Source: Ignavibacteria bacterium
GTDB lineage: Bacteria > Bacteroidota > Ignavibacteria > Tepidaquicellales > OLB5
Direction of reading: 5' to 3'
Assembly: GCA_030835025.1 (NCBI GenBank)
Contig: JAUQWS010000071.1
Span: forward strand, 84,365-148,364
Length of the DNA: 64,000 nt
Shown here: in pieces, positions 1-64,000 of the stretch
How positions within the stretch are numbered: position 1 is the first letter of the stretch
Layout: every line of letters starts with the position of its first letter
Made by a program: the position numbers and the translations under genes
The notes under the pieces: model-generated
The model's database searches: none
What the model was told of the DNA's origin: nothing
The model's input: only the letters and a program-made list of their open reading frames with translations

Positions 1-394
1 ATTCTTCGGGCGTGAGTTTCCCGAAAAAAGGGTGTTTGTCTTTTGAAATACTCTCAGGATCTCTAACAGCCAGTTCTCTGACTTTCTCAATCAAGATGTT
101 TCTTTGTTCCTCAAAATCAAGGTTACTCTCAGGAATGTAGCTCTTATCTGTCGGTAGTCCTTTCTTGAATGTCTCATCTCTCAGCATTTGTTTCTTAGCT
201 ATCTTCCCGAAAAAGATCCCTGCAATTGAGCGCTTTATCTTGATCTCGCCAAGCCCTTGCCTGACGGCCTGTGAACAATGGAAAAGCATTCCGCTTACGT
301 TCATTTTTCCCCACTGTGCTTTAGAATCGGGGCTGAGTTTCATGATGCGGTCGATCATTAATTGGTTATCTTCTTTGATGTACAGGTTATTCAT
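1..394 (-). CDS. DUF1569 family protein (partial, C-terminus beyond window)
   Basis: The reverse strand is open from an ATG at 394-392 to the window edge, about 131 codons, beginning MNNLYIKEDNQLMIDRIMKL. The stretch KMNVSGMLFHCSQAVRQGLG followed by HPFFGKLTPEE near the visible end resembles DUF1569, a DinB-like four-helix family. The gene starts 15 bases after the stop of the DinB gene at 410-904 on the same strand, so the two probably form one operon. The function is unknown; DinB-like proteins are often metal-dependent thiol-dependent transferases, but no catalytic role can be read from this fragment. Its 3' end lies outside the window. Confidence 0.75.
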   Translation of the reverse strand, partial: MNNLYIKEDNQLMIDRIMKLSPDSKAQWGKMNVSGMLFHCSQAVRQGLGEIKIKRSIAGIFFGKIAKKQMLRDETFKKGLPTDKSYIPESNLDFEEQRNILIEKVRELAVRDPESISKDKHPFFGKLTPEE

Positions 395-409
395 TTTGAT
401 ATTCGATTT

Positions 410-904
410 TTATTTTACTCCCTGTTCCGGATTCCAATTGCCCAGAAGTTTTCTTACCAGTACTATCTGTCCTAAATGATATGCATTGTGAATTGTGAAC
501 TGAGTGAACATTTCATACCAAGTAGCACCATATCCTGCAAATGCTTCCTTGTTCAATACTTCTTCCGGCATTTCTTTGAGTATGTTTTCGCAGTCTGCAA
601 GCACTTTATCAAGCTTCCGGACGCTTTGTTTCCACAGGGTTTCATCAAGTGAATCTTGTGAAAACGTTTCGCTGTTATCTATTGACATTTCCGGCGGAAC
701 TTCGCCGCGCAATCTCATAAGCCAGCGCTCATTCCAGAATAAGAGGTGATTCACAAGCTGCCAAACCGAGTGATTCCCGTTTTTATCCTGCTCCGCTGCC
801 TGATTGTGGTTAAGTCCGGCCACAGCATCACTTAGCGGAACGAACCAGTTCTTTTGATTGCGACATGATGCCATCTGCTCCAGTAGGATCTCTTTTGCCG
901 TCAT
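410..904 (-). CDS. DinB family protein
   Basis: This 164-residue protein has the length and helix pattern of the DinB_2 superfamily. The presumed metal triad is visible: His53 in WQLVNHLLFWNERW, and His139 and His143 in HNAYHLGQIVLVRK. Family members bind a divalent metal with three histidines, and characterised relatives include bacillithiol or mycothiol S-transferases; the substrate here cannot be told. It is the first gene of a two-gene minus-strand unit with the DUF1569 gene downstream. A second, unrelated DinB protein is encoded at 28067-28627. Confidence 0.85.
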   Translation of the reverse strand: MTAKEILLEQMASCRNQKNWFVPLSDAVAGLNHNQAAEQDKNGNHSVWQLVNHLLFWNERWLMRLRGEVPPEMSIDNSETFSQDSLDETLWKQSVRKLDKVLADCENILKEMPEEVLNKEAFAGYGATWYEMFTQFTIHNAYHLGQIVLVRKLLGNWNPEQGVK

Positions 905-999
905 AATTTCCCGAGGAATAAGTGTTTTAACTGCCGAAATTTACAATATATTCTTCAACAATAAAAGGGATTCCAAATAATAAATATGCCCGAAATGAA

Positions 1000-1029
1000 A
1001 AAGGCCCCTGATATATATCAAAGGCCTTT
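1000..1029 (-). terminator. Rho-independent terminator of malic enzyme gene
   Basis: AAAGGCC at 1000-1006 pairs with GGCCTTT at 1023-1029; the loop contains the self-complementary TGATATATATCA. On the minus strand the stem is followed by a T-rich run, and it lies 24 bases after the malic enzyme stop codon. Confidence 0.7.
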
Positions 1030-1052
1030 GATGATGATTAGATTTAAGCTAA

Positions 1053-2666
1053 TTAATTATATTCAGGTTTATACATCCTGCATTTTATGAAAGCCTCCAT
1101 ATTATCAGGCCTCGGCACACCGGCAAGATCATTTTCAAAAACATAGTCTGCAACCTTTATAGCAATTTTTGTTGCAACCTGAAGTATGTTGCTCATCGGC
1201 TGGAATATCAGGCCCTTTTCAAGGTCTTCGGCAGTTGTCTGCTCTGCCAGCGCATATGAAGCCTCGATGAACATACCGTCAGTGACTCTTCTTGCCTCGG
1301 TAGCAAAAATCGCCAGTGCAACTGCAGGGAAAATATATACATTATTGCCCTGGGACGGGTAATAAGTTTTACCCTGGTAAACCACAGGGTCAAACGGACT
1401 TCCGCTTGCGAATATTACTTTTCCCTTGCTCCACTTTATTGCCTCGTCTGCAGTGCATTCAGAGTGTGAGGTTGGGTTTGAGCACGGAAATATTATCGGC
1501 CTTTCATTCAGCGATGAAACCAGTTCAATTACTTCTTTGTTAAAAGCACCCCTGATAGTGCTCACTCCGATAATCGAAGTTGGCTTGATCAGATTGATTG
1601 CTTCGATAAAGCTTCCTACCTGCTCGTTGTCTCTTGCAAAGGGTATTTTGTATTCCGCCAGGTCTGTGCGTGATCTAACAACAAGCCCCTTTCTATCGAA
1701 GAGCCAGCAATGACTGTAGGCCTTCTCTTTCGATTCGCCTTCTTTCATCATCACTTTTGCTATCAGGTCGGCGATTCCAACTGCGGCAGCACCAGCTCCG
1801 AGGAACAGGAATTTATGCTCTTTCAAAGGCACACCCGAAAAGCGGCATGCGGTCAGCAAACCTCCGGCAATAACACTTGCCGTACCCTGTATATCATCGT
1901 TGAATGTGCACACTCTCTCACGGTATTTTTCCAGAATCCTTATAGCATTCGGTCCGGCAAAGTCTTCCCACTGAATACAAACCTTTGGGTGAACTTCGTT
2001 TATGGCATTTACAAACGCTTCTATGAAATCATCGTACTCCTTGCCTTTTATTCTGGGTTCTTTTATGCCGGAGTATAACGGATCGCTCAGCAGATTCTTA
2101 TTATTGGTACCAACATCAAGTGTAATAGGTATTGTGTACTCCGGAGGTACACCTGCGCAGGCTGTGTAAAGGCAAAGCTTGCCTATGGGAATTCCCATTC
2201 CCGATATTCCAAGATCTCCCAAACCCAATATACGCTCGCCGTCGGTTACAACGGCAACCCTAACATCTTCTTCGGGCCAGTTCCAGAGAATTTCCTTTAT
2301 CCTGTCCTTATCTTTGTATGAGATATACATACCCCTTGGCCTGCGGAGAATGTGCCCGAATTGCATGCAGGCATCACCAACAGTTGGAGTGTAGACCAGC
2401 GGCATGTACTTGACAGGGTCGCTCATTATAGTTCTATAAAAAAGTGTCTCGTTGTTATCAAGCAGCTGAAGCAGGTAAACATATTTGTTTATCGGGTAGG
2501 CAAAATGATCAACCTGCTCCTTTACTCTGAGCAGCTGTGTTTCCATAGATTCAACCTCACCCGGCAAAAGCCCGTGAAGCCTGTATCTTGCTCTTTCATC
2601 TTCGGTAAAGGCAGTACCCTTATTTCTGCGCGGGTCGTGCAGCAGTTCGTAACCTAGTTCTTTCAT
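1053..2666 (-). CDS. maeA: NAD(P)-dependent malic enzyme (oxaloacetate-decarboxylating)
   Basis: This 537-residue protein is a large-subunit (eukaryote/E. coli SfcA-type) malic enzyme that converts malate to pyruvate, CO2 and NAD(P)H. The N-terminus carries GTAFTEDERARYRLHGLLP. The catalytic Tyr92 lies in YTPTVGD, Lys163 in GIPIGKLCLYTA, and metal ligands in QWEDF (Glu234-Asp235) and FNDDIQGTA (Asp257-258). The dinucleotide fold is marked by FLGAGAAAVGIADL near residues 288-301. The length is usual for the family (about 540). It stands alone on the minus strand with its own terminator. Cofactor preference (NAD or NADP) cannot be read with confidence from the sequence. Confidence 0.95.
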   Translation of the reverse strand: MKELGYELLHDPRRNKGTAFTEDERARYRLHGLLPGEVESMETQLLRVKEQVDHFAYPINKYVYLLQLLDNNETLFYRTIMSDPVKYMPLVYTPTVGDACMQFGHILRRPRGMYISYKDKDRIKEILWNWPEEDVRVAVVTDGERILGLGDLGISGMGIPIGKLCLYTACAGVPPEYTIPITLDVGTNNKNLLSDPLYSGIKEPRIKGKEYDDFIEAFVNAINEVHPKVCIQWEDFAGPNAIRILEKYRERVCTFNDDIQGTASVIAGGLLTACRFSGVPLKEHKFLFLGAGAAAVGIADLIAKVMMKEGESKEKAYSHCWLFDRKGLVVRSRTDLAEYKIPFARDNEQVGSFIEAINLIKPTSIIGVSTIRGAFNKEVIELVSSLNERPIIFPCSNPTSHSECTADEAIKWSKGKVIFASGSPFDPVVYQGKTYYPSQGNNVYIFPAVALAIFATEARRVTDGMFIEASYALAEQTTAEDLEKGLIFQPMSNILQVATKIAIKVADYVFENDLAGVPRPDNMEAFIKCRMYKPEYN

Positions 2667-2790
2667 ATTTTTCCAAAAGCCGTAAGAATTTTCAAAGAAA
2701 TTAATTGCAAATGGTCATTACAAATATACAAATTACAGGGCTCCGCAAATATGATGCTAATCAGTAATTTGTTTCAAAAATAACAAAAAA

Positions 2791-2826
2791 CGGACTTTTC
2801 AGTGGTTTTTCCACTTGAGAAGTCCG
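2791..2826 (-). terminator. Rho-independent terminator after the 192-aa membrane protein gene
   Basis: CGGACTTTTCAGTGG (2791-2805) pairs with CCACTTGAGAAGTCCG (2811-2826) with small internal mismatches and a T5 loop. On the minus strand it is followed by TTTTTTGTTATTTTTG. It lies 26 bases after the stop codon. Confidence 0.8.
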
Positions 2827-2852
2827 CAAATATTTAACCGTACTCGTTTCTT

Positions 2853-3431
2853 TTAAGCCGCTTTGACCTGAGTTTCCGGATTTTTTTTCAGATACCAACC
2901 AAGCCAAACTGAAGCTAACCCCCAGCCAAGTGTAAGATCTATAACCTGCGCCTTTACAAAACTCCATGGATAACTCCACCAGTTCATGTCATCCATCACT
3001 CCCTGCGAAATAGCAAAAAGCCCAAGCGCAAACGCGGCAAAGAACCTGACTCCGAAAGTTTCAAATTTTCCGGAGCTAAGTATTAATGCTGCTATAAGAC
3101 ATCCGATGAGCGAATATATGAATCCCCATACTATGTACATTGGGTCCATTGGTGACATGCTTTTGTGATAGAATATCATTGCCCAAGGCTTTCCAACACT
3201 TGCTTCCATAAGCCGCTGGTGTTCGTTCTGCTTATCTGGGTGGTTCGGGTCAACCGATGGTATCATATAAAGACCCTCTGCTCCAAGGTTTTGGTTAAGG
3301 TACTGAATTATCTCCGCCTGTTTAGGCGTGAAAGATGAAATTTCGCCGTGCAGACCACCCATCCACGCGGCAGATTGGTAAACAAAATATATGACTGCTG
3401 CAACAAGTGTACCAATAATAATTCTCTTCAT
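2853..3431 (-). CDS. Integral membrane protein of unknown function
   Basis: This 192-residue protein has an N-terminal hydrophobic segment (residues 3-25), an exposed stretch of about 70 residues, and three further membrane segments (about 100-120, 128-147 and 160-181). I do not recognise a characterised family. The region PHPDKQNEHQ-like and FYHKSMSPMDPMYIVWGF between the first two membrane segments resembles small uncharacterised membrane proteins of Bacteroidota. It is followed by a strong terminator and preceded, after 30 bases, by the DCC-family gene on the same strand, so the two could be co-transcribed. Confidence 0.7.
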   Translation of the reverse strand: MKRIIIGTLVAAVIYFVYQSAAWMGGLHGEISSFTPKQAEIIQYLNQNLGAEGLYMIPSVDPNHPDKQNEHQRLMEASVGKPWAMIFYHKSMSPMDPMYIVWGFIYSLIGCLIAALILSSGKFETFGVRFFAAFALGLFAISQGVMDDMNWWSYPWSFVKAQVIDLTLGWGLASVWLGWYLKKNPETQVKAA

Positions 3432-3461
3432 AATGAAATTAAGTTTGGTTATTGAAATTAT

Positions 3462-3851
3462 TCAATTGATCAGCGGTTTCAATCTGCATAATTTTGATAC
3501 GAAGAATCTGTTGCGGTTAAACATCCAGTAAAAAGCCCATGTAAGCTGTTTTAAAACGGGGAGTCCGAGTATATAACCAAAAGGAGAGCTCCACCATACA
3601 GTTTTCATCCCGAATATGTATGCATCGGCTCCGGTGAGCCTGCTTCCATCACGAAAGAGTAATACTATATCTCTGTTCAGAAGCTCTTCAGGCAGGTTAA
3701 GTTTCATTTTAACTTTGGGGTCCTGAAGCATAGCTATTTCGTAACCTGTGTTGTTGATAGTCTTTTTCCAGTACGGTATCCACCATGAGCAGAAACCGCA
3801 GTAACCGTCGTAAAGCACCCAGCCTTTGGGTTCAGATCGTCCACTCATCAT
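3462..3851 (-). CDS. DCC-family thiol-disulfide oxidoreductase (DUF393)
   Basis: The protein has the diagnostic motif VLYDGYCGFCSWWI near its start (DGxCxxC; Cys18 and Cys21 counting from the start chosen here), as in the DCC family of thioredoxin-like proteins. A longer reading from 3899 is possible, but it would overlap the upstream gene by 68 bases and add a tail unlike the family. The double ATG at 3851/3848 is preceded by GGGGA at a good distance, so I place the start there; it then overlaps the preceding gene's end by 20 bases. Substrates of this family are mostly unknown. Confidence 0.85.
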   Translation of the reverse strand: MMSGRSEPKGWVLYDGYCGFCSWWIPYWKKTINNTGYEIAMLQDPKVKMKLNLPEELLNRDIVLLFRDGSRLTGADAYIFGMKTVWWSSPFGYILGLPVLKQLTWAFYWMFNRNRFFVSKLCRLKPLIN

Positions 3852-4428
3852 GAATGATCCCCAACAAATAGTATTTGCCTTTGTACAATTTATATACAAG
3901 CCTCAATGAACGCCAGTCCATCCCGCTGTATTTTTCATCAAACCCCGAGAAATAACTCTCTGTGAAAACGCATCCTGAGTATATCTCTTCCAGATTGCTG
4001 ATAGTATTGCCCGAGGAGATCCTTTGGTTCAGGCTCGTCTTTTCTGCGTTCAAGAAGTCTGCATCATAAACAAACCGCTTAAAGTACTTTTTTGCTGTTA
4101 AGAGTATCGGGTCTCCTGTCCCGTCGTAACTTCCCCAGTTATAGATATCAAAATCTCTTCTCTTAAGCGCATCTCTCAATTTGTACGGCTTGAAAGTGAG
4201 GTCACTTACAGTATCAATATATGCATAGGGAGAGAACCTGACTCCGTTTACCGGATGCACATATTTAGAAATGGAGTAATAATCTCCGTCTTTCAAAAGC
4301 GTCAAAATTTCTTTTGAAATATCCAGCACCGCTGAATCTGAAACAGAATCTGCACTAAAAATTCCGTTGGGATTCATCAATAATAGAATCAATATTGAAA
4401 ACATGAAAGAACAATTTTTCCAGAACAT
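3832..4428 (-). CDS. Secreted protein of unknown function
   Basis: This 198-residue protein starts with a clear signal peptide (MFWKNCSFMFSILILLLMNP..., likely cleaved after FSA near residue 25). The mature part is a mixed alpha/beta domain with YSISKYVHPVNGVRFSPYAY and ends in KGKYYLLGIIHDEWTI. I recall similar uncharacterised exported proteins ending in a GIIHDxWTI-like motif, but no function. It is the promoter-proximal gene of a minus-strand unit leading into the DCC oxidoreductase, with which it overlaps. Confidence 0.75.
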   Translation of the reverse strand: MFWKNCSFMFSILILLLMNPNGIFSADSVSDSAVLDISKEILTLLKDGDYYSISKYVHPVNGVRFSPYAYIDTVSDLTFKPYKLRDALKRRDFDIYNWGSYDGTGDPILLTAKKYFKRFVYDADFLNAEKTSLNQRISSGNTISNLEEIYSGCVFTESYFSGFDEKYSGMDWRSLRLVYKLYKGKYYLLGIIHDEWTI

Positions 4429-4741
4429 TGCGGTTTGTTTGAGTTGTTAGACTCTATTGATTGTGGTGTGAATTATTTTCCGTTTTCTGTTCCTTTGAAC
4501 TCGGCGCTTTAATTTGTTTATGCAGTCTAAACTATGACTTGTTTGTACTATCATAGAGAGAAATTCAATATCTGATCATTATTCCGAACAAATTTTCCAA
4601 AAATAATAATATGAGAAGAGAGTTGAAATCAGTAAATAACTCAAATACGTATCAATAATTACAAATATAGCATTTAATTTCTCGCATATTTTAACGATTT
4701 TGAAACTTAAATCCTGAAAATTTTATCTTTTTGTTCAGTAA
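4429..4741. other. AT-rich divergent intergenic region (313 bp)
   Basis: This is the gap between the divergently transcribed secreted-protein gene and the peptidase S51 fusion gene, so it should hold promoters for both. It is very AT-rich. I see no gene, no strong hairpin and no exact TAnnTTTG box; TATCTTTTTG at about 4725-4735, just before the rightward start codon, is the nearest approximation. Confidence 0.5.
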
Positions 4742-5965
4742 ATGTTGAAATCACTCTCTAATATTACAAAAAGGATCTCGTCTATTAAGAACAGGCATGT
4801 ATCTAAGGAACAGATCGGACAGATTATTGCTCTCGGCGGAGGCGGATTTTCTGACCAGCCGGATAACCTCTTGCTTGACGAATATATCCTTCTTCAGACA
4901 AATAAGGCCAAACCAAAAGTACTGTTTCTACCTACCGCAGGTGGTGATCATGAAGATTATATTGCAAAATTCTACCGTGCATATAAGAAATTCAACTGCG
5001 TACCCGTTCATCTTTCAATTACAAAAAAACCTGTTCCATTCAGGAAGCTTGAACATCTTGTATTAAGTCAGGACATGATCTTCGTCGGCGGCGGAAGCAC
5101 CCGATTCCTGATGCAGGTCTGGCGCAAAGCCGGGCTTGACCGTATCATTAAGAAGGCGTGGAAGCAGGGAATTGTTCTAAGCGGTATGAGCGCAGGCGCT
5201 ATTTGCTGGTACGAAGACGGTTTTAAGAATCCCAAAGATGACCTATGGCGCAGGATCAGCGGACTTGGCTTTCTTGAAGGCAGTTTCTGTCCCCATTATG
5301 ATAAACGAGGAGAGCTGAGGAAAGCTTACAGGAAAATGATATCAGCAGGTGAGCTTGATAGCGGCTACGGTGTACAAGATGGTGTTGCTTTGCATTACTG
5401 CGGAACGGATCTCAGATATGTTGTATCCGGCGCTCCGGATGGAAAGGCTTTCTTTGTTAAGAAATCCGGATTCAGAGTAACAGAAAAGGAAATAAAGCCA
5501 ACTTATCTAGGCATTTTGCAGGAAGTACACTTGGGATCCGCAATTCATGTGACCGAAGCATCTGCAGGCTCAACTGAAATAGTGAAAGAATATATAAAGA
5601 AAATCAATGAGCACGACCTTAAAGGACTGCTTGAAATGACAAGCGAAGATGCAGTTTTTATTGATTCTATGGGTATTAACACCACAGGCAGGCTTGATAT
5701 GAGAAAAGCGTGGGATGTGCTGTTGACGTTCTTCCCAGATTATACTGTTCAGGTGAAGGATATAATCAGCAAGAACGGAATGGTTGCCGTTTTCGGAACA
5801 GCAAAAGGTACACTTGCAACTGATGGCAGGATCCTGGACGAGAATAAGTTTGAAATTCCCGCATCATGGACTGCAGTTGTGAAAGAAGGGAAGATAGCTA
5901 AATGGCGCGTTTATGCCGATAATGAACCCGTTAGAAAATTAATTGGGAAATATAATAAACTCTGA
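4742..5965 (+). CDS. Peptidase S51 (dipeptidase E-like) fused to SnoaL/NTF2-like domain
   Basis: This is a 407-residue two-domain protein. Residues about 27-255 are a peptidase S51 domain, with IIALGGGGFSD, FVGGGSTRFLM, the nucleophile elbow LSGMSAGAICWYEDGF (Ser150) and the catalytic histidine region GSFCPHYDKRGE (His185). S51 enzymes are serine hydrolases that remove Asp-X dipeptides, or are cyanophycinase-like. Residues about 275-407 resemble a SnoaL/DUF4440 cone-shaped barrel (IVKEYIKKINEHDLKGLLEM, then FFPDYTVQVKDII and WTAVVKEGKIAKWRVYAD). The extra domain is unusual for dipeptidase E. The stop codon abuts the purT start, so the two are co-transcribed. The first 25 residues are an extension to the normal S51 start. 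Confidence 0.85.
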   Translation: MLKSLSNITKRISSIKNRHVSKEQIGQIIALGGGGFSDQPDNLLLDEYILLQTNKAKPKVLFLPTAGGDHEDYIAKFYRAYKKFNCVPVHLSITKKPVPFRKLEHLVLSQDMIFVGGGSTRFLMQVWRKAGLDRIIKKAWKQGIVLSGMSAGAICWYEDGFKNPKDDLWRRISGLGFLEGSFCPHYDKRGELRKAYRKMISAGELDSGYGVQDGVALHYCGTDLRYVVSGAPDGKAFFVKKSGFRVTEKEIKPTYLGILQEVHLGSAIHVTEASAGSTEIVKEYIKKINEHDLKGLLEMTSEDAVFIDSMGINTTGRLDMRKAWDVLLTFFPDYTVQVKDIISKNGMVAVFGTAKGTLATDGRILDENKFEIPASWTAVVKEGKIAKWRVYADNEPVRKLIGKYNKL

Positions 5966-7132
5966 ATGACTAAAAAGATCCTCCTTCTTGGCTCCGGTGA
6001 GCTTGGAAAAGAATTCGTAATTGCAGCAAAAAGGCTCGGGCAATATGTGGTTGCAGTTGATTCATATAAAGATGCACCTGCTCAGCAGGTTGCAGATGAA
6101 CGTGAAGTCGTAAACATGCTTTCCGGCAATGAACTGGATTCAGTTGTTGCTAAGCATAAACCTGATATTATTGTTCCTGAAATTGAAGCTATCCGCACAG
6201 AAAGATTCTATGATTACCAAAAGCAGGGAATTCAAGTAGTCCCAAGCGCAAGAGCTGCAAATTATACAATGAACCGTAAAGCAATTCGTGACCTTGCCTC
6301 CAAAGAGCTTGGACTGAAAACCGCAAGTTACCGTTACGCAACGACGCTTCAGGAATTTACAGCAGGTATCGGTGAGATCGGGCTCCCCTGTGTTGTAAAA
6401 CCGCTTATGTCATCTTCGGGAAAAGGGCAATCAGTCGTCAGAACTGAAAGCGAAGTCTCAAAAGCATGGGATTACGCCATGACAAGGGGACGCGGTGACC
6501 ACAATGAAGTCATTATCGAAGAATTCATCGATTTCTTCACAGAGATAACATTGCTCACAGTAACACAGAAAAGTGGAACGACATTATTCTGCCCGCCAAT
6601 TGGCCACAGGCAGGAGCGCGGGGATTACCAGGAAAGCTGGCAGCCTTGTGAAATAAGCAAAGAACATCTTGACGAGGCGCAAGTTATGGCTGAAAAAGTC
6701 ACAGCCGCACTGACTGGCTGGGGGATTTGGGGAGTTGAATTCTTCCTCTCAAAAAGCGGTGTATATTTCTCCGAGCTTTCGCCGAGGCCGCATGATACAG
6801 GAATGGTTACTCTTGCAGGTACACAAAACTTCAATGAGTTTGAGCTTCATTTGCGGGCGGTGCTCGGACTTGAGATCCCGGAAATAACTCTGGAACGTGC
6901 CGGAGCAAGCGCTGTGATCCTGGCCGGAAATGAAAGTCTCAAAAACCCGGTTTATACAGGGATCGAAAAAGCTGCAATACTTCCAAAAAGTGACGTCAGG
7001 ATCTTCGGCAAACCGAATACCAGGATATACCGCAGAATGGGTGTTGCATTGGCATACGACAAAATCGGTACATCCACTGATGAGCTCCGCAAACGCGCAA
7101 AAGAAATTGCAGATAAGATAAGAGTAAATTGA
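5966..7132 (+). CDS. purT: Phosphoribosylglycinamide formyltransferase 2 (formate-dependent)
   Basis: This 388-residue ATP-grasp enzyme matches PurT (E. coli 392 residues), which makes formylglycinamide ribonucleotide from GAR, formate and ATP in purine synthesis. It shows [20 protein letters not shown] at the N-terminus, the ATP-grasp segment [15 protein letters not shown], and the conserved [15 protein letters not shown]. Its ATG follows the preceding stop codon without a gap. PurT makes the folate-dependent PurN step dispensable where formate is available; no other purine synthesis gene is adjacent, although adenine deaminase lies 10 kb away. Confidence 0.95.
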
Positions 7133-7150
7133 AGCACCATTAAATATACT

Positions 7151-7942
7151 GTGGAAAAATACATCGAAGTAAATAAAGCGCTATGGAACAAGAAAACCGA
7201 TGTCCACGTTGCCTCTGATTTTTACGATGTTGCTTCTTTCAAGAAAGGCAAAACTTCGCTGAACTATGTAGAGCTAGATTCTCTCGGCGATGTAACCGGG
7301 AAATCCCTTTTACATTTGCAATGTCACTTCGGGCTTGATTCACTTTCATGGACAAGGCTTGGTGCTAAGGTGACCGGAATTGATCTATCCGACAAAGCAA
7401 TTGCAAAGGCTCGCGAACTTAATAACGAGTTAAGACTTGACGCTGAATTTATTTGCAGTGATGTTTATGAACTGGATAAAGTACTGGATAAACAATATGA
7501 TATTGTGTTCACTTCATACGGCACAATTGGCTGGCTGCCTGACCTTAAGAAATGGGCAGAAATTATCAACCGATTCCTTAAGCCCGGCGGAACATTCCTC
7601 ATCGTGGAATTTCATCCCGTGGTCTGGATGTTCGATGATAACTTCACGCGCTTTGAGTATTCATATTTCAATGCAGCTCCGATAATTGAAGTTATTAAAG
7701 GAACTTATGCAGATAAGGATGCCGATATTAATCACGAAAGCTACGGGTGGAACCACCCCTTAAGCGATATATTTTCAGCCCTGTTGGAACAGAACTTACA
7801 CATTGCGGAATTCAAAGAGTACCCGTTCAGTTTTTATGATTGTTTTAATAAAACAGTAAAGAATAAAGAAGGGCATTTTCAGATAAAAGGACTGGAAGGC
7901 AAGCTGCCCTTGATGTATTCAATTAAGGCGATTAAGAAATGA
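7151..7942 (+). CDS. Class I SAM-dependent methyltransferase
   Basis: This 263-residue protein starts with GTG 18 bases after purT. Motif I appears as LLHLQCHFGLDSLSWTRLGA, the variant typical of a well-populated family of Methyltransf_25/11-like enzymes, followed by VTGIDLSDKAIAKARELN (the acidic residue binding the SAM ribose) and DIVFTSYGTIGWLPDLKKWA. The substrate is unknown. Its last four bases, ATGA, overlap the start of the next gene, indicating translational coupling. Confidence 0.85.
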   Translation: MEKYIEVNKALWNKKTDVHVASDFYDVASFKKGKTSLNYVELDSLGDVTGKSLLHLQCHFGLDSLSWTRLGAKVTGIDLSDKAIAKARELNNELRLDAEFICSDVYELDKVLDKQYDIVFTSYGTIGWLPDLKKWAEIINRFLKPGGTFLIVEFHPVVWMFDDNFTRFEYSYFNAAPIIEVIKGTYADKDADINHESYGWNHPLSDIFSALLEQNLHIAEFKEYPFSFYDCFNKTVKNKEGHFQIKGLEGKLPLMYSIKAIKK

Positions 7943-8454
7943 CGACTAATAGACATTTTAGAGACAGAATGGCGGCGATCTTTCTTCTGCTGTTACTTTC
8001 TGCACTGTGCCACGCACAGCAAAGCAAAGAAATAGCCGGCGTATGGCAAAACTCTGCAGTGCTTGGTTCAGGCTGGTCAGATACATATCTGTTCTTTGAA
8101 GATGGTACATTTAGATTCTTTTACAGCCAAATGGACTGTGCGAAAAGAGAAGTTTCATACACAGGTAACTGGAAGCTTGATGAAAGTGACCTTATACTTA
8201 GCATTATTGATATAACGATACTCGAAGGCGGTGAAATGGTTCTATCAACCGGGTCATGCGGGAGCGACTCAACACTTATAAATGCCGTTGAAAAGAAATT
8301 GCTCTATGATCCCCCGGTTAGATCGGTGCTTCATAAAGTAAAGTACCATGTAATATCTATAGACGGAGTTGAGAGAAAAACGATCTCGCTTGACGGGACA
8401 AAATACTGGTATTACGGCGAGCCAAAGGAAATGCTGAAACAGTTTGAAAACTGA
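7939..8454 (+). CDS. Secreted lipocalin-like protein of unknown function
   Basis: This 171-residue protein has an N-terminal signal peptide (hydrophobic core IFLLLLLSALCHA, cleavage likely near residue 26). The mature part begins with IAGVWQNSAVLGSGWSDTYLFFEDGTFRF..., a GxW start and a run of beta strands as seen in lipocalin-like or copper-resistance-like beta-barrels. I do not recognise a specific family. It overlaps the preceding methyltransferase gene by 4 bases and the next GNAT gene by 11. An alternative start is Met11 (MAAIFLLLL). Confidence 0.65.
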   Translation: MTTNRHFRDRMAAIFLLLLLSALCHAQQSKEIAGVWQNSAVLGSGWSDTYLFFEDGTFRFFYSQMDCAKREVSYTGNWKLDESDLILSIIDITILEGGEMVLSTGSCGSDSTLINAVEKKLLYDPPVRSVLHKVKYHVISIDGVERKTISLDGTKYWYYGEPKEMLKQFEN

Positions 8455-9340
8455 AATTGTAAATAGTGCAAACATCGCAGAGTTCATAAAGTACTGCAAA
8501 GAGCATGCAGCAGAGCACGATGAGTCAAATATTCCGGGAGCGGATTATGAGCCAAGGTCTGATGAACCGGCATTTCTGCTTAAAGCTGATAATGGAGAAG
8601 TTATCGGTGCAGCATCAATAATGCTCCATAAAGAATATGTTGATGCGGGCAAAGCACGATTCAGGATATTTCACAGCTCTGCATGTGAAATTGATAATTA
8701 CAAATTTCTGCTTGAAGAGATAGAAAAGAACTCGGGAATAGTTGAGTATATTTACTGCTATATTACAGAAGAGAAGTCCGAAACCCGCAGTATTTGGGAA
8801 AAACTGGGCTTTTCTGTTTGGCGATATTCCTGGGTTCTTGAAAGAAACATTGGCGCTTTTAATCCCCCTGTTTTCCCCGAAGGATTTGAGATAAGAACCA
8901 TGCGGGACGGGATAGATGAACAGGCATGGTGCGATATTATAAACGAAGCATTTGCCAATATGCTTGGTCACACACACTTGACTCCCGAAAAAATGGGTGG
9001 ATGGAAAAAAGAAGAATGTTACATCCCCGGCGGAATGAAAATGCTTTGGGATACACGGGCAAATAGACCGGTCGGAACTATTGCCATGATCAAAGAGAAG
9101 GAAAATGGCGAGGATATTATTTTCATTGAGGCAATTTCACTATTGAATGCATACCAGGGAAAAGGATTAGGGAAAAACCTTTTGAGGTACGGACTAGAAT
9201 TCGCTCAGGAATATGGCGTAAATAAAGTCCTGCTTAGCGTCAACGCCGAGAATTCCGGGGCGGCTGAGCTATACTTTAAAGAAGGGTTCACCAAAGCAGA
9301 AGTTTACCTTTGCTATCATAAAAAAACAAATAACACATAA
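8444..9340 (+). CDS. GNAT family N-acetyltransferase (two-lobed)
   Basis: This 298-residue protein has a normal C-terminal GNAT domain (residues about 150-295) with the acetyl-CoA pyrophosphate loop NAYQGKGLGKNLL and NAENSGAAELYFKEGF. The N-terminal half (residues about 1-145) also looks GNAT-like but has no clear acetyl-CoA loop, so it may be a degenerate tandem domain. The reading starts at a TTG at 8444, inside the preceding gene; no ATG lies near the N-terminus. The substrate is unknown. Confidence 0.8.
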   Translation: MKTEIVNSANIAEFIKYCKEHAAEHDESNIPGADYEPRSDEPAFLLKADNGEVIGAASIMLHKEYVDAGKARFRIFHSSACEIDNYKFLLEEIEKNSGIVEYIYCYITEEKSETRSIWEKLGFSVWRYSWVLERNIGAFNPPVFPEGFEIRTMRDGIDEQAWCDIINEAFANMLGHTHLTPEKMGGWKKEECYIPGGMKMLWDTRANRPVGTIAMIKEKENGEDIIFIEAISLLNAYQGKGLGKNLLRYGLEFAQEYGVNKVLLSVNAENSGAAELYFKEGFTKAEVYLCYHKKTNNT

Positions 9341-9341
9341 A

Positions 9342-10529
9342 TTGGAAGACGAAAAAGACATAAAACCTGAATTCATAGAAACTTTAAAGAAAAGTCTTTC
9401 TGATAACATATTTGTTAAACTCACACTTGGGAAATACCGGGGAAAAGAAGACGGACCTGAAAACATTTACGTAACCCCGGTAAAACTGAAAAATGAAGTA
9501 AAATACTCCTTCCGCTATAAGCATAAAACAAAAGATCTGTACAAGAATTTTGAAGCCCCTGATGCCCTCAGCGAAATTAAAAATGAGCTCGGGAAGAACT
9601 TTCTTAACGGAGCGCTTTTTACAACACAGAATGATATTATCATTGAGTATAATAAGAGGCGCATTCCCAGAACATATTCACGCAAACCCTCATTCAGGCG
9701 CGTTGAGGTGAAAGAGCATAACAGGATAAAGACCCGATATATTGATTCAAAGGAAACCTATCTCAATTTGCTGGGGATCACAAATGCGAAGGGAGAAGTT
9801 CGGGGGGAGAAATATGATAAATTCCGTCAGATAGATAAGTTCATAGAAATACTGAGCTCGCTTTATAATGAATCAAGCCTTGCAGATAAGAAGGAGTTTT
9901 CGGTTACTGATTTCGGCTCCGGTAAAAGCTATCTCACTTTTGCGTTGTACGATTACTTCAACAGCAGGCTTGGAGTAAGAACAACTGTAAACGGCGTTGA
10001 ACAGAGAAAAGACCTCGTTGAACTTTCAAACAAGATCGCGGCAGATTGCGGATTCAAAGACCTGAAATTTACAGAAACGGCTATTACAGAGTATAAAGGA
10101 AAGACCTCTGATATTGTCATCGCGCTGCATGCATGTGATACAACAACAGATGATGCGATTTCAAAAGCGATCAAAATGAAGGCAGAAGTAATTGTCCTTG
10201 CGCCCTGCTGCCAGAAATATGTAAGGAAACAAGTTAATATTCCGCAGGACCTCAATAGTATATTCAAACACGGTATTCTTGAAGAACATCTTTCATCTTT
10301 CATTACTGACGGTCTTCGTGCTTTAGTGCTGGATTCATACGGTTACAGTACAAAAGTATTCGAGTTCATCTCAGGCGAGCATACCAGCAAGAACATAATG
10401 ATAACTGCTGTCAAGGGCGAATATTCCGAAGATAATTACCTTAACAAAGTCCTTGAGATTGAAAAACTGAAATCAAAATTCGGACTTAAAGATTTTTATC
10501 TCGATACGCTGCTGACAAAAACAAGCTAA
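9342..10529 (+). CDS. Methyltransf_32 family SAM-dependent methyltransferase
   Basis: This 395-residue protein starts at a TTG directly after the GNAT gene. The SAM site is FSVTDFGSGKSYLTFALYDY, followed by VNGVEQRKDLVELSNKIA. The later motif VIALHACDTTTDDAI and the dicysteine VLAPCCQKYV are characteristic of the GSTCD/Methyltransf_32 group. The N-terminal 150 residues have a separate fold that may bind the substrate. The target is unknown; an RNA or protein substrate is only a guess. It ends the run of co-directional genes that begins at 4742. Confidence 0.8.
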   Translation: MEDEKDIKPEFIETLKKSLSDNIFVKLTLGKYRGKEDGPENIYVTPVKLKNEVKYSFRYKHKTKDLYKNFEAPDALSEIKNELGKNFLNGALFTTQNDIIIEYNKRRIPRTYSRKPSFRRVEVKEHNRIKTRYIDSKETYLNLLGITNAKGEVRGEKYDKFRQIDKFIEILSSLYNESSLADKKEFSVTDFGSGKSYLTFALYDYFNSRLGVRTTVNGVEQRKDLVELSNKIAADCGFKDLKFTETAITEYKGKTSDIVIALHACDTTTDDAISKAIKMKAEVIVLAPCCQKYVRKQVNIPQDLNSIFKHGILEEHLSSFITDGLRALVLDSYGYSTKVFEFISGEHTSKNIMITAVKGEYSEDNYLNKVLEIEKLKSKFGLKDFYLDTLLTKTS

Positions 10530-10547
10530 GATCATGCCAAAAATATT

Positions 10548-10638
10548 CGTGCCACGAATACAAGTTCGATAGCATGGTCTGGTAAGCTATGAATTAATCT
10601 TCACGTAAAGTTATATAGAGCCCTCTATTCGTGGCACG
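10548..10638. repeat. 13-bp inverted repeat around a 65-bp spacer
   Basis: CGTGCCACGAATA (10548-10560) and TATTCGTGGCACG (10626-10638) are perfect inverted copies flanking 65 bases in the gap before pgi. The arm sequence (ATTCGTG-rich) resembles the solitary ATT-GTG repeats seen elsewhere in this window. It could be a small non-autonomous element or a long-loop RNA structure in the pgi leader. Confidence 0.7.
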
Positions 10639-10654
10639 ATTAAATCAAAAATAT

Positions 10655-12004
10655 ATGCTAAAAACAGATATAAGTAACATTCTCAACTTCATCAGAACTG
10701 ATGAATTGTATTCATTGCAGGAGAAAGTCACCACGTGCAATGATATGATCTATAATAAGTCCGGAAAAGGCAGTGATTACCTCGGCTGGCTCGAGGTGCC
10801 ATCGAAAACCAATACAGCTGAACTTACAGCCATAAGTGAATGTGCCCGTGATCTTGCAGAAAAGTCTGATATCATAGTCGTAGTTGGAATCGGCGGTTCT
10901 TATCTCGGGGCCAGAGCCTTAATAGATGCGCTTTCTAATAACTTCAGCCAATTACTCAGTAAAACTGAACGCAAAGCACCGCTCATATTGTATGCAGGCC
11001 AGAATATAAGTGAGGATTATCATGCAGAGCTTCTTAAACTGCTTAATGACCGGGATTATTCCGTAATCGTAATTTCAAAATCCGGCACTACTACAGAGCC
11101 TGCAATTGCCTTCAGGCTTTTGAAGGCTCACATTGAAAAGAAGTACGGCAGGGAAAGTACTAAGTCCAGAATTGCCGCTGTTACCGATAAAGCCAAAGGC
11201 GCTTTGAAGAAGCTTGCTGATTCTGAAGGATACCGGACATTTGTAATTCCCGACGACGTTGGCGGCAGGTTTTCAGTACTGACTCCGGTTGGCTTGCTCC
11301 CCATTGCTGCTGCGGGATTCAGCGTGGAAAAGCTCATAAACGGTGCAGAGGAAATGGAAGTAATTTGCAAAGCCAAAAAGACCATTGATGATAATCCTGC
11401 TGATTTGTATGCCGCCGCCAGGAATTTATTGTACAGTAATGGGAAAGCAATTGAAATTCTTGCGAGCTATTCTCCCAACTTCAATTACATTACCGAATGG
11501 TGGAAACAGCTCTATGGTGAATCCGAAGGCAAGGAAAGGAAAGGTATCTACCCGGCGGGAGTGAGTTTTACTGCTGACCTGCACTCAATGGGTCAATTGA
11601 TACAGCAGGGCACGCGCAGCATATTTGAAACAGTGATAAGTGTTGAGTCAACAAAAAATGAGTTGAAATTCCCAAAAGATGAACAGAACCTTGATGAAAT
11701 GAACTTCATCGCAGGTAAATCACTTAGCGAGGTCAATCATATGGCGGAGCTTGGCACAATACTCGCCCATGTTAATGGAGGCGTGCCGAATATTTCAATC
11801 ACAATTCCCGGGATTGATGAACATTCCCTTGGCGGACTGATTTACTTCTTCGAAAAAGCATGTGCCGTAAGCGGGTATATGCTTGGTGTCAACCCGTTTG
11901 ACCAGCCCGGAGTTGAAGCTTACAAGAAGAATATGTTCGCTCTATTAAACAAACCCGGATTTGAAAAAGAATCTGAGGTTATACGCAAAAAGATGAAACT
12001 ATAG
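10655..12004 (+). CDS. pgi: Glucose-6-phosphate isomerase
   Basis: The enzyme interconverts glucose 6-phosphate and fructose 6-phosphate. Visible motifs are VVGIGGSYLGARALIDAL, VISKSGTTTEPAIAFRLL (phosphate-binding SGTTxE), and GESEGKERKGIYPAGVSFTA with the following LHSMGQ. The length of about 449 residues matches the short bacterial type (Bacillus-like, about 450). The frame extends up to a GTG at 10631, but that codon lies in the right arm of an inverted repeat and the first eight residues (MARLNQKY) have no counterpart in the family; I therefore choose the ATG at 10655. Confidence 0.93.
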   Translation: MLKTDISNILNFIRTDELYSLQEKVTTCNDMIYNKSGKGSDYLGWLEVPSKTNTAELTAISECARDLAEKSDIIVVVGIGGSYLGARALIDALSNNFSQLLSKTERKAPLILYAGQNISEDYHAELLKLLNDRDYSVIVISKSGTTTEPAIAFRLLKAHIEKKYGRESTKSRIAAVTDKAKGALKKLADSEGYRTFVIPDDVGGRFSVLTPVGLLPIAAAGFSVEKLINGAEEMEVICKAKKTIDDNPADLYAAARNLLYSNGKAIEILASYSPNFNYITEWWKQLYGESEGKERKGIYPAGVSFTADLHSMGQLIQQGTRSIFETVISVESTKNELKFPKDEQNLDEMNFIAGKSLSEVNHMAELGTILAHVNGGVPNISITIPGIDEHSLGGLIYFFEKACAVSGYMLGVNPFDQPGVEAYKKNMFALLNKPGFEKESEVIRKKMKL

Positions 12005-12057
12005 GAAGCAGCTTCCTGTTTAATTAGTCAAATTCCATAAATTTAGCGCTCAATGTC

Positions 12058-12924
12058 ATGAAAACTATAATATTTTCAGTTTTTTCTTTATTTTTGTTTA
12101 TGGGCTTAAGCTACTCACAAAAACACGATTGCTGTGAAGATGAAGTTTCTACAAGCGGTGAAACAACTGCGCCAAATGTTATGGCGTCTTTCAGCAATGA
12201 TCAGGAATTCCGCGATGCTCACCCGACTCCGTTGGCATTCACCTTAACGGGTGGCGCCGGAAATATGATAACCTTCAAAACCTCGGATGGTGTTGACGGC
12301 AATGCATATGAAGTGAAGTCAGCAACTCCGAGCAATAACTGGATTATGATATTCCACGAGTGGTACGGTTTGAATGATTACATCAAAAAAGAGGCCGAGG
12401 AAGTTGCCTCAACTCTCGGTAACGTAAACGTATTGGCGATCGATCTCTATGACGGCAAGATTGCATCCAACAACGAAGAAGCATCGAAGTATGTTCAGTC
12501 AGTCGATAACAAGCGAGCAATAACTATTATTATGGGAGCCAAAGATTATGCCGGAAGCGTTGCAGTATTTGCAACATACGGATGGTGTTTCGGGGGTTCG
12601 TGGAGCAACCAGGCGGCTATTGAGCTTGGCAGTGATTGCAAAGCGTGCGTAATTTATTACGGAATGCCTGAGCAGAATTTAGAGAGGCTTGCAAAGCAAA
12701 AAGCCCCGGTACTTGGAATATTTGCATCACAGGATAAAAGAATAACTCCCGAAGTCGCCTCAAAGTTTGAAAGTGACCTTAAAAGCCTTGGAATATCCGC
12801 AAGCATTCATCAGTATGACGCGGTCCATGGATTCGCTAATCCAAGCAATCCCAAACACGACGCTGTTTCAACCAAAGATGCGAAAGAAAAGACTTATTCA
12901 TTTTTGAAAGAGTACTTGAAGTAA
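12058..12924 (+). CDS. Secreted dienelactone hydrolase-like alpha/beta hydrolase
   Basis: This 288-residue protein has a signal peptide (MKTIIFSVFSLFLFMGLSYS) and a dienelactone hydrolase domain from about residue 70. The catalytic Cys177 lies in YGWCFGGSW (GxCxGG), with Asp226 in FASQDKRI and His257 in AVHGFANP completing the Cys-Asp-His triad. DLH enzymes hydrolyse dienelactones and related esters; exported members in Bacteroidota are of unknown substrate. A Cys pair follows the signal peptide (HDCCED). It is followed by a GTAG-headed hairpin that probably terminates it. Confidence 0.85.
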   Translation: MKTIIFSVFSLFLFMGLSYSQKHDCCEDEVSTSGETTAPNVMASFSNDQEFRDAHPTPLAFTLTGGAGNMITFKTSDGVDGNAYEVKSATPSNNWIMIFHEWYGLNDYIKKEAEEVASTLGNVNVLAIDLYDGKIASNNEEASKYVQSVDNKRAITIIMGAKDYAGSVAVFATYGWCFGGSWSNQAAIELGSDCKACVIYYGMPEQNLERLAKQKAPVLGIFASQDKRITPEVASKFESDLKSLGISASIHQYDAVHGFANPSNPKHDAVSTKDAKEKTYSFLKEYLK

Positions 12925-12929
12925 AAACC

Positions 12930-12952
12930 TTAGTCACTAATTTCACAAATTC
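12930..12952. repeat. Solitary ATT-GTG type short repeat
   Basis: TTAGTCACTAATTTCACAAATTC is, in reverse complement, nearly the same as the sequence at 16941-16964 and similar to the ends flanking the four-helix-bundle gene at 51658. It sits just after the dienelactone hydrolase stop codon. Confidence 0.55.
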
Positions 12953-12956
12953 TTTT

Positions 12957-12984
12957 GTAGAGACGTCCCGCCGGGACGTCTTTT
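12957..12984. terminator. GTAG-headed hairpin with T-tail (terminator, REP-like)
   Basis: AGACGTCCC (12961-12969) pairs with GGGACGTCT (12973-12981), followed by a T-run ending CTTTG, so it should act as a terminator for the rightward gene and lies between convergent genes. The tetranucleotide GTAG (12957-12960) directly precedes the palindrome, the arrangement known from REP elements. Confidence 0.75.
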
Positions 12985-13012
12985 TCTTTGCACCTCTGAG
13001 TGTCATAAAACC

Positions 13013-15061
13013 CTAATACCCCACCAAGTCCAGAAGTTGTTTCTTAAATCTCGATTTCGGGAAGAAATTCTGCTCTAAAACGGGAGCGAAGGGTACAGGC
13101 GTATCCAGACTGCCGCTGCGCATTACAGGCGCATCAAGGCAGGTGAACAGGTTCTCACCGATCCATGCCGAAATTTCGCCGCCGATTCCACCGAATAGCG
13201 TATCTTCGTGGAGAACTATCACCTTGCCGGTTTTCTTCACACTTTCGGAAATTGTTTCATAATCCAGCGGCAATAATGTGCGAAGATCAATAATATCGGC
13301 AGAAATATCCTCCATATCTTTTAGCACATCCAGCGCCCAGTGGACTCCGGCGCCGTATGTTATTATAGTTGCATCATCTCCCTTTGATGCATAGCTTGCT
13401 TTGCCAAATGGAATATTGTAATACCCTTCCGGGACATCACCCGTAATACTGCGGTAAAGTGCCTTGTGTTCAAAAAATAACACGGGATTGGGGTCTTCAA
13501 TACTTGATATCAAGAGTCCCTTTGCATCCATTGGAGTAGCCGGATACACAACCTTCAATCCCGGCACATGGGTGAACCACGCTTCGTTTGATTGTGAATG
13601 GAACGGACCCGCGCCAACTCCGCCGCCGCAGGGCATTCGCACAACTACATCTGCATTCTGCCCCCAGCGGTAATGTATCTTGGCAAGGTTATTGACAATC
13701 TGATTGAACCCGCATGTGACAAAATCCGCGAACTGCATTTCTACCATTGATTTATACCCTTTGATAGAAAGTCCAAGAGCCGCTCCCACAATTGCTGATT
13801 CGCATAGGGGAGTGTTCCTCACGCGCTCTTTGCCGAATTCACTTGCAAACCCCTCGGTCACCTTGAACACTCCGCCGTACTCCGCAATATCCTGACCCAT
13901 CAGTACAAGGTTATCGTGTCTTTTCATTGCCTCTTGCAAACCATCCGATATTGCATCAACAAACCTGCGCGAAGCAGTATTGTTTGATTGTTCTACTTCC
14001 TTAAATTCAAAAGGAGCGTAAACATCGCTCAGCTCATAAGCAGAGTCCGCTCTTATTTTATCCTGGTTAAATGCAAAATCCAGAGCTTTTTCGATTTCAG
14101 TCTTAAATCCCGCCCTGATTGCTTCAATATCGGGTGCCTTGATGATTCCTTCTGCAAGCAGAAAGTTCTCATAATTATATACAGGGTCTTTCTTCTCCCA
14201 TTTTTCAAAGAGCTCCTTAGGTACATATTTTGTTCCCGAGGCTTCTTCATGCCCCCTCATACGGAAAGTTAAACATTCAACCAGAACCGGTCGTGGTTTC
14301 TTACGGATTGAATTCCGGAGTGTTAATATCCTGTCATATACTTCCAGAATATTATTTCCGTCTATCTGGTATGATTCCATTCCGTACCCAACTGCTTTAT
14401 CAACAAGCTCTTTGCATGCATATTGTTCGTTTAAAGGAGTAGAGAGTCCGTACCCGTTATTTTCAATCACAAATATCACAGGCAGATTCCACACTGCTGC
14501 TACATTCAGCGCTTCATGGAAATCACCTTCACTCGTCCCGCCATCACCCGTAAAGACTGCAGTTACTTTAAGATCTTTTGGAGGCTTTTTTGATTTGGGC
14601 GAGTATCCGCCTGTCCTTAAAAGCTCTGCCAGTGCAATGCCGTCAGCTATTCCGAGCTGGGGACCCAAATGAGATATCATCCCCACAATATGATAATCAT
14701 TCGTGCCGAAATGAAATGACCGCTCGCGGCCTTTCGAAAATCCCCCGAAGCTCCCCTGGAGCTGGCAAAAGAGCTTATCAAGCGGCACGCCCTTTGATGT
14801 AAACACTCCCAGATTGCGGTGCATGGGCAGAATGTATTCATCCTTGTCAAGCGCCATTGTTACACCAACAGAAATTGCTTCCTGCCCGATGCCGGAGAAC
14901 CATTTGCTTATTTTGCCAAGCCTAAGATTGATGAGCTTCTTTTCCTCTATCATTCTGGGCAGAAGTATTGCCTTATACAGCTCAAGCAGTGTTTCTTCGG
15001 AATATTTCTTCCGGTTGAATTCCATTAAAGGCGTTGCACCTATTTCGTTCTGTTTATGCAT
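13013..15061 (-). CDS. 2-oxoacid dehydrogenase E1 component, alpha and beta subunits fused
   Basis: The protein joins E1 alpha (about residues 15-350) and E1 beta (about 365-680), as is common in Bacteroidota. The thiamine diphosphate motif GDGGTSEGDFHEALNVAAVW...ENNGYG is in the alpha half; the beta half has MGQDIAEYGGVFKVTEG, GAALGLSIKGYKSMVEMQFA and LHEDTLFGGIGGEISAWI. It oxidatively decarboxylates pyruvate or branched-chain 2-oxoacids onto a lipoyl E2; E2 and E3 are not in the window, so the substrate is open. The reading can be extended to 15085, but those first residues (MSDLLIFV) are encoded by a dispersed repeat. I chose 15061 (MHKQNEIGATPLMEF); 15025 (MEFNRKKY) is also possible. Confidence 0.9.
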   Translation of the reverse strand: MHKQNEIGATPLMEFNRKKYSEETLLELYKAILLPRMIEEKKLINLRLGKISKWFSGIGQEAISVGVTMALDKDEYILPMHRNLGVFTSKGVPLDKLFCQLQGSFGGFSKGRERSFHFGTNDYHIVGMISHLGPQLGIADGIALAELLRTGGYSPKSKKPPKDLKVTAVFTGDGGTSEGDFHEALNVAAVWNLPVIFVIENNGYGLSTPLNEQYACKELVDKAVGYGMESYQIDGNNILEVYDRILTLRNSIRKKPRPVLVECLTFRMRGHEEASGTKYVPKELFEKWEKKDPVYNYENFLLAEGIIKAPDIEAIRAGFKTEIEKALDFAFNQDKIRADSAYELSDVYAPFEFKEVEQSNNTASRRFVDAISDGLQEAMKRHDNLVLMGQDIAEYGGVFKVTEGFASEFGKERVRNTPLCESAIVGAALGLSIKGYKSMVEMQFADFVTCGFNQIVNNLAKIHYRWGQNADVVVRMPCGGGVGAGPFHSQSNEAWFTHVPGLKVVYPATPMDAKGLLISSIEDPNPVLFFEHKALYRSITGDVPEGYYNIPFGKASYASKGDDATIITYGAGVHWALDVLKDMEDISADIIDLRTLLPLDYETISESVKKTGKVIVLHEDTLFGGIGGEISAWIGENLFTCLDAPVMRSGSLDTPVPFAPVLEQNFFPKSRFKKQLLDLVGY

Positions 15062-15072
15062 CACAAAAATTA

Positions 15073-15114
15073 GTAGGTCAGACATTTAGTAGAGCACTTC
15101 GTGACTTGTCTGAC
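15073..15114. repeat. REP-like repeat, copy A (GTAGGTCAGACA family)
   Basis: It begins GTAGGTCAGACATTTA, identical over 16 bases to copy B at 18748, and closes with TGTCTGAC, which pairs with GTCAGACA. The inner part (GAGCAC-TTC-GTG) can form a second small stem. It lies at the 5' end of the E1 gene and would encode its first residues if the upstream ATG were used. Confidence 0.7.
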
Positions 15115-15137
15115 AATAAAATTAATCTAAAATAAAA

Positions 15138-15161
15138 GGGGAAGGTGTCTGGCCTTTCCCC
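15138..15161 (-). terminator. Terminator of ferritin gene
   Basis: GGGGAAGG (15138-15145) pairs with CCTTTCCCC (15153-15161) with one bulged T. On the minus strand the stem is followed by TTTTATTTTAG and lies 30 bases after the ferritin stop codon. Confidence 0.75.
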
Positions 15162-15190
15162 ATTTCAAAAAATTTAATCTTAATTTATGC

Positions 15191-15697
15191 TCACGCAGCG
15201 GGAGCAACAAATGTTCTCTGAGCGAATTCCTGGTCAAGCATAAGCAAGCCTTCGCCTTTGCCTCCGATAAGCTGCATCTTGCCAAGCGCCTTGCTTGCCG
15301 ATGCTTCTTCTTCTACCTGCTCATCAACATACCATTTTAAAAAACTGTTCACTGCATGGTCGTTTTCCTTTATCGCAACATCCATAAGGTCGTTAATTGA
15401 CTTTGTGACCTTTTTTTCGTGCTCAAGGGCTTTTTCAAACACTGTGATTGGTGATGCAAAATCAACATCAGGTTTTGCGATTTGCTGGAGCTCAACTTTT
15501 CCGCCTTTATCAATTATATAGTGGAAGATCTTCATTGCGTGAAAATGCTCTTCCTGTGCCTGGACGTGGAAATAATTTGCCATTCCGTCAAGGTTCATTC
15601 CGTGGAAATATGCAGCCATTGAAAGATATTCATATTCTGAAAAGAACTCGTTGTTCATCTGCTTATTAAGCTCTGACTGTAGTTTATTTGAAAGCAT
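15191..15697 (-). CDS. ftnA: Ferritin (non-heme iron storage)
   Basis: This 168-residue protein is a classical bacterial ferritin forming a 24-mer iron store. The ferroxidase ligands are visible: Glu17 in NNEFFSEYEYLSMAAY, and Glu50 and His53 in AQEEHFHAMKIFHYI; a later glutamate-rich helix carries DEQVEEEASA. The length is typical (about 165-175). It is a single-gene unit with its own terminator. No Fur box could be recognised with confidence in the 5' region. Confidence 0.95.
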   Translation of the reverse strand: MLSNKLQSELNKQMNNEFFSEYEYLSMAAYFHGMNLDGMANYFHVQAQEEHFHAMKIFHYIIDKGGKVELQQIAKPDVDFASPITVFEKALEHEKKVTKSINDLMDVAIKENDHAVNSFLKWYVDEQVEEEASASKALGKMQLIGGKGEGLLMLDQEFAQRTFVAPAA

Positions 15698-15781
15698 TAT
15701 CTATTCCTCAATTTCTTTAATTTATCCGCAAAATTACTAATATTATAAATCACATAAAAACCCAAAATGTTTCAATCAAAG

Positions 15782-15800
15782 CCCTGAGCGAAGTGAAGGG
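15782..15800. repeat. CCCTGAGCG...AAGGG short imperfect palindrome
   Basis: CCCTGAGCGAAGTGAAGGG is an imperfect version of a short palindromic repeat (CCCTGAGCGAAGTCGAAGGG) that I recall from many unrelated bacterial genomes. It lies in the gap between the ferritin and S4-domain genes. Confidence 0.55.
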
Positions 15801-15816
15801 TCCATAACCAATTACC

Positions 15817-16197
15817 CTATTCCCTTAATTTCTCAATTAATCTTCTATCCTTCTTTGTCGGCCTCCCCGAACCCCTGAACCTCCCCATGAATGATACCAT
15901 CTTCTCAGTCTTAAGTTTATCAAGCTCTTCCAGCGGAGTAATATCTTCAGCAAAATTCTTAACCAGCGGAGCCGATACGCGCTTTTCAAGCAGATCAATA
16001 ACGCGGTACGCGCGCTTAACATATCCCTGCTGAACGGTTACTACCTCGCCCGGCTTAACATGGTGCGAAGGCTTTATGCTCTTGCCTTCAATCTTCACCT
16101 TGCCGCCCTCACAGGCATCAGTTGCAAGTGAGCGGGATTTATATACCCTTATGCACCATAAATATTTATCTATACGGACCAATTTGGAATAAGGCAA
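15817..16197 (-). CDS. S4 domain RNA-binding protein (Hsp15-like)
   Basis: This 126-residue protein has an N-terminal S4 RNA-binding domain (RIDKYLWCIRVYKSRSLATDAC, GGKVKIEGKSIKPSHHVKPGEVV) and a basic C-terminal tail (FRGSGRPTKKDRRLIEKLRE), the layout of heat shock protein 15 (HslR). Hsp15 binds free 50S subunits carrying nascent chains and helps recycle stalled ribosomes. The longest reading starts at a TTG at 16197, 4 bases after the preceding gene's stop; another TTG six codons in is also possible. Confidence 0.85.
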   Translation of the reverse strand: MPYSKLVRIDKYLWCIRVYKSRSLATDACEGGKVKIEGKSIKPSHHVKPGEVVTVQQGYVKRAYRVIDLLEKRVSAPLVKNFAEDITPLEELDKLKTEKMVSFMGRFRGSGRPTKKDRRLIEKLRE

Positions 16198-16201
16198 TCA
16201 A

Positions 16202-16897
16202 TTATTCTTCTCTTTTAAAGAAAGTCCATTCAGAAAAAGTTCCTCCTTTAGCATAAAATCCATCTATGTCAACTTCTTTGATACTATATGTTAATGCTTT
16301 ACCTTTTGGGATTAATTTGTAAGGAGTATCCATATTTACTTGTATAACTTTGTTATAAGGACCAGTTAAAGTAATAAATACGTGATCATAACCTACGTAT
16401 GTAACCCTAACGTAACCGGGAAGGTTATTCAGTGAAACCCAAATTGTCGTATTTCCATTATTATCAGAGCCTGCTGCAATTTTATTTATATTGCCAATAT
16501 ATTCGATGCGTGCACCTTGTAAGACATGCTCCTTATCTCGAATTTTAAATTTAAGTTTAATGCTGTCTTTTTCAGAGATTGATGAATCCATAATAAAATA
16601 ATTTAGAGTATCGTAATCTATGGTTATATCCGTAAAATCAAGATTCAAGAATTTTTTCCCTTGTTTGTAAAATCCAAATCCTCTTTCATCAGTTATATCA
16701 TCAACATAGCGGTATTTGAAATGTAAGCTATCCGTAATAGTTATTTCTTCTCTATAGTCTCTGCTATAGATTGTCTCACCTGTAAAATGATCATATTTCA
16801 AAACGGAAACAAATTTCCCCGGTTCAATTTGCTGTGAAAAAGAAATTGAATAAAAGACCGATAAAACAATTAGATATCTTAATGTTTTCGCTTTCAT
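16202..16897 (-). CDS. Secreted protein of unknown function
   Basis: The predicted 231-residue protein begins MKAKTLRYLIVLSVFYSISF with a signal peptide cleaved near FSQQ. The frame is open upstream to 16942, but that would place 15 odd residues before the signal peptide and overlap a repeat, so I use 16897. The mature part is rich in beta strands (FTDITIDYDTLNYFIMD, GNTTIWVSLNNLPGYVRVTY) with no family I recognise. It is 4 bases upstream of the S4-domain gene, and the two are probably co-transcribed. It is more AT-rich than its neighbours. Confidence 0.65.
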   Translation of the reverse strand: MKAKTLRYLIVLSVFYSISFSQQIEPGKFVSVLKYDHFTGETIYSRDYREEITITDSLHFKYRYVDDITDERGFGFYKQGKKFLNLDFTDITIDYDTLNYFIMDSSISEKDSIKLKFKIRDKEHVLQGARIEYIGNINKIAAGSDNNGNTTIWVSLNNLPGYVRVTYVGYDHVFITLTGPYNKVIQVNMDTPYKLIPKGKALTYSIKEVDIDGFYAKGGTFSEWTFFKREE

Positions 16898-16940
16898 ACC
16901 GTAAACATACTTCTCGTACTTAGTGTTTTCAAGGATAATC

Positions 16941-17008
16941 AAATTCGTGCAAATTAGTGGCTAAAGAATTTCTCTTTTAAGGTATTTGTTATCTCACTAA
17001 ATTTGTGA
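16941..17008. repeat. Pair of ATT-GTG type short repeats before adenine deaminase
   Basis: AAATTCGTGCAAATTAGTGGCT (from 16941) and TCACTAAATTTGTGAAATGA (from 16994) are degenerate copies of the same ATT-GTG unit. The second contains TAAATTTG (16998-17005), an exact match to the Bacteroidota -7 consensus TAnnTTTG, ending 4 bases before the adenine deaminase ATG; no -33 element is clear. Confidence 0.5.
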
Positions 17009-17009
17009 A

Positions 17010-18668
17010 ATGACAAGGGAAATCTCAGGAAATATTGTAGATGTACTCAACCGCAGGATTTTCCCCGGTACGGTTACAATTGAAGAGGGGAAAATAACAG
17101 GAATTGACGAATCCACGGGTGCAGTTCATGATGCATATCTCATACCCGGATTTGTAGATGCGCATGTGCATGTTGAAAGCTCGATGCTTGTACCATCGGA
17201 GTTCGCCAGACTCTCTGTGCTGCATGGCACAGTTGCCACTGTATCGGATCCACACGAAATCGGCAATGTGCTTGGTGTTGCCGGAGTAAGATATATGATA
17301 GATAACGGCAGAAAAGTGCCTTTCAAATTCTATTTTGGTGCTCCCTCGTGCGTTCCCGCAACTGCTTTTGAAACAGCGGGAGCTGTAATATCACCTGCAG
17401 ATATCCGTGAGCTGTTCGAAAAAGACGGGCTTAAATACTTAAGCGAAATGATGAACTATCCGGGTGTGCTGTTTGGTGACTCGATGGTTATGGAAAAGAT
17501 TAAAATTGCCCGCGAGCTTGGCAGACCCATTGACGGGCACGCACCGGGTCTGAAAGGCGAAGATGCAAAGAAATACATAGAAGCAGGATTATCAAATGGA
17601 ACAGTAATCGCAACTGACCATGAATGCTTTACGCTTGATGAAGCGCTTGATAAAATTAAGTACGGAATGAAAATCCTCATCCGCGAAGGCTCCGCCGCTA
17701 AGAATTACGAAGCACTTCACCCGCTCTTGAAATCACACCCTGACATGGTTATGTTCTGCAGCGATGATAAGCATCCGAATGATCTTGTCATAAGCCAGAT
17801 TGATGACCACGTTCGGCGCTCAATTGCTTTCGGGTATGACTTGTTTGATGTTCTCACCGCTGCTTGCATCAATCCCGTTAAGCATTACGGACTCGATGTA
17901 GGTCAGTTAAAAGCCGGTGATCCTGCCGATTTGATAGTAGTTAATAACTTAAAAGATTTCAAAGTTCAGCAGACTTATATTAACGGTGAACTTGTTGCCG
18001 ATGGTGGTAAGTCCCTCATACAAAGAGTTGAAGCCGGAATTGTTAATAACTTCAATACATCGCGCAAGTATGTTTCAGATTTCGAACTCAGCACGGGTGA
18101 TGACAGCTCTCCCTTTATCCGCGTGATAAAAGCGCTCGATGGCCAGCTAATTACCGAAGAGCTTCATGAGCCTGGTAAAAGTCTGGATGCAAAGCTGATA
18201 TCAAATACTGATAATGACGTGCTCAAAATGGCAGTTGTTGAGCGGTATGGAAACTCAAAACCCGCAATTGCATTTATACGGAACTTCGGTTTACAGAAAG
18301 GCGCAATTGCCTCATGTGTGGCGCATGATTCGCATAACATAATCGCAGTTGGAGTCAGCGACGAGGATATATGCAATGCTGTTAACGGAATTATAGATTA
18401 CAGGGGCGGAATATCAGTTGCTGTAAATGGCGGAGTAGAAGTACTGCCCTTGCCTGTTGCGGGAATTATGACAAATGAAGATGGTTATGTAACTGCCGAA
18501 AAATATACGAAGCTTGATGCGATGGCTAAGAAGCTTGGCACTGCGCTCCACGCGCCGTTTATGACGCTTTCATTTATGGCACTCTTGGTAATCCCCCAAT
18601 TGAAGCTGAGCGATAAGGGACTGTTTGACGGCAGCAAGTTTGAATTTGTTGACCTGTTTGTGACATAG
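17010..18668 (+). CDS. ade: Adenine deaminase
   Basis: This 552-residue amidohydrolase deaminates adenine to hypoxanthine in purine salvage. It has the metal-binding HxH in [15 protein letters not shown], the signature [45 protein letters not shown] and [10 protein letters not shown], all in the order expected for Ade (AdeC type), plus the C-terminal extension of the family ([15 protein letters not shown]). The length is slightly below the usual 570-600. The start ATG at 17010 is preceded closely by a possible promoter box within repeats. Confidence 0.93.
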
Positions 18669-18678
18669 GATTAATCCG

Positions 18679-18702
18679 GTAGGACAGGCATTCCTGCCTG
18701 TC
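18679..18702. repeat. GTAG-headed palindrome (REP-like)
   Basis: GTAG (18679-18682) is followed at once by GACAGGCA (18683-18690), loop TTCC, and TGCCTGTC (18695-18702), a perfect 8-bp stem. It sits 11 bases after the adenine deaminase stop and may also terminate that transcript, although there is no strong T-run. Confidence 0.7.
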
Positions 18703-18747
18703 TGTGTAATTAACGGCAAAAGCAGGAATTATCTAATGCTCAAAACG

Positions 18748-18792
18748 GTAGGTCAGACATTTAAGTGAGCATTTTCATAACATGTCTCACAA
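18748..18792. repeat. REP-like repeat, copy B (GTAGGTCAGACA family)
   Basis: It starts GTAGGTCAGACATTTA, identical over 16 bases to copy A at 15073, then diverges (AAGTGAGCATTTTCATAACA) and ends TGTCTCACAA against TGTCTGACAA in copy A. The outer arms GTCAGACA and TGTCTCAC still pair with one mismatch. Confidence 0.7.
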
Positions 18793-18822
18793 ATTCTAAA
18801 AGTCTAGGCAAGAAATAAGATA

Positions 18823-19350
18823 CTGAATTCATCCACCGTAAATATCACCGAATACGCGATCAGGCTTTTCGACCCTGAAACTGATTCCGTAAATGAGCTG
18901 ACAGACCTGCTGCACAAAGCTTATAAACGTCTTGCAGATATGGGCCTGAATTTCATCGCAACTTTTCAGGATGCAGACTACACCCGGCGCTACCTGGAAA
19001 AAGGCAAATGTTTTGTGTTGAGCGACGGGAAGAAACTCATTGGTACTGTATTCTATTATACAAAGATGTGGGATGATGCTCCGGAGATATTTAAGGATAA
19101 AGATACAGTTCTTTTCGGTAAATTTGCAGTATTGCCTGAACTGCAGGGGCTTGGACTCGGCAGCCGTCTTTTGGATTTTATTGAAGCACATGCCCGTGAA
19201 AACGGAAAGAGCCGAATCGTGCTGGATACATCCGAGAAGGCAGATCATTTGATAGATTATTATGAAAAGCGCGGGTACAAATACGTTCACCACTGGCAGT
19301 GGCCTGAGGTGAATTACCGAAGCGTAGTAATGAGCAAGGAATTAACTTAA
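18823..19350 (+). CDS. GNAT family N-acetyltransferase
   Basis: The protein has a complete GNAT fold: the first strand and helix IRLFDPETDSVNELTDLLHK, then GKFAVLPELQGLGLGSRLLD with the acetyl-CoA loop QGLGLG, and a C-terminal DYYEKRGYKYVHHW. The first ATG in frame is at 18940, which would cut off the first strand and helix. The frame is open back to 18808, but contains no ATG, GTG or TTG before 18940. A CTG at 18823 (giving NSSTVNITEYAIRLFDP) is the best candidate start; an ATA at 18820 is the other. The substrate is unknown. Confidence 0.75.
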   Translation: MNSSTVNITEYAIRLFDPETDSVNELTDLLHKAYKRLADMGLNFIATFQDADYTRRYLEKGKCFVLSDGKKLIGTVFYYTKMWDDAPEIFKDKDTVLFGKFAVLPELQGLGLGSRLLDFIEAHARENGKSRIVLDTSEKADHLIDYYEKRGYKYVHHWQWPEVNYRSVVMSKELT

Positions 19351-19366
19351 AATATCGGGCAGCCAA

Positions 19367-19972
19367 ATGTATATTCCGAAACATTTTGAGGAAGTTGATA
19401 AGAAGAAACTTGTTGAATTTATGCGTGAGTATAATTTCGCAGTTATTGTCAGCTCCGCAAAGAAACGCTACTGGGCAACACACATTCCTTTTTTAATAAC
19501 TGAAACAGGCGATGACGTAATACTCCGCGCGCACATGGCGAAGGCAAATCCCCAGTGGGCTAACTTTAAGAATGAAGAAGAAATTCTCGTAATATTCCAG
19601 GAACCGCATTCTTATATCTCACCCTCGCTTTATGAAAATCCCGTCAGCGTGCCGACATGGAATTATATAGCTGTGCATGCATACGGCATCCCGAAAATTC
19701 TCCCTTCGCTTGAGGACAGGATAAAAATGCTGGAGGATAGCTTCAAAGAGTTTGAGCCCAAGTTCAAAGAACAGTGGGATACTCTGCCGGAAGACTACAA
19801 ATCCGACCTTCTTGACGGTATCACGGCATTTGAGGTTCGCATAACAAGACTTGACGGCAAATTCAAGCTCAGCCAAAACCGCTCTTCCGGTGACCGTACG
19901 AGGATAATAGAAAAACTGGACTCTTCCGGCGAAAAGGTTAAACAGGATATTGCCAAATTTATGAAGCAGTAG
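19367..19972 (+). CDS. PaiB-like FMN-binding protein
   Basis: This 201-residue protein matches the FMN-binding negative transcriptional regulator family (PaiB): MYIPKHFEEVDKKKLVEFMR, ATHIPFLI, RAHMAKANPQWANF, VIFQEPHSYISPSLYE and VPTWNYIAVHAYG, then a C-terminal helix with NRSSGDRTRIIEKL. In Bacillus, PaiB affects sporulation and protease expression; in most bacteria the structure suggests a flavin split-barrel of unsettled role. It follows the GNAT gene by 16 bases; Bacillus paiA is also a GNAT acetyltransferase next to paiB, so the pair here repeats that arrangement. Confidence 0.88.
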   Translation: MYIPKHFEEVDKKKLVEFMREYNFAVIVSSAKKRYWATHIPFLITETGDDVILRAHMAKANPQWANFKNEEEILVIFQEPHSYISPSLYENPVSVPTWNYIAVHAYGIPKILPSLEDRIKMLEDSFKEFEPKFKEQWDTLPEDYKSDLLDGITAFEVRITRLDGKFKLSQNRSSGDRTRIIEKLDSSGEKVKQDIAKFMKQ

Positions 19973-20128
19973 CTCCCACGACTTACGCTTTAATTAACTG
20001 TAATATCAATTACTTAATTTTTTCCCCGCCTAACGTCTTTAAGGTATTCCAACATAATGATTATTGACATATTTTGCTGGACTAAAGGATTTATATTATT
20101 GAATACAGCAAATTTCCGGGAGTTTAGT

Positions 20129-20341
20129 ATGGCTCAGTTCAACAAGCCCGTGACGGTTCTGGCATCTGCAAACAGCTCGATAATATCGGTTGCAGAGTCA
20201 TTGCTGAAAGAAGCAGGAATTACATATTCCATAAGCTTAAACGGTGTTACAGAGATCCTTGTACGGGGTGATGAAGACAGTTTTAAAGCCAGAAAAATAC
20301 TTGCTGATCTGGAAGAGCTCGATTTCAGCGATGAGAAATAA
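20129..20341 (+). CDS. DUF2007 family small protein
   Basis: This 70-residue protein (MAQFNKPVTVLASANSSIIS...) has the DUF2007 pattern: a ferredoxin-like half with SVAESLLKEAGITYSI, ILVRGDEDSFKARKILADLEE and an acidic end. DUF2007 proteins are small putative signal-transducing proteins of unknown function. The ORF is open to 20057, but the ATG at 20129 has a GGGAG ribosome-binding site 7 bases upstream and begins the conserved domain. A strong terminator follows. Confidence 0.8.
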   Translation: MAQFNKPVTVLASANSSIISVAESLLKEAGITYSISLNGVTEILVRGDEDSFKARKILADLEELDFSDEK

Positions 20342-20380
20342 TAAATAGATTTTGATTTGGTAAATTAGTTTCTATTTTTG

Positions 20381-20406
20381 AGCGGGGTTTTTGCCCCGCT
20401 TTTTTT
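20381..20406 (+). terminator. Rho-independent terminator
   Basis: AGCGGGG (20381-20387) pairs with CCCCGCT (20394-20400), followed by a T-run to 20407. It ends the DUF2007 transcript. TATTTTTG at 20373-20380, with TTTG 18 bases upstream of it, also fits the Bacteroidota promoter form, so a promoter could overlap. Confidence 0.85.
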
Positions 20407-20444
20407 ATTTCATAACCCGGCTCTCACCAGAAAGTAAAACTAAC

Positions 20445-21437
20445 ATGAAAAAGATCCTGATCCTGGGCGGCACCGGATTTGTCGGCCGCATTCTCACCGA
20501 AAACCTCATCACAGAAGGAAATCCACCTGTACTTTTTAACCGGGGCAAACGCAATGCCGGAATTTTCCCCGAACTGCGGAAGATCACCGGAGACAGATTA
20601 ACAGATGATATTAAACAGATTGCAAATGAATCATGGGATGTTGTTATCGATTTCAGCTGCATGATGCCGGATAACCTTGATGATATTACTGATATGCTCA
20701 AGGGAAAAACCGCGAGATATATTTTTGTTTCAACCGTGAGCGTATTCCCTATGGATGATGCTGATTACTGGAAGAATCCGGTTACTGAAAATTCCGAAAC
20801 TCTGACATGCACTGCAGAACAGAGAAAAGATCCGGACGTAACCGCAACTTATGGGCAAAAAAAAGCTGAATGCGAAAGGATCCTGCTCGGGAAAGACTGG
20901 CTGGATAGCATAACTTTCCGCCCCGGTTTGATTTACGGCAGATATGATTACACCGACAGATTCTATTATTGGCTCTACCGAGCAGCAAAGGTAAGTGAAA
21001 TATTGCTTCCTGAAGAGGGCAGGGAGAGATTCACTGCAACCCACAGTGAAGATTTTGCAAAGCTGATTAGAAGCGCAGTTGACGTCCCGGTTCACAACAA
21101 AATATACAACGCTGTAACCCATTCACCTGTAAGTCTGAAACAATGCATAGATACTGCTTCAGGAATTATCGGTACCAGACCGAAGTTCGTTAATGCTCCA
21201 ATGGATTTCATCGAGTCCCAAAAACTGGAGCCGTGGACAGACTTGCCGGCATGGGTAGGGAATATGGAATTAATTGTTGATAATTCCCGTGCACTTAAAG
21301 ATTTCCCACTTGAATTCATGAGCTTTGAAGAGAGCATCAGGTCCTGTATTGATTATTATACCTCATTAGACTGGCCCGTTCCAAAAGCCGGCATAACTCC
21401 CCAAAAAGAGCAGGAATTAATAGAAAAGCTAAGATAG
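20445..21437 (+). CDS. NAD-dependent epimerase/dehydratase family protein
   Basis: This 330-residue short-chain dehydrogenase of the extended type begins MKKILILGGTGFVGRILTEN (GxxGxxG). It has FVSTVSVFP and ATYGQKKAECERIL (the YxxxK motif), then GLIYGRYDYTDRFYYWLYRA. The NFNRGKRN segment after the second strand and the overall spacing resemble the CSP41/isoflavone reductase-like atypical SDRs. The substrate is unknown. The frame is open to 20391, but that reading runs through the terminator; ATG 20445 is the natural start. Confidence 0.85.
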   Translation: MKKILILGGTGFVGRILTENLITEGNPPVLFNRGKRNAGIFPELRKITGDRLTDDIKQIANESWDVVIDFSCMMPDNLDDITDMLKGKTARYIFVSTVSVFPMDDADYWKNPVTENSETLTCTAEQRKDPDVTATYGQKKAECERILLGKDWLDSITFRPGLIYGRYDYTDRFYYWLYRAAKVSEILLPEEGRERFTATHSEDFAKLIRSAVDVPVHNKIYNAVTHSPVSLKQCIDTASGIIGTRPKFVNAPMDFIESQKLEPWTDLPAWVGNMELIVDNSRALKDFPLEFMSFEESIRSCIDYYTSLDWPVPKAGITPQKEQELIEKLR

Positions 21438-21477
21438 CAGAATTGTCCCTAAAACAGTGCTGTTTCAAGTTTATTAG

Positions 21478-21498
21478 ATTCTGAAACAAGTTCAGAAT
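21478..21498. repeat. ATTCTGAA-ACAAG-TTCAGAAT palindrome
   Basis: An 8-bp perfect stem with a 5-base loop. A very similar unit (GATTCTGAAACAAGTTCAGAATGAC) is, as I recall, a common dispersed repeat in many bacterial genomes. A smaller stem AAACAG-TG-CTGTTT precedes it at about 21452. It may end the epimerase transcript. Confidence 0.6.
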
Positions 21499-21538
21499 GA
21501 CAACATTAACCCCCTGATTTCCCTAACCGGAATCACCC

Positions 21539-21585
21539 TTGACAATTCCTTCAATTTCCATTAACTTTGTACTGCAAAGTACTTT
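21539..21585 (+). promoter_or_regulatory. Bacteroidota-type promoter with overlapping palindromic operator
   Basis: TTGACA (21539-21544), 17 bases, then TAACTTTG (21562-21569) exactly fits the Bacteroidota TTG / TAnnTTTG consensus. Overlapping the -7 box is the inverted repeat ACTTTG-TACTG-CAAAGT (21564-21580), which runs into the perfect palindrome AAAGTACTTT (21576-21585). The winged-helix regulator encoded at 22222 in the same operon is the natural candidate to bind here (inference). Confidence 0.6.
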
Positions 21586-21605
21586 CAAATGGAAATCAAA
21601 ACAAT

Positions 21606-22232
21606 ATGGATAGCAATCAGGAACATCTAAAAAACCTCAGTGAGATACGCTCGCTTATGGAGCGCTCTTCAAGCTTCATTTCGCTCAGCGGGCTCTCGGG
21701 AGTCAGTGCGGGGATAATCGGGATAATTACAGCATTTATTCTGCACAGCAGGCTGAATCCTTACCTGAACCCGAATATTGATATTATTCTCCGGCAGGAA
21801 AAAAGAACTGAGCTGATAGTTTTTGGAATTCTGTTATCTGCCGGAGTTTTGCTTCTGACATTTGCGCTCGCAATTTTTTTCACTACGAGGAAAGCCAAGA
21901 AAGGAGGGCTCCCGATATGGGACGGCTCAGCAAAACGACTGGTTCTGAATCTTTTTATTCCCCTCATTACGGGCGGTGTGTTCTGTCTGCTTCTCATCTA
22001 TCATTATTATGACTGGCTTGTACTTCCTTCAATGCTCGTATTCTTCGGTCTTGCACTTGTTAACGCCGCCAAATTTACTTTGCACGAAATAAGGTGGCTA
22101 GGCATCACAGAAATTGTTCTGGGCCTGCTTGCGGTTCTTTTCATTGAATATGCCATCTGGTTTTGGGGACTCGGTTTCGGGCTGATGAATATTGTGTACG
22201 GACTCATGATGTATTTCAAGTATGAAAGATGA
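21606..22232 (+). CDS. Integral membrane protein, first gene of regulator operon
   Basis: This 208-residue protein has a short cytoplasmic N-terminus (MDSNQEHLKNLSEIRSLMER) and six predicted membrane segments (for example ISLSGLSGVSAGIIGIITAF, LIVFGILLSAGVLLLTFALA and FWGLGFGLMNIVYGLMMYF). I do not recognise a characterised family, though such proteins often precede a winged-helix regulator in Bacteroidota. The ATG at 21606 gives the clean N-terminus; an earlier in-frame start (21567) lies within the promoter. It overlaps the regulator gene by 11 bases. Confidence 0.8.
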   Translation: MDSNQEHLKNLSEIRSLMERSSSFISLSGLSGVSAGIIGIITAFILHSRLNPYLNPNIDIILRQEKRTELIVFGILLSAGVLLLTFALAIFFTTRKAKKGGLPIWDGSAKRLVLNLFIPLITGGVFCLLLIYHYYDWLVLPSMLVFFGLALVNAAKFTLHEIRWLGITEIVLGLLAVLFIEYAIWFWGLGFGLMNIVYGLMMYFKYER

Positions 22233-22554
22233 ATCATCCGAAATGAATACGAAGGTTAAAGATATTCTGGTAAACATCAACAGGCTGTTTGAAAGCAGGG
22301 TGAGGCTTGGAATAATGTCAATGCTCATGGTAAACTCAAGCGTTGACTTCAATACACTGAAATCACACCTTGATATTACCGACGGCAATCTGGCAAGCCA
22401 TATCACATCACTTGAAAAAGCAAAATACATAAAGGTGAATAAATCATTTATCGGCAAAAAACCTAATACAACATACTCGGCAACAACACAGGGAAGGAAG
22501 GCATTTAACGAACATTTAGACGCTTTGGAACAATTAATAAACCGTTCGGTTTAA
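22222..22554 (+). CDS. Winged-helix transcriptional regulator (HTH_34 type)
   Basis: This 110-residue protein is a stand-alone winged-helix DNA-binding domain: RLFESRVRLGIMSMLMVNSS, then DFNTLKSHLDITDGNLASHI (recognition helix region) and KAKYIKVNKSFIGKKPNTTY (wing). This matches the PF13601/MarR-ArsR-like group. It lacks any ligand domain. Its start overlaps the preceding membrane protein gene. It probably controls its own operon through the palindrome at 21564-21585; this is inferred from position only. Met8 at 22243 is an alternative start. Confidence 0.85.
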   Translation: MKDESSEMNTKVKDILVNINRLFESRVRLGIMSMLMVNSSVDFNTLKSHLDITDGNLASHITSLEKAKYIKVNKSFIGKKPNTTYSATTQGRKAFNEHLDALEQLINRSV

Positions 22555-22575
22555 CTTAAAACGATCGATAAACTT

Positions 22576-24171
22576 ATGGATAAACGAATCAAAGCGTACA
22601 TATCTCTGCTGATACTGCTTGTGATGTTCAACTTCTTCTTTTGGGGAGAAATGCTGGGACTGAACCTCTTCATTTTTCTATTGCTGTCATCAATTGTCCT
22701 TATTCTGCTGAATGATGAAAATCTTAGGAACAAGAACGTAATTGTCTCATTGCTTGCTGTTCTTTACTCGCTTGCAATGGTGGTTGTTGTTAATTCAGAG
22801 TTTACCATAATCGCAGCTATAATCTCTTTTATGGTCTATACGGGCTTTATTCACCAGGCGGGACTCAAAACCGTATTCAACGCTGCTTTTACCGCAATGG
22901 CTGATCTTATCATATTCCCTTACAATATTATTGTTGAGCTTCAGTATTACTCGGGGAAGTTCAAGCCGTTAAGATCCTTTTTTAAAATAACCCGGATTGC
23001 CTTCATACCTGTAATAATATTCGTAGTATTCTATTCTATTTACGCGTATTCAAACCCCGTATTTAATTCATATTCAGTTTCATTCTGGGATACGATCGGA
23101 AAATATCTGTACGATATTTTCAAAAATTATCCCGTGCTCAGGTTCTTTTACATATTCTTTGGATTATTCCTCATAACCGGAATTATTTTCAACCGTAACA
23201 TAAGAACGTTTGCAGATATTGACGGTTCTTTTCTTGATATACTTTTGCGGGATAAAACATATAAAGTGCACTCAAGGGTTAAGCCTGTTCCCAAAAAAGC
23301 TGTGCTGTATGACCTGTTCTCATATCGATTCAAGTTCAACACCCTTAAACTTGAGTACCGAATGGGGCTGATACTCATATTTCTGATGAATGCTCTGCTC
23401 TTTTTGCTGAATGTAGTAGACATTCAATTCACCTGGCTTGGATTTGACGTAAAACAGGTTGATAACCTTGCATATTACGTGCATAACGGAACCTACCTGC
23501 TGATATTCAGCATACTGCTTTCTATGGCAATCCTGCTGTACTTCTTTCGCGGCAATCAGAATTACTTCACAAAGAACAAATTGCTTAAATACGGCGCGTA
23601 TTTGTGGATAGTACAAAACGGCATTATGGCAATATCGGTAGCGCTGCGTAATGTTTACTATATAGATTACTATTACGCGCTTTCATACAAGAGAATTGGC
23701 GTTATGATATTCCTTTTGCTTACATTTACGGGACTCATCACTATGTTCATGAAAATTTACAGCAAAAAAACTACATTCTGGCTTCTCAAGGTTAACAGCG
23801 CCGCCGCTTTTGTTGTGATGCTCTTGATGGCATCAACAAGCTGGGATGTTCCGATAGCAAAGTTCAATTTGCAGAATCCCGAAAAGCAGAAAATTGATAT
23901 CGATTACCTCCTCAGGCTATCAGATGAAACTCTTCCCCTGCTTGAGAGTGAAAAAGAACTTCTGAACCGGGAGTACTACCAGTATAACTTCATGTTCGGT
24001 GATTATGCAAACGGATTGCATGAGTATAACCTTAGGGTTAAGGGTTTCATAGAAAGGCAGAACCGTTATTCATGGCTTTCATGGAATCTGCCTGACCATA
24101 ATACAATGAATTATTATAAGGATTTTGATATCAGCAGGTTTGATGACAAATTAAGGGTAGAACCGGATTGA
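22576..24171 (+). CDS. DUF4173 integral membrane protein
   Basis: This 531-residue multi-spanning protein has about eleven to twelve hydrophobic segments and the conserved YSNPVFNSYSV region typical of DUF4173 (DUF4153-related). The C-terminal 90 residues are soluble (KFNLQNPEKQKIDIDYLLRL... and NRYSWLSWNLPDHNTMNYY). The function is unknown; such genes commonly lie beside winged-helix regulators in Bacteroidota. It lies 21 bases after the regulator gene and overlaps the next gene by 4 bases (TTGA). Confidence 0.8.
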   Translation: MDKRIKAYISLLILLVMFNFFFWGEMLGLNLFIFLLLSSIVLILLNDENLRNKNVIVSLLAVLYSLAMVVVVNSEFTIIAAIISFMVYTGFIHQAGLKTVFNAAFTAMADLIIFPYNIIVELQYYSGKFKPLRSFFKITRIAFIPVIIFVVFYSIYAYSNPVFNSYSVSFWDTIGKYLYDIFKNYPVLRFFYIFFGLFLITGIIFNRNIRTFADIDGSFLDILLRDKTYKVHSRVKPVPKKAVLYDLFSYRFKFNTLKLEYRMGLILIFLMNALLFLLNVVDIQFTWLGFDVKQVDNLAYYVHNGTYLLIFSILLSMAILLYFFRGNQNYFTKNKLLKYGAYLWIVQNGIMAISVALRNVYYIDYYYALSYKRIGVMIFLLLTFTGLITMFMKIYSKKTTFWLLKVNSAAAFVVMLLMASTSWDVPIAKFNLQNPEKQKIDIDYLLRLSDETLPLLESEKELLNREYYQYNFMFGDYANGLHEYNLRVKGFIERQNRYSWLSWNLPDHNTMNYYKDFDISRFDDKLRVEPD

Positions 24172-24548
24172 GAGAAATTGAAAAATATTTCACTCCGGGT
24201 GTATTTGCCCCACTATGTTTAACGGTACCGGCAACGATAATCATTGTAACTTTCTTTCTCGGAGCATTTAATATCCATTTACCTTTCGAAAAGGTCATGA
24301 ACCTGCAGAGAACTCACAATCTGGTTTCATGGGCTTTATTCATGTGCATTGCTTCGATTCTGTTAACATTTATTGATCTCATTGTGCTCAATTATTCAGC
24401 CAGTCAGAAACATTTTAAACCTGAATTCATCATGAACAAAAGTTATTTCAATACAGCACTGATTGCATTTCCGTATTTCTACTTCATCATCCTTTTCTTT
24501 TTTATTGAGTTAGATAAATTCGGAAATATTCCGGTGGGGAGGAATTAA
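24168..24548 (+). CDS. Small integral membrane protein of unknown function
   Basis: This 126-residue protein begins at a TTG that overlaps the DUF4173 stop codon. It has three membrane segments (VFAPLCLTVPATIIIVTFFL, NLVSWALFMCIASILLTFID and ALIAFPYFYFIILFFFIEL). I recognise no family. Its place in the operon suggests a shared role with the two larger membrane proteins on either side. Confidence 0.7.
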   Translation: MREIEKYFTPGVFAPLCLTVPATIIIVTFFLGAFNIHLPFEKVMNLQRTHNLVSWALFMCIASILLTFIDLIVLNYSASQKHFKPEFIMNKSYFNTALIAFPYFYFIILFFFIELDKFGNIPVGRN

Positions 24549-24602
24549 TGAGTGTTTGATACTTACTAATTTCAATCAACAGAACATTTTGGGGAGATTA
24601 AA

Positions 24603-25880
24603 ATGAAAGAAGAAATAATAAACAACATAAGCGATGCTCATTTTCTTGAGCAGTTGTACCGGAAAAACAAATCCGGATTTGCGGAGAGCTTCGATGAAAT
24701 ATACGATTCTATAAAACACATGCCGCAAGCAGAGTTTTGGCATTACAGGCTTGAGGCGGAATTATTGCCTGAAATCAGTGAAAAATCCACAGAATTTATA
24801 GAAGAAAAGCCAAAAGAAGGGAAGTTCAATCTTATCTTCACGGTCGCAGCCGCATTTCTTGCGGGAACAATCGTAAAGCTCCCCGAAATCTTCTCATTCC
24901 CGCAGGAAATGTACATAGTCTCAAATCTTGCATTTTTCGTTCTTCCTTTCTTCATGATATTCTACGCTGTTAAGAACAAGCTGGAGTTAAGGCAATCAGT
25001 ATTCTTTTCTGCGATTATTGTTTTATCTATAGCATTTGTGAACATTGTGCCGGGGGCTGTAGAAAGCCAGACAAGGGTACTTACCACAATTCATCTAATA
25101 TTTCTAAATTGGTTTTTGCTTGGCGTTATCTTTGTGTGGAAAGACCTCAGGTCAACAGAGCTTAAGCTTTCATTCTTAAAGCGAAATGGTGATGTTGTGA
25201 TTTTGACGGCGATAATCCTTATTTGCGGCGGACTCTTAACCGGATTAACTATGGGGCTTTTTAACATAATAAAAGTGGATATAAAAGAATTCTACTTTAC
25301 ATACATTGTTGTTTACGGATTGGTTGCATCGCCGATGGTCGCAAACTATATGCTGGAAAACTCACCAAACATTATCAACCGTGTTGCACCATTCATTTCA
25401 AAGATTTTCGCTCCTCTTATACTTATTATGATGCTTGGTTTTCTGGTGGCTCTGGCATTTTTTGCCAAAGACCCGTTCAATAACAGGGAAGAACTTATTG
25501 TATTCAACGCACTACTTGTAGTAAATCTGGCAGTTATCCTGTTTTCATTTTCAGGCGGCAGGATCGAACCCGCATCTTATCTATTCAAAGTACTCTTAGC
25601 TCTATCGCTTGTTGCCATAGTTATTAACTGCATTGCCGCATCTTCGATAATATACAGGATAGCGGCATTCGGAATTACGCCCAACCGGCTTGCAGTCTTA
25701 GGCGCAAATGTACTGATGTTCATTAACCTCATCATTATAACGATTCGACTGTACAAATACCAGAAGGGCAGTGCTGAGATTGAAGACGTTGGAAGCAGCA
25801 TAACGGCACTTATGCCATGGTATGCAGCCTGGGCTGTTGTCGTCTCATTTGCATTCCCGTTCATATTCTGGTTCAGTTAA
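24603..25880 (+). CDS. Integral membrane protein, last gene of regulator operon
   Basis: This 425-residue protein has a soluble N-terminus of about 75 residues (MKEEIINNISDAHFLEQLYR..., HMPQAEFWHYRLEAELLPEI) and about eleven membrane segments. The N-terminal part looks like a domain for interaction with another protein. The architecture resembles DUF4153-like membrane proteins, but I cannot name a family firmly. A ribosome-binding site GGGGAG lies 8 bases before the ATG. No obvious terminator follows; a short ATT-GTG repeat lies in the downstream gap. Confidence 0.75.
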   Translation: MKEEIINNISDAHFLEQLYRKNKSGFAESFDEIYDSIKHMPQAEFWHYRLEAELLPEISEKSTEFIEEKPKEGKFNLIFTVAAAFLAGTIVKLPEIFSFPQEMYIVSNLAFFVLPFFMIFYAVKNKLELRQSVFFSAIIVLSIAFVNIVPGAVESQTRVLTTIHLIFLNWFLLGVIFVWKDLRSTELKLSFLKRNGDVVILTAIILICGGLLTGLTMGLFNIIKVDIKEFYFTYIVVYGLVASPMVANYMLENSPNIINRVAPFISKIFAPLILIMMLGFLVALAFFAKDPFNNREELIVFNALLVVNLAVILFSFSGGRIEPASYLFKVLLALSLVAIVINCIAASSIIYRIAAFGITPNRLAVLGANVLMFINLIIITIRLYKYQKGSAEIEDVGSSITALMPWYAAWAVVVSFAFPFIFWFS

Positions 25881-25942
25881 AGAGGTTTTCTAAAACAAAG
25901 GACTTCAATTCTTTTATTAACTGGTATGCATATTGGTTTTAG

Positions 25943-25974
25943 AAATCAGTCAATTCAGTGTAATCAGTGATTTC
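25943..25974. repeat. Short tandem AATCAGT/ATTCAGTG repeat
   Basis: AAATCAGTCAATTCAGTGTA then ATCAGTGATTTC is three degenerate units of about 10 bases, in the gap after the membrane-protein operon. It resembles the ends of the four-helix-bundle unit at 51628-52031. TAAATTTG at 25998-26005 downstream may be a -7 box for the VOC gene. Confidence 0.5.
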
Positions 25975-26029
25975 TTTCATTCTTAATTACTTTTCCTTAA
26001 ATTTGCTCAATTAACCAGGGGAAAATCAC

Positions 26030-26407
26030 ATGGATGAAACCAAGATTCTTTCCATAAATATGGGCAGCATTTACGCCGAAGATTATGAAACCTGCTTTTC
26101 GTTCTACCATGATATTCTGGGACTTGAAGGTGCAAGTCCCACAGGCAGCAAATCATGCTATTTCAATATCGGCAAAAATCAGGGGTTGTATCTTGAAGGC
26201 GGATATGAACCGTCTGAGGGTAATGCAAAAACTGCGCGGACTACATTTACACTTGAAGTCAGTTCTGCAGCTGCAATGTTTGAAAAGCTGAAGAAAAAAG
26301 GCATCCGCACAATTCAAAAAGAACCCATGAAAATGGCTGAGAATATCTTCTGGTTCCAGTGTTTCGATCCCTGCGGTAACATGGTTGAGTTCATGGGAGG
26401 GGAGTAG
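26030..26407 (+). CDS. VOC family (glyoxalase-fold) protein
   Basis: This 125-residue single-domain vicinal oxygen chelate protein has two beta-alpha-beta-beta-beta modules: SINMGSIYAEDYETCFSFYH...DILGLEGASPTG and TFTLEVSSAAAMFEKLKKKG, ending FQCFDPCGNMVEFMGGE (Glu near the C-terminus is a usual metal ligand). The reaction cannot be assigned; members range from dioxygenases to lyases and antibiotic-binding proteins. It has its own start region with AGGGGA upstream. A perfect hairpin separates it from the convergent esterase gene. Confidence 0.85.
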   Translation: MDETKILSINMGSIYAEDYETCFSFYHDILGLEGASPTGSKSCYFNIGKNQGLYLEGGYEPSEGNAKTARTTFTLEVSSAAAMFEKLKKKGIRTIQKEPMKMAENIFWFQCFDPCGNMVEFMGGE

Positions 26408-26413
26408 TTACTG

Positions 26414-26444
26414 CTCATCCGATGACTTTGAGTCATCGGATGAG
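26414..26444. terminator. 14-bp perfect hairpin between convergent genes
   Basis: CTCATCCGATGACT (26414-26427), loop TTG, and AGTCATCGGATGAG (26431-26444) form a perfect stem. Neither strand has a T-run directly after it, so it may be a factor-assisted bidirectional terminator or a palindromic repeat unit. Confidence 0.55.
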
Positions 26445-26459
26445 TGACAGATCAAATTC

Positions 26460-27194
26460 TTATAACTTTGAATCAATAAAATACGGCAGCATTTTGCGCC
26501 ATGAAGGCCAGTCATGGGGAATATCATAACCCCACAGGTCAAGCTCATGGTCTATTCCTTTTGCATTCAGCACGTTTGAAAGATTCTTCGATGCTTCAGG
26601 ATTTTCATAGCTTCCTTGACCCGTTGTAATATAAATATGCTTCTTTGATTTTATCTGATTCAATATACTGTCATCGCTTAGATTCGAAAGATAATCAACC
26701 GGTGAATTGAAGTAAACATTCTCGTCGTAATAGCCTTTGGAATAGTCCTTCAGGTCATATGAACCGCTCATCGCAATAGTTCCGTCAAAAAGATCCGGCC
26801 TGCGGAAAAATGAATTTGCAGCATGCAGCGCTCCAAACGAGGCTCCCGTAGTAATTATCTGCACATCAATACCGCATACTTGTTTGATAAAAGGGACAAC
26901 CTCATTCACAACGTACTCATTGAATTGCTTATGTCTGTCAGATTTATACTCAGGGTGGTTCTCATCATTCAGCCAGCTTTCGCTGTTAATGCTGTTGATT
27001 GAAAACGCGCGCACTTTCCCGCTGTTAATGTAGGGAGTTATTGATTCGATCAGGTGGAATCTTTCGTATTCTAAAAAATCTGCGGCAGCCGTGGGGAACA
27101 TGAGCAAAGCATACTTATTCCCTGTGCCGTAAACAACTATTTCCATTTCCTTGTTAAGGTTCGGACTCCACCATTTGTGAATTTCTCTGTGCAT
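26460..27194 (-). CDS. Putative esterase (esterase D-type alpha/beta hydrolase)
   Basis: This 244-residue protein matches the PF00756-type esterases: it begins MHREIHKWWSPNLNKEMEIV, has LLMFPTAAADFLEYERFHLI, the nucleophile elbow TTGASFGALHAANSF and the C-terminal catalytic histidine in DIPHDWPSWRKMLPYF. The frame is open to 27278, but the family normally begins at MHREYHKW-like sequence, so I place the start at 27194. The natural substrate is unknown; relatives are annotated as esterases or mycolyltransferase-like proteins. Confidence 0.82.
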   Translation of the reverse strand: MHREIHKWWSPNLNKEMEIVVYGTGNKYALLMFPTAAADFLEYERFHLIESITPYINSGKVRAFSINSINSESWLNDENHPEYKSDRHKQFNEYVVNEVVPFIKQVCGIDVQIITTGASFGALHAANSFFRRPDLFDGTIAMSGSYDLKDYSKGYYDENVYFNSPVDYLSNLSDDSILNQIKSKKHIYITTGQGSYENPEASKNLSNVLNAKGIDHELDLWGYDIPHDWPSWRKMLPYFIDSKL

Positions 27195-27392
27195 ATTGTA
27201 TGTTTTTAAAGAATTTTCAGGTAAGCAATTCCACGAAAATAATGAAATCATCGGGGAGTTAAAAGGCACTCGAACCATTTAATTGTATAGGATTAACGGG
27301 AAAATAATTTTATAATTAAGACGTCAATCTCACTATAAATCCGTCAATTTTCTTTAATTTTAGCCAAAAACACAGGCTAAAGGAAAAATATT

Positions 27393-28070
27393 ATGGCAAA
27401 GAAAACCAAATCATCCAAAAGAACCACTTCTAAAAAAGCGAAATCAAAAGCTTCAAAGAAAGAGGCCGGCACAAAGCCAAAAAAGAATTCAAAACCAAAA
27501 GTCAACAAAACAGAAGCAAAAATGCAGGGCTTAATGAATGACATTTCTTCGGCAAGGAAGAAACTCATCAAATTGAACTCAAAGATCGGTAAGATGGATG
27601 TTCAGGACTACACGCTTAAGGATACTTCCGGTATGGAAGTAAAGCTCTCTGAAATGTTCGGCGATAAAGAGAACCTCATACTTGTGCATAATATGGGGAA
27701 GTCCTGCTCATATTGCACGCTCTGGGCTGATGGATTCAGCGGAGTTACATACTTTATCGAAAAGAAAGCTGCGTTCGTTCTTGTTTCGCCTGATACCCCC
27801 GAAGTACAGAGAGAATTTGCTGCCTCACGCGGGTGGAAGTTCAGAACTTACTCCGGTGCAGGGTCAACTTTCATAAGTGATATGGGATATTACAACGAAA
27901 AAGACGGGTATTGGCCGGGCGTTTCAGTGTTTCATAAAGATAGTGAAGGTAAAATAACGCGTATTGCAAAAGATGATTTCGGGCCGGGTGATTTTTACAG
28001 CAGCCCGTTCCATTTATTTGACCTGCTTCCTGAAGAATCAAGTAACGGTAAATCCGCTGAGCAGGAATGA
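27393..28070 (+). CDS. DUF899 thioredoxin-like protein with lysine-rich N-terminal tail
   Basis: Residues about 65-215 form a DUF899 (AhpC-TSA/thioredoxin-like) domain with the signature HNMGKSCSYCTLWADGFSG, FVLVSPDTPEVQREFAASRG and GWKFRTYSG. Residues 1-60 are a highly basic low-complexity tail (KKTKSSKRTTSKKAKSKASK and similar) followed by a short helix, resembling the tail of histone H1-like proteins. DUF899 proteins usually lack this tail. The ATG has AAAGGAAAAA upstream. The stop overlaps the next DinB gene by ATGA, so the two are co-translated. Confidence 0.85.
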   Translation: MAKKTKSSKRTTSKKAKSKASKKEAGTKPKKNSKPKVNKTEAKMQGLMNDISSARKKLIKLNSKIGKMDVQDYTLKDTSGMEVKLSEMFGDKENLILVHNMGKSCSYCTLWADGFSGVTYFIEKKAAFVLVSPDTPEVQREFAASRGWKFRTYSGAGSTFISDMGYYNEKDGYWPGVSVFHKDSEGKITRIAKDDFGPGDFYSSPFHLFDLLPEESSNGKSAEQE

Positions 28071-28627
28071 AAGTGCAATTAACAAATGAACTTCAGAAGC
28101 TTGCTGATGATTTCTTGAAGATGAAATCGGATGCGGGAAATTTCTTTGCAAAACTGAATGACGCGAAGTTTAATAAACGTCCTGCAAATAACGGCTGGTC
28201 AATTGCCGAGTGTATCGATCACCTGATAGTTACAGGCGATGATTACTGCAATAAATTTGAAGAGGCGCTTAAGATCGCTGCTGATAAAGGTCTCAGGAAA
28301 ACAGATGATTACAGGTATTCATGGTTCGGAAGCCGTTTTATTAGTTTTGTTGAACCCCCGGTAAGATTTAAGATCAAATCACCCAAAAAATGGCGGCCGG
28401 ATTCCGCCATCAACCGTCAAAAGGCATCGGCTGCATATATTCAGCTCCAGGATAGATGGGTTGATCTTATTAACAGGTCAGTTGGCTGGGATATCACCAA
28501 AGTGAAGCTTCCTTCTCCGGCATCAAATGTTATCAAATTCACGGCATTTGAAATACTTGCCGTGAATGCGGCTCACCAGCACAGACATTTCTTGCAGGCA
28601 AAAAAAGTTTTTGAAGAGATAAAATAG
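28067..28627 (+). CDS. DinB family protein
   Basis: This 186-residue protein has the DinB_2 pattern with NNGWSIAECIDHLIVTGDDY (first metal histidine) and VNAAHQHRHFLQAKKVFEE near the end (the HxxH pair). It is coupled to the DUF899 gene by a 4-base overlap and precedes the 3-hydroxyanthranilate dioxygenase gene by 30 bases, which may put it at the head of the kynurenine region. Its substrate is unknown. Confidence 0.85.
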   Translation: MKVQLTNELQKLADDFLKMKSDAGNFFAKLNDAKFNKRPANNGWSIAECIDHLIVTGDDYCNKFEEALKIAADKGLRKTDDYRYSWFGSRFISFVEPPVRFKIKSPKKWRPDSAINRQKASAAYIQLQDRWVDLINRSVGWDITKVKLPSPASNVIKFTAFEILAVNAAHQHRHFLQAKKVFEEIK

Positions 28628-28657
28628 TTTTAATATATCTTAAAAGGAGTAATTACA

Positions 28658-29173
28658 ATGTCACTATCATCATTCAACTTTAAGCAGTGGATAGAAGAAA
28701 ACCGCCATCTCCTTAAACCGCCGGTGGGGAATAAGTGCATGGTCGATGGCGATCTGATAGTAATGGTCGTCGGGGGTCCCAATGCCAGGAAAGATTATCA
28801 CTTCGAAGACGGCGCGGAGTTCTTTTACCAGATCGAGGGAGATATAGTTGTAAAAGTCATAGAAGACGGCAAGCCGCATGATGTGCATATTAAAGAGGGA
28901 GAAATGTTCTACCTTCCCCCCAATACTCCGCACTCGCCGCAAAGGCCTGCAAATACTATCGGTCTTGTGATTGAGCGCAAACGCGATGAAAAAGAGTTTG
29001 ATGCTTTCCAGTGGTACTGCGAAAATTGCGGCAATAAGCTCTACGAAGAATTTGTTAAGCTTGATAACATTGTGACCCAGCTTCCTCCTATATTTGAGAG
29101 ATTCTGGAATGACCTTGATAAGCGCACGTGCAAGCAATGCGGAACAGTAATGCAGCCGCCGGAGAAAAAATAA
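28658..29173 (+). CDS. nbaC: 3-hydroxyanthranilate 3,4-dioxygenase
   Basis: This 171-residue cupin opens the ring of 3-hydroxyanthranilate to 2-amino-3-carboxymuconate semialdehyde (ACMS). The catalytic iron ligands are His48 and Glu54 (KDYHFEDGAEFFYQIEGD) and His92 (LPPNTPHSPQRPA). The C-terminus has two CxxC pairs (CENCG, Cys121/124, and CKQCG, Cys158/161), the rubredoxin-like second iron site of bacterial HAO enzymes. A strong ribosome-binding site, AAGGAG, lies 10 bases before the ATG. It is the first gene of the kynurenine-degradation cluster. A repeat-flanked pseudogene separates it from the ACMS decarboxylase-like gene. Confidence 0.95.
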   Translation: MSLSSFNFKQWIEENRHLLKPPVGNKCMVDGDLIVMVVGGPNARKDYHFEDGAEFFYQIEGDIVVKVIEDGKPHDVHIKEGEMFYLPPNTPHSPQRPANTIGLVIERKRDEKEFDAFQWYCENCGNKLYEEFVKLDNIVTQLPPIFERFWNDLDKRTCKQCGTVMQPPEKK

Positions 29174-29175
29174 AT

Positions 29176-29214
29176 TACGAATTACGAATTACGAAATAGG
29201 AATTACGAAATAAT
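29176..29214. repeat. Left end of four-helix-bundle unit 1 (tandem AATTACG)
   Basis: AATTACGAATTACGAATTACG followed by AAATAGGAATTACGAAATA is a tandem 7-base motif right after the dioxygenase stop codon. GGAATTACGAAATA (29199-29212) is inverted relative to TAATTCGTAATTCC at 29572-29585 with one mismatch. Confidence 0.75.
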
Positions 29215-29220
29215 CGTTGA

Positions 29221-29574
29221 ATGAAAGACAATATAATTCTTGAAAAATCATACAAGTTTGCAGTCAGGATAATTAAGCTTTACCTGTTTTTAAAAGAAAA
29301 GAAAGAATTTGAGCTGGGAAACCAGATATTGAGAAGCGGAACTTCAATTGGTTCAAATGTTGAATAAGCTGTCGGAGGATATTCAAGAAAAGATTTTTCC
29401 GCAAAGCTTGGTATAGCATACAGAGAAGCAAGAGAAACAAGATTCCGATTAAGGTTACTGAATGATACGGGTTTTATAGATAAAAAACTCTTTGATTCGT
29501 TGTATGAGGATTGTGAAGAGATATTGAAAATTATCGGGACGATTCAAAAAACACTAAAGAAGAATAATTCCTAA
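29221..29574 (+). pseudogene. S23-type four-helix-bundle protein gene with in-frame stop
   Basis: The frame from ATG 29221 reads MKDNIILEKSYKFAVRIIKL... to a TAA at 29365 (codon 49), then continues without any other defect (AVGGYSRKDFSAKLGIAYRE...) to a TAA at 29572. The family has SNVEEA at this point, so a single GAA-to-TAA change explains the stop. With it repaired the product would be about 117 residues, homologous to the intact protein at 51658-52014. The family (PF05635/TIGR02436) was first found in open frames within 23S rRNA intervening sequences, and the Avd protein of diversity-generating retroelements shares the fold. Either it is a fresh pseudogene, or the base is a sequencing error. 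Confidence 0.85.
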
Positions 29575-29590
29575 TTCGTAATTCCAAATT
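29566..29590. repeat. Right end of four-helix-bundle unit 1
   Basis: TAATTCGTAATTCC (29572-29585) is the inverted copy of GGAATTACGAAATA at the left end with one mismatch. The pseudogene's stop codon is its first three bases. The next gene starts 9 bases later. Confidence 0.72.
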
Positions 29591-29593
29591 GAT

Positions 29594-30049
29594 ATGGATC
29601 TAACTATAGTGACCCTCGAGCCCAAACCCGCCATTGCAATAAGAGACACTTGCACAGCAGATGAGCTTGGAGATAAGTTCGGTGAGATTTACCGGGAAAT
29701 AGGTGTATACATGAAGGTGAATTCAGTCAATATGACCGGTCCACCGTTCGGGATATATCATGCATACTCGGCTGATAGTATTGACCTGGAAGCAGGTTAT
29801 CCGGCTGACAGTATCCCGCCCGAAGGTTCAAGAATTCACTCTATCTCAACCTATGATGGAAAAGCCGCAATGTCCGAATTCCGGGGTCATTATGACGGAC
29901 TGAGTGCCGCATGGAAAGAATTTGCAGAACTTGTGGATAATGCCGGGTATAAACTGGCTGGTCCCTGTTTTGAAGTTTACATTACAGATCCGTTTAAAGA
30001 ACCGGATACTGATAAGTGGATTACGGAACTTTACACACCCATTGAATGA
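29594..30049 (+). CDS. GyrI-like small-molecule-binding domain protein
   Basis: This 151-residue protein is a stand-alone GyrI-like/AraC effector-binding domain: it begins MDLTIVTLEPKPAIAIRDTC, has GPPFGIYHAYSADSIDLEAG and AAMSEFRGHYDGLSAAWKEF, and ends FEVYITDPFKEPDTDKWITE. These SHV-fold domains bind small hydrophobic or cationic ligands. The gene overlaps the decarboxylase gene by ATGA, so it may bind a pathway intermediate; that is an inference from position. Confidence 0.85.
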   Translation: MDLTIVTLEPKPAIAIRDTCTADELGDKFGEIYREIGVYMKVNSVNMTGPPFGIYHAYSADSIDLEAGYPADSIPPEGSRIHSISTYDGKAAMSEFRGHYDGLSAAWKEFAELVDNAGYKLAGPCFEVYITDPFKEPDTDKWITELYTPIE

Positions 30050-31068
30050 AAATAGACGTTCACACACACATCCTGCCTGAAAATTGGCCGGACCTGAACA
30101 AAAAGTACAACACTCACGGTTTTGTCACTATTGAGCATCACAAGCCTTGCTGCGCTAAAATGATGATTGGGGATAAGGTATTCCGTGAGATCACAGATAA
30201 TTCATGGGAACCGAAAACGCGAATCGATGACTGCGATAAGCATGGTGTAAATATGCAGGTGCTTTCAACTGTGCCCGTTATGTTCAACTACTGGGCCAAG
30301 CCTGAAGAAACTTATGACCTTTCACGCTATCTTAACGATCATATTGCGCAGGTTGTGAACGATAATCCAAAAAGATTTTCAGGTCTTGGTACTCTGCCTA
30401 TGCAGGATACGAAGCTTGCAGTAAAAGAACTTGAAAGATGCGTGAAAGATCTGGGGCTTAAAGGAATTGAAGTCGGCACACACATTCACGGGAGAAACCT
30501 GGATGATCCTGAAGTGTTCGAAATATTCCGCGCGTGTGAAGAATTGGGTGCTGCTGTGTTCATTCACCCGTGGGATATGCTCGGCAAAGACAGGATGCCC
30601 GAATACTGGCTTCCGTGGCTTGTCGGTATGCCCGCTGAAACATCTCTTGCCATATGCTCGATGATATTCGGGGGAGTGTTTGAACGGCTGAAGGATCTCA
30701 AGGTATGTTTTGCCCATGGCGGCGGTTCATTCCCGTTTTCTATAGGCAGGATCGAGCATGGATTCAACGTTAGGCCGGATCTTGTAGCAACTAAAAACAG
30801 GGTTAACCCGCGGAATTACCTGGGCAAGTTTTACCTGGATTCACTTGTGCTGGATGAACTGGCACTTAAGTTCCTTATTGATCTTATTGGTGAAGACAGC
30901 ATTGTCATGGGTTCTGACTATCCTTTTCCATTGGGTGAACACTCTCCAGGGAAGCTGATCGAAGAAATGGCAGAGCTTAACAGCGTTGTCAAAGAAAAGC
31001 TGCTGTGGAAAAACGCAGCAGAGTTTTTAGGACTTCAGGAAGATGTTATCCTGAAGGCACTTTTATAG
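30046..31068 (+). CDS. nbaD: Aminocarboxymuconate-semialdehyde decarboxylase (ACMSD-type amidohydrolase)
   Basis: This 340-residue amidohydrolase decarboxylates ACMS to 2-aminomuconate semialdehyde, diverting it from spontaneous cyclisation to quinolinate. The metal HxH is at the N-terminus (MKIDVHTHILPENWPDL, His6 and His8), with AAVFIHPWDMLG, CFAHGGGSFPFSIGRIEHGF and MGSDYPFPLGEHSPG (Asp) in the usual order. The length matches ACMSD (about 335). The gene is coupled to the GyrI-like gene and lies 0.9 kb after the dioxygenase that makes its substrate. Its presence indicates catabolism rather than NAD synthesis. Confidence 0.92.
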   Translation: MKIDVHTHILPENWPDLNKKYNTHGFVTIEHHKPCCAKMMIGDKVFREITDNSWEPKTRIDDCDKHGVNMQVLSTVPVMFNYWAKPEETYDLSRYLNDHIAQVVNDNPKRFSGLGTLPMQDTKLAVKELERCVKDLGLKGIEVGTHIHGRNLDDPEVFEIFRACEELGAAVFIHPWDMLGKDRMPEYWLPWLVGMPAETSLAICSMIFGGVFERLKDLKVCFAHGGGSFPFSIGRIEHGFNVRPDLVATKNRVNPRNYLGKFYLDSLVLDELALKFLIDLIGEDSIVMGSDYPFPLGEHSPGKLIEEMAELNSVVKEKLLWKNAAEFLGLQEDVILKALL

Positions 31069-31159
31069 ACTGAGTTAGAATAGTTCATAATATCTTGCCG
31101 GTCCTCAAATCTCCTTTATTTACCTGTAACTTAAGTAATGTTATCATTAAATTTGCGCT

Positions 31160-31975
31160 ATGCGGCTTGAATTTGTAGTAAATAATAAAGATTACATTAT
31201 AGATAGCACTGAACCGCTTGATATTTCAATTCCACTGAATTTTGGCGGTGAACAGCCGAATATTTACGACGCTCAAAAGGCAAGCTCAAAAGCCTGTGAG
31301 ATAGGCACGTTTGTTGGTGATACCAGAAGAGGCGGAAGCTGTAATTTTGAGGAGTACACACTTATTGCTCACTGCAACGGCACACATACGGAGTGTGTTG
31401 GCCATATCACAGATGAGAGAATTTCGATCCGCAACGTTCTGAATGATTCTTTTATCCCGGCTGTTTTGATCACAGTTGAGCCTGAAAAAGCTTTTGACAC
31501 ACCTGACACCTACTTTTCCAACAAGAATGAAAGCGATTTTCTTATCACGCAATTGAATTTAAGCGAGGCTTTGCGCTTCAAAGAGGTTGGATTTCTTGAG
31601 GGACTTATCATAAGGACTCTCCCGAATGACGTTTCAAAAAAATCACGGAGATATATGGATAACCTCCCGCCGTTTTTATCACGCCAGGCCATGGAGTATA
31701 TTGTTAAACTCGGAGTCAAACATCTTCTCCTTGATATCCCCTCGGTTGACCGCGCATTTGATGAGGGCAAACTTACCGCACATCACCTGTACTGGGGTGT
31801 TGAAGAAGGAAGCCATAAGATTGATCCTCGTGACTACTCCCTCAAAACTATTACAGAAATGATCTATGTACCGGATATCGTTAAAGACGGACTTTATCTG
31901 CTGAATCTGCAGATCGCACCATTCCAAAGCGATGCGTCGCCTTCAAGGCCGCTTCTATATGCAATTAACAATTAG
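31160..31975 (+). CDS. kynB: Cyclase family protein, probable kynurenine formamidase
   Basis: This 271-residue protein has the metal-binding motif LIAHCNGTHTECVGH (His71, His76, Glu78 and His82), the HxGTHxD/E signature of the cyclase family that includes bacterial kynurenine formamidase (KynB), and ends with a typical substrate-side motif LNLQIAPFQSDASPSRPLLY. In this cluster, hydrolysis of N-formylkynurenine to kynurenine is the obvious role, although the protein is longer than classical KynB (about 210 residues) and could act on a related amide. TAAATTTG at 31148-31155 may be a -7 box. The stop codon lies in a short tandem repeat. Confidence 0.8.
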   Translation: MRLEFVVNNKDYIIDSTEPLDISIPLNFGGEQPNIYDAQKASSKACEIGTFVGDTRRGGSCNFEEYTLIAHCNGTHTECVGHITDERISIRNVLNDSFIPAVLITVEPEKAFDTPDTYFSNKNESDFLITQLNLSEALRFKEVGFLEGLIIRTLPNDVSKKSRRYMDNLPPFLSRQAMEYIVKLGVKHLLLDIPSVDRAFDEGKLTAHHLYWGVEEGSHKIDPRDYSLKTITEMIYVPDIVKDGLYLLNLQIAPFQSDASPSRPLLYAINN

Positions 31976-31985
31976 CAATTAACAA
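31961..31985. repeat. Tandem GCAATTAACAATTA repeat at gene end
   Basis: GCAATTAACAATTA is repeated as GCAATTAACAAA directly afterwards. The repeat covers the last residues (AINN) and stop codon of the cyclase gene, like the other AT-rich tandem repeats at gene ends in this window. Confidence 0.55.
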
Positions 31986-32035
31986 ACTCTTAGATACAAT
32001 AGTTAAATAAAATAATTAAGGAACAATATTATAAA

Positions 32036-32797
32036 ATGAAAAAACTCATAATATTAATTGCTCTCATATTCACCACCGGGCTTTTTGCAGGTGATACCGT
32101 GACAACTTCATCAGGATTAAAGTACATCGTCCTTAAAAAAGGGAAAGGAAAAAAAGCCGTTATCGGTAAGATTGCCGAAGTGCATTACACAGGCTGGCTG
32201 CTGGACGGCAAGAAATTCGATTCCTCACGCGACCGCGGCGAGACTTTTGAGTTTACGCTAGGCGCAAAGCAGGTAATTAAGGGATGGGATGAAGGCGTTG
32301 CTTTGATGAGGATCGGAGACGAGTTCCGCCTCATACTGCCGCCTGAGCTTGCATATGGCGAGCGCGGTGCTGGTGAAGTAATTCCCCCGAATGCAACTCT
32401 TGTCTTTGATGTTGAGCTTTTCGGAGTACACAAACCTAAGAGATCATTTGTTGATTCACTTCTTGCCATAGCTGTTGAAAAGAATGTTGAAACTGCAATT
32501 GATGTTTATTGGGACCTGAAGGATAATTATGAAGATGAATACAATTTCAAAGAAAGCCAGCTCAATATTCTGGGGTATGAATTGCTGCAGGCAGGAAAGA
32601 ACAAAGAAGCAATTGCGATATTTAAGCTCAATGTTGAACAGTACCCGAAATCTTTCAATGTTTATGATAGCCTCGGCGAAGGCTGCATGCTGGATGGCGA
32701 CAAGAAAAATGCAATCAAGTTCTATGAAAAATCCCTTGAGTTGAACCCTGATAACGAGAATGCAAAAAAAATGCTGGAAACTTTAAGATCAAATTAA
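32036..32797 (+). CDS. Exported FKBP-type peptidyl-prolyl isomerase with TPR repeats
   Basis: This 253-residue protein has a signal peptide (MKKLIILIALIFTTGLFA), an FKBP domain (residues about 22-130: VHYTGWLLDGKKFDSSRDRG, VIKGWDEGVALM and PPELAYGERGAGEVIPPNAT) and two C-terminal TPR-like repeats (residues about 175-250, including NVYDSLGEGCMLDGDKKNAI and FYEKSLELNPDNENAKKML). It should catalyse proline isomerisation during folding of exported proteins. The FKBP plus TPR layout is less common than FKBP alone. There is no evident link to kynurenine metabolism apart from position. Confidence 0.92.
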   Translation: MKKLIILIALIFTTGLFAGDTVTTSSGLKYIVLKKGKGKKAVIGKIAEVHYTGWLLDGKKFDSSRDRGETFEFTLGAKQVIKGWDEGVALMRIGDEFRLILPPELAYGERGAGEVIPPNATLVFDVELFGVHKPKRSFVDSLLAIAVEKNVETAIDVYWDLKDNYEDEYNFKESQLNILGYELLQAGKNKEAIAIFKLNVEQYPKSFNVYDSLGEGCMLDGDKKNAIKFYEKSLELNPDNENAKKMLETLRSN

Positions 32798-32801
32798 AAT
32801 T

Positions 32802-33281
32802 ATGGAATTAAGCGAGCTTGAATTAATGATCGGTAAATGGCACGGTAAAGGCATTGCAGAGCTGAATTCCGTTAAAGCCGCCGATTATGACGAAGAAACT
32901 GTATATGAATACGGCAAAAACAAAGAGATCATTTTCTACGTTCAAAAGACGTGGAAAACCTTTCATGGCAAAAGAATAGAAACACTGCACCTTGAATCAG
33001 GGTTCATAAGGAAAAATGAAAGCGGGATTACACAGCTTTCCAACTCGCAGGGCAACGGGCGCGTTGAAGTTCTGGAGCTTGCGAAGACAACCAAAACAGA
33101 GAATAGTGTTAAGCTTGTGTTCAATTCGCTGATGCACGGCAACGATCCAAGAATGCTGGCAACGGTAAGGGAATTTACACTTGGGCACGGTAAGCTGAAA
33201 TACGCTATGAAAATGTCTACAACCATGAACAAGGGTTTGAAAGGCCACCTGCACGCAGAACTGGAAAGAATACCGGAATGA
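32802..33281 (+). CDS. Nitrobindin-like heme-binding beta-barrel protein (THAP4/DUF1794)
   Basis: This 159-residue protein has the nitrobindin layout: LMIGKWHGKGIAEL (GxWxGxG-like N-terminal motif), a run of antiparallel strands (EIIFYVQKTWKTFHGKRIET, LHLESGFIRK), and the C-terminal GHLHAELERIPE (His149 and His151), where the proximal heme histidine is expected. Nitrobindins bind ferric heme and interact with NO or peroxynitrite. The stop codon overlaps the kynureninase start by ATGA. Whether it truly binds heme is not provable from sequence. Confidence 0.75.
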   Translation: MELSELELMIGKWHGKGIAELNSVKAADYDEETVYEYGKNKEIIFYVQKTWKTFHGKRIETLHLESGFIRKNESGITQLSNSQGNGRVEVLELAKTTKTENSVKLVFNSLMHGNDPRMLATVREFTLGHGKLKYAMKMSTTMNKGLKGHLHAELERIPE

Positions 33282-34555
33282 GCTTTGAAAATACCAGGGA
33301 ATTTGCGTTAAAGCTTGATAAGGAAGATCCGTTAAAGGAATTCCGCAGCCGGTTCCACATTCCTCAAAAAGCAAACGGCAAAGAGCAGATCTACTTTGCA
33401 GGCAACTCGCTCGGACTCCAGCCCAAGACCGTTAGAGCCTATGTTGAACAGGAGCTTAAGGACTGGGAAACAATGGGTGTTGAAGGCCATATGCGCGCAC
33501 AGAATCCCTGGCTGCCATACCATGAATTTTTGACAGGGCAGACTTCGCGGCTTGTTGGCGCTATGCCTGAAGAAGTAGTGAACATGAATTCCCTGACGGT
33601 CAATCTTCATTTGATGATGGTTTCATTCTACCGCCCGAGTCCGCAGCGTCATAAAATTCTCATCGAAGCAAATGCATTTCCATCGGACCATTACGCGGTG
33701 CAATCGCAATTGCGCTACCACGGATATGATCCCGCAGAAGCGCTGCTTGAAATAAAGCCGCGTGAGGGAGAAGTTTTCATCCGGACAGAGGATATTGAAG
33801 ACTACCTGAAAAAACACGGCAGTGAAATTGCTCTTGTTATGTTTGCGGGAGTGAATTATTACACCGGTCAGGCTTTTGAGTTTGAGCGGATAACAAAAGC
33901 GGCACACAATGAAGGCTGCAGGGTTGGATTTGACCTGGCGCACGCGGCCGGCAACCTTGAGCTTAAGCTTCATGATTGGGATATTGATTTTGCAGTATGG
34001 TGTTCGTATAAATATTTAAATGGGGGACCCGGTGCTATTGCAGGCGCATTTGTTCACAAAAAACATCTGCTTGATATGAATATCCCCAAGTTCTGGGGAT
34101 GGTGGGGACAGGATAAGGTCACACGGTTTTTGATGCATCATAACTTTCAGCCGATACCTACTGTGGAAAGCTGGCAGTTAAGCAATCCGCCTATACTTCA
34201 GCTTGCTGCGCTCCGAGCATCGCTTGATATTTTTGATGAAGCCGGAATGAAGGCACTTAGAGCCAAAAGCGAACAGCTTACAGGATATACGGAATTTTTG
34301 ATCAGCGAAAAGAGTGACGGCAATATTGAGATTATCACCCCCGCTGATAAGAACCAGCGCGGATGCCAGCTTTCATTAAGAGCAAAACAGAACGGGAAAG
34401 CCATTCACAAAAAACTTAATGATAGCGGGGTAATATGCGATTGGCGCGAGCCCGATGTTATCCGTGTTGCTCCGGCGCCGCTATATAACAGCTATATGGA
34501 TGTTTTTGAATTTGTAAATGTATTATTTGGTGAGAATAGACCTGCCAGGTTTTAG
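33278..34555 (+). CDS. kynU: Kynureninase
   Basis: This 425-residue PLP enzyme cleaves kynurenine or 3-hydroxykynurenine to (3-hydroxy)anthranilate and alanine. Signatures are AGNSLGLQPKTVRAYVEQEL, GVEGHMRAQNPWLPYHE, MNSLTVNLHLMMVSFYRP, VGFDLAHAAGN (Asp219 and His222), and the PLP lysine Lys245 in WCSYKYLNGGPGAIAG. The length is typical. Its start overlaps the nitrobindin-like gene. The last five residues (RPARF) and the stop codon lie in a REP-like hairpin next to a transposase gene, so the native C-terminus has probably been replaced. Confidence 0.96.
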   Translation: MSFENTREFALKLDKEDPLKEFRSRFHIPQKANGKEQIYFAGNSLGLQPKTVRAYVEQELKDWETMGVEGHMRAQNPWLPYHEFLTGQTSRLVGAMPEEVVNMNSLTVNLHLMMVSFYRPSPQRHKILIEANAFPSDHYAVQSQLRYHGYDPAEALLEIKPREGEVFIRTEDIEDYLKKHGSEIALVMFAGVNYYTGQAFEFERITKAAHNEGCRVGFDLAHAAGNLELKLHDWDIDFAVWCSYKYLNGGPGAIAGAFVHKKHLLDMNIPKFWGWWGQDKVTRFLMHHNFQPIPTVESWQLSNPPILQLAALRASLDIFDEAGMKALRAKSEQLTGYTEFLISEKSDGNIEIITPADKNQRGCQLSLRAKQNGKAIHKKLNDSGVICDWREPDVIRVAPAPLYNSYMDVFEFVNVLFGENRPARF

Positions 34556-34568
34556 AAACCTGGCAGGT
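34540..34568. repeat. REP-like hairpin, left of RAYT gene
   Basis: ACCTGCCAGGTTT (34540-34552), loop TAG, and AAACCTGGCAGGT (34556-34568) form a perfect 13-bp stem. The loop TAG (34553-34555) is the kynureninase stop codon. The core CCTGGCAGG is shared with the right-hand hairpin at 35133. Confidence 0.88.
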
Positions 34569-34579
34569 TTGCCTGCACA

Positions 34580-35128
34580 ATGGAATTAATAAAAGGAAAC
34601 TACTACCACATATTCAACCGTGCGAATGGTGAATCTCTATTGTTTTATGAAAATGACAATTACATATATTTTCTTTCAAAGCTAAAGGAATACTTAAATG
34701 AATATCTGAATTTCTATTCATACTGCCTGATCCCAAATCATTTCCATCTATTAGTAAGTGTAAAGGAAATTGAGGGAGAAACTAATCTGTCAAAAGTATT
34801 CTCAAACTTCTTTAATTGTTATTCAAAATCAATAAATAAGCAGCAATCAAGACAGGGCTCATTATTCAATAAACCATTTAAAAGAAAACTCATAGATAAA
34901 CCGGAATATTTATACGTTTTGGTAAATTATATACATAGGAACCCAGTTCATCATGGTTTAACTACAAGTGTGGAAGAATACGATTGGACATCTTACAATT
35001 CAATAATGAACAATGATGAAAGCCTCTTGGACTTAAGAACATTGATCGATTGGTACGGTGATTTGGAAACATTCGATAAATCTGTAAAAGAAGCTATCTT
35101 GGATTTCAAGAATCTGGAAATAGAGTAG
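34580..35128 (+). CDS. REP-associated tyrosine transposase (Y1_Tnp family)
   Basis: This 182-residue protein has the HUH motif in YCLIPNHFHLLVSV (His54 and His56) and the catalytic tyrosine helix YLYVLVNYIHRNPVHHGL (Tyr117), followed by DWTSYNSIM, as in the RAYT branch of Y1 transposases. RAYTs nick and join single-stranded DNA at REP hairpins. The frame is intact. It is more AT-rich than its neighbours, consistent with separate ancestry. No other Y1 gene lies in the window. Confidence 0.92.
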   Translation: MELIKGNYYHIFNRANGESLLFYENDNYIYFLSKLKEYLNEYLNFYSYCLIPNHFHLLVSVKEIEGETNLSKVFSNFFNCYSKSINKQQSRQGSLFNKPFKRKLIDKPEYLYVLVNYIHRNPVHHGLTTSVEEYDWTSYNSIMNNDESLLDLRTLIDWYGDLETFDKSVKEAILDFKNLEIE

Positions 35129-35132
35129 AAGA

Positions 35133-35159
35133 CCTGGCAGGTTCTAAAAACCTGCCAGG
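35133..35159. repeat. REP-like hairpin, right of RAYT gene
   Basis: CCTGGCAGGTT (35133-35143), loop CTAAA, and AACCTGCCAGG (35149-35159) form an 11-bp perfect stem, 4 bases after the transposase stop codon. A GTAG lies a few bases upstream (35125-35128). Confidence 0.85.
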
Positions 35160-35180
35160 ATTGCTAATTGAAACAATTTG

Positions 35181-36548
35181 ATGCAAAATAACATTACAAT
35201 CGTTGGTGCCGGACTCGCCGGTTCACTCCTTGCAGTCTACCTTGCACAAAAGGGGTACACCGTTAACGTATATGAGCGCAGGGGAGATATGCGCAAAGCC
35301 GATACCGGCGGCGGGAAATCTATCAACCTGGCGCTTTCCACGCGCGGCATACACGCGCTGAAGGAAGTTGGGTTATATGAAAAGATAAAAGAGATCGCAA
35401 TTCCGATGTATGGCAGGATGATCCACTCCATTGACGGCAAAACTCAGCTTCAGCCTTACGGCAGGGATATGAGTGAATACATCAATTCGGTTTCACGGGC
35501 AGAGCTTAACAAAATGCTTATGGATCTTGCCGAAGAATACCCCGGCGTAAAAATGCATTTCAATATGAGATGCACGGGAATGGATTTAAGTGCATGTGAG
35601 ATCCACTATCATAACCACGAAACAAGTGCAGACCAAAAGATAAAAAGCAATGTGACCATTGCAACAGATGGTGCAACATCAGCCATCAGGATGGAAATGC
35701 TTAAGATTCCGCGCTTCAATTTCTCGCAAGTATATGAAAATTATGGATATAAGGAGCTGCACATTCCCCCAAGATCCGGTGGCTCTTTCCAAATGGAAAC
35801 TAATGCTCTCCATATCTGGCCGAGAGGTTCATTCATGCTCATTGCGCTCCCGAACATGGATGGCAGCTTTACCTGCACTCTGTTTCTGGCTTATGATTCT
35901 TCTTTAGGAGGAATTAACAGCTTTGAGCATCTCGATTCAAAAGAGAAGGTAACGGAGTTCTTTAAGAAAAACTTCACTGATGCACTGGAACTAATGCCGA
36001 CGCTGCTGGAGGATTTCTTTCATAACCCAACAGGTACCTTAATGACAGTGAAATGTTACCCGTGGGTTATGGGCGGAAAACTGGCTTTGCTTGGAGATGC
36101 ATGTCATGCAATTGTTCCTTTTTTCGGGCAGGGCATGAATGCGGCTTTCGAAGACTGCATCTATCTTAATGAATGCATCGGTAAACACAGCGGCAATTGG
36201 GAAAAGATATTCAGTGAATACCAGGAACTCCGCAAAGCAAACACAGATGCAATTGCTGACCTTGCACAGGAGAACTTCATCGAAATGCGCGATCTTGTTG
36301 CCGATGCCCGGTTTCAGCTTAAGAAGAAAATTGAATCAGAGCTTTATAAGATCTACCCCGATACTTTTGTTCCCAAATATACCATGGTTACCTTCCTCAG
36401 GATTCCCTACAGCACAGCCTTAAAGAGAGGTAGAATTCAGGAAAGTATACTTAATGAACTCAGTGCAGGCATAAAAAAACCTGAAGAGTTTGATAAGGCA
36501 AAGGCAGATAAACTTATAAAAGAAAATCTTGAAAACCTTCAATCATAA
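35181..36548 (+). CDS. kmo: Kynurenine 3-monooxygenase
   Basis: This 455-residue FAD monooxygenase hydroxylates L-kynurenine to 3-hydroxykynurenine using NADPH and O2. It has the FAD motif ITIVGAGLAGSLLAVYLAQK, followed by VYERRGDMR, the substrate region KSINLALSTRGIHALKEVGL, and the second FAD motif LLGDACHAIVPFFGQGMNAA. A C-terminal hydrophobic stretch as in mitochondrial KMO is weak (TFVPKYTMVTFLRIPYSTAL). A TTG at 35178 precedes the ATG at 35181, which I prefer. It sits after the RAYT unit, in line with kynU. Confidence 0.95.
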   Translation: MQNNITIVGAGLAGSLLAVYLAQKGYTVNVYERRGDMRKADTGGGKSINLALSTRGIHALKEVGLYEKIKEIAIPMYGRMIHSIDGKTQLQPYGRDMSEYINSVSRAELNKMLMDLAEEYPGVKMHFNMRCTGMDLSACEIHYHNHETSADQKIKSNVTIATDGATSAIRMEMLKIPRFNFSQVYENYGYKELHIPPRSGGSFQMETNALHIWPRGSFMLIALPNMDGSFTCTLFLAYDSSLGGINSFEHLDSKEKVTEFFKKNFTDALELMPTLLEDFFHNPTGTLMTVKCYPWVMGGKLALLGDACHAIVPFFGQGMNAAFEDCIYLNECIGKHSGNWEKIFSEYQELRKANTDAIADLAQENFIEMRDLVADARFQLKKKIESELYKIYPDTFVPKYTMVTFLRIPYSTALKRGRIQESILNELSAGIKKPEEFDKAKADKLIKENLENLQS

Positions 36549-36573
36549 AATTAACTATTTTCACACATATAAC

Positions 36574-37278
36574 ATGCGGACCATAAGAACATTGAACTTA
36601 ACGATTACCGGAATCTCTAAGCACTCTATTAGTATGCTGCTGTTCATTTTATTAGCGGTATTTTTTGCAGGCTGCCTCAACCTTGAACAAAAGACTGTTC
36701 TTAAGCAGGACGGCTCCGGAACTATGAAGATCCACTACTGGTCAAAGATCTCAAATCTGAATATCAGTAAAGATATCGGAGGCTTCAGTTTTGATGAATC
36801 CCGTGCCAGGCAGAACTTTTCCTCACCGAATACGGAAATTATCAACTCTAAGCTTGAAGAGAATATGAATGACTCTACTTCACATATGAATGTGGAGCTT
36901 AAGTTCAAAGATATAAATCAGCTCAGCAGTGCAGCGGGATTTAAAACAGTGAGGGTCTCATGGAAAGAAACGGGCGGCGGAATGGAGTTTTCATATACAA
37001 TCCCCGAAGACAGTTCAAACTCGCATAATGTTTATGTAAAAAGCTCTAAGCTGATCTACGAAGTAGAATTCCCCGCAGAGGTCAAAGAAACCAACGGCAC
37101 AAAAAACGGTAATAAAGTTGTGTGGAACAGAACAATCGCAGATCTTAAAACAGACCTGGTAATGACTGCTATTGTGGAGAAAGAAGGGAGATCCTGCGGA
37201 CTCTTCGGTGTGGAGTTCCCGCTCCTGGCTCTTGCAGGCATCATAATGATCTCAATAAAGGCAAAGAAAAAAAAGTAA
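36574..37278 (+). CDS. Lipoprotein of unknown function with C-terminal membrane segment
   Basis: The predicted 234-residue protein has a lipoprotein signal (LLFILLAVFFAGC, lipobox FAGC) after a basic N-terminus. The mature part contains LEQKTVLKQDGSGTMKIHYW and a beta-rich domain, and ends with a hydrophobic segment (FPLLALAGIIMISI) and KAKKKK. Similar proteins with a lipobox and an LKxDGSGxMxIHY-like opening occur widely in Bacteroidota, but I know of no function. The frame opens at 36529, within kmo; the ATG at 36574 gives a normal signal peptide. Confidence 0.75.
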   Translation: MRTIRTLNLTITGISKHSISMLLFILLAVFFAGCLNLEQKTVLKQDGSGTMKIHYWSKISNLNISKDIGGFSFDESRARQNFSSPNTEIINSKLEENMNDSTSHMNVELKFKDINQLSSAAGFKTVRVSWKETGGGMEFSYTIPEDSSNSHNVYVKSSKLIYEVEFPAEVKETNGTKNGNKVVWNRTIADLKTDLVMTAIVEKEGRSCGLFGVEFPLLALAGIIMISIKAKKKK

Positions 37279-37418
37279 TTCACTTTACCAAAAATTTTTC
37301 ACTTCCAATCAACAGAAGCAAACCGCTTTCCGCCGCTTAATTTACGGGCGCGATAAGACTTTATTCTTTAACTTAATTTGGTGATTTTGCATCATAAGAA
37401 AGAAACATTAAACTGAAA

Positions 37419-39983
37419 ATGAATAAGCGAATTCTGATTTCAACTATCCTTTTATTGATTGTAAGTATCGGTATTTACATAAGTTATGGCACAAATTATG
37501 AAACCGGACAGGCAATTTTGAAAGTAAAAAAGCAGGCTCCGGGCGATTGGTTCTACCTCCAGCGTGCATATCCTTTTGAGGATATTCCCTACGAAAAATA
37601 CTTTGCTGCAATAGAAGAAAAAAAGGTTATGGAGCAAACGGATAACCCTACTTCCCAGGTTGCGTGGGTTCCTAATGGTCCTTACAACATTGGCGGCAGA
37701 ATTACAGCCATTGCAGTCAATCCGTCAAATCCAAGCATTATAATTGTTGGCGCAGCTGCAGGCGGAATATTTAAGACAACAAACGGGGGAGTGAACTGGT
37801 CTGCTAAGACCGATAACTGGCCAAGCCTTTCCGTGGGTGCACTCGTAATGCATCCTTCAAATCCTAACATAATATACTGCGGCACAGGCGAAGGAAACAG
37901 CGCTATTGACGTTTACCCCGGTTTTGGTGTGCTTAAATCTACCGATATGGGTGATACGTGGAATATTGTTGGCTTAACCGAGGCTCTGCATATTCCCTCA
38001 ATGGATATTCACCCGCTTAACCCGAACATACTCTATGCATCTGTTATGGCATTCCGCTCGTTCGGGCAGAATAAAGGAATATACAAATCAACCAATGGCG
38101 GTGTGAACTGGACGCGAATGCTTTTTGTTTCGGATTCAACTTCGGGAGTTGACGTGAAAGTTTCGCCGGATGAGCTGAATACTGTTTATGCCGCAATGTG
38201 GGAGCGAATCAGAACGCCTCCCTCTATTTCTAAAACGGGCGGTATCTCCAGCGGTCTTTACCGCTCATCAAACGGGGGAGCTAACTGGCAGCTGCTTGGT
38301 ACATCTCAGGGAATCCCGGCACCCGCAGCCACAACAGGAAGGATTAGCATTGCAGTAGCGCGCTCTAACCCGAATTTTGTTTACTCTGTTTTCAGAACAA
38401 CGACAGGAAATAATATCAGCGGAATTTATAAATCAACAAATAAAGGATTGAACTGGACTTCAATGTCAATGTCCGGGGTTCAGTCCTCCGGGTTTGACTG
38501 GTATTTTGGGCTTCTGGAAGTTGATCCGGCAAATCCGAACACTGTTTATGTAGGCAGCATTGACCTGTTCAGATCAACTAACGGCACTAACTGGGTAAAC
38601 CTTACAAACTCATACTCAGGAACTTTTGACCAGCAGCACCCCGATCAGCATGTACTGTGGATAAACCCTGCAAACTCATCTAATCTGATAGTTGGTAATG
38701 ACGGCGGTGTGTTTACATCTCAAACCGGCGCAGCTCCGTGGACTAAAAGCTATGACCTGCCGATAACGCAATTCTACGCTACTGATATTGATGAGCTTAA
38801 TCCTCAGCGCAAGATCGGCGGCTCGCAGGATAACGGTTCCAAGATAACCTATACAGGTTCTACTTCCAACTGGGAAGTAATTTACGGCGGCGACGGTTTT
38901 ACGGCGCATGTTGATTATACAAATTCAAATATTATATACTGCACCTCGCAAAACGGCGGACTGGGCAGGAGCACAAATAACGGTGCGAGTTTTACAAGTA
39001 TTACTGCCGGACTTTCAGGCAGGTTCAACTGGTCAACTCCTTACATACTCGATATCCAGAACCCTGCAATACTTTATGTTGGCAGCCATATGCTCTTCCG
39101 CTCCACCAACCGCGGTTCATCGTGGAGCGCCATAAGCGGTGACCTGACGCGCGGGCCCAACGGCAGGCTTGGAACTATTACATGTATTACCAGCGGTGTG
39201 CTTGGCAGCGGCGAAAGGGTAATTTACACGGGTACTGATGATGCGAAGATATCCGTCACAACAAACTCAGGCGTAAACTGGGCAGATGTTACAGGATTCC
39301 TTCCAAACAGGTATGTTACAGATATAATTTGCGACAGGAGGAATCCCGCAATAGCCTTTGTTACGCTCAGCGGGTTTAACATAGATAATACCAATACACA
39401 TGTTTTCAGGACAACGGACTATGGCGCAAGCTGGTCCAATATTTCAGGCAACCTGCTTAATGTTCCGGTCAATTCTGTGATTGTTGACCACGTGAGGGAT
39501 TCAGTTCTCTTTATAGGATGTGATGCAGGGGTTTATTACACAACGAACCTTGGAACGACATGGGCAATACTCGGAACCGGTTTGCCGAACGCACCCGTGT
39601 TTGATATTAATTACCATGCAGGTTCGCAGATACTCTGTGCCGGGACTCACGGCAGATCGATGTTCGAAATAAGTGTAGCAAATATTCCCATCGGCATCAT
39701 CAGCAGCTCTGAAGTTGCGGATAAATACTCTCTTGGGCAGAATTACCCGAACCCGTTCAATCCAAAGACCATAATAAAATTCAGCATACCTGAAGCCGAT
39801 TATGTAAGTCTGAAAATATATGATATTAACGGCAGGGAAACTGCAGTGCTCATCAGCAAAAACATGATTAAAGGCGAGTACACTTATGAATTTGACGGTG
39901 CAAGCCTTTCAAGCGGTATATATTTCTACACATTAAAGACCGAACAATTCTCATCCACTAGAAAGATGATCCTTGTTAAGTAA
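37419..39983 (+). CDS. Sialidase-like Asp-box beta-propeller protein with T9SS sorting domain
   Basis: This 854-residue secreted protein has an N-terminal signal/anchor (residues about 4-24) and about eleven Asp-box/BNR-type turns (for example TTNGGVNWSAK, STNGGVNWTR, SSNGGANWQL, TTNSGVNWAD and TTNLGTTWAI) in two propeller-like blocks, as in the VPS10/sortilin or exo-alpha-sialidase-like superfamily. The C-terminal 90 residues are a type IX sorting domain (LGQNYPNPFNPKTIIKFSIP...SSGIYFYTLKTEQFSSTRKM). The catalytic residues of true sialidases are not evident, so it is more likely a binding or photosystem-assembly-like fold. The gene has its own terminator. Confidence 0.88.
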   Translation: MNKRILISTILLLIVSIGIYISYGTNYETGQAILKVKKQAPGDWFYLQRAYPFEDIPYEKYFAAIEEKKVMEQTDNPTSQVAWVPNGPYNIGGRITAIAVNPSNPSIIIVGAAAGGIFKTTNGGVNWSAKTDNWPSLSVGALVMHPSNPNIIYCGTGEGNSAIDVYPGFGVLKSTDMGDTWNIVGLTEALHIPSMDIHPLNPNILYASVMAFRSFGQNKGIYKSTNGGVNWTRMLFVSDSTSGVDVKVSPDELNTVYAAMWERIRTPPSISKTGGISSGLYRSSNGGANWQLLGTSQGIPAPAATTGRISIAVARSNPNFVYSVFRTTTGNNISGIYKSTNKGLNWTSMSMSGVQSSGFDWYFGLLEVDPANPNTVYVGSIDLFRSTNGTNWVNLTNSYSGTFDQQHPDQHVLWINPANSSNLIVGNDGGVFTSQTGAAPWTKSYDLPITQFYATDIDELNPQRKIGGSQDNGSKITYTGSTSNWEVIYGGDGFTAHVDYTNSNIIYCTSQNGGLGRSTNNGASFTSITAGLSGRFNWSTPYILDIQNPAILYVGSHMLFRSTNRGSSWSAISGDLTRGPNGRLGTITCITSGVLGSGERVIYTGTDDAKISVTTNSGVNWADVTGFLPNRYVTDIICDRRNPAIAFVTLSGFNIDNTNTHVFRTTDYGASWSNISGNLLNVPVNSVIVDHVRDSVLFIGCDAGVYYTTNLGTTWAILGTGLPNAPVFDINYHAGSQILCAGTHGRSMFEISVANIPIGIISSSEVADKYSLGQNYPNPFNPKTIIKFSIPEADYVSLKIYDINGRETAVLISKNMIKGEYTYEFDGASLSSGIYFYTLKTEQFSSTRKMILVK

Positions 39984-40001
39984 GATCATTTTCCGGCAAA
40001 C

Positions 40002-40033
40002 AATAAAAGACGACTTACCGGTCGTCTTTTATT
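40002..40033. terminator. Bidirectional terminator
   Basis: AATAAAAGACGAC (40002-40014) pairs perfectly with GTCGTCTTTTATT (40021-40033), loop TTACCG. T-runs lie in both directions, so it can end the rightward propeller gene and the leftward beta-helix gene. Confidence 0.88.
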
Positions 40034-40098
40034 GAAGTCCCTCTGTTTTTTGTATTTTTTACTTTCCAGCGTTACTTGCTGGTCTCGGACTGGCGGGA

Positions 40099-43000
40099 TT
40101 ATTTCAAAAGCACCATCTTCTTCACATCCCTGAATTCCCCGTTGTTGGTGTTATCACCAACAACAAGTTCGTAGAAATACAGCCCCGATGCAAGATTTGT
40201 TCCGTCAAATCTTACTTCATAACTCCCTGCAGTTTTGTATTCATTTAAAGTAAATACTTCCCTGCCCAACAGATCGTATACTTTGATAGTGACTGCATTA
40301 TCAGCCGGAATATCGTACTTGATCATCGTTATCGGATTGAAAGGATTCGGGTAGTTTTGATGAAGCTTAAATGCAAACGGTAAAGTGCTGTTTGTTCTTG
40401 TTTGATCGTTCTTTATATCTTTGCCAAGAATTAAAGCAAGAATGTTTGCTTTGTGTTCGTTTGAGCCTGCTGTACCCTGAGTATTATCGCCCTGTATCAT
40501 ATTGGTTAAGCACATAGCATTGAGCAAAGCATGAAGCCCTTTTGAAGTGTTGGGATAATTCTGGTAAATAGTATTGTAATCAGATATTGCATCTTCTATC
40601 ATTCCCTGTTTTACTTTAGATTTTATCCTGTAATCTTCTGATGTTTCCCTTACGCCTGCAGGGTAACTTGTATCAGACCTTATGCTGTTGTAATAGCTCT
40701 GTGCAGTCTGGTAAACTGAAACAGGGCTGTTTGCTTTCTCAAGACAGTTAAATATCCTTGAAAGAGATACAGGTGCATAAAATGAAGTCCTGTAATCTGA
40801 AATGACGTTTTTGTACTTGTTTACTGCAATTACATAATTGCCGTTCATTTCATTATTATAAGCCTGCATGAATAAAGATGCAGCACTTGGGTTGTCACCC
40901 AAGTCCTTCACGAATACCGTATCATATAATCCAAAACCAAGAGAATTAAGGTCGTAATAGTCAGTTCCGGGCAGTTCCGAACCGTCATAAGCCGGGTTGT
41001 ACTCAAATGATGAGCCTGAAACATCAAATAGCGATTGCTCCGGCGGGTCATCATACCAGTTATTTACCGTAAAGTTTATGAATGAAGCCAGAATACCGCT
41101 CATATAAACTGAGCCGTTTACATTGGTTACATTATAGCCTGAATCCATCATTGGGTATGCATATTCTTCGAATGTTATGCCTGCTTCTGTTGGTTCACCT
41201 GAAATGAAGTTATTACCGCCGAGCCAAAGAAGAGTCGAACCTGAAACAACAGGCCTCATTACAGGTACAGAATATGCAGTAAGTTCCATGTTCTTGGTCT
41301 GGGCGTCTGAGAATGTGTTTTTGAACATATAAGGAGATGAATAATAACAGGAAACCGATCTATCGTAATTATACACCCTATTATATTCAATTGTACCGTT
41401 TGAATTGTCTAATGAAATACCAATACCTGTATTTGTAATCCCGTTCAGTGTATTTCGGGCAATGTAGGGTGATGACTGAATTACTGTAATGCCAGTTTCT
41501 GCATAATTTACAGTATTATCTACAATTATTACACCGTTTACAGGGCAGTATTCTACAATGAAAGCAGAAGTAAATCCTCCTGTAGATGTTTTTACCATAT
41601 CACAGCCTTTAACAAGCACATTCTGGCTGTTATTGGCATAAACACAATTAAGTATTGCAGTTGATGTTGAGTTCTTGAATGTACAGTTTTCAATCAAAGT
41701 TGCAGGTACCGGATCATTTATACCCGAAATTACTTTATTTTCAATATTTATTCCGCTTGCAGCATTTTGGAAAGTACAGTTTCTCAATGTATCTCTTGAA
41801 AGGCCGCTCAGATAAATACCGGACCAAACATCCGAAGAATCATAGCTGACAAATCTGCAGTTATTTGCATTTATCCTTGCGCCATCCTGAAATATCAGTT
41901 TTGAACCTTTACCGAATTTGATCGTTGAGTTGTCTTTACAGGTCAAGGCTGTTTCAGTTCCCTCAAAAATGTAAGAGGTACTATCAGGGATCTCAAATGT
42001 TGCATCTTCATCAATCACGAACTTTACACTGTCATCAACAATATTATCAGTGCATGGACTTATATTGCAACTCGGAAATTTAACTATACCCTGTACAATA
42101 AATTGACCAGCTCCGGAAATTCTGCCCCCACGATTACAAAATCTGCTACCTCCTTCCATTATGACTTTTGAGCCATTCCCTATGACAAGTTTACTGTAAC
42201 ATTCAAGCACCAGCCAATTGGAATTCTCTATTTTAAGCTGAGCATTACCATTATAAAGCAGGAGCACGCTATTTTCCTTCAGATATACTTGATTATACCA
42301 TGAGGGCTCCTGTGAAATCTCTGAGTCATAGAGTACCGATACGGTACAAGCGGGGTTTACTTTTAATGTGCAGCCTTGTGATATTACTATTTGTGTCGGT
42401 GCTTCATATCTTTCTCCTTCATGGATAAAAAGTCTTGTTCTGATATTTTTATCAATCGTAAGATTTAATGACAGTCTGCCGGTTCCGTAGCCACCCAAGA
42501 AGTTTGCATTTATAAAACTCTCATTTCCGCAGTCTTGTCTAAAGTCTTGAGGCAATAAAGTATATGTATTATTTTCATCGTCAGTATAGACATAGTTTCC
42601 GTAATTTTTAGCTCTGATTGTTCCGCACCAGTTGTCTTCCCATGATTTTATGTGTTTATTAGTTGCGTTTATGTTTCTTTCACCACAAGTTGACGGCCAA
42701 GTATACATAATCCTTGGTCCCCCACCAAGTGAGTCATCATAATAAATGAGATTAAGGTCACCAAAATTGCTTGCATCAAATTCAATGAGGCAAGTATCTG
42801 TTCCAATACCCCAATGAAATTCCACCTTATACATTCCATAAGCGAATATACCCTGAGATCCGTCAGATTGTGCATCTCTTTCATGTTGAAAACCGACAGA
42901 ATTACCTGGGTTTAAAGTATGTGAAATTACTGTTGAATATATCCATGTCTGGTTCAAAGTATCCCATACCCTACTTCTATTCCCCGTAGTAGCATAATTG

Positions 43001-43239
43001 TACACTGTATTCCCAGTATTATCACCATATTTTGTGTGCAAATCATAAAAACCGTTTGAATTCATAATCATACTAACTGGGTAAATCACTATCTCTAAAT
43101 TTCTTCCATATATTGAATTGTTTTTGAAGCCAACTTCATCTACAACAGGTGGCGGGTCACCATCTTGAGTAAGACTAGTTTTGGTCAAAATCAATACAAT
43201 GAAAATGACCATAAGATACTTAAATGTTCTCATTTTCAA
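40099..43239 (-). CDS. Large secreted beta-helix protein with T9SS sorting domain
   Basis: This 1046-residue protein begins with a signal peptide (MKMRTFKYLMVIFIVLILTKTSLT). The central part (about residues 280-720) is rich in short N- and G-containing repeats typical of a right-handed parallel beta-helix (RDTLRNCTFQNAASGINIEN, GVIIVDNTVNYAETGITVIQ, NGTIEYNRVYNYD). Residues about 830-950 are helical and TPR-like (MQAYNNEMNGNYVIAVNKYK). The C-terminus is a type IX sorting domain (LHQNYPNPFNPITMIKYDIP). Within it, VVGDNTNN (1026-1033) is encoded by a perfect palindrome. A GGAG ribosome-binding site precedes the ATG. Confidence 0.85.
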   Translation of the reverse strand: MKMRTFKYLMVIFIVLILTKTSLTQDGDPPPVVDEVGFKNNSIYGRNLEIVIYPVSMIMNSNGFYDLHTKYGDNTGNTVYNYATTGNRSRVWDTLNQTWIYSTVISHTLNPGNSVGFQHERDAQSDGSQGIFAYGMYKVEFHWGIGTDTCLIEFDASNFGDLNLIYYDDSLGGGPRIMYTWPSTCGERNINATNKHIKSWEDNWCGTIRAKNYGNYVYTDDENNTYTLLPQDFRQDCGNESFINANFLGGYGTGRLSLNLTIDKNIRTRLFIHEGERYEAPTQIVISQGCTLKVNPACTVSVLYDSEISQEPSWYNQVYLKENSVLLLYNGNAQLKIENSNWLVLECYSKLVIGNGSKVIMEGGSRFCNRGGRISGAGQFIVQGIVKFPSCNISPCTDNIVDDSVKFVIDEDATFEIPDSTSYIFEGTETALTCKDNSTIKFGKGSKLIFQDGARINANNCRFVSYDSSDVWSGIYLSGLSRDTLRNCTFQNAASGINIENKVISGINDPVPATLIENCTFKNSTSTAILNCVYANNSQNVLVKGCDMVKTSTGGFTSAFIVEYCPVNGVIIVDNTVNYAETGITVIQSSPYIARNTLNGITNTGIGISLDNSNGTIEYNRVYNYDRSVSCYYSSPYMFKNTFSDAQTKNMELTAYSVPVMRPVVSGSTLLWLGGNNFISGEPTEAGITFEEYAYPMMDSGYNVTNVNGSVYMSGILASFINFTVNNWYDDPPEQSLFDVSGSSFEYNPAYDGSELPGTDYYDLNSLGFGLYDTVFVKDLGDNPSAASLFMQAYNNEMNGNYVIAVNKYKNVISDYRTSFYAPVSLSRIFNCLEKANSPVSVYQTAQSYYNSIRSDTSYPAGVRETSEDYRIKSKVKQGMIEDAISDYNTIYQNYPNTSKGLHALLNAMCLTNMIQGDNTQGTAGSNEHKANILALILGKDIKNDQTRTNSTLPFAFKLHQNYPNPFNPITMIKYDIPADNAVTIKVYDLLGREVFTLNEYKTAGSYEVRFDGTNLASGLYFYELVVGDNTNNGEFRDVKKMVLLK
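40141..40164. repeat. In-frame palindrome in T9SS sorting domain (copy 1)
   Basis: GTTGTTGGTG-TTAT-CACCAACAAC is a perfect 10-bp inverted repeat inside the coding sequence, encoding VVGDNTNN. Two other sorting domains in this window lack these residues, and a second gene (44972-46393) has nearly the same palindrome. Confidence 0.8.
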
Positions 43240-43299
43240 TTTCTCCGTTATGTAAAGATATTTGCCCTAAGTTACTAGGTTTACCTGAATATCAGGATA

Positions 43300-44796
43300 T
43301 TATTTCATTAGTACGAGTTTTTGAGTTTGAATAAAGCCCGGTCCCGCCTGAAGAGTTATGAAGTATACCCCTGATGATAAGTCTAGATTTTGAGAAGAAA
43401 ATTTGTAATGATATGTCCCTGCTAATTTGTTTTCATTCAATAAGATATCAATCAATCTTCCTGTTACATCATATAGTGAAAGCATCACGCGGGTGGATTT
43501 AGGAATCTCAAATCTTAATACAGTTTCTGGGTTAAACGGATTTGGATAAGCAGGATTCAACTTAAACAATTTGGGAATTATATTTTCATAATTAATTATT
43601 CCGATCGGCGGAAAGTTGAGCATACTGTCTGTTCTGACGACATATACATCCGTTGAATCATTGTCAGTAAGTTCGGAATGTCCTGCAAAAATCAGGTCAC
43701 CATTTGCAGCAGGCAGAATTGAATTCAGCCAGATATATCCGGCAGAGTATGGAGTTGTTACAATTTTTTCTTTGATGATATTTCCAAGTGAATCTGTTAT
43801 CAATATCTTTGAACTTAATATTTCAAAGGTAGAATCCCGGGTCAATGTAAATAAATACCTGTTCGAACTCAAAACATTCATATCCCATAAAGCCTCATTT
43901 TTTGTGGAGTGAAACCTTTTAACATATCTAACATTACCGGAGGTATCAATCTTCATGAAATATGCAACACTGGTTGCACCTGTTGTGTCGCCGGTTGTTC
44001 CGCCAATTAAATATCCCTTGTCAACTTTAATTATCTTCTTTGCATTGCCATCTATGCCATAAATTGTATATCTTTTATCCCACGAAATATTGCCTGACTC
44101 GTTTATCCTTGTAACTAAGACCTGCTGAGTATCAAGTATATCGTCCATTACTGCACCACAAAGCACATATCCGCCATTATCCGCCAATTCCACTCCTTCG
44201 TATCCTCTATATTCGGTTGATGGATAAAGATGCTGCCACTGTAAATTACCCGAGGAATCAATCCTCATTGCATATCCATACCAGTCGCCACTCAAGCGCA
44301 TGCCTGCTGCAATGTATCCCCCATCGATTGCTTTTTTAATATCAAAACACTGTACAAATCTAAGCCCGTAATTTTTCCACCATCTCAAATTTCCGTTTGA
44401 ATCGAATCTTGCAGTAAAAGAAGTATCGCCATCGCCGGTAATCACACATCCGCCATTTCCATCCGAAACACTTGTTTGACCGAAAATCTGACCTTCCCAT
44501 CCATTGATTTTTGTCCAGATCGTATCTCCGTATTGGTTTAGCTTCAGTACATAAAGGTATCTTATGAATGGATTTGTTGTATGATATGTATAACCAACAA
44601 CATAGAAATTGTTTCCATCTGAAGGGCAAAGACTGTTTGCTCCTTCCTTATATTGAAATGGTCCGTCATAGGTTTTTTGCCATGTTATTGATTGGCTCCA
44701 ACAATTACCAAATATTAAGAAGAAATAAATGATGCAAAGCAAAATACATGATCTGCAATTTGTTTTGGCATTTCGTATTGGCTTACATACGTACAT
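43300..44796 (-). CDS. Secreted repeat protein with T9SS sorting domain
   Basis: The predicted 498-residue protein begins MYVCKPIRNAKTNCRSCILL with a signal peptide ending near WSQS. The body contains repeated units of about 45-50 residues of the kind GGYIAAGMRLSGDWYGYAMR followed by IDSSGNLQWQHLYP (also RINESGNISWDKRY and KIDTSGNVRYVKRF), which form a beta-propeller-like structure seen in secreted Bacteroidota proteins. The C-terminus is a T9SS sorting domain (FKLNPAYPNPFNPETVLRFE...SGVYFITLQAGPGF). The frame extends to 44823, but MYVCK gives the better signal peptide. The substrate or role is unknown. Confidence 0.82.
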   Translation of the reverse strand: MYVCKPIRNAKTNCRSCILLCIIYFFLIFGNCWSQSITWQKTYDGPFQYKEGANSLCPSDGNNFYVVGYTYHTTNPFIRYLYVLKLNQYGDTIWTKINGWEGQIFGQTSVSDGNGGCVITGDGDTSFTARFDSNGNLRWWKNYGLRFVQCFDIKKAIDGGYIAAGMRLSGDWYGYAMRIDSSGNLQWQHLYPSTEYRGYEGVELADNGGYVLCGAVMDDILDTQQVLVTRINESGNISWDKRYTIYGIDGNAKKIIKVDKGYLIGGTTGDTTGATSVAYFMKIDTSGNVRYVKRFHSTKNEALWDMNVLSSNRYLFTLTRDSTFEILSSKILITDSLGNIIKEKIVTTPYSAGYIWLNSILPAANGDLIFAGHSELTDNDSTDVYVVRTDSMLNFPPIGIINYENIIPKLFKLNPAYPNPFNPETVLRFEIPKSTRVMLSLYDVTGRLIDILLNENKLAGTYHYKFSSQNLDLSSGVYFITLQAGPGFIQTQKLVLMK

Positions 44797-44924
44797 AATA
44801 TCTCTGTTTGAATTCTCCAGCAAGAGTCCCGCAGTATTTGAGTACTACAAAAATAATACAATTTAATTCGCTTGACAAGATGAAAAGCAGCTATAAAATT
44901 GTAGCGGATAATAATCATAAAAAA

Positions 44925-44943
44925 AGGCGACACTACGCCGCCT
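44925..44943 (-). terminator. Terminator of choice-of-anchor B protein gene
   Basis: On the minus strand AGGCGGC-GTAGT-GTCGCCT forms a 7-bp stem (one G-T wobble) followed by a run of seven T, 28 bases after the stop codon. Confidence 0.8.
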
Positions 44944-44971
44944 GATTTTCTTATTATTTGTCTTCAAAATT

Positions 44972-46393
44972 CTACTTCGCCACAACCATTTTTTTGGTTG
45001 AACTGAATATAACCCCGTTGTTGGTGTTATCACCAACTACAAGCCTGTAAAAATACACTCCCGTTGCGAGATTCGCTGCATCAAAGTTTACTTCGTAATT
45101 ACCCGGTGTAAGATCTTTGTTAACCAGAGTTGTGACCTGTTTACCTGTTAAATCGTAAACATTCAGTTTTGTGAACACACCCCGGCCTTCGGCCACCCCT
45201 CTCAAGAGGGGAATACTGAATTCTATTTTTGTTTCGGGATTAAACGGATTCGGGTAATTCTGCCCAAGAATGAATTGGTCCGGCACTTCATTTCCGATTT
45301 GCTGTATTCCAATGGGACTACCGAACCTGAGCACATACAGCCCGGTCTTAATATCAGAGCCGATGAATTTCCCCGAATTGTAATACGGAAAAACATTCCA
45401 CGCGCCCTGGTATGCTGTTCCCGTTCCGGGATAGGTATCATAATATCCTATAACCGTCGGCTGAGAGGGCAGGTTCGAGACATCCAGAGCCACTATTCCC
45501 GCCCTGTAATGCGCCATAAAGATAGTATCGCCTTTAAAATACGCATTATGAACCATCGCTAATTCATACGGAATATATTCATAGACTAAAGTAATGTTAG
45601 ATAAATTCTCGGCATTCCATATCCTTAAGTGGTTTGAGCCGCCCTCGTCAGTGGTTAAAAGCCATTTCCTGTCGTCCGATGTCCATACATTATGGCAAAC
45701 AGGATTGGGATATGTGAATGAAGTTATAAGTGAAGGTGCATCTTTATTCGCCACATTAATTATAGACATTTTGCTTGGAGGGTAAACATTGGCTGCATAT
45801 AAAGTATCGTTCTTAATGAAGCAGTCATGTGAATATGGAGCTGGTCCGTTGCCGCGCTTAACGGGGTTTTCTCTATCGGTAATATCAAGTATTACTACTC
45901 CGCCGCCGTTATAATTTGCACCGTTTAAGTAAAGGTAATTTCCTGAACTTTTTATTGTATGAGTAGTTGTATAGCCTGTAAAAGTCCAGTTCTTAACATG
46001 CCTTACCGAGTCAGGCAAATACTGCAGGTCAACAATCTGCAGCCCTGCATTATTGTTCGAGCCTTCTGATACAATGTAAAGATAATGGTCAACAACTGTG
46101 AACTCCCTGTAATTGTAGAACGATGTAGGTCCGGGGACTGTATCACACTGCACTACATTTTCGGTATTTGTAATATCATATATTGCCGTTCCGTTCCAAT
46201 AACCAATTACTGCATACTCGCGGTTTGTTGGTGAGGTCCACCCTATACACGATGCGTAATGCCAGTCAGCGGGAGTGCCGCCGGCGTTATGGTCATCCTT
46301 TTGGGCAAGCAAAGTCATGTTAAGGCTCGATTGCGCCTTAACACTGCTGAGGGCTAGTAGAACTGCTGCTAGAGCTACTATAAATGTTTTCAT
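44972..46393 (-). CDS. Choice-of-anchor B (LVIVD-repeat) secreted protein with T9SS sorting domain
   Basis: This 473-residue protein has a signal peptide (MKTFIVALAAVLLALSSVKA) and a LVIVD-type beta-propeller (AVIGYWNGTAIYDITNTENV, AGLQIVDLQYLPDSVRHVKN, GGVVILDITDRENPVKRG, AGIVALDVSNLPSQPTVIGY), the signature of the choice-of-anchor B family. A T9SS sorting domain ends it. That domain carries two palindrome-encoded insertions: LLRGVAEGRG-like residues (about 395-404) and VVGDNTNN (452-459). It lies downstream of two lipoprotein genes on the same strand, the first of which has a YVTN propeller, suggesting one operon. It has no known enzymatic role. Confidence 0.88.
   Translation of the reverse strand: MKTFIVALAAVLLALSSVKAQSSLNMTLLAQKDDHNAGGTPADWHYASCIGWTSPTNREYAVIGYWNGTAIYDITNTENVVQCDTVPGPTSFYNYREFTVVDHYLYIVSEGSNNNAGLQIVDLQYLPDSVRHVKNWTFTGYTTTHTIKSSGNYLYLNGANYNGGGVVILDITDRENPVKRGNGPAPYSHDCFIKNDTLYAANVYPPSKMSIINVANKDAPSLITSFTYPNPVCHNVWTSDDRKWLLTTDEGGSNHLRIWNAENLSNITLVYEYIPYELAMVHNAYFKGDTIFMAHYRAGIVALDVSNLPSQPTVIGYYDTYPGTGTAYQGAWNVFPYYNSGKFIGSDIKTGLYVLRFGSPIGIQQIGNEVPDQFILGQNYPNPFNPETKIEFSIPLLRGVAEGRGVFTKLNVYDLTGKQVTTLVNKDLTPGNYEVNFDAANLATGVYFYRLVVGDNTNNGVIFSSTKKMVVAK
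45017..45040. repeat. In-frame palindrome in T9SS sorting domain (copy 2)
   Basis: GTTGTTGGTG-TTAT-CACCAACTAC matches copy 1 at 40141 except for one base and also encodes VVGDNTNN. Confidence 0.8.
45184..45211. repeat. In-frame double palindrome (GGCCTTCGGCC / CCCCTCT-CA-AGAGGGG)
   Basis: GGCC-TTC-GGCC (45184-45194) is followed by CCCCTCT-CA-AGAGGGG (45196-45211), both perfect stems, inside the sorting-domain coding region. In the protein they appear as PLLRGVAEGR, absent from the other three sorting domains here. Confidence 0.8.
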
Positions 46394-46416
46394 TTTATTG
46401 AATTAGTTTTATGGTC

Positions 46417-47415
46417 TCAATTTGTTGTGAGCCTTAGAGTTGCTGTTGGTATGAAACTAAGAGGGGTGTTAAAGTTCGGAAGTGTTTTAACTGTGCCATA
46501 AGATGAGGGTGTAATTGTGCCGTAAAACAACTTCAGATAAAACGGTTTGTTTACGGCAGTTTCAAATCTCGGTTCAAGTGTTATAAGCAGTTTGTAAAAA
46601 CCGTTATTCAGGTCAGTAATTGAAGTAAGCGAAGCCGGACAATTCGGCTGTATCCAGTCCTGCCCCGGCACCTGCCAGCTTGCAGCAGGGGGAGTGAATT
46701 CACACTGATGATAATCATCTGCTTCATTTGAAGCGTTGAACCTGCCAATATTGTAGATCAGGTTTACGCTGTCCCGTGAATCTATAACATATGCCTGATA
46801 AGTCCAGTCAAGCGTATCGGGAATTGAAGGGAGGGTCAATCCCGCCGGTGTACCGCTTGTGCCCTGGGAGAACCATACTCCCTTATTGAACTGCAGTGTA
46901 TCTCCTGTAGTGGGCGAAGCAAGAAGATATTTAGCTTCCGCAGCAGCGAACTGTGATGCTATTGTGCCAAGTATTTCAGAATATCCCATATTCATTTCGA
47001 TAACAATGGAACTTCCCTGAACGGATTTCACTCCCCCAAGGAAGCGTATGTTGCCCGGAACAGTATCATTATCACCGGGAGATTCAATTGTAATAAGCCC
47101 GTCTTCAATCATATTCAGATTTGCCACTTTGCCTGCATTTACATTGAATGCATTGCCCGAGGCATCAACCAGTCCCCCGGATGTGCCGATATTGAACCTG
47201 CCAAGTGTTCTGTAAGCATTATCACCATGTTCAAGCCCTGTTTCAACGCTCACCCAAAGCTCATAAATGCCTTCGGAGTTCTGTTCAAGCCGTTTCAGAT
47301 AATCAGTGCTAAGCTGTCCCGAGTTGACGGGAGCCGTTGTTCCTGATTCGCCGCAACTGAAAGCAATTACGGATGAGGCTAATAACAGTATATATAGAAA
47401 ATAGTTTGTTTTCAA
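46417..47415 (-). CDS. Lipoprotein of unknown function
   Basis: This 332-residue protein has a lipoprotein signal (MKTNYFLYILLLASSVIAFSC, Cys21). The mature part is beta-rich and contains two similar halves: EGIYELWVSVETGLEHGDNA...LGRFNIG and NGFYKLLITLEPRFETAVNK, each followed by a stretch on time- or span-like values. I do not recognise the family; ELWVSVET and RFNIG suggest a domain shared by uncharacterised Ignavibacteria lipoproteins. It lies 6 bases downstream of the YVTN lipoprotein gene and upstream of the choice-of-anchor B gene, so the three are probably co-transcribed. Confidence 0.72.
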   Translation of the reverse strand: MKTNYFLYILLLASSVIAFSCGESGTTAPVNSGQLSTDYLKRLEQNSEGIYELWVSVETGLEHGDNAYRTLGRFNIGTSGGLVDASGNAFNVNAGKVANLNMIEDGLITIESPGDNDTVPGNIRFLGGVKSVQGSSIVIEMNMGYSEILGTIASQFAAAEAKYLLASPTTGDTLQFNKGVWFSQGTSGTPAGLTLPSIPDTLDWTYQAYVIDSRDSVNLIYNIGRFNASNEADDYHQCEFTPPAASWQVPGQDWIQPNCPASLTSITDLNNGFYKLLITLEPRFETAVNKPFYLKLFYGTITPSSYGTVKTLPNFNTPLSFIPTATLRLTTN

Positions 47416-47421
47416 AGTTCT

Positions 47422-48909
47422 TTAATTTCCCTTTCCGGGAGTGATCGAAATACCCGCGGGGAACGATGCCATTTCAATATCTTTTACCTTAACATGCCCG
47501 CCCCAAACATCCACAACACAAGTTGTACCCGGAGTACTTCCCGCTACAGGAGGATGATGAACAAATATTCCGAGTGTAGATTCGCATGTTATATAAGCAT
47601 AATGCCCGTCTTCGGTGAAATCAACTTTATGCGGTTTTTCGCCGATATTAGGTATGGTCTTCACAACAGTTCTGCTGTTTACATCTATTACGCTTACTGA
47701 GTTTGATGCCTGATTTGGAACATAACACCACCTGCCGTCGGGAGATATCTCAAGCGCAAGAGGATTCAGCCCAACGGGAATATTCTGAACAAATGTTCTT
47801 GCTGCAATATCAAATATTCTCACATCTCTTGAAATCCTGCATGAAACAAATGCAAAGTTATCATCCGGGGTTATTGCAATCTGGTATGGAATAAAATTCC
47901 CTGTTCCGGTTCCAACAGGAGGCACACTTGGGTCAACCCCAACAACATCAAGTATCTGGTTATCGGACGTGCTGATTACATAAAGCAATTCGCTTGTCTG
48001 TGTTGCCGTCAATAACAGTGAACCGTCATGTGTTAATCTCAGTCCGTGCGGCCTTTTCATTCTCTGATCATCAATGCTTCCGGTAATTGTCATATTCTCT
48101 GTATCAAATACCTTTATGCTTCCCGGAGTTGTGAAATCTGTTATATATCCTTTTGTTCCGTCAGATGTAATGACAATATGTGCAGGAGATGTCCCGATAA
48201 ATACTCTTCCCATTTTTTGGTATGTACGGGCATCAAATTTTTCCATAAATCCTTCCTGAATAAGACTCACATAAAAGTATCTTCCCTGCTCATCTGTTAT
48301 TATCACGTGCGGCGCATCCAGCTGCTGTGTGGCATTATCCCTGCTGCCAACATCAATCAGCCTCACCAGATGATTGTTATCAAGGTTCACTACCGCAACA
48401 AGATCCGAAGCCTGGTTGGTAATAAAAGCTTTGCGTGTAATGTTTGAAAACGCAACTTCTCCGTAATCGTTCTTTGCTCCCTGCTTTATCCAGTTCATTA
48501 TTACTTCCACTTTGGCTCTTGAAAGGGGCTCTCCAGTTGTGTAAGGTCTCAGCTCTTTAGGCATCAGCGGCTCCGAAAACGGTGAGATGTTTGTATCAAC
48601 CCTGTTGATATGCTGCATCAAATGGCTCCACTTTGAGTTGTACGGAATTATCTCCGCCCCGAAATTCGAGCCGTTTATCATAATGCCCTGCCAGCTAGTG
48701 AGGTCTATTCCGGCTTGTTTATCCGTTGAGTTATGGCATCCGGGCATATTGCAGCTTTCTTCAAATATCGGAAGTACATCCCCTGAGAAGCTGACCGGTG
48801 TCCCCGGCGTCAGGGGGCTGCCTCCGGAATCGCATCCCCAAAAACTGATCGTGTACAATAATAGTGTTGCAGTAAGGATACCTGTGTAAAAAACGACTAA
48901 TTTGTTCAA
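47422..48909 (-). CDS. YVTN beta-propeller lipoprotein with N-terminal c-type heme site
   Basis: This 495-residue protein has a lipobox (ISFWGC, Cys26), then a cytochrome-like segment with CNMPGCHN (Cys53, Cys58, His59) followed by AGIDLTSWQGIM, as in the c-type cytochrome domains that precede propellers in environmental bacteria. The rest (about 150-490) is a seven-unit YVTN propeller (AFITNQASDLVAVVNLDNNH, GYITDFTTPGSIKVFDTENM, AFVSCRISRDVRIFDIAART, CYVPNQASNSVSVIDVNSRT, AYITCESTLGIFVHH). The heme motif has four residues between the cysteines instead of two. It heads the three-gene unit with 46417 and 44972. Confidence 0.85.
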   Translation of the reverse strand: MNKLVVFYTGILTATLLLYTISFWGCDSGGSPLTPGTPVSFSGDVLPIFEESCNMPGCHNSTDKQAGIDLTSWQGIMINGSNFGAEIIPYNSKWSHLMQHINRVDTNISPFSEPLMPKELRPYTTGEPLSRAKVEVIMNWIKQGAKNDYGEVAFSNITRKAFITNQASDLVAVVNLDNNHLVRLIDVGSRDNATQQLDAPHVIITDEQGRYFYVSLIQEGFMEKFDARTYQKMGRVFIGTSPAHIVITSDGTKGYITDFTTPGSIKVFDTENMTITGSIDDQRMKRPHGLRLTHDGSLLLTATQTSELLYVISTSDNQILDVVGVDPSVPPVGTGTGNFIPYQIAITPDDNFAFVSCRISRDVRIFDIAARTFVQNIPVGLNPLALEISPDGRWCYVPNQASNSVSVIDVNSRTVVKTIPNIGEKPHKVDFTEDGHYAYITCESTLGIFVHHPPVAGSTPGTTCVVDVWGGHVKVKDIEMASFPAGISITPGKGN

Positions 48910-49081
48910 TTTTACCTTAAATTTTGCGTAAATCTAAAGATTCTAATTGTGATTTACAATCTTATATTTTGCGTATGTACTACCTAAACTGCCTGAATTC
49001 ATATAAAATTTCAAAAAATCATTTAAAAAAGGATATTAAGTTTAGGAAATTACCCGTAAATTTACTGTTTAAGCGTGCAGA

Positions 49082-50248
49082 ATGAAAAATATTGCCGTTT
49101 TAGGCTCAACAGGTTCAATAGGTAAAAATACGCTGGAAGTTGTAAGGAACCTTAACAGGAACGGTTATCCCGTCACGGTAAAGTATATTTCTGCAAACTC
49201 GAATTTTGAACTTGTTGCTCAGCAGATAGAAGAGTTCAAGCCTAAAGCCGCGGTTATATTTGATAAATCTGCGTACCTAAAGCTTAGGGAACGTTCTTTA
49301 AAACATAAATGCGAAATTCTGTGCGGACAGGAAGGTGTTAACGAAATAGCCGGACGCGATGATTTTGAGCTTGTTGTAAATGCGCTGGTAGGTTTCAGCG
49401 GACTGGTTCCGACAATTGAGGCTATCAAAAACGGCAAGGATATTGCACTGGCGAATAAGGAATCTCTGGTGGTTGCCGGGAGCCTAATTTATTCAATGCT
49501 TGAAATGAGCAAGACTAACCTGCTCCCGATTGATAGTGAACACAGTGCCATATTGCAGTGTTTGCGCGGTGAGGAATCGAAGAGCATTGATAAGCTTATA
49601 CTTACTGCATCAGGCGGGCCTTTCAGGGATACTGATATTACTGAGCTGGAAAATGTTACGTTAGAGCAGGCGCTTAATCATCCGAACTGGAAGATGGGGA
49701 ACAAGATAACAATTGATTCCGCCACGTTAATGAACAAAGGCTTTGAAATTATTGAGGCAAAATGGTTGTTCAACTTAGAAGTGAACCGTATCGAAGTTTT
49801 GATACATCCGCAGTCAATAATTCACTCAATGGTTGAGTTTTCCGATGGTTCAGTTAAGGCGCAATTGGGTGTTCCGGATATGAAAATACCGATACAGTAT
49901 GCGATAACGTATCCCAAAAGAGTTGAGTCAGATTTCCCGAGGATTGATTTTAAATCCCTGAAAAACCTGACATTTGAAGAACCTGATTTCAGGAAGTTTG
50001 AGTGCCTTAGCCTGGCATATGAGGTTATCAAATCAGGCGGTACCTATCCCGTTGTTTTGAACGGGGCAAATGAAGCAGCGGTTGACCTGTTCCTGAACAG
50101 GAAAATAAAGTTCCTTGATATACCGGCGCTGATAAGATCTGCGCTGGATAAACATACTGACGGGGCAAAGCCTGATCTTGAAAATATAATTGAGATCGAT
50201 GGTCGCTCAAGGAAGTTTGTGTATGAACAGGCAGCTGTGGCCGTTTGA
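49082..50248 (+). CDS. dxr: 1-deoxy-D-xylulose-5-phosphate reductoisomerase
   Basis: This 388-residue enzyme converts DXP to MEP with NADPH in the non-mevalonate isoprenoid pathway. It has the NADPH motif IAVLGSTGSIGKNTLEVVRN, NALVGFSGLVPTIEAIKNGK, LANKESLVVAGSL, LPIDSEHSAILQCL (metal-binding Asp and Glu), and ASGGPFRDTDI, followed by HPNWKMGNKITIDSATLMNK. The length is typical (about 385-400). It is followed after 53 bases by rseP, a common dxr-rseP pairing in bacteria. Confidence 0.96.
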   Translation: MKNIAVLGSTGSIGKNTLEVVRNLNRNGYPVTVKYISANSNFELVAQQIEEFKPKAAVIFDKSAYLKLRERSLKHKCEILCGQEGVNEIAGRDDFELVVNALVGFSGLVPTIEAIKNGKDIALANKESLVVAGSLIYSMLEMSKTNLLPIDSEHSAILQCLRGEESKSIDKLILTASGGPFRDTDITELENVTLEQALNHPNWKMGNKITIDSATLMNKGFEIIEAKWLFNLEVNRIEVLIHPQSIIHSMVEFSDGSVKAQLGVPDMKIPIQYAITYPKRVESDFPRIDFKSLKNLTFEEPDFRKFECLSLAYEVIKSGGTYPVVLNGANEAAVDLFLNRKIKFLDIPALIRSALDKHTDGAKPDLENIIEIDGRSRKFVYEQAAVAV

Positions 50249-50301
50249 AATATGCTTTGCCAAAACAGCATTAAAACGATAAAGGAGAAAATTAATTCTA
50301 T

Positions 50302-51627
50302 ATGGAAGTTGTAACAACGATACTTTACTTTTTAATTACGATAGTAATACTGGTATTTGTTCATGAGTTCGGGCATTTTGCTGCGGCAAAGCTGTGCAAA
50401 ATGAGGGTGGATAAGTTCTACCTGTTTTTCGATTTCTTTAACCTGAAAATATTCAAGTTCGTAAAAGGTGATACCGAGTACGGGCTTGGTGTATTTCCTC
50501 TTGGCGGTTATGTTAAGGTTGCAGGTATGATAGATGAGAGCATGGATAAAGAGTTTATCAACCAGCCTCCCCAGCCGTGGGAATTCCGCTCAAAGCCTGT
50601 TTGGCAGAGAATGTTCGTAATCACCGCCGGTGTAATTATGAATACGCTTCTGGCATTTGCTATATTCTATACCATCAATCTTGCCCAGGGCAAGACAAGA
50701 ATGGAAACCAGTACGATAGGTTATGTTGCGGAGAATTCACTTGCTTCCAAATTCGGAATTATGCCGGGTGATAAGATAATTTCCGTTAACGGAAAAAAAG
50801 TTGAGTTCTGGGATGAAGTGCGCGGTGATATTTTCATCGAAAGCATGGGTGAGGACGTTACACTTCGCACATCAAGAAGCGGTGTTGAAAAGGATATTTT
50901 CTTATCGAAAGATAACCTTAGAGACCTGAATGAAAGAACACTTGGGATATTCCCTGAAAAGATGGTCCCTGAAATTCAGCAGGTTGAATCAACAAGGCCA
51001 GCAGGTAAGCTTGGTCTGCAAAAGGGTGATGTTATCACTGAAGCAAACGGTATTGGCATTGTTCACTCACAGCATTTTGTTGATGTTATTAAAAGCAGCC
51101 CGGGCAAAGATATTTCTGTCAAATGGATGCGCGGTTCAAATGAAATGACAGGTACAGTTAAACCTGATGCCGACAGTACTATCGGAATTGCCATTGGTAC
51201 GTATGCCGGAACTGTAAAGACTGTTAACTATAATGTTATCTCAGCGATTCCACAGGGATTCAACGACCTGTGGCATTACGGTGTTGTGCTGTTCGTAAAA
51301 TCAATGTGGAAGATCATCAAGGGCGATATAGCTTTTTCAAAGGCTGTTGGCGGACCCGTAAAGATCGCGCAGTATGCAGGGCAGTCTGCTGAAGGCGGTC
51401 TGCTTTCATTCCTCGGCTTTATGGCAATGCTTTCTATCACTCTTGCAATTATAAACATACTGCCGTTCCCTGCGCTTGATGGCGGGCACTTTATGTTCCT
51501 GCTTTATGAGGGTATTTTCAGAAAACCGGTTTCTCATAAAATACAGATAGTCGTACAGAATGTAGGATTCCTTTTGCTTATGGCGTTTATGGCATTCGTT
51601 GTCTATAACGATATAATTCATATATAG
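50302..51627 (+). CDS. rseP: RIP metalloprotease RseP (site-2 protease)
   Basis: This 441-residue intramembrane zinc protease has HEFGHFAAAKLC (His21, Glu22 and His25) in the first membrane segment, two PDZ domains (about 125-200, NSLASKFGIMPGDKIISVNG; about 210-290, KLGLQKGDVITEANGIGI) and the third zinc ligand in FPALDGGHFMFLLYEGIF. It typically cleaves anti-sigma factors or signal-peptide remnants. AAAGGAG lies upstream of the ATG. The stop codon TAG is immediately followed by the left end of a repeat-flanked unit containing the four-helix-bundle gene. Confidence 0.95.
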   Translation: MEVVTTILYFLITIVILVFVHEFGHFAAAKLCKMRVDKFYLFFDFFNLKIFKFVKGDTEYGLGVFPLGGYVKVAGMIDESMDKEFINQPPQPWEFRSKPVWQRMFVITAGVIMNTLLAFAIFYTINLAQGKTRMETSTIGYVAENSLASKFGIMPGDKIISVNGKKVEFWDEVRGDIFIESMGEDVTLRTSRSGVEKDIFLSKDNLRDLNERTLGIFPEKMVPEIQQVESTRPAGKLGLQKGDVITEANGIGIVHSQHFVDVIKSSPGKDISVKWMRGSNEMTGTVKPDADSTIGIAIGTYAGTVKTVNYNVISAIPQGFNDLWHYGVVLFVKSMWKIIKGDIAFSKAVGGPVKIAQYAGQSAEGGLLSFLGFMAMLSITLAIINILPFPALDGGHFMFLLYEGIFRKPVSHKIQIVVQNVGFLLLMAFMAFVVYNDIIHI

Positions 51628-52031
51628 TGAATTTGTGATTTTGCGATTTGGTGATTTATGAATGCCCAAGAGCTAAGAGACAGGACAAAGAACTTTGCAT
51701 TACGAATAATAAGGTTATTTAAGGCCCTTCCAAAAAATGTAGAATCACAGGTTATTGGCAAACAGCTTCTAAGGTCAGCACTTTCCGTAGCAGCCAATTA
51801 CCGTGCTGCCTGCAGGGCAAGATCCCGCCGGGAGTTCATCTCCAAAATTTCAATTGTAGTTGAAGAAGCAGACGAGGTACTTTGCTGGCTTGAAATGCTC
51901 TCCGATGCCGGAATAGTTACTGAAAAAAGGCTGCAGAATATTTCGACAGAAGCTCTTGAGATTCTCAAAATAATGGCTTCATCCAGAAAAACCACTGCAT
52001 CACCCAATCACTAATTCACAATTCACAAATT
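51628..52031 (+). mobile_element. Candidate repeat-ended unit 2 carrying a four-helix-bundle gene
   Basis: The left end (51628-51657, TGAATTTGTGATTTTGCGAT followed by TTGGTGATTT) and the right end (about 52002-52031) are imperfect inverted copies: read on the minus strand, the right end is CAATTTGTGAATTGTGAATT then AGTGATTGGGTG. AATTTGTGA (51630-51638) is exactly inverted at 52023-52031. The unit begins at the base after the rseP stop codon and its right end supplies the TTG start of serB-serA. Mobility is an inference. Confidence 0.55.
51658..52014 (+). CDS. S23-type four-helix-bundle protein
   Basis: This 118-residue all-helical protein begins MNAQELRDRTKNFALRIIRL. It is homologous to the pseudogene at 29221 (FALRIIRLFKAL against FAVRIIKLYLFL; QLLRSALSVAANYR against QILRSGTSIGSNVE; SRREFISKISIVVEEADEVL). 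The family (PF05635/TIGR02436) was first described from 23S rRNA intervening sequences and includes Avd of diversity-generating retroelements; such proteins form pentameric barrels and bind nucleic acids. No reverse transcriptase or template repeat is nearby. The stop codon lies in the right-hand repeat. Confidence 0.88.
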   Translation: MNAQELRDRTKNFALRIIRLFKALPKNVESQVIGKQLLRSALSVAANYRAACRARSRREFISKISIVVEEADEVLCWLEMLSDAGIVTEKRLQNISTEALEILKIMASSRKTTASPNH

Positions 52032-53919
52032 GCACGATAAGTATTTCATACTCGATTTCGACAGCACTTTCATCAAAGTAGAAGCTCTTGATGAACTTGC
52101 CGCTATATCCCTTAATAAGGATAAAGATAAAGAAACCAAGCTTGCACAGATCAGGAAGCTTACAGAGCGGGCTATGAACGGGGAAATGTCCTTTTCCGTA
52201 TCCCTTTCACAAAGGCTAAGGCTGATGAACGCGACTAAGCAGCATCTGGAAAAGCTTGTGAAAAAACTCTCGAGTGAGGTTTCCAGATCAATTAAAACAA
52301 ACAGGCATTTCTTCAGCAAAAATTCCGGTAATGTTATCATCATATCAGGCGGATTCAAAGAATACATATGTCCCATAACCCGTAAATTCGGCATACCGGA
52401 TAGCAATGTGTATGCCAATAAACTGATTATTAACTCCAAAGGAATAATTACCGGGTTTGACAAAAAGTGCAGACTGGCCAAGCCAAACGGCAAAGTTAAG
52501 CAGCTTAAGGCTCTCAGACTAAAGGGAGAATTGATAGTGATTGGTGACGGTTATACTGATTATGAGCTTAAGAAATCCGGACTCATCAGCAGGTTCTATG
52601 CTTTTACGGAAAATGTTTCACGCAAGACTGTGACTGATGAAGCTGACCACATTGCACCGAGCTTTGATGAATTCCTTTATGACAGCAGGCTCCCGATGTC
52701 AATTTCATACCCAAAGAACAGGATAAAGGTTCTCTTGCTTGAAAATATCCATAAGAATGCAGTGAGATTATTCCGCACTGAGGGTTATTCAGTGGAATCG
52801 ATCAGCAGAAGCATCGGCGAAGCGGAGCTTGCTGAAAAGATAAAAGATGTATCGATACTTGGAATTCGTTCCAAAACAAACGTAACCGAAAAAGTTCTGG
52901 TAAATGCCAAAAAGCTGCTTGCTATTGGCGCTTTTTGCGTCGGGACAAACCAGATCGATCTTGCTGCAAGCTCCAAAAGGGGAGTGATAGTCTTCAACGC
53001 GCCATTCAGTAATACCCGCAGCGTTGTTGAGCTTGCACTTGGCGAGATTATAATGCTGATGCGCGGTATTACCGATAAGAGCAAAAGACTGCATAAAGGG
53101 GAGTGGGATAAAACCTCCGAGGGCAGCTATGAAGTGCGCGGAAAAAAACTCGGCATTATCGGGTACGGCAAGATAGGCTCGCAGCTATCTGTACTTGCAG
53201 AAGATATGGGCATGGAAGTTTATTATTATGATAAAGTGGAAAAGCTTGCGCTTGGTAATGCAAAAAGAGCCCTTTCTCTTAAAGAGCTTCTCAAAAAATC
53301 GGATATTGTTACTCTGCATGTTGATGGAAGTCCCGATAATGTGAATATGATGGGTGAGAAGGAATTCAGCCTGATGAAAGACGGGGTTATCTTCCTTAAC
53401 TTGAGCAGGGGATTTGTTGTGGATATTGCAGCACTCAAAAATGCAGTCAGGAGCGGTAAAGTTAGGGGGGCAGCAATCGATGTATTTCCCAAAGAGCCGG
53501 AAAGCAATGATGAGAAGTTCAAAAGCCCGCTGCAAAACCTACCGAATGTAATACTCACTCCCCACATTGGCGGCAGTACAGATGAAGCACAGGTTAATAT
53601 TGCAAATTTTGTGCCGGGCAAAGTTATTGATTTCATTAACAGCGGCAACTCTTATTACAGTGTTAACTTCCCGAATATTCAGCTGCCTGCATTTTCCGGA
53701 GCGCACAGGCTTATACACATTCACCGTAATGTACCCGGAATACTCGCAGAGATAAATTCCGTTTTTGCACGCCACAGCATTAATATTATCGGGCAGTATT
53801 TAAAGACTGATGAGATTATCGGTTACGTAATTACCGATATAAGCCGCAAATACAATCCCAGTCTGATCAATGAGCTGAAAGCGGTCGCATACACTGTAAG
53901 GTTCAGGATTTTGTATTAA
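52030..53919 (+). CDS. serB-serA: Phosphoserine phosphatase / D-3-phosphoglycerate dehydrogenase fusion
   Basis: This 629-residue protein joins two serine-synthesis enzymes. Residues 1-225 are a HAD phosphatase with FILDFDSTFIKVEALDEL (Asp9 and Asp11), IISGGF (Ser106), Lys155 region and GDGYTDYELK (Asp173, Asp177). Residues about 233-540 are a 3-phosphoglycerate dehydrogenase with GAFCVGTNQIDL, LGIIGYGKIGSQLSVLAE, LNLSRGFVVDIAAL and TPHIGGSTDEAQ. Residues 545-629 form an ACT domain (HIHRNVPGILAEINSVFARH), the usual serine-feedback site. The start is a TTG in the end of the adjacent repeat; no better start exists before the stop codon at 52012. Confidence 0.93.
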   Translation: MHDKYFILDFDSTFIKVEALDELAAISLNKDKDKETKLAQIRKLTERAMNGEMSFSVSLSQRLRLMNATKQHLEKLVKKLSSEVSRSIKTNRHFFSKNSGNVIIISGGFKEYICPITRKFGIPDSNVYANKLIINSKGIITGFDKKCRLAKPNGKVKQLKALRLKGELIVIGDGYTDYELKKSGLISRFYAFTENVSRKTVTDEADHIAPSFDEFLYDSRLPMSISYPKNRIKVLLLENIHKNAVRLFRTEGYSVESISRSIGEAELAEKIKDVSILGIRSKTNVTEKVLVNAKKLLAIGAFCVGTNQIDLAASSKRGVIVFNAPFSNTRSVVELALGEIIMLMRGITDKSKRLHKGEWDKTSEGSYEVRGKKLGIIGYGKIGSQLSVLAEDMGMEVYYYDKVEKLALGNAKRALSLKELLKKSDIVTLHVDGSPDNVNMMGEKEFSLMKDGVIFLNLSRGFVVDIAALKNAVRSGKVRGAAIDVFPKEPESNDEKFKSPLQNLPNVILTPHIGGSTDEAQVNIANFVPGKVIDFINSGNSYYSVNFPNIQLPAFSGAHRLIHIHRNVPGILAEINSVFARHSINIIGQYLKTDEIIGYVITDISRKYNPSLINELKAVAYTVRFRILY

Positions 53920-53921
53920 CA

Positions 53922-54290
53922 TTACCTTACCTTTACAGGCAATTCACTTCCGATGAAGAACTGGCCGTTAATGCTTTGAATATCTACCGGTATTTTGTCA
54001 CCAAAAACCGTTCTGCCGTTTACTGACTTAATGTCAACTTCAAGCTGGCGGCTTGAACTGCCGTCAATTCTTTGAATATCTATCGGTACATAACTCCCCG
54101 AAAAAGAAGAACCGTTTATCGATTTCAGGTTAACATCCTGCACGGTATCATAGGCATTCACTTCTTTTGGTGAAAAGTAAATATTTGCTGTCATCAGCAT
54201 CAGGCAGAATGCAATTACCGATAATACAATTTTAGAGTATTTATCGAGGCAAACCGTAATATTGCTGCTATTTTCTGTTAAGTTAAGCAT
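53922..54290 (-). CDS. Membrane-anchored or exported protein with short internal repeats
   Basis: This 122-residue protein has one hydrophobic segment (residues about 21-40) acting as signal or anchor. The outer part consists of three to four copies of an 18-20 residue unit: DVNLKSINGSSFSGSYVPID, then DIQRIDGSSSRQLEVDIKSV, NGRTVFGDKIPVDIQSINGQ and FFIGSELPVKV. The VDIQSINGxxF pattern looks like a small beta-solenoid or a repeated hairpin. I know no family. GGAAAGGAA lies upstream of the ATG. It is convergent with serB-serA, with only two bases between the stop codons. Confidence 0.7.
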   Translation of the reverse strand: MLNLTENSSNITVCLDKYSKIVLSVIAFCLMLMTANIYFSPKEVNAYDTVQDVNLKSINGSSFSGSYVPIDIQRIDGSSSRQLEVDIKSVNGRTVFGDKIPVDIQSINGQFFIGSELPVKVR

Positions 54291-54435
54291 TTTCAGGGTA
54301 TTCCTTTCCTGTTTATTAGAGATTGTTTTATTTAGTATATTTGTTATATTTACCTGTAAAATAGGGTTTTTGTTTCATTAAATAAAGAAAAAGCCTGATT
54401 TTTATGCCGAAGACAGGGATAAACTACTAATAAAT

Positions 54436-55734
54436 ATGCTGATTGAAAGTATACTTTTTGAGATCATTGTTGTAATTATACTTGTCTTTGCAAACGCTTT
54501 TTTTGTGGCAGCAGAGTTTGCCATCGTTAAAGTACGTACAACCCAAATACAGCCCCTTGCAGAAAAACAGAAGAAGGCAAAAGTTGCCCTCAAAGTCATA
54601 TCTCATCTTGATGAATACTTATCTGCCACTCAGCTCGGTATTACCATCACTTCACTTGGATTGGGGTGGATCGGCGAACCGGTAACCGCAAAAATACTTG
54701 AGCCGGTGTTTCATCTGTTCGGAATCACAAATCCCGCGGTTTCCCATACGATTTCACTGACTGTCGGGTTCATTATAATTACCATGCTTCATATTGTGTT
54801 GGGCGAGCTGGCTCCAAAATCAATGGCAATAAGATTTTCCAAAGCAACCACGCTGTTTGTGGCCCTTCCGCTGCAGTTATTCTACGTTATTTTTAAACCA
54901 GCAATTTGGGTGCTGAATAATCTTGCAAACCTTATTCTAAGAGCTATTGGCATTCAGCCTGTAACTGAATCCGAAAGATTCCACTCAGAAGAAGAGCTCC
55001 GTCTGCTTATAACAGAAGGAAGGAAATCCGGAGCTATTGACCAGACTGAACACCAGCTTATAGAAAAGATATTTGAATTTAACGATAAGATGGTGAAGGA
55101 GATCATGGTTCCGAGGAATCTTATGATAGCTCTTGATATTGATGATTCACGTGAGAAGATATTCCAGGCAGTTACCGAGGAAGGATTTTCGCGTCTTCCT
55201 GTCTATAAAGACAAGATAGATAATATCATAGGTGTCATATACACCAAAGACCTCATATCAGCTGCAGAGCACAGGGAGCTGATCGCACTGCAGGATATAA
55301 TCCGCCCGGCATATTTTGTTTCTGATACCAAACAGATAGGCAATCTTCTGAAAGAAATGCAGCGAAATAAAGTGCATATGGCTATCGTAGTTGATGAATA
55401 CGGCGGAGTTGAAGGACTGGTAACGATTGAAGATATAATTGAAGAAATTGTAGGTGAGATACAGGATGAGTACGACGTTGAGATGCAGGAAGTACAGAAT
55501 GAAAAAAGCGGTGTTTACCTTGTTAACCCGATAATTTCAATAGATAATTTTAACAAGCGATTCAAATCAAACATCCCAGATGACCCGGATTATCAGACCT
55601 TAAGCGGATTTCTTCAGAAAGTAACCGGGCACATACCCGAAATATACGAAAGAATTGACCATAAAGGCTTGAGTTATGTTGTTACAAAGAAAGCCGGGAA
55701 TACTATTCTTCAGGTGCGGGTCCAGAAGATCTGA
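54436..55734 (+). CDS. CorC/HlyC family membrane protein (DUF21-CBS-CorC_HlyC)
   Basis: This 432-residue protein has a DUF21 membrane domain (residues about 1-190, with VFANAFFVAAEFAIVKVRTT and VLGELAPKSMAIRF), a pair of CBS domains (about 210-335, EIMVPRNLMIALDIDDSREK and MAIVVDEYGGVEGLVTIEDI) and a C-terminal CorC_HlyC domain (about 350-432). These proteins, once called hemolysins, are now linked to magnesium or cobalt efflux. The length is typical. It stands alone between the small repeat protein and the polysaccharide cluster. Confidence 0.93.
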   Translation: MLIESILFEIIVVIILVFANAFFVAAEFAIVKVRTTQIQPLAEKQKKAKVALKVISHLDEYLSATQLGITITSLGLGWIGEPVTAKILEPVFHLFGITNPAVSHTISLTVGFIIITMLHIVLGELAPKSMAIRFSKATTLFVALPLQLFYVIFKPAIWVLNNLANLILRAIGIQPVTESERFHSEEELRLLITEGRKSGAIDQTEHQLIEKIFEFNDKMVKEIMVPRNLMIALDIDDSREKIFQAVTEEGFSRLPVYKDKIDNIIGVIYTKDLISAAEHRELIALQDIIRPAYFVSDTKQIGNLLKEMQRNKVHMAIVVDEYGGVEGLVTIEDIIEEIVGEIQDEYDVEMQEVQNEKSGVYLVNPIISIDNFNKRFKSNIPDDPDYQTLSGFLQKVTGHIPEIYERIDHKGLSYVVTKKAGNTILQVRVQKI

Positions 55735-55764
55735 TTTCTTTGTTCTCATTACGGTGAACAAGCC

Positions 55765-57213
55765 TCACTCTGCATCGCCTTCCTTTGATTTCTTCAATTT
55801 ACTGACAAGGGTTTTGAACTCAACGCTGCTACTATAACTGTAATAAATAAATAATGCGGAAAAAATAAAATATATTATTGAAACAAATATCCTGAACAAA
55901 ATACTAAGATCAAGATAATAGGAGACCAGAATAATTGCAATTGTAGGGAGTATCATTATGAGTATCCTTCCGAATCTAAAATCTATCCAATAGTACTTCT
56001 GAGAAATCAGATATGTCAGCAGGAAGATCAGGAAGTTTGCAAACATGATGCAGAAAGCAGCCCCAACCGCACCGTACCATGGAGTTAAAACAAAATTCAG
56101 GCCAATGTTCACTATTGCACTTACAATAGTAATCCAAATAGTATGCTGAAGCTTTTTGGTTAGGTTTATTCCGATGGATATTAAGAAATACCCATTTGAA
56201 AAGAACACACTAGCGCATAAGAACGGTACTACAGCTTTTGCCGAATAGAAATCAGGCTGTGTAAATACCTTCAATATGTCTATTGCGAACATTGAGATTC
56301 CGAAGATCATTATTGCGCTGACGTAACAGAAAAGCTGAAAGACTTTTGAATAGATCTGCTTCGCATTTTGTTCATATTGTATATCCAATGCATAAGGTCC
56401 CCAGGCCATTTGCAGTGCACCGCCCACAATTCCTATAATGCTCCCCAGTTTAGCACCAACAGCATAGATCCCCACAGAAGATAAGCTTGCATAATGTGCA
56501 AGGAAATATCTGTCAGTTGAATTAAGTACCCAGACGGCAACTCCTGTCCCAATAAGCGGGAACCCGTATGATAAGATGCGTTTGATCCATATACCTGAAT
56601 ATCCGAAACCGTATCTTTTGAAAACATAGATAATGGTATAGATAAAAACTAATCCGTATGAAATAGCCTGTGCCAATAAGGCTCCATAGACTCCCTGTTT
56701 AAGAATGAGGACAAAATAAATGGTAAGCAGTATGCTCACAAGTATGCTTATTGTAGAGGCAATGGTATACAGCCATACTCTGAATTCCAGTCTCAACAGG
56801 TTAAATAAAAAAGAATGAAGCGCCTGGAAAAGTATGGTGATGCCTGTGATAACAACAAATAAACTAAGGTCCTTTCCGAAGAGAATCTGAGAAATATAGG
56901 GGGCACCCAAGAGAATAATCAAAAAACCTGTTACCGAGAAGAATATCCTTGTATATAAAGAAGAAATTATGATTACAGGTCTTTCATCTGCGTGTTCTTT
57001 TCTGAAGTAATAGTATCCCACTGATGTATCAGTTCCGGATAAGATCAGGAAAGTGCTTACAATTACTATAGTGCCTAACAGGTCAAGAATTCCATAGTCC
57101 TCGGGTGAAAGTACTGCTGTATATAAAGGCAAAAGGAATAAAGAAATGGATTTACTGATATATCCGCTTAAACCGTAAACAAAGGATTCCTTAGCCAGCC
57201 GTTTGAGGCTCAT
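55765..57213 (-). CDS. Polysaccharide flippase (Wzx-like, MOP superfamily)
   Basis: This 482-residue protein has 12-14 predicted membrane segments and the Polysacc_synt N-terminus SFVYGLSGYISKSISLFLLP...YTAVLSPEDYGILDLLGTIV, characteristic of O-antigen flippases. It should move lipid-linked sugar repeat units across the inner membrane. It is the last gene of the cluster in transcription order, overlapping the glycosyltransferase gene by ATGA. Distinct from lipid II flippase MurJ by overall pattern. Confidence 0.92.
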   Translation of the reverse strand: MSLKRLAKESFVYGLSGYISKSISLFLLPLYTAVLSPEDYGILDLLGTIVIVSTFLILSGTDTSVGYYYFRKEHADERPVIIISSLYTRIFFSVTGFLIILLGAPYISQILFGKDLSLFVVITGITILFQALHSFLFNLLRLEFRVWLYTIASTISILVSILLTIYFVLILKQGVYGALLAQAISYGLVFIYTIIYVFKRYGFGYSGIWIKRILSYGFPLIGTGVAVWVLNSTDRYFLAHYASLSSVGIYAVGAKLGSIIGIVGGALQMAWGPYALDIQYEQNAKQIYSKVFQLFCYVSAIMIFGISMFAIDILKVFTQPDFYSAKAVVPFLCASVFFSNGYFLISIGINLTKKLQHTIWITIVSAIVNIGLNFVLTPWYGAVGAAFCIMFANFLIFLLTYLISQKYYWIDFRFGRILIMILPTIAIILVSYYLDLSILFRIFVSIIYFIFSALFIYYSYSSSVEFKTLVSKLKKSKEGDAE

Positions 57214-58259
57214 TTATTTTCACCTACAGTTAATTTTAATATATCATATGAATTCCTGACATAATCATGATATTTCTCAGCGAATGCTCTTCCTTTTTTG
57301 CCATATTCAGGTAGCTTTTCTTTCTCAAGAATGAGCTTTTTTAATCCTTCAGTCAGGTTATCAGGGTTCAGATTGATAATCGGATTATCAGGAAGGTAGT
57401 TATATAACTCGTCACGCAAATAACAAACAGTTGTTTTTCCCAGCGCCATTGCCTCTATACTTATTAAACCGTACCAGCCGGTCACCATCTGGTCTATTAG
57501 TATATCGGCATTCTTGATAGAGGTTATTGTTTCGCTATGGGACTTGTTCTTCAAAAGTTCAAAATCAAATTCAATTCCCGAATCCTTAAGGTCATTAATC
57601 GCTTTTAGAACATAGTTAGTACCTTTAATACCGTCATCACTTGGTGCATGAAGGATCTTTATTCTTTTCCCTGGTTTAATCGAGTAATCGGGGGTGTACT
57701 TATCCAGTTCAAGCAGTAGATACAGATAATGGTATTTTCCGTTTAGTATCATAGCATCAAAGGGGTGTGAAAATGAAGCATCAATAGCTTCCTGTATCTT
57801 CTTAGCTTCATTTTTTTTTATTTCCATAATGCAGCCAACCATATTCTGGTAAGAGTCACTGCAATTCCTGCAAACGGTATATTTAGATTCGCTGTTAAGG
57901 TAAAAATCCTTATCTCTTATGTCACAGCCTACATAGATCATAGCGGTTTTTTTTCCCAGTTTACGGAGTATTTTAAGGTCTCCTTTTCTGGAAAGCATTG
58001 TGGTCCTGGTATTGAAAATGAACACATCATATAGCAAGGTATGTTTTATGAAATAATAGTATTTGATCAATCGGTTAATAAAACCCGGTTTATTTCCCCA
58101 AAAGTACAGCTTTTTGTGGTACGGGTAAGAAAAAATATGATCATCAATTACAACTGAATCGGCTTTGATACCGTTTTTTCTCAATCCTTCGGCGATCTTG
58201 TAAGCTATTCCCCCTGTATTACTATATCCGCAAAAAACTCTAACCTTCATCAGGGTCAA
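57210..58259 (-). CDS. Glycosyltransferase (GT-B type)
   Basis: This 349-residue protein has the C-terminal GT-B pattern: IKILHAPSDDGIKGTNYVLK, ADILIDQMVTGWYGLISIEA and MALGKTTVCYLRDELYNYLP, ending KLILEKEKLPEYGKKGRAFA. An unusual cysteine group, CRNCSDSYQNMVGC, lies in the middle of the N-terminal half and could bind a metal or form a disulfide. The sugar donor is unknown. It overlaps both neighbours by ATGA, so the three genes are translationally coupled. Confidence 0.82.
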   Translation of the reverse strand: MTLMKVRVFCGYSNTGGIAYKIAEGLRKNGIKADSVVIDDHIFSYPYHKKLYFWGNKPGFINRLIKYYYFIKHTLLYDVFIFNTRTTMLSRKGDLKILRKLGKKTAMIYVGCDIRDKDFYLNSESKYTVCRNCSDSYQNMVGCIMEIKKNEAKKIQEAIDASFSHPFDAMILNGKYHYLYLLLELDKYTPDYSIKPGKRIKILHAPSDDGIKGTNYVLKAINDLKDSGIEFDFELLKNKSHSETITSIKNADILIDQMVTGWYGLISIEAMALGKTTVCYLRDELYNYLPDNPIINLNPDNLTEGLKKLILEKEKLPEYGKKGRAFAEKYHDYVRNSYDILKLTVGENK

Positions 58260-58993
58260 ATTTTTTGAAGTTTAAAGAAAACGGCTTTACCGTAAGGCTT
58301 CATAAAGCTTTTTCCCAGTATTATATCAAGAAGCGGGAGAGTAAATCCAAAATGCAGGTATTCTTTGGTTATTCTTTTCAAAAGCTTAAGTATTTTCAGA
58401 TCAAACTGCGTTGAGATTATTTTCGTTATTCTAAATCCATATTTATTCGAATAATCATTAATTTCATCAAAATCAATTAAACAGCAGTAATCATTAATTA
58501 TTCCATCAGGATTTGAAAAAATAATCTCTTTGCTCACCCCGTAATCGCCATAAAGATAAGCTTTTTTTGAGGGTATGCTAAAAACAAAGTTTCCGTCTTT
58601 TTTCAGGACGCGGGAAGCTTCCTTGAAAACATCTTCCCTGTCATTTTTCTTAATGACATGAACAAGCATATCTATGCTTAAGATGGTTTCGATACTGTTT
58701 TCTTCAAAAGACAAGTTTTGTGCAGGATTGTTGAATGTGACATACCCTTTTGCTTTGGCTTTCTCCAGTCTTTCCTTAGAGATATCAATACCGTAAACAA
58801 CTTCATAATTTTTACTTTTTATGATGTTCCAATATGTACCTCCGGCACAGCCAAGTTCAGCGATTATTCCACCCTTTGAAACCGGAAGGAGTTTTAGAAC
58901 AGCTTTTTCATGAGAATACCTGTGGTAAGAGTTATAAATGTAGCTATCGCCGTAATCTAAATATGTGGTGCCTATTTTAGCTTCAAAATCCAA
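58256..58993 (-). CDS. Class I SAM-dependent methyltransferase in polysaccharide cluster
   Basis: This 245-residue protein has motif I IIAELGCAGGTYWNIIKSKN, followed by VVYGIDISKERLEKAKAKGY, and ETILSIDMLVHVIKKNDRED with the usual Methyltransf_11 spacing. Its place in the cluster suggests methylation of a sugar or of a capping group on the chain end; this is inference. Its stop codon overlaps the glycosyltransferase start. Confidence 0.88.
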   Translation of the reverse strand: MDFEAKIGTTYLDYGDSYIYNSYHRYSHEKAVLKLLPVSKGGIIAELGCAGGTYWNIIKSKNYEVVYGIDISKERLEKAKAKGYVTFNNPAQNLSFEENSIETILSIDMLVHVIKKNDREDVFKEASRVLKKDGNFVFSIPSKKAYLYGDYGVSKEIIFSNPDGIINDYCCLIDFDEINDYSNKYGFRITKIISTQFDLKILKLLKRITKEYLHFGFTLPLLDIILGKSFMKPYGKAVFFKLQKI

Positions 58994-59124
58994 TTTAACT
59001 CCGGTAATGCTCCTGTATCTAATATATTAATTCTGTATCTTTTTGAAGTCTTTTCATTTGTAACCGGTAATTCTAAACTTACGAATTGTTCAAAATTAAT
59101 GATAAATTATCAAAGATGTATTCA

Positions 59125-59838
59125 TCAAATGCTGTTTTGAAGGCAGAGATAAGCTATTTCTTTCAAATTGTGGGTTTGTACTTTTTTACTCTTGCAGTGT
59201 TTTAACAGGTTAATAAATAAATCTCTGGTGCCGGGGACTTCACTATTGCGGTAACTTAGAAGTTTCTTGTGGTCATTCATGAATTTCTTTGCTTCATTAT
59301 ACCTGTATTTGTTTTCAGTGTTAAGATAAATATGAATAGGGTGGAAATCAAAGATCAGCAGTCCTTCAGAACTGATATCTATTCTGCTGTCATCAAATGA
59401 ATACCCGTATGCCCAGTGCACATCGTCCTCCCAGTTGTATGGAATTCTTACCAAACTGTTCCAAAGCTTAAATGCCCGGAGACCTGTTTGATAAGGTAGA
59501 AGGTTATTTGAGTCATATAACAGCTTCTTTTCGCTGAATTTCTGTAACAAAGCAACATTTTGAAACAATGTGTGACATCTGACTCCCTGCGCATCCGGAT
59601 GAATATCAAGAATCTCATCAAGTATATCATCAATTGATTTGCCCGAATCACCGTTAAATACCGGCGTGAAATCAGGATGGATGCCGATCTCAAACAACTT
59701 CTTGCTGCATTTTGAAAGCAATAATGAATGATGTGTCGAGAAAATTGTACACTTAACACCAAAAAGCTCAAACAAATTCAACGTGTCTTCAATAATCTCC
59801 TCGGATGCCCAGTCAATATCGCATGTGAATGCTATCAA
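59125..59838 (-). CDS. Polysaccharide deacetylase-like protein (WbmS-like)
   Basis: This 237-residue protein has a NodB-like fold: FTCDIDWASEEIIEDTLNLF (metal Asp pair), CTIFSTHHS (second metal motif, HH), EIGIHPDFTPVF, VRCHTLFQN and LIFDFHPIHIYLNTENKY. The pattern resembles the WbmS-like branch found in O-antigen clusters. It probably removes or rearranges acyl groups on a sugar, but activity is unproven. A gap of 131 bases separates it from the methyltransferase gene downstream. Confidence 0.8.
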   Translation of the reverse strand: MIAFTCDIDWASEEIIEDTLNLFELFGVKCTIFSTHHSLLLSKCSKKLFEIGIHPDFTPVFNGDSGKSIDDILDEILDIHPDAQGVRCHTLFQNVALLQKFSEKKLLYDSNNLLPYQTGLRAFKLWNSLVRIPYNWEDDVHWAYGYSFDDSRIDISSEGLLIFDFHPIHIYLNTENKYRYNEAKKFMNDHKKLLSYRNSEVPGTRDLFINLLKHCKSKKVQTHNLKEIAYLCLQNSI

Positions 59839-60093
59839 TAGAATTCTTTCCGATCTATACTATTGTTTTAGAGTAAATTACAAATATTTTGAGAAAATTA
59901 TAAGGATATAATTATATACAGCTTATGATATAGTTACCCGGCAATATTGATCCATTTTTGAACTTGCATGGTGTAATTCAAATTATTTGTTCAGGGAGTT
60001 TCACTCAATATCCAAACGGAAAATAAATATTCGCTTCATTTTGATCTGAACCAGTTTATAATAAGCCGCTGAATAGAGGTGAATGCTCACTTT
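59839..60093. other. AT-rich gap inside polysaccharide cluster
   Basis: 255 bases, strongly AT-rich, without a coding frame or clear hairpin. It may carry an internal promoter for the genes at 59838 and leftward; I could not identify one with confidence. Confidence 0.5.
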
Positions 60094-60798
60094 CTATTCC
60101 ATTCTGTATTCTTTAAGGATTTTCATGATCCCTTCAGCTCCGATATTAAACAATGGGTCAACAAAACAGAGCCCGTTTTGAAATTGTTTGCCTTTCTGTT
60201 TGTAAGGATTATCATTCAAATAAGAATACATATCCTGGTAGATAAGTCTGATTCCGTTGCTTTCAAAATGCGCCTTATCCTGGTATGCACTTGCAGCAGC
60301 GCCGCTTATGTATTCATCCCCATTAAAGTGTTTAATAATATTGATAACGGATTCTTCTTTCTTACCCGGTATGTGATAATTGCTGGTGCGGACTATCGTT
60401 CTTGAAATGCCAAGCAATTTTAATATGTCATCCAGAATTTGGAGATTCAGTTCGGTTAGATTGTTAATATATTTTGTCCTGAAAATAGTGTACTCTATAA
60501 ACTCAATATTTTCTTTAAATAAAGAGTGATTTCTGTAATTATTGAATATTTTATAAACGTGTTTGTTTCTCCAGTTTTCATTATTGATCTTAAGGTTTAT
60601 TATTTTTTCGAAATCACTGTGGCTTTCCAAAGGAATATCAAGATACGATTCCGAATCTAATTTTGCTCTGCGGGTGAAATCTTTTTTTTCAAATTCACTG
60701 GAATCGTTTATGACAAAGACATCACAGCTGTATACCTTGTGTAAAAAGCCCAGCCAGGGCAAATAATACGGTTGGTGAATTGCAATTTTTCTGGCCAT
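60094..60798 (-). CDS. WbqC family protein (first paralogue)
   Basis: This 234-residue protein starts KIAIHQPYYLPWLGFLHKVY, the hallmark of the WbqC family, followed by CDVFVINDSSEFEKKDFTRR, and has INNLTELNLQILDDILKLLG and GAAASAYQD near the end. WbqC proteins are found in O-antigen clusters and are thought to take part in aminosugar acylation, but the reaction is not established to my knowledge. A paralogue lies just upstream (60928-61629). Confidence 0.88.
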   Translation of the reverse strand: MARKIAIHQPYYLPWLGFLHKVYSCDVFVINDSSEFEKKDFTRRAKLDSESYLDIPLESHSDFEKIINLKINNENWRNKHVYKIFNNYRNHSLFKENIEFIEYTIFRTKYINNLTELNLQILDDILKLLGISRTIVRTSNYHIPGKKEESVINIIKHFNGDEYISGAAASAYQDKAHFESNGIRLIYQDMYSYLNDNPYKQKGKQFQNGLCFVDPLFNIGAEGIMKILKEYRME

Positions 60799-60927
60799 TT
60801 TGTAATTGGTTTTATTTTCTCTAAAAAGGGAAAAATATAATTTGTTTTGAAAGTGAGACTGTCCACAACAGCCTTGTTAGTATTTCAATGAACATCAGGT
60901 GAAATCGACAAACATACTGCGTAAACT

Positions 60928-61629
60928 CTATAGTTTCAGCAACGCTCTGGTTGATTCAACTCCGCAATTACATAATGCATCAATTATGGATAATCCCGGA
61001 ACAAAATCGGGTGTATTAAACTGTGTATATACAGGATGTTCAAAACTTTGACTGGAAAGTTTTATGTTATTTTCAGCAAACATATGATCTTGTTGATACT
61101 TGTGTGCTCCCCCACCATACATGTACTCAGTTGCATTTATTTCTTTGAGTATTGAAATAAGAAGCTCAGTGGCATTTCCAACACAATTTAAGCTCGAGCC
61201 CAATACAATTTTGGAGGTATTTATACCAAGCAGCGAGCAAAATGAAAAAATTATCCGATAATTGAACTTTGCAAGGTTTGTGTCTTCATTGTTCAGAAGC
61301 TCAGTTACAATAGGAAATATCTCTGAAAAGTAAGCAGCTTTTTTATAATTGACTTCAATTGTCTTGAGCAGTTTTTCGTTCCATTTCTTGGAATTATCGA
61401 TCTCGATCTCATTTATTAATTTTGTTCCGTTGTAAGTGCGGTTGATCGGGACCGTGATCCATTTTGGCTCTCCGCTTATGATCAATTTCACGCGGTTTGC
61501 CCAATAACCCCCTGTTTTCGGAAACTGGACATTGTCAAGTAATACAAAAATATCCGATCTAATTATTTTGTCAAAAAAGCCTAACCACGGAAGAAATGAT
61601 GGCTGATGAATTGCCGCTAACAAGTTCAA
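60928..61629 (-). CDS. WbqC family protein (second paralogue)
   Basis: This 233-residue protein begins LAAIHQPSFLPWLGFFDKII, followed by SDIFVLLDNVQFPKTGGYWA, and has ANRVKLIISGEPKWITVPIN and YMYGGGAHKYQQDHMF. It differs strongly from the adjacent paralogue, which suggests the two act on different substrates or as a pair. The context is a surface polysaccharide operon. Confidence 0.88.
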   Translation of the reverse strand: MNLLAAIHQPSFLPWLGFFDKIIRSDIFVLLDNVQFPKTGGYWANRVKLIISGEPKWITVPINRTYNGTKLINEIEIDNSKKWNEKLLKTIEVNYKKAAYFSEIFPIVTELLNNEDTNLAKFNYRIIFSFCSLLGINTSKIVLGSSLNCVGNATELLISILKEINATEYMYGGGAHKYQQDHMFAENNIKLSSQSFEHPVYTQFNTPDFVPGLSIIDALCNCGVESTRALLKL

Positions 61630-61689
61630 GTCCTTTTAAAATATGTTATCAATTGTTCCCGATAATTTGATGAACCGGTAGAAACTGTC

Positions 61690-62430
61690 TCAGATAATAT
61701 CTTTTACAACAATATTTGCAATCGATTCATGCTGAGCAATCTGCTTTTCGGCATTTGCTCTGATAGCATTTTTAAGCTTATCGAACTGAGGTATTCTATC
61801 TTCGGTCCACCAGGTGTCATGTGTATTTACCTGCACCTTTTTCACAGATTCATCTTCCAGTAAGTCCCGAATAGTTTTCTCTCTCCATCTGCCGTTTGAG
61901 TCTGATACATAGTGAATATCACTTCCAAACAATTGAGGATTATAAGCATTTACCAGTCCGGCGTAGTTTTCTTTGTATTTCAGGCTTTCAGAGTTGGGGT
62001 TATGATAAGAAAAAGACCGAATTTCGGTTTTCAATTCCCTTTCCATAAAGGAAGCTTCATAAGCAATATGTTCCTCAATATTCTTGAATACTTCATTACC
62101 GTAAAAACTGCAGTCAAAATGTAGTCCGATATCGTGGCCTATTTTTGTCCAGTTCCTGAAAACTGCAATATTCTCCTTATCCCAGAAGTTGTAATGGTTC
62201 GAATGAAGCTGGATGAATAATGTAGACCTAATTCCCTGAGAGTGATCAAGCTTTGCAAGAATATCCATCTGGTCAACATTATATTCAACGTCATGCCTCC
62301 AGATAACAAATGAATCTAAATTACCGAAATCTGTGTAACCAACTGAAGTGAATCTGGATTTTGCAAGTTTTAAAAGGCTTGTATACTCATTAAGAGTAAA
62401 AGGGCAGTTGGTTTTGATAAAATTAGTCAT
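61690..62430 (-). CDS. Polysaccharide deacetylase-like (NodB-fold) protein
   Basis: This 246-residue protein has FVIWRHDVEYNVDQMDILAK (HD metal motif), RSTLFIQLHSNHYNF, HDIGLHFDCSFYGNE and RSFSYHNPNS, giving the ordered His/Asp motifs of a NodB-fold deacetylase. KVQVNTHDTWWTED near the C-terminus provides a further histidine. It is the second deacetylase-like protein in the cluster. Its ATG overlaps the DegT stop codon by one base (TAATG), so the genes are coupled. Confidence 0.78.
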   Translation of the reverse strand: MTNFIKTNCPFTLNEYTSLLKLAKSRFTSVGYTDFGNLDSFVIWRHDVEYNVDQMDILAKLDHSQGIRSTLFIQLHSNHYNFWDKENIAVFRNWTKIGHDIGLHFDCSFYGNEVFKNIEEHIAYEASFMERELKTEIRSFSYHNPNSESLKYKENYAGLVNAYNPQLFGSDIHYVSDSNGRWREKTIRDLLEDESVKKVQVNTHDTWWTEDRIPQFDKLKNAIRANAEKQIAQHESIANIVVKDII

Positions 62431-63596
62431 TATGAAAAATGTTTGATTGTCTTACTTAAGCCTTCTGCGTAGATCTCAATCTTCTCATCTTCTATTGGAC
62501 TTAAAACCGTATTAAACATTCGGGGTACAAGATATTCAGCATTAGGGCAGGAACCGCCGGAGTAATCCACTTTGCCTTCGTAATGCGGGCATGCAGTTGG
62601 GCAGCCTTTTGTATATGCCATAGGCACCTGGAAGATGGGGTATCTGTAAACCGGACTTGGTTCAAGACCAAATGCTCCATACGGCATGAATGCAGGAAGA
62701 AAATATGTAGCACCGTTCTCCTTAAGAACTTCCATAAACTTCTTGTAATCTATGCCAAATTCTTCACCTTTGAAAGTACATGCCCAAATATGGTATGAAC
62801 TCCAGTTCTTGGGGAGCACTTGCTGCTCGATCAGCCACTCACATCCTTTTATGGCTTCTGCATATAGCTTTGCCAATTCGTGATCTTTTCGGACATATTC
62901 TTTTGCATGTTTCCACTGTGCTATTGCAATTGCTGCAATTATTCCGGGCATTTGGTAGTTCCAGTTAATCCTTTCCGGGATCCTGCCAAACTTTGTAAAG
63001 TTTGATCTTTGGCCAAAATCTTTATTGTTTATAGCCAGGAATCCGCCCTGTCCCGTACTCAGCTGCTTTCTATGATTAAAACTGAATGCCGCAAAATCAC
63101 CGTGCAGCCCCGCGTACTTTCCATTTTGCTGTGCAAACAAGGCATGTGCACAATCTTCTATCACCGGGATATTGTTCGCTTTCGCAATTTCCATGATCTT
63201 ATCCATATCACACATGCTTCCAAACAGATGAGTACAAATAATTGCTTTAGTCCTGGATGTGATCTTGCTTTCAATGGATTCCGGATCTGCGTTCATTGTG
63301 TTAAGATCCACATCTGCAAAAACCGGTACACCATTATGATACATTACAGCCATTCCGGCAAAAGTAACAATAGGATCTACAATTACTTCATCACCCGGAC
63401 CAATACCTACAGTCTGAAGTGCAATGTGCAGAGCACCCATGCAGGAATTAACAGCTATTATTTTTTCGGCGGCAAAGTCTTTTGAAATAACATCCACCAG
63501 TTCTTCAATTACTTTCTCTGAAGCACTGTCCTGATTGTTATCAAGCCAGCGCCTCAACATATCAAATTCCTCGTTTGTATATCTTTTAGTTGCCAT
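62430..63596 (-). CDS. DegT/DnrJ/EryC1/StrS family aminotransferase
   Basis: This 388-residue PLP enzyme has VNSCMGALHIALQTVGIGPG, DEVIVDPIVTFAGMAVMYHN, VIEDCAHALFAQQNGKYAGL and the PLP lysine Lys177 in AAFSFNHRKQLSTGQGGFLA. The family transaminates nucleotide-linked keto-sugars to make aminosugars. Near the C-terminus three cysteines occur in CPTACPHYEGKVDYSGGSCP. The neighbouring Gfo/Idh/MocA gene may supply the keto-sugar. The ATG lies directly after that gene's stop codon. Confidence 0.93.
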   Translation of the reverse strand: MATKRYTNEEFDMLRRWLDNNQDSASEKVIEELVDVISKDFAAEKIIAVNSCMGALHIALQTVGIGPGDEVIVDPIVTFAGMAVMYHNGVPVFADVDLNTMNADPESIESKITSRTKAIICTHLFGSMCDMDKIMEIAKANNIPVIEDCAHALFAQQNGKYAGLHGDFAAFSFNHRKQLSTGQGGFLAINNKDFGQRSNFTKFGRIPERINWNYQMPGIIAAIAIAQWKHAKEYVRKDHELAKLYAEAIKGCEWLIEQQVLPKNWSSYHIWACTFKGEEFGIDYKKFMEVLKENGATYFLPAFMPYGAFGLEPSPVYRYPIFQVPMAYTKGCPTACPHYEGKVDYSGGSCPNAEYLVPRMFNTVLSPIEDEKIEIYAEGLSKTIKHFS

Positions 63597-63598
63597 TA

Positions 63599-64000
63599 CT
63601 ATAATTTAACGGATTTGTTCGTATTTACGGATGTTTCTATTGCTTTGATCAGGCTGAAATTCAAATAGCTTTCATCAAACGAGTTCAAGGGTACTTTATT
63701 GTTCTCTATAGAGAATATAAGCTCATCGAATTGCAGCATCAAATCTATTTTCGGCTGTTGCACATCAATTGTTGTACTTTCGAGCACATTCTTTTCTTTA
63801 TAAAATAAATCGCTGCCCGAAATACTTTTTTGAGTTCCCCAGATATCCAGATTGAAGTCACTTTTGACCGTGGCGGAAGCGGAACACAGAAACTCCCCGA
63901 TTGCACCGCTTTCAAACTCAATAATTACGGCAAAAGTATCCTTTATCCACTCTTTTTTCAATTCAAAAGCATTCCCAAAAGCCGAAACTCTCAGGATCCT
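63599..64000 (-). CDS. Gfo/Idh/MocA family oxidoreductase (partial, N-terminus beyond window)
   Basis: The reverse strand is open from the window edge to a stop at 63599, about 133 codons, reading RILRVSAFGNAFELKKEWIK then DTFAVIIEFESGAIGEFLCS and ending KAIETSVNTNKSVKL. This is the C-terminal half of a Gfo/Idh/MocA dehydrogenase (strand-forming sheet plus the final helix). The NAD-binding domain and start are outside the window. Next to a DegT aminotransferase it probably oxidises a nucleotide sugar to give the keto substrate (inference). Confidence 0.82.
   Translation of the reverse strand, partial: RILRVSAFGNAFELKKEWIKDTFAVIIEFESGAIGEFLCSASATVKSDFNLDIWGTQKSISGSDLFYKEKNVLESTTIDVQQPKIDLMLQFDELIFSIENNKVPLNSFDESYLNFSLIKAIETSVNTNKSVKL

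Follow-up and report, generated by a model that had tools for sequence, protein, structure and literature searches.

S23-family genes between inverted heptamer arrays: a probable family of small intervening-sequence-like elements lying mostly outside rRNA

Genes of the S23/IVP family ('four helix bundle protein') are common, and the protein has so far no assigned role. The 64,000-nucleotide stretch of Ignavibacteria DNA analysed here, which we call the window, carries two such genes, each closely bracketed by short tandem repeats that are inverted on one side relative to the other. The locus raises the question of whether an S23 gene and its flanking repeats form an element of their own, like the intervening sequences (IVSs) of 23S rRNA but placed between protein-coding genes. 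A preliminary description, made from the letters of the window, had suggested this. In agreement with it, both genes matched PF05635 (Table 1), and the host genome (G000) carries five PF05635 genes.

Table 1. Coordinates of the two S23 units and of a solitary array in the window.
Feature	Position	Strand	Description
Unit 1, left array	51628..51657	+	TGAATTTGTGATTTTGCGATTTGGTGATTT; 8-nt period, GTGATTTT-like; begins directly after the rseP stop codon
Unit 1, S23/IVP gene	51658..52014	+	118 aa; PF05635 (68.7 bits); closest solved structure 2rld
Unit 1, right array	51999..52031	+	ATCACCCAATCACTAATTCACAATTCACAAATT; inverted copy of the left array
Unit 2, left array	29171..29212	+	(AATTACG)n-like, 7-nt period; shares bases with the dioxygenase stop codon
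Unit 2, S23/IVP gene	29221..29574	+	PF05635 (95.3 bits); broken by TAA at 29365-29367
Unit 2, right array	29565..29590	+	TAATTCCTAATTCGTAATTCCAAATT; TAATTCG/TAATTCC, inverted relative to the left array; S23 stop codon inside
Solo array	31960..31986	+	CAATTAACAATTAGCAATTAACAA; 3′ end of a cyclase-like ORF, without S23 gene; separate from units 1 and 2

Unit 1 (51628-52031) lies between rseP, which ends at 51627, and a SerB-SerA-like gene; unit 2 (29171-29590) lies between a dioxygenase gene ending at 29173 and a GyrI-like gene starting with ATG at 29594. Both units begin at the stop codon of one neighbour and end close to the start of the next, and in both the S23 stop codon falls inside the right array, all of which had been noticed beforehand. 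The right array of unit 1 contains, in addition, the TTG start codon of the following gene (52030). Complementarity of the ends is illustrated by AATTTGTGA at 51630 and its complement TCACAAATT at 52023 in unit 1, and by the arms GGAATTACGAAATA and TAATTCGTAATTCC of unit 2, which agree at 13/14 positions; the arms of the two units pair at 83-95%. In the second gene an interruption of the ORF had been missed: the in-frame TAA is codon 49, where relatives have GAA, and the gene is to be read as either a pseudogene or a sequence error. The word of the solo array is that of S23 elements found at the cinA site of related genomes (compare L046 and L252), and this array is probably a gene-less fossil.

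The generality of the inverted ends was assessed by local alignment of each left flank against the reverse complement of the right flank, using a fixed window of 160-200 nt and a simple ORF control. In a sample in which many genomes are MAGs and related loci are not independent, a score of at least 14 was reached by 75% of 198 S23 loci, compared with 3.7% of 188 other ORFs drawn from the window and from the same loci as the S23 genes. Within the window, identical scoring gave 18.5 and 14.5 for the two units, and among 43 other ORFs one reached 16.0 and the rest did not exceed 11.5. In a separate comparison within one genus (51 usable loci, 13 genomes), the median score of a unit's own two flanks was 19.5 versus 9.0 for flanks paired from different sites; 46/51 loci lay above the 95th percentile of this null and 38/51 above the 99th, and the corresponding count in direct orientation was 3/51. 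The arms have a median length of 31 nt, with a best period of 7 in 120 of 149 elements and of 8 in 19. S23 genes were present in 45/61 genomes sampled in the phylum.

Array types among these units include the AATTACG type and the GTGAAATA type, and other S23 subfamilies bear other words, some of them GC-rich. The short tandem inverted ends of the preliminary description are thus borne out, and its 'AT-rich' is not a general property. Cyanobacterial S23 genes sit within STRR-like arrays (for example GGGAGTC, GTGCTGA and GGGGGAT), and arrays accompany plasmid-borne S23 genes in Nostoc sp. ATCC 53789 (CAAGTCG), Dolichospermum (TAATTCG) and Euhalothece (ACTGGTC). On plasmids of Anabaena cylindrica and Nostoc (L368, L369), an S23 gene with heptamer arrays is found between cas2 and cas1. 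A search of viral contigs for a near-perfect AATTACG-type unit gave no match, the strict pattern being one that would miss degenerate ends. These results show that an S23 gene between two inverted arrays is an S23-specific architecture, widespread over many bacterial phyla.

One way to account for this arrangement is that heptamer arrays form a repeat class of their own and that S23 genes just happen to stand between two such arrays, for instance because both settle in the same permissive operon gaps. Solo arrays without S23 do occur, and heptamer repeats have been described in which no S23 gene was noticed (PMC4679880). The two arrays of one S23 gene nevertheless match each other, in inverted rather than direct orientation, and other genes seldom have such ends. 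The words themselves bear on the point as well. Eighty relatives of the S23 protein of genome G002 were picked by protein patterns alone, from about 15 phyla (among them Cyanobacteriota, Planctomycetota, Hydrogenedentota, Marinimicrobia, Desulfobacterota, KSB1, Nitrospirota, Chloroflexota, Parcubacteria and Bacteroidota), and the majority bear inverted arrays of AATTACG or near variants. The exact word occurred at 54/76 usable loci of these relatives, compared with 5/122 other S23 loci and 3.4% of shuffles, and its orientation relative to the S23 gene is constant in the subfamily. In a genome-wide count that covered AATTACGx3 only, the 61 genomes together held three such arrays, two of which belonged to S23 units. 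A word that tracks the S23 subfamily over phyla with fixed polarity, and that is so rare elsewhere, speaks against independent repeats, and we consider that explanation very unlikely.

Over all loci, array similarity rose with S23 protein identity (Mantel-type rho 0.39, 0/300 permutations; 19,327 pairs with non-homologous flanks), an association carried mainly by the AATTACG subfamily. Outside this subfamily there was no overall correlation between protein and word (rho -0.01); among pairs at least 50% identical, arrays were shared in 9.3% of cases versus 3.5% with permuted labels (0/2000). The 7-8 nt word thus tends to go along with the S23 subfamily, and the specificity is strong for one subfamily only. 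At the znuC-znuB junction, two S23 subfamilies with different words were seen in different species (L024 versus L023, L031 and L034), which suggests that this junction has been used recurrently by S23 units.

Comparison of orthologous junctions within one genus revealed filled, empty and decayed states. At livH, six species have a complete unit in the gap, and in four species the stop and start codons overlap or are at most a few nt apart. The dioxygenase site is empty in G012, where it reads TAATG, and filled in G002. At rseP, the window species alone was seen to carry a unit: the spacers read in eight relatives (L075, L077-L080, L082, L083 and L085) hold no S23, and a PF05635 search of the remaining congeners listed no S23 gene at rseP. 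In the window species the unit took the place of about 70 bp that included the ATG of the next gene, and for this reason that gene now starts with a TTG supplied by the right array. In the same eight relatives the rseP spacer holds a conserved hairpin, TGACCAATT..AATTGGTCATTTTTT, with a T run between it and the SerB-SerA-like fusion; this hairpin, which the window species no longer has, resembles a terminator or attenuator. The S23 gene at rseP is at most 64% identical to every other sampled copy, so that no recent source of unit 1 is known. The preliminary description had named in advance two outcomes that would count against it, flanks of other family members without inverted ends, and the same gene at the same place in related genomes with unrelated flanks and no empty sites; both comparisons were run, inverted ends and empty sites (at rseP, livH and the dioxygenase gene) were found, and the idea survived.

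Decay takes several forms. Solo left arrays are present at cinA in three species, both arms are kept at livF with the S23 gene gone (L261, L259), and at carA (L284) the gene is reduced to about 14 codons. At another locus of the host genome (L374; G000:C23, about 44807), an AATTACG array runs in frame within a Sua5/YrdC-like gene (residues LITNYELRIKNK), and downstream two CAAATA-type arrays, inverted to each other, enclose no gene. Other small repeats, such as CACAGACATTCTTGTCTGTG..CAGGCAGGAATGCCTGTG and AACCCCGAAGGGGTG hairpins, occupy the same operon gaps at L248, L250, L251 and L290-L292.

A single genome, G135, offered two copies for comparison. In its RND operon, the adaptor and pump genes are separated by one unit, an arrangement shared with G136 and G137, and a second unit follows the pump gene directly, at a position that is empty in G137. 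The copies are 93% identical over 436 bp; their 3′ halves are nearly identical and their 5′ parts more diverged, which makes a conversion tract between them likely. The second copy bears a few bases of the flank of the first site (ATGAA), and the gene that follows it lacks its 5′ end. As far as the letters tell, imprecise, deletion-prone insertion and local duplication with deletion would both fit, and the case could be the latter. No target-site duplication was visible by eye at the rseP, livH, dioxygenase or RND sites, and neither a mechanism of transposition nor an enzyme that would mobilise the unit came to light. An insertion event was never directly observed; the cassette outside rRNA proposed in the preliminary description is supported, and its mobility is read from presence and absence, decay remnants and this one two-copy genome. 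Taken together, that S23 units spread as whole units is well supported.

Measured from the upstream stop codon, arrays start at a median distance of -1 nt, and at 113/159 sites both neighbours are co-oriented with the unit; short operon gaps account for part of this placement. S23 genes at orthologous sites showed dN/dS values of 0.01-0.19, indicating purifying selection and hence a function of the protein that is selected in vertical descent. Simple selfish spread would not predict as much: many copies are of long standing, have been passed on vertically and are kept by purifying selection, a persistence that suggests a host role beyond the element model.

Such a setting would also fit a gene resident in its operon whose arms pair in the mRNA to form a stem that is cut by RNase III or another nuclease, so that the unit acts as an RNA insulator. 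In predicted minimum-free-energy folds the arms do pair with each other (z -1.39 and -2.29). IVSs of rRNA are excised by RNase III (PMC4990558), and both the co-orientation and the purifying selection are in keeping with a resident gene. Nevertheless, mismatches within the arms showed no excess of G-U over A-C (126:128), leaving selection on an RNA stem unsupported; RNA pairing is thus seemingly not what keeps the arms matched. Pairing alone would leave the tandem 7-nt period and the cross-phylum word unexplained, and empty and gene-less sites exist. We regard an RNA insulator as unlikely. The match of the ends looks like identity at the DNA level rather than a selected RNA stem, even though RNA copies of the arms are able to pair. 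There was no significant sign that the two ends continue to be homogenised: at orthologous sites, a unit's own left-right match was not significantly better than the match across species (p 0.24).

The unit encodes no recognisable enzyme, a transposase included, its S23 protein being a relative of PDB 2rld. The machinery might then come in trans, with the S23 unit travelling like a SINE: a reverse transcriptase (RT) of the diversity-generating retroelement or group II type would copy its RNA, or a Y1 transposase encoded elsewhere would move its DNA. The likeness of PF05635 to Avd, the accessory protein of diversity-generating retroelements (PMC10053308), would suit such a scheme, and co-orientation and siting at stop codons could reflect an RNA intermediate. 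Against it, six S23-rich genomes (G038, G050, G066, G047, G041 and G016; 9-16 copies) are without any RT, Y1 is absent from G041, G054 and G013 (9, 8 and 6 copies, respectively), and PF01797 is wholly missing from some genomes with 5-9 copies. A present-day requirement for RT, and likewise for Y1/RAYT, is rejected on these counts. A past or rare enzyme source in trans may have existed; retro-mobility in trans as the general explanation is improbable.

All in all, we favour, with a probability of roughly 0.6, the reading that the window units belong to a family of IVS-like S23 elements of about 0.35-0.5 kb, located mostly outside rRNA and bounded by inverted arrays of 7-8 nt words that tend to be characteristic of the subfamily. 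Such a unit would spread whole into intergenic spots, chiefly right after a stop codon in a co-oriented operon, and its insertion would be imprecise and able to delete target DNA. Since no transposase is encoded, joining to the target DNA would fall to host functions, presumably recombination or repair, and the S23 protein may bind its cognate arrays, marking the ends or drawing them together. Copies would then decay through gene loss into solo arrays like the orphan heptamer repeats of cyanobacteria and other bacteria. In its fullest form the proposal is a novel, minimal and transposase-free mobile element in which a 13-kDa four-helix-bundle protein reads subfamily heptamers, host replication or repair copies the unit to stop/start junctions, decay products feed the orphan heptamers, and the rRNA IVS is a special case; this version is tentative, and we give it somewhat less than even odds.

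Leptospira carries a 23S rRNA IVS with an S23 ORF. That of Coxiella burnetii combines an S23 ORF, a 28-bp inverted-repeat stem and GACAGAT tandem heptamers 5′ of the ORF, whose copy number differs among strains; its ORF has been described as decaying and unexpressed, earlier authors suggested that IVSs derive from mobile elements, and a Xanthomonas member of the family is described as a homopentamer of four-helix bundles (all PMC4990558). The units described here share with 23S rRNA IVSs the S23/IVP ORF, a length of about 0.43 kb, complementary ends and tandem heptamers. They differ in that the window units lie between protein genes, the end words vary by subfamily and, unlike in Coxiella, the protein is under purifying selection. 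No conserved 23S motif was found at loci L001-L295. S23 units are probably kin to rRNA IVSs, yet they lie outside the rRNA location by which IVSs are defined; by analogy, the Coxiella IVS looks like the same kind of element placed in 23S rRNA.

Diversity-generating retroelements have in Avd a protein of the same family or fold (PMC10053308), but the window units have neither an RT gene nor room for one. Classical DNA transposons and insertion sequences differ in that only the S23 gene lies inside the unit and no target-site duplication accompanies it. REPtrons (REP/RAYT) are closer in layout, with a small protein gene, inverted short repeats and solo repeats elsewhere, the gene being a Y1 transposase rather than PF05635 and the repeats REP hairpins rather than tandem heptamers.

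Cyanobacterial STRRs, known from the literature of the 1990s, are tandem heptamer repeats. MacGregor described TAACTGA heptamers within operons, sought a binding protein and considered a mobile source (PMC4679880). S23 arrays resemble both in their tandem 7-nt words, their intergenic or intra-operon location, their presence in many lineages and the discussion of a mobile origin, and differ in that two of them, inverted to each other, enclose a gene; TAACTGA was not among the words seen in S23 arrays. In the part of the literature that we searched, heptamer repeats were never paired with an S23 gene, and the description of orphan repeats names no binding partner for them (PMC4679880). If S23 and heptamers belong together, the S23 protein is a candidate for the factor that reads such repeats, an origin is gained for rRNA intervening sequences, and a family of tiny transposase-free elements becomes visible in many phyla.
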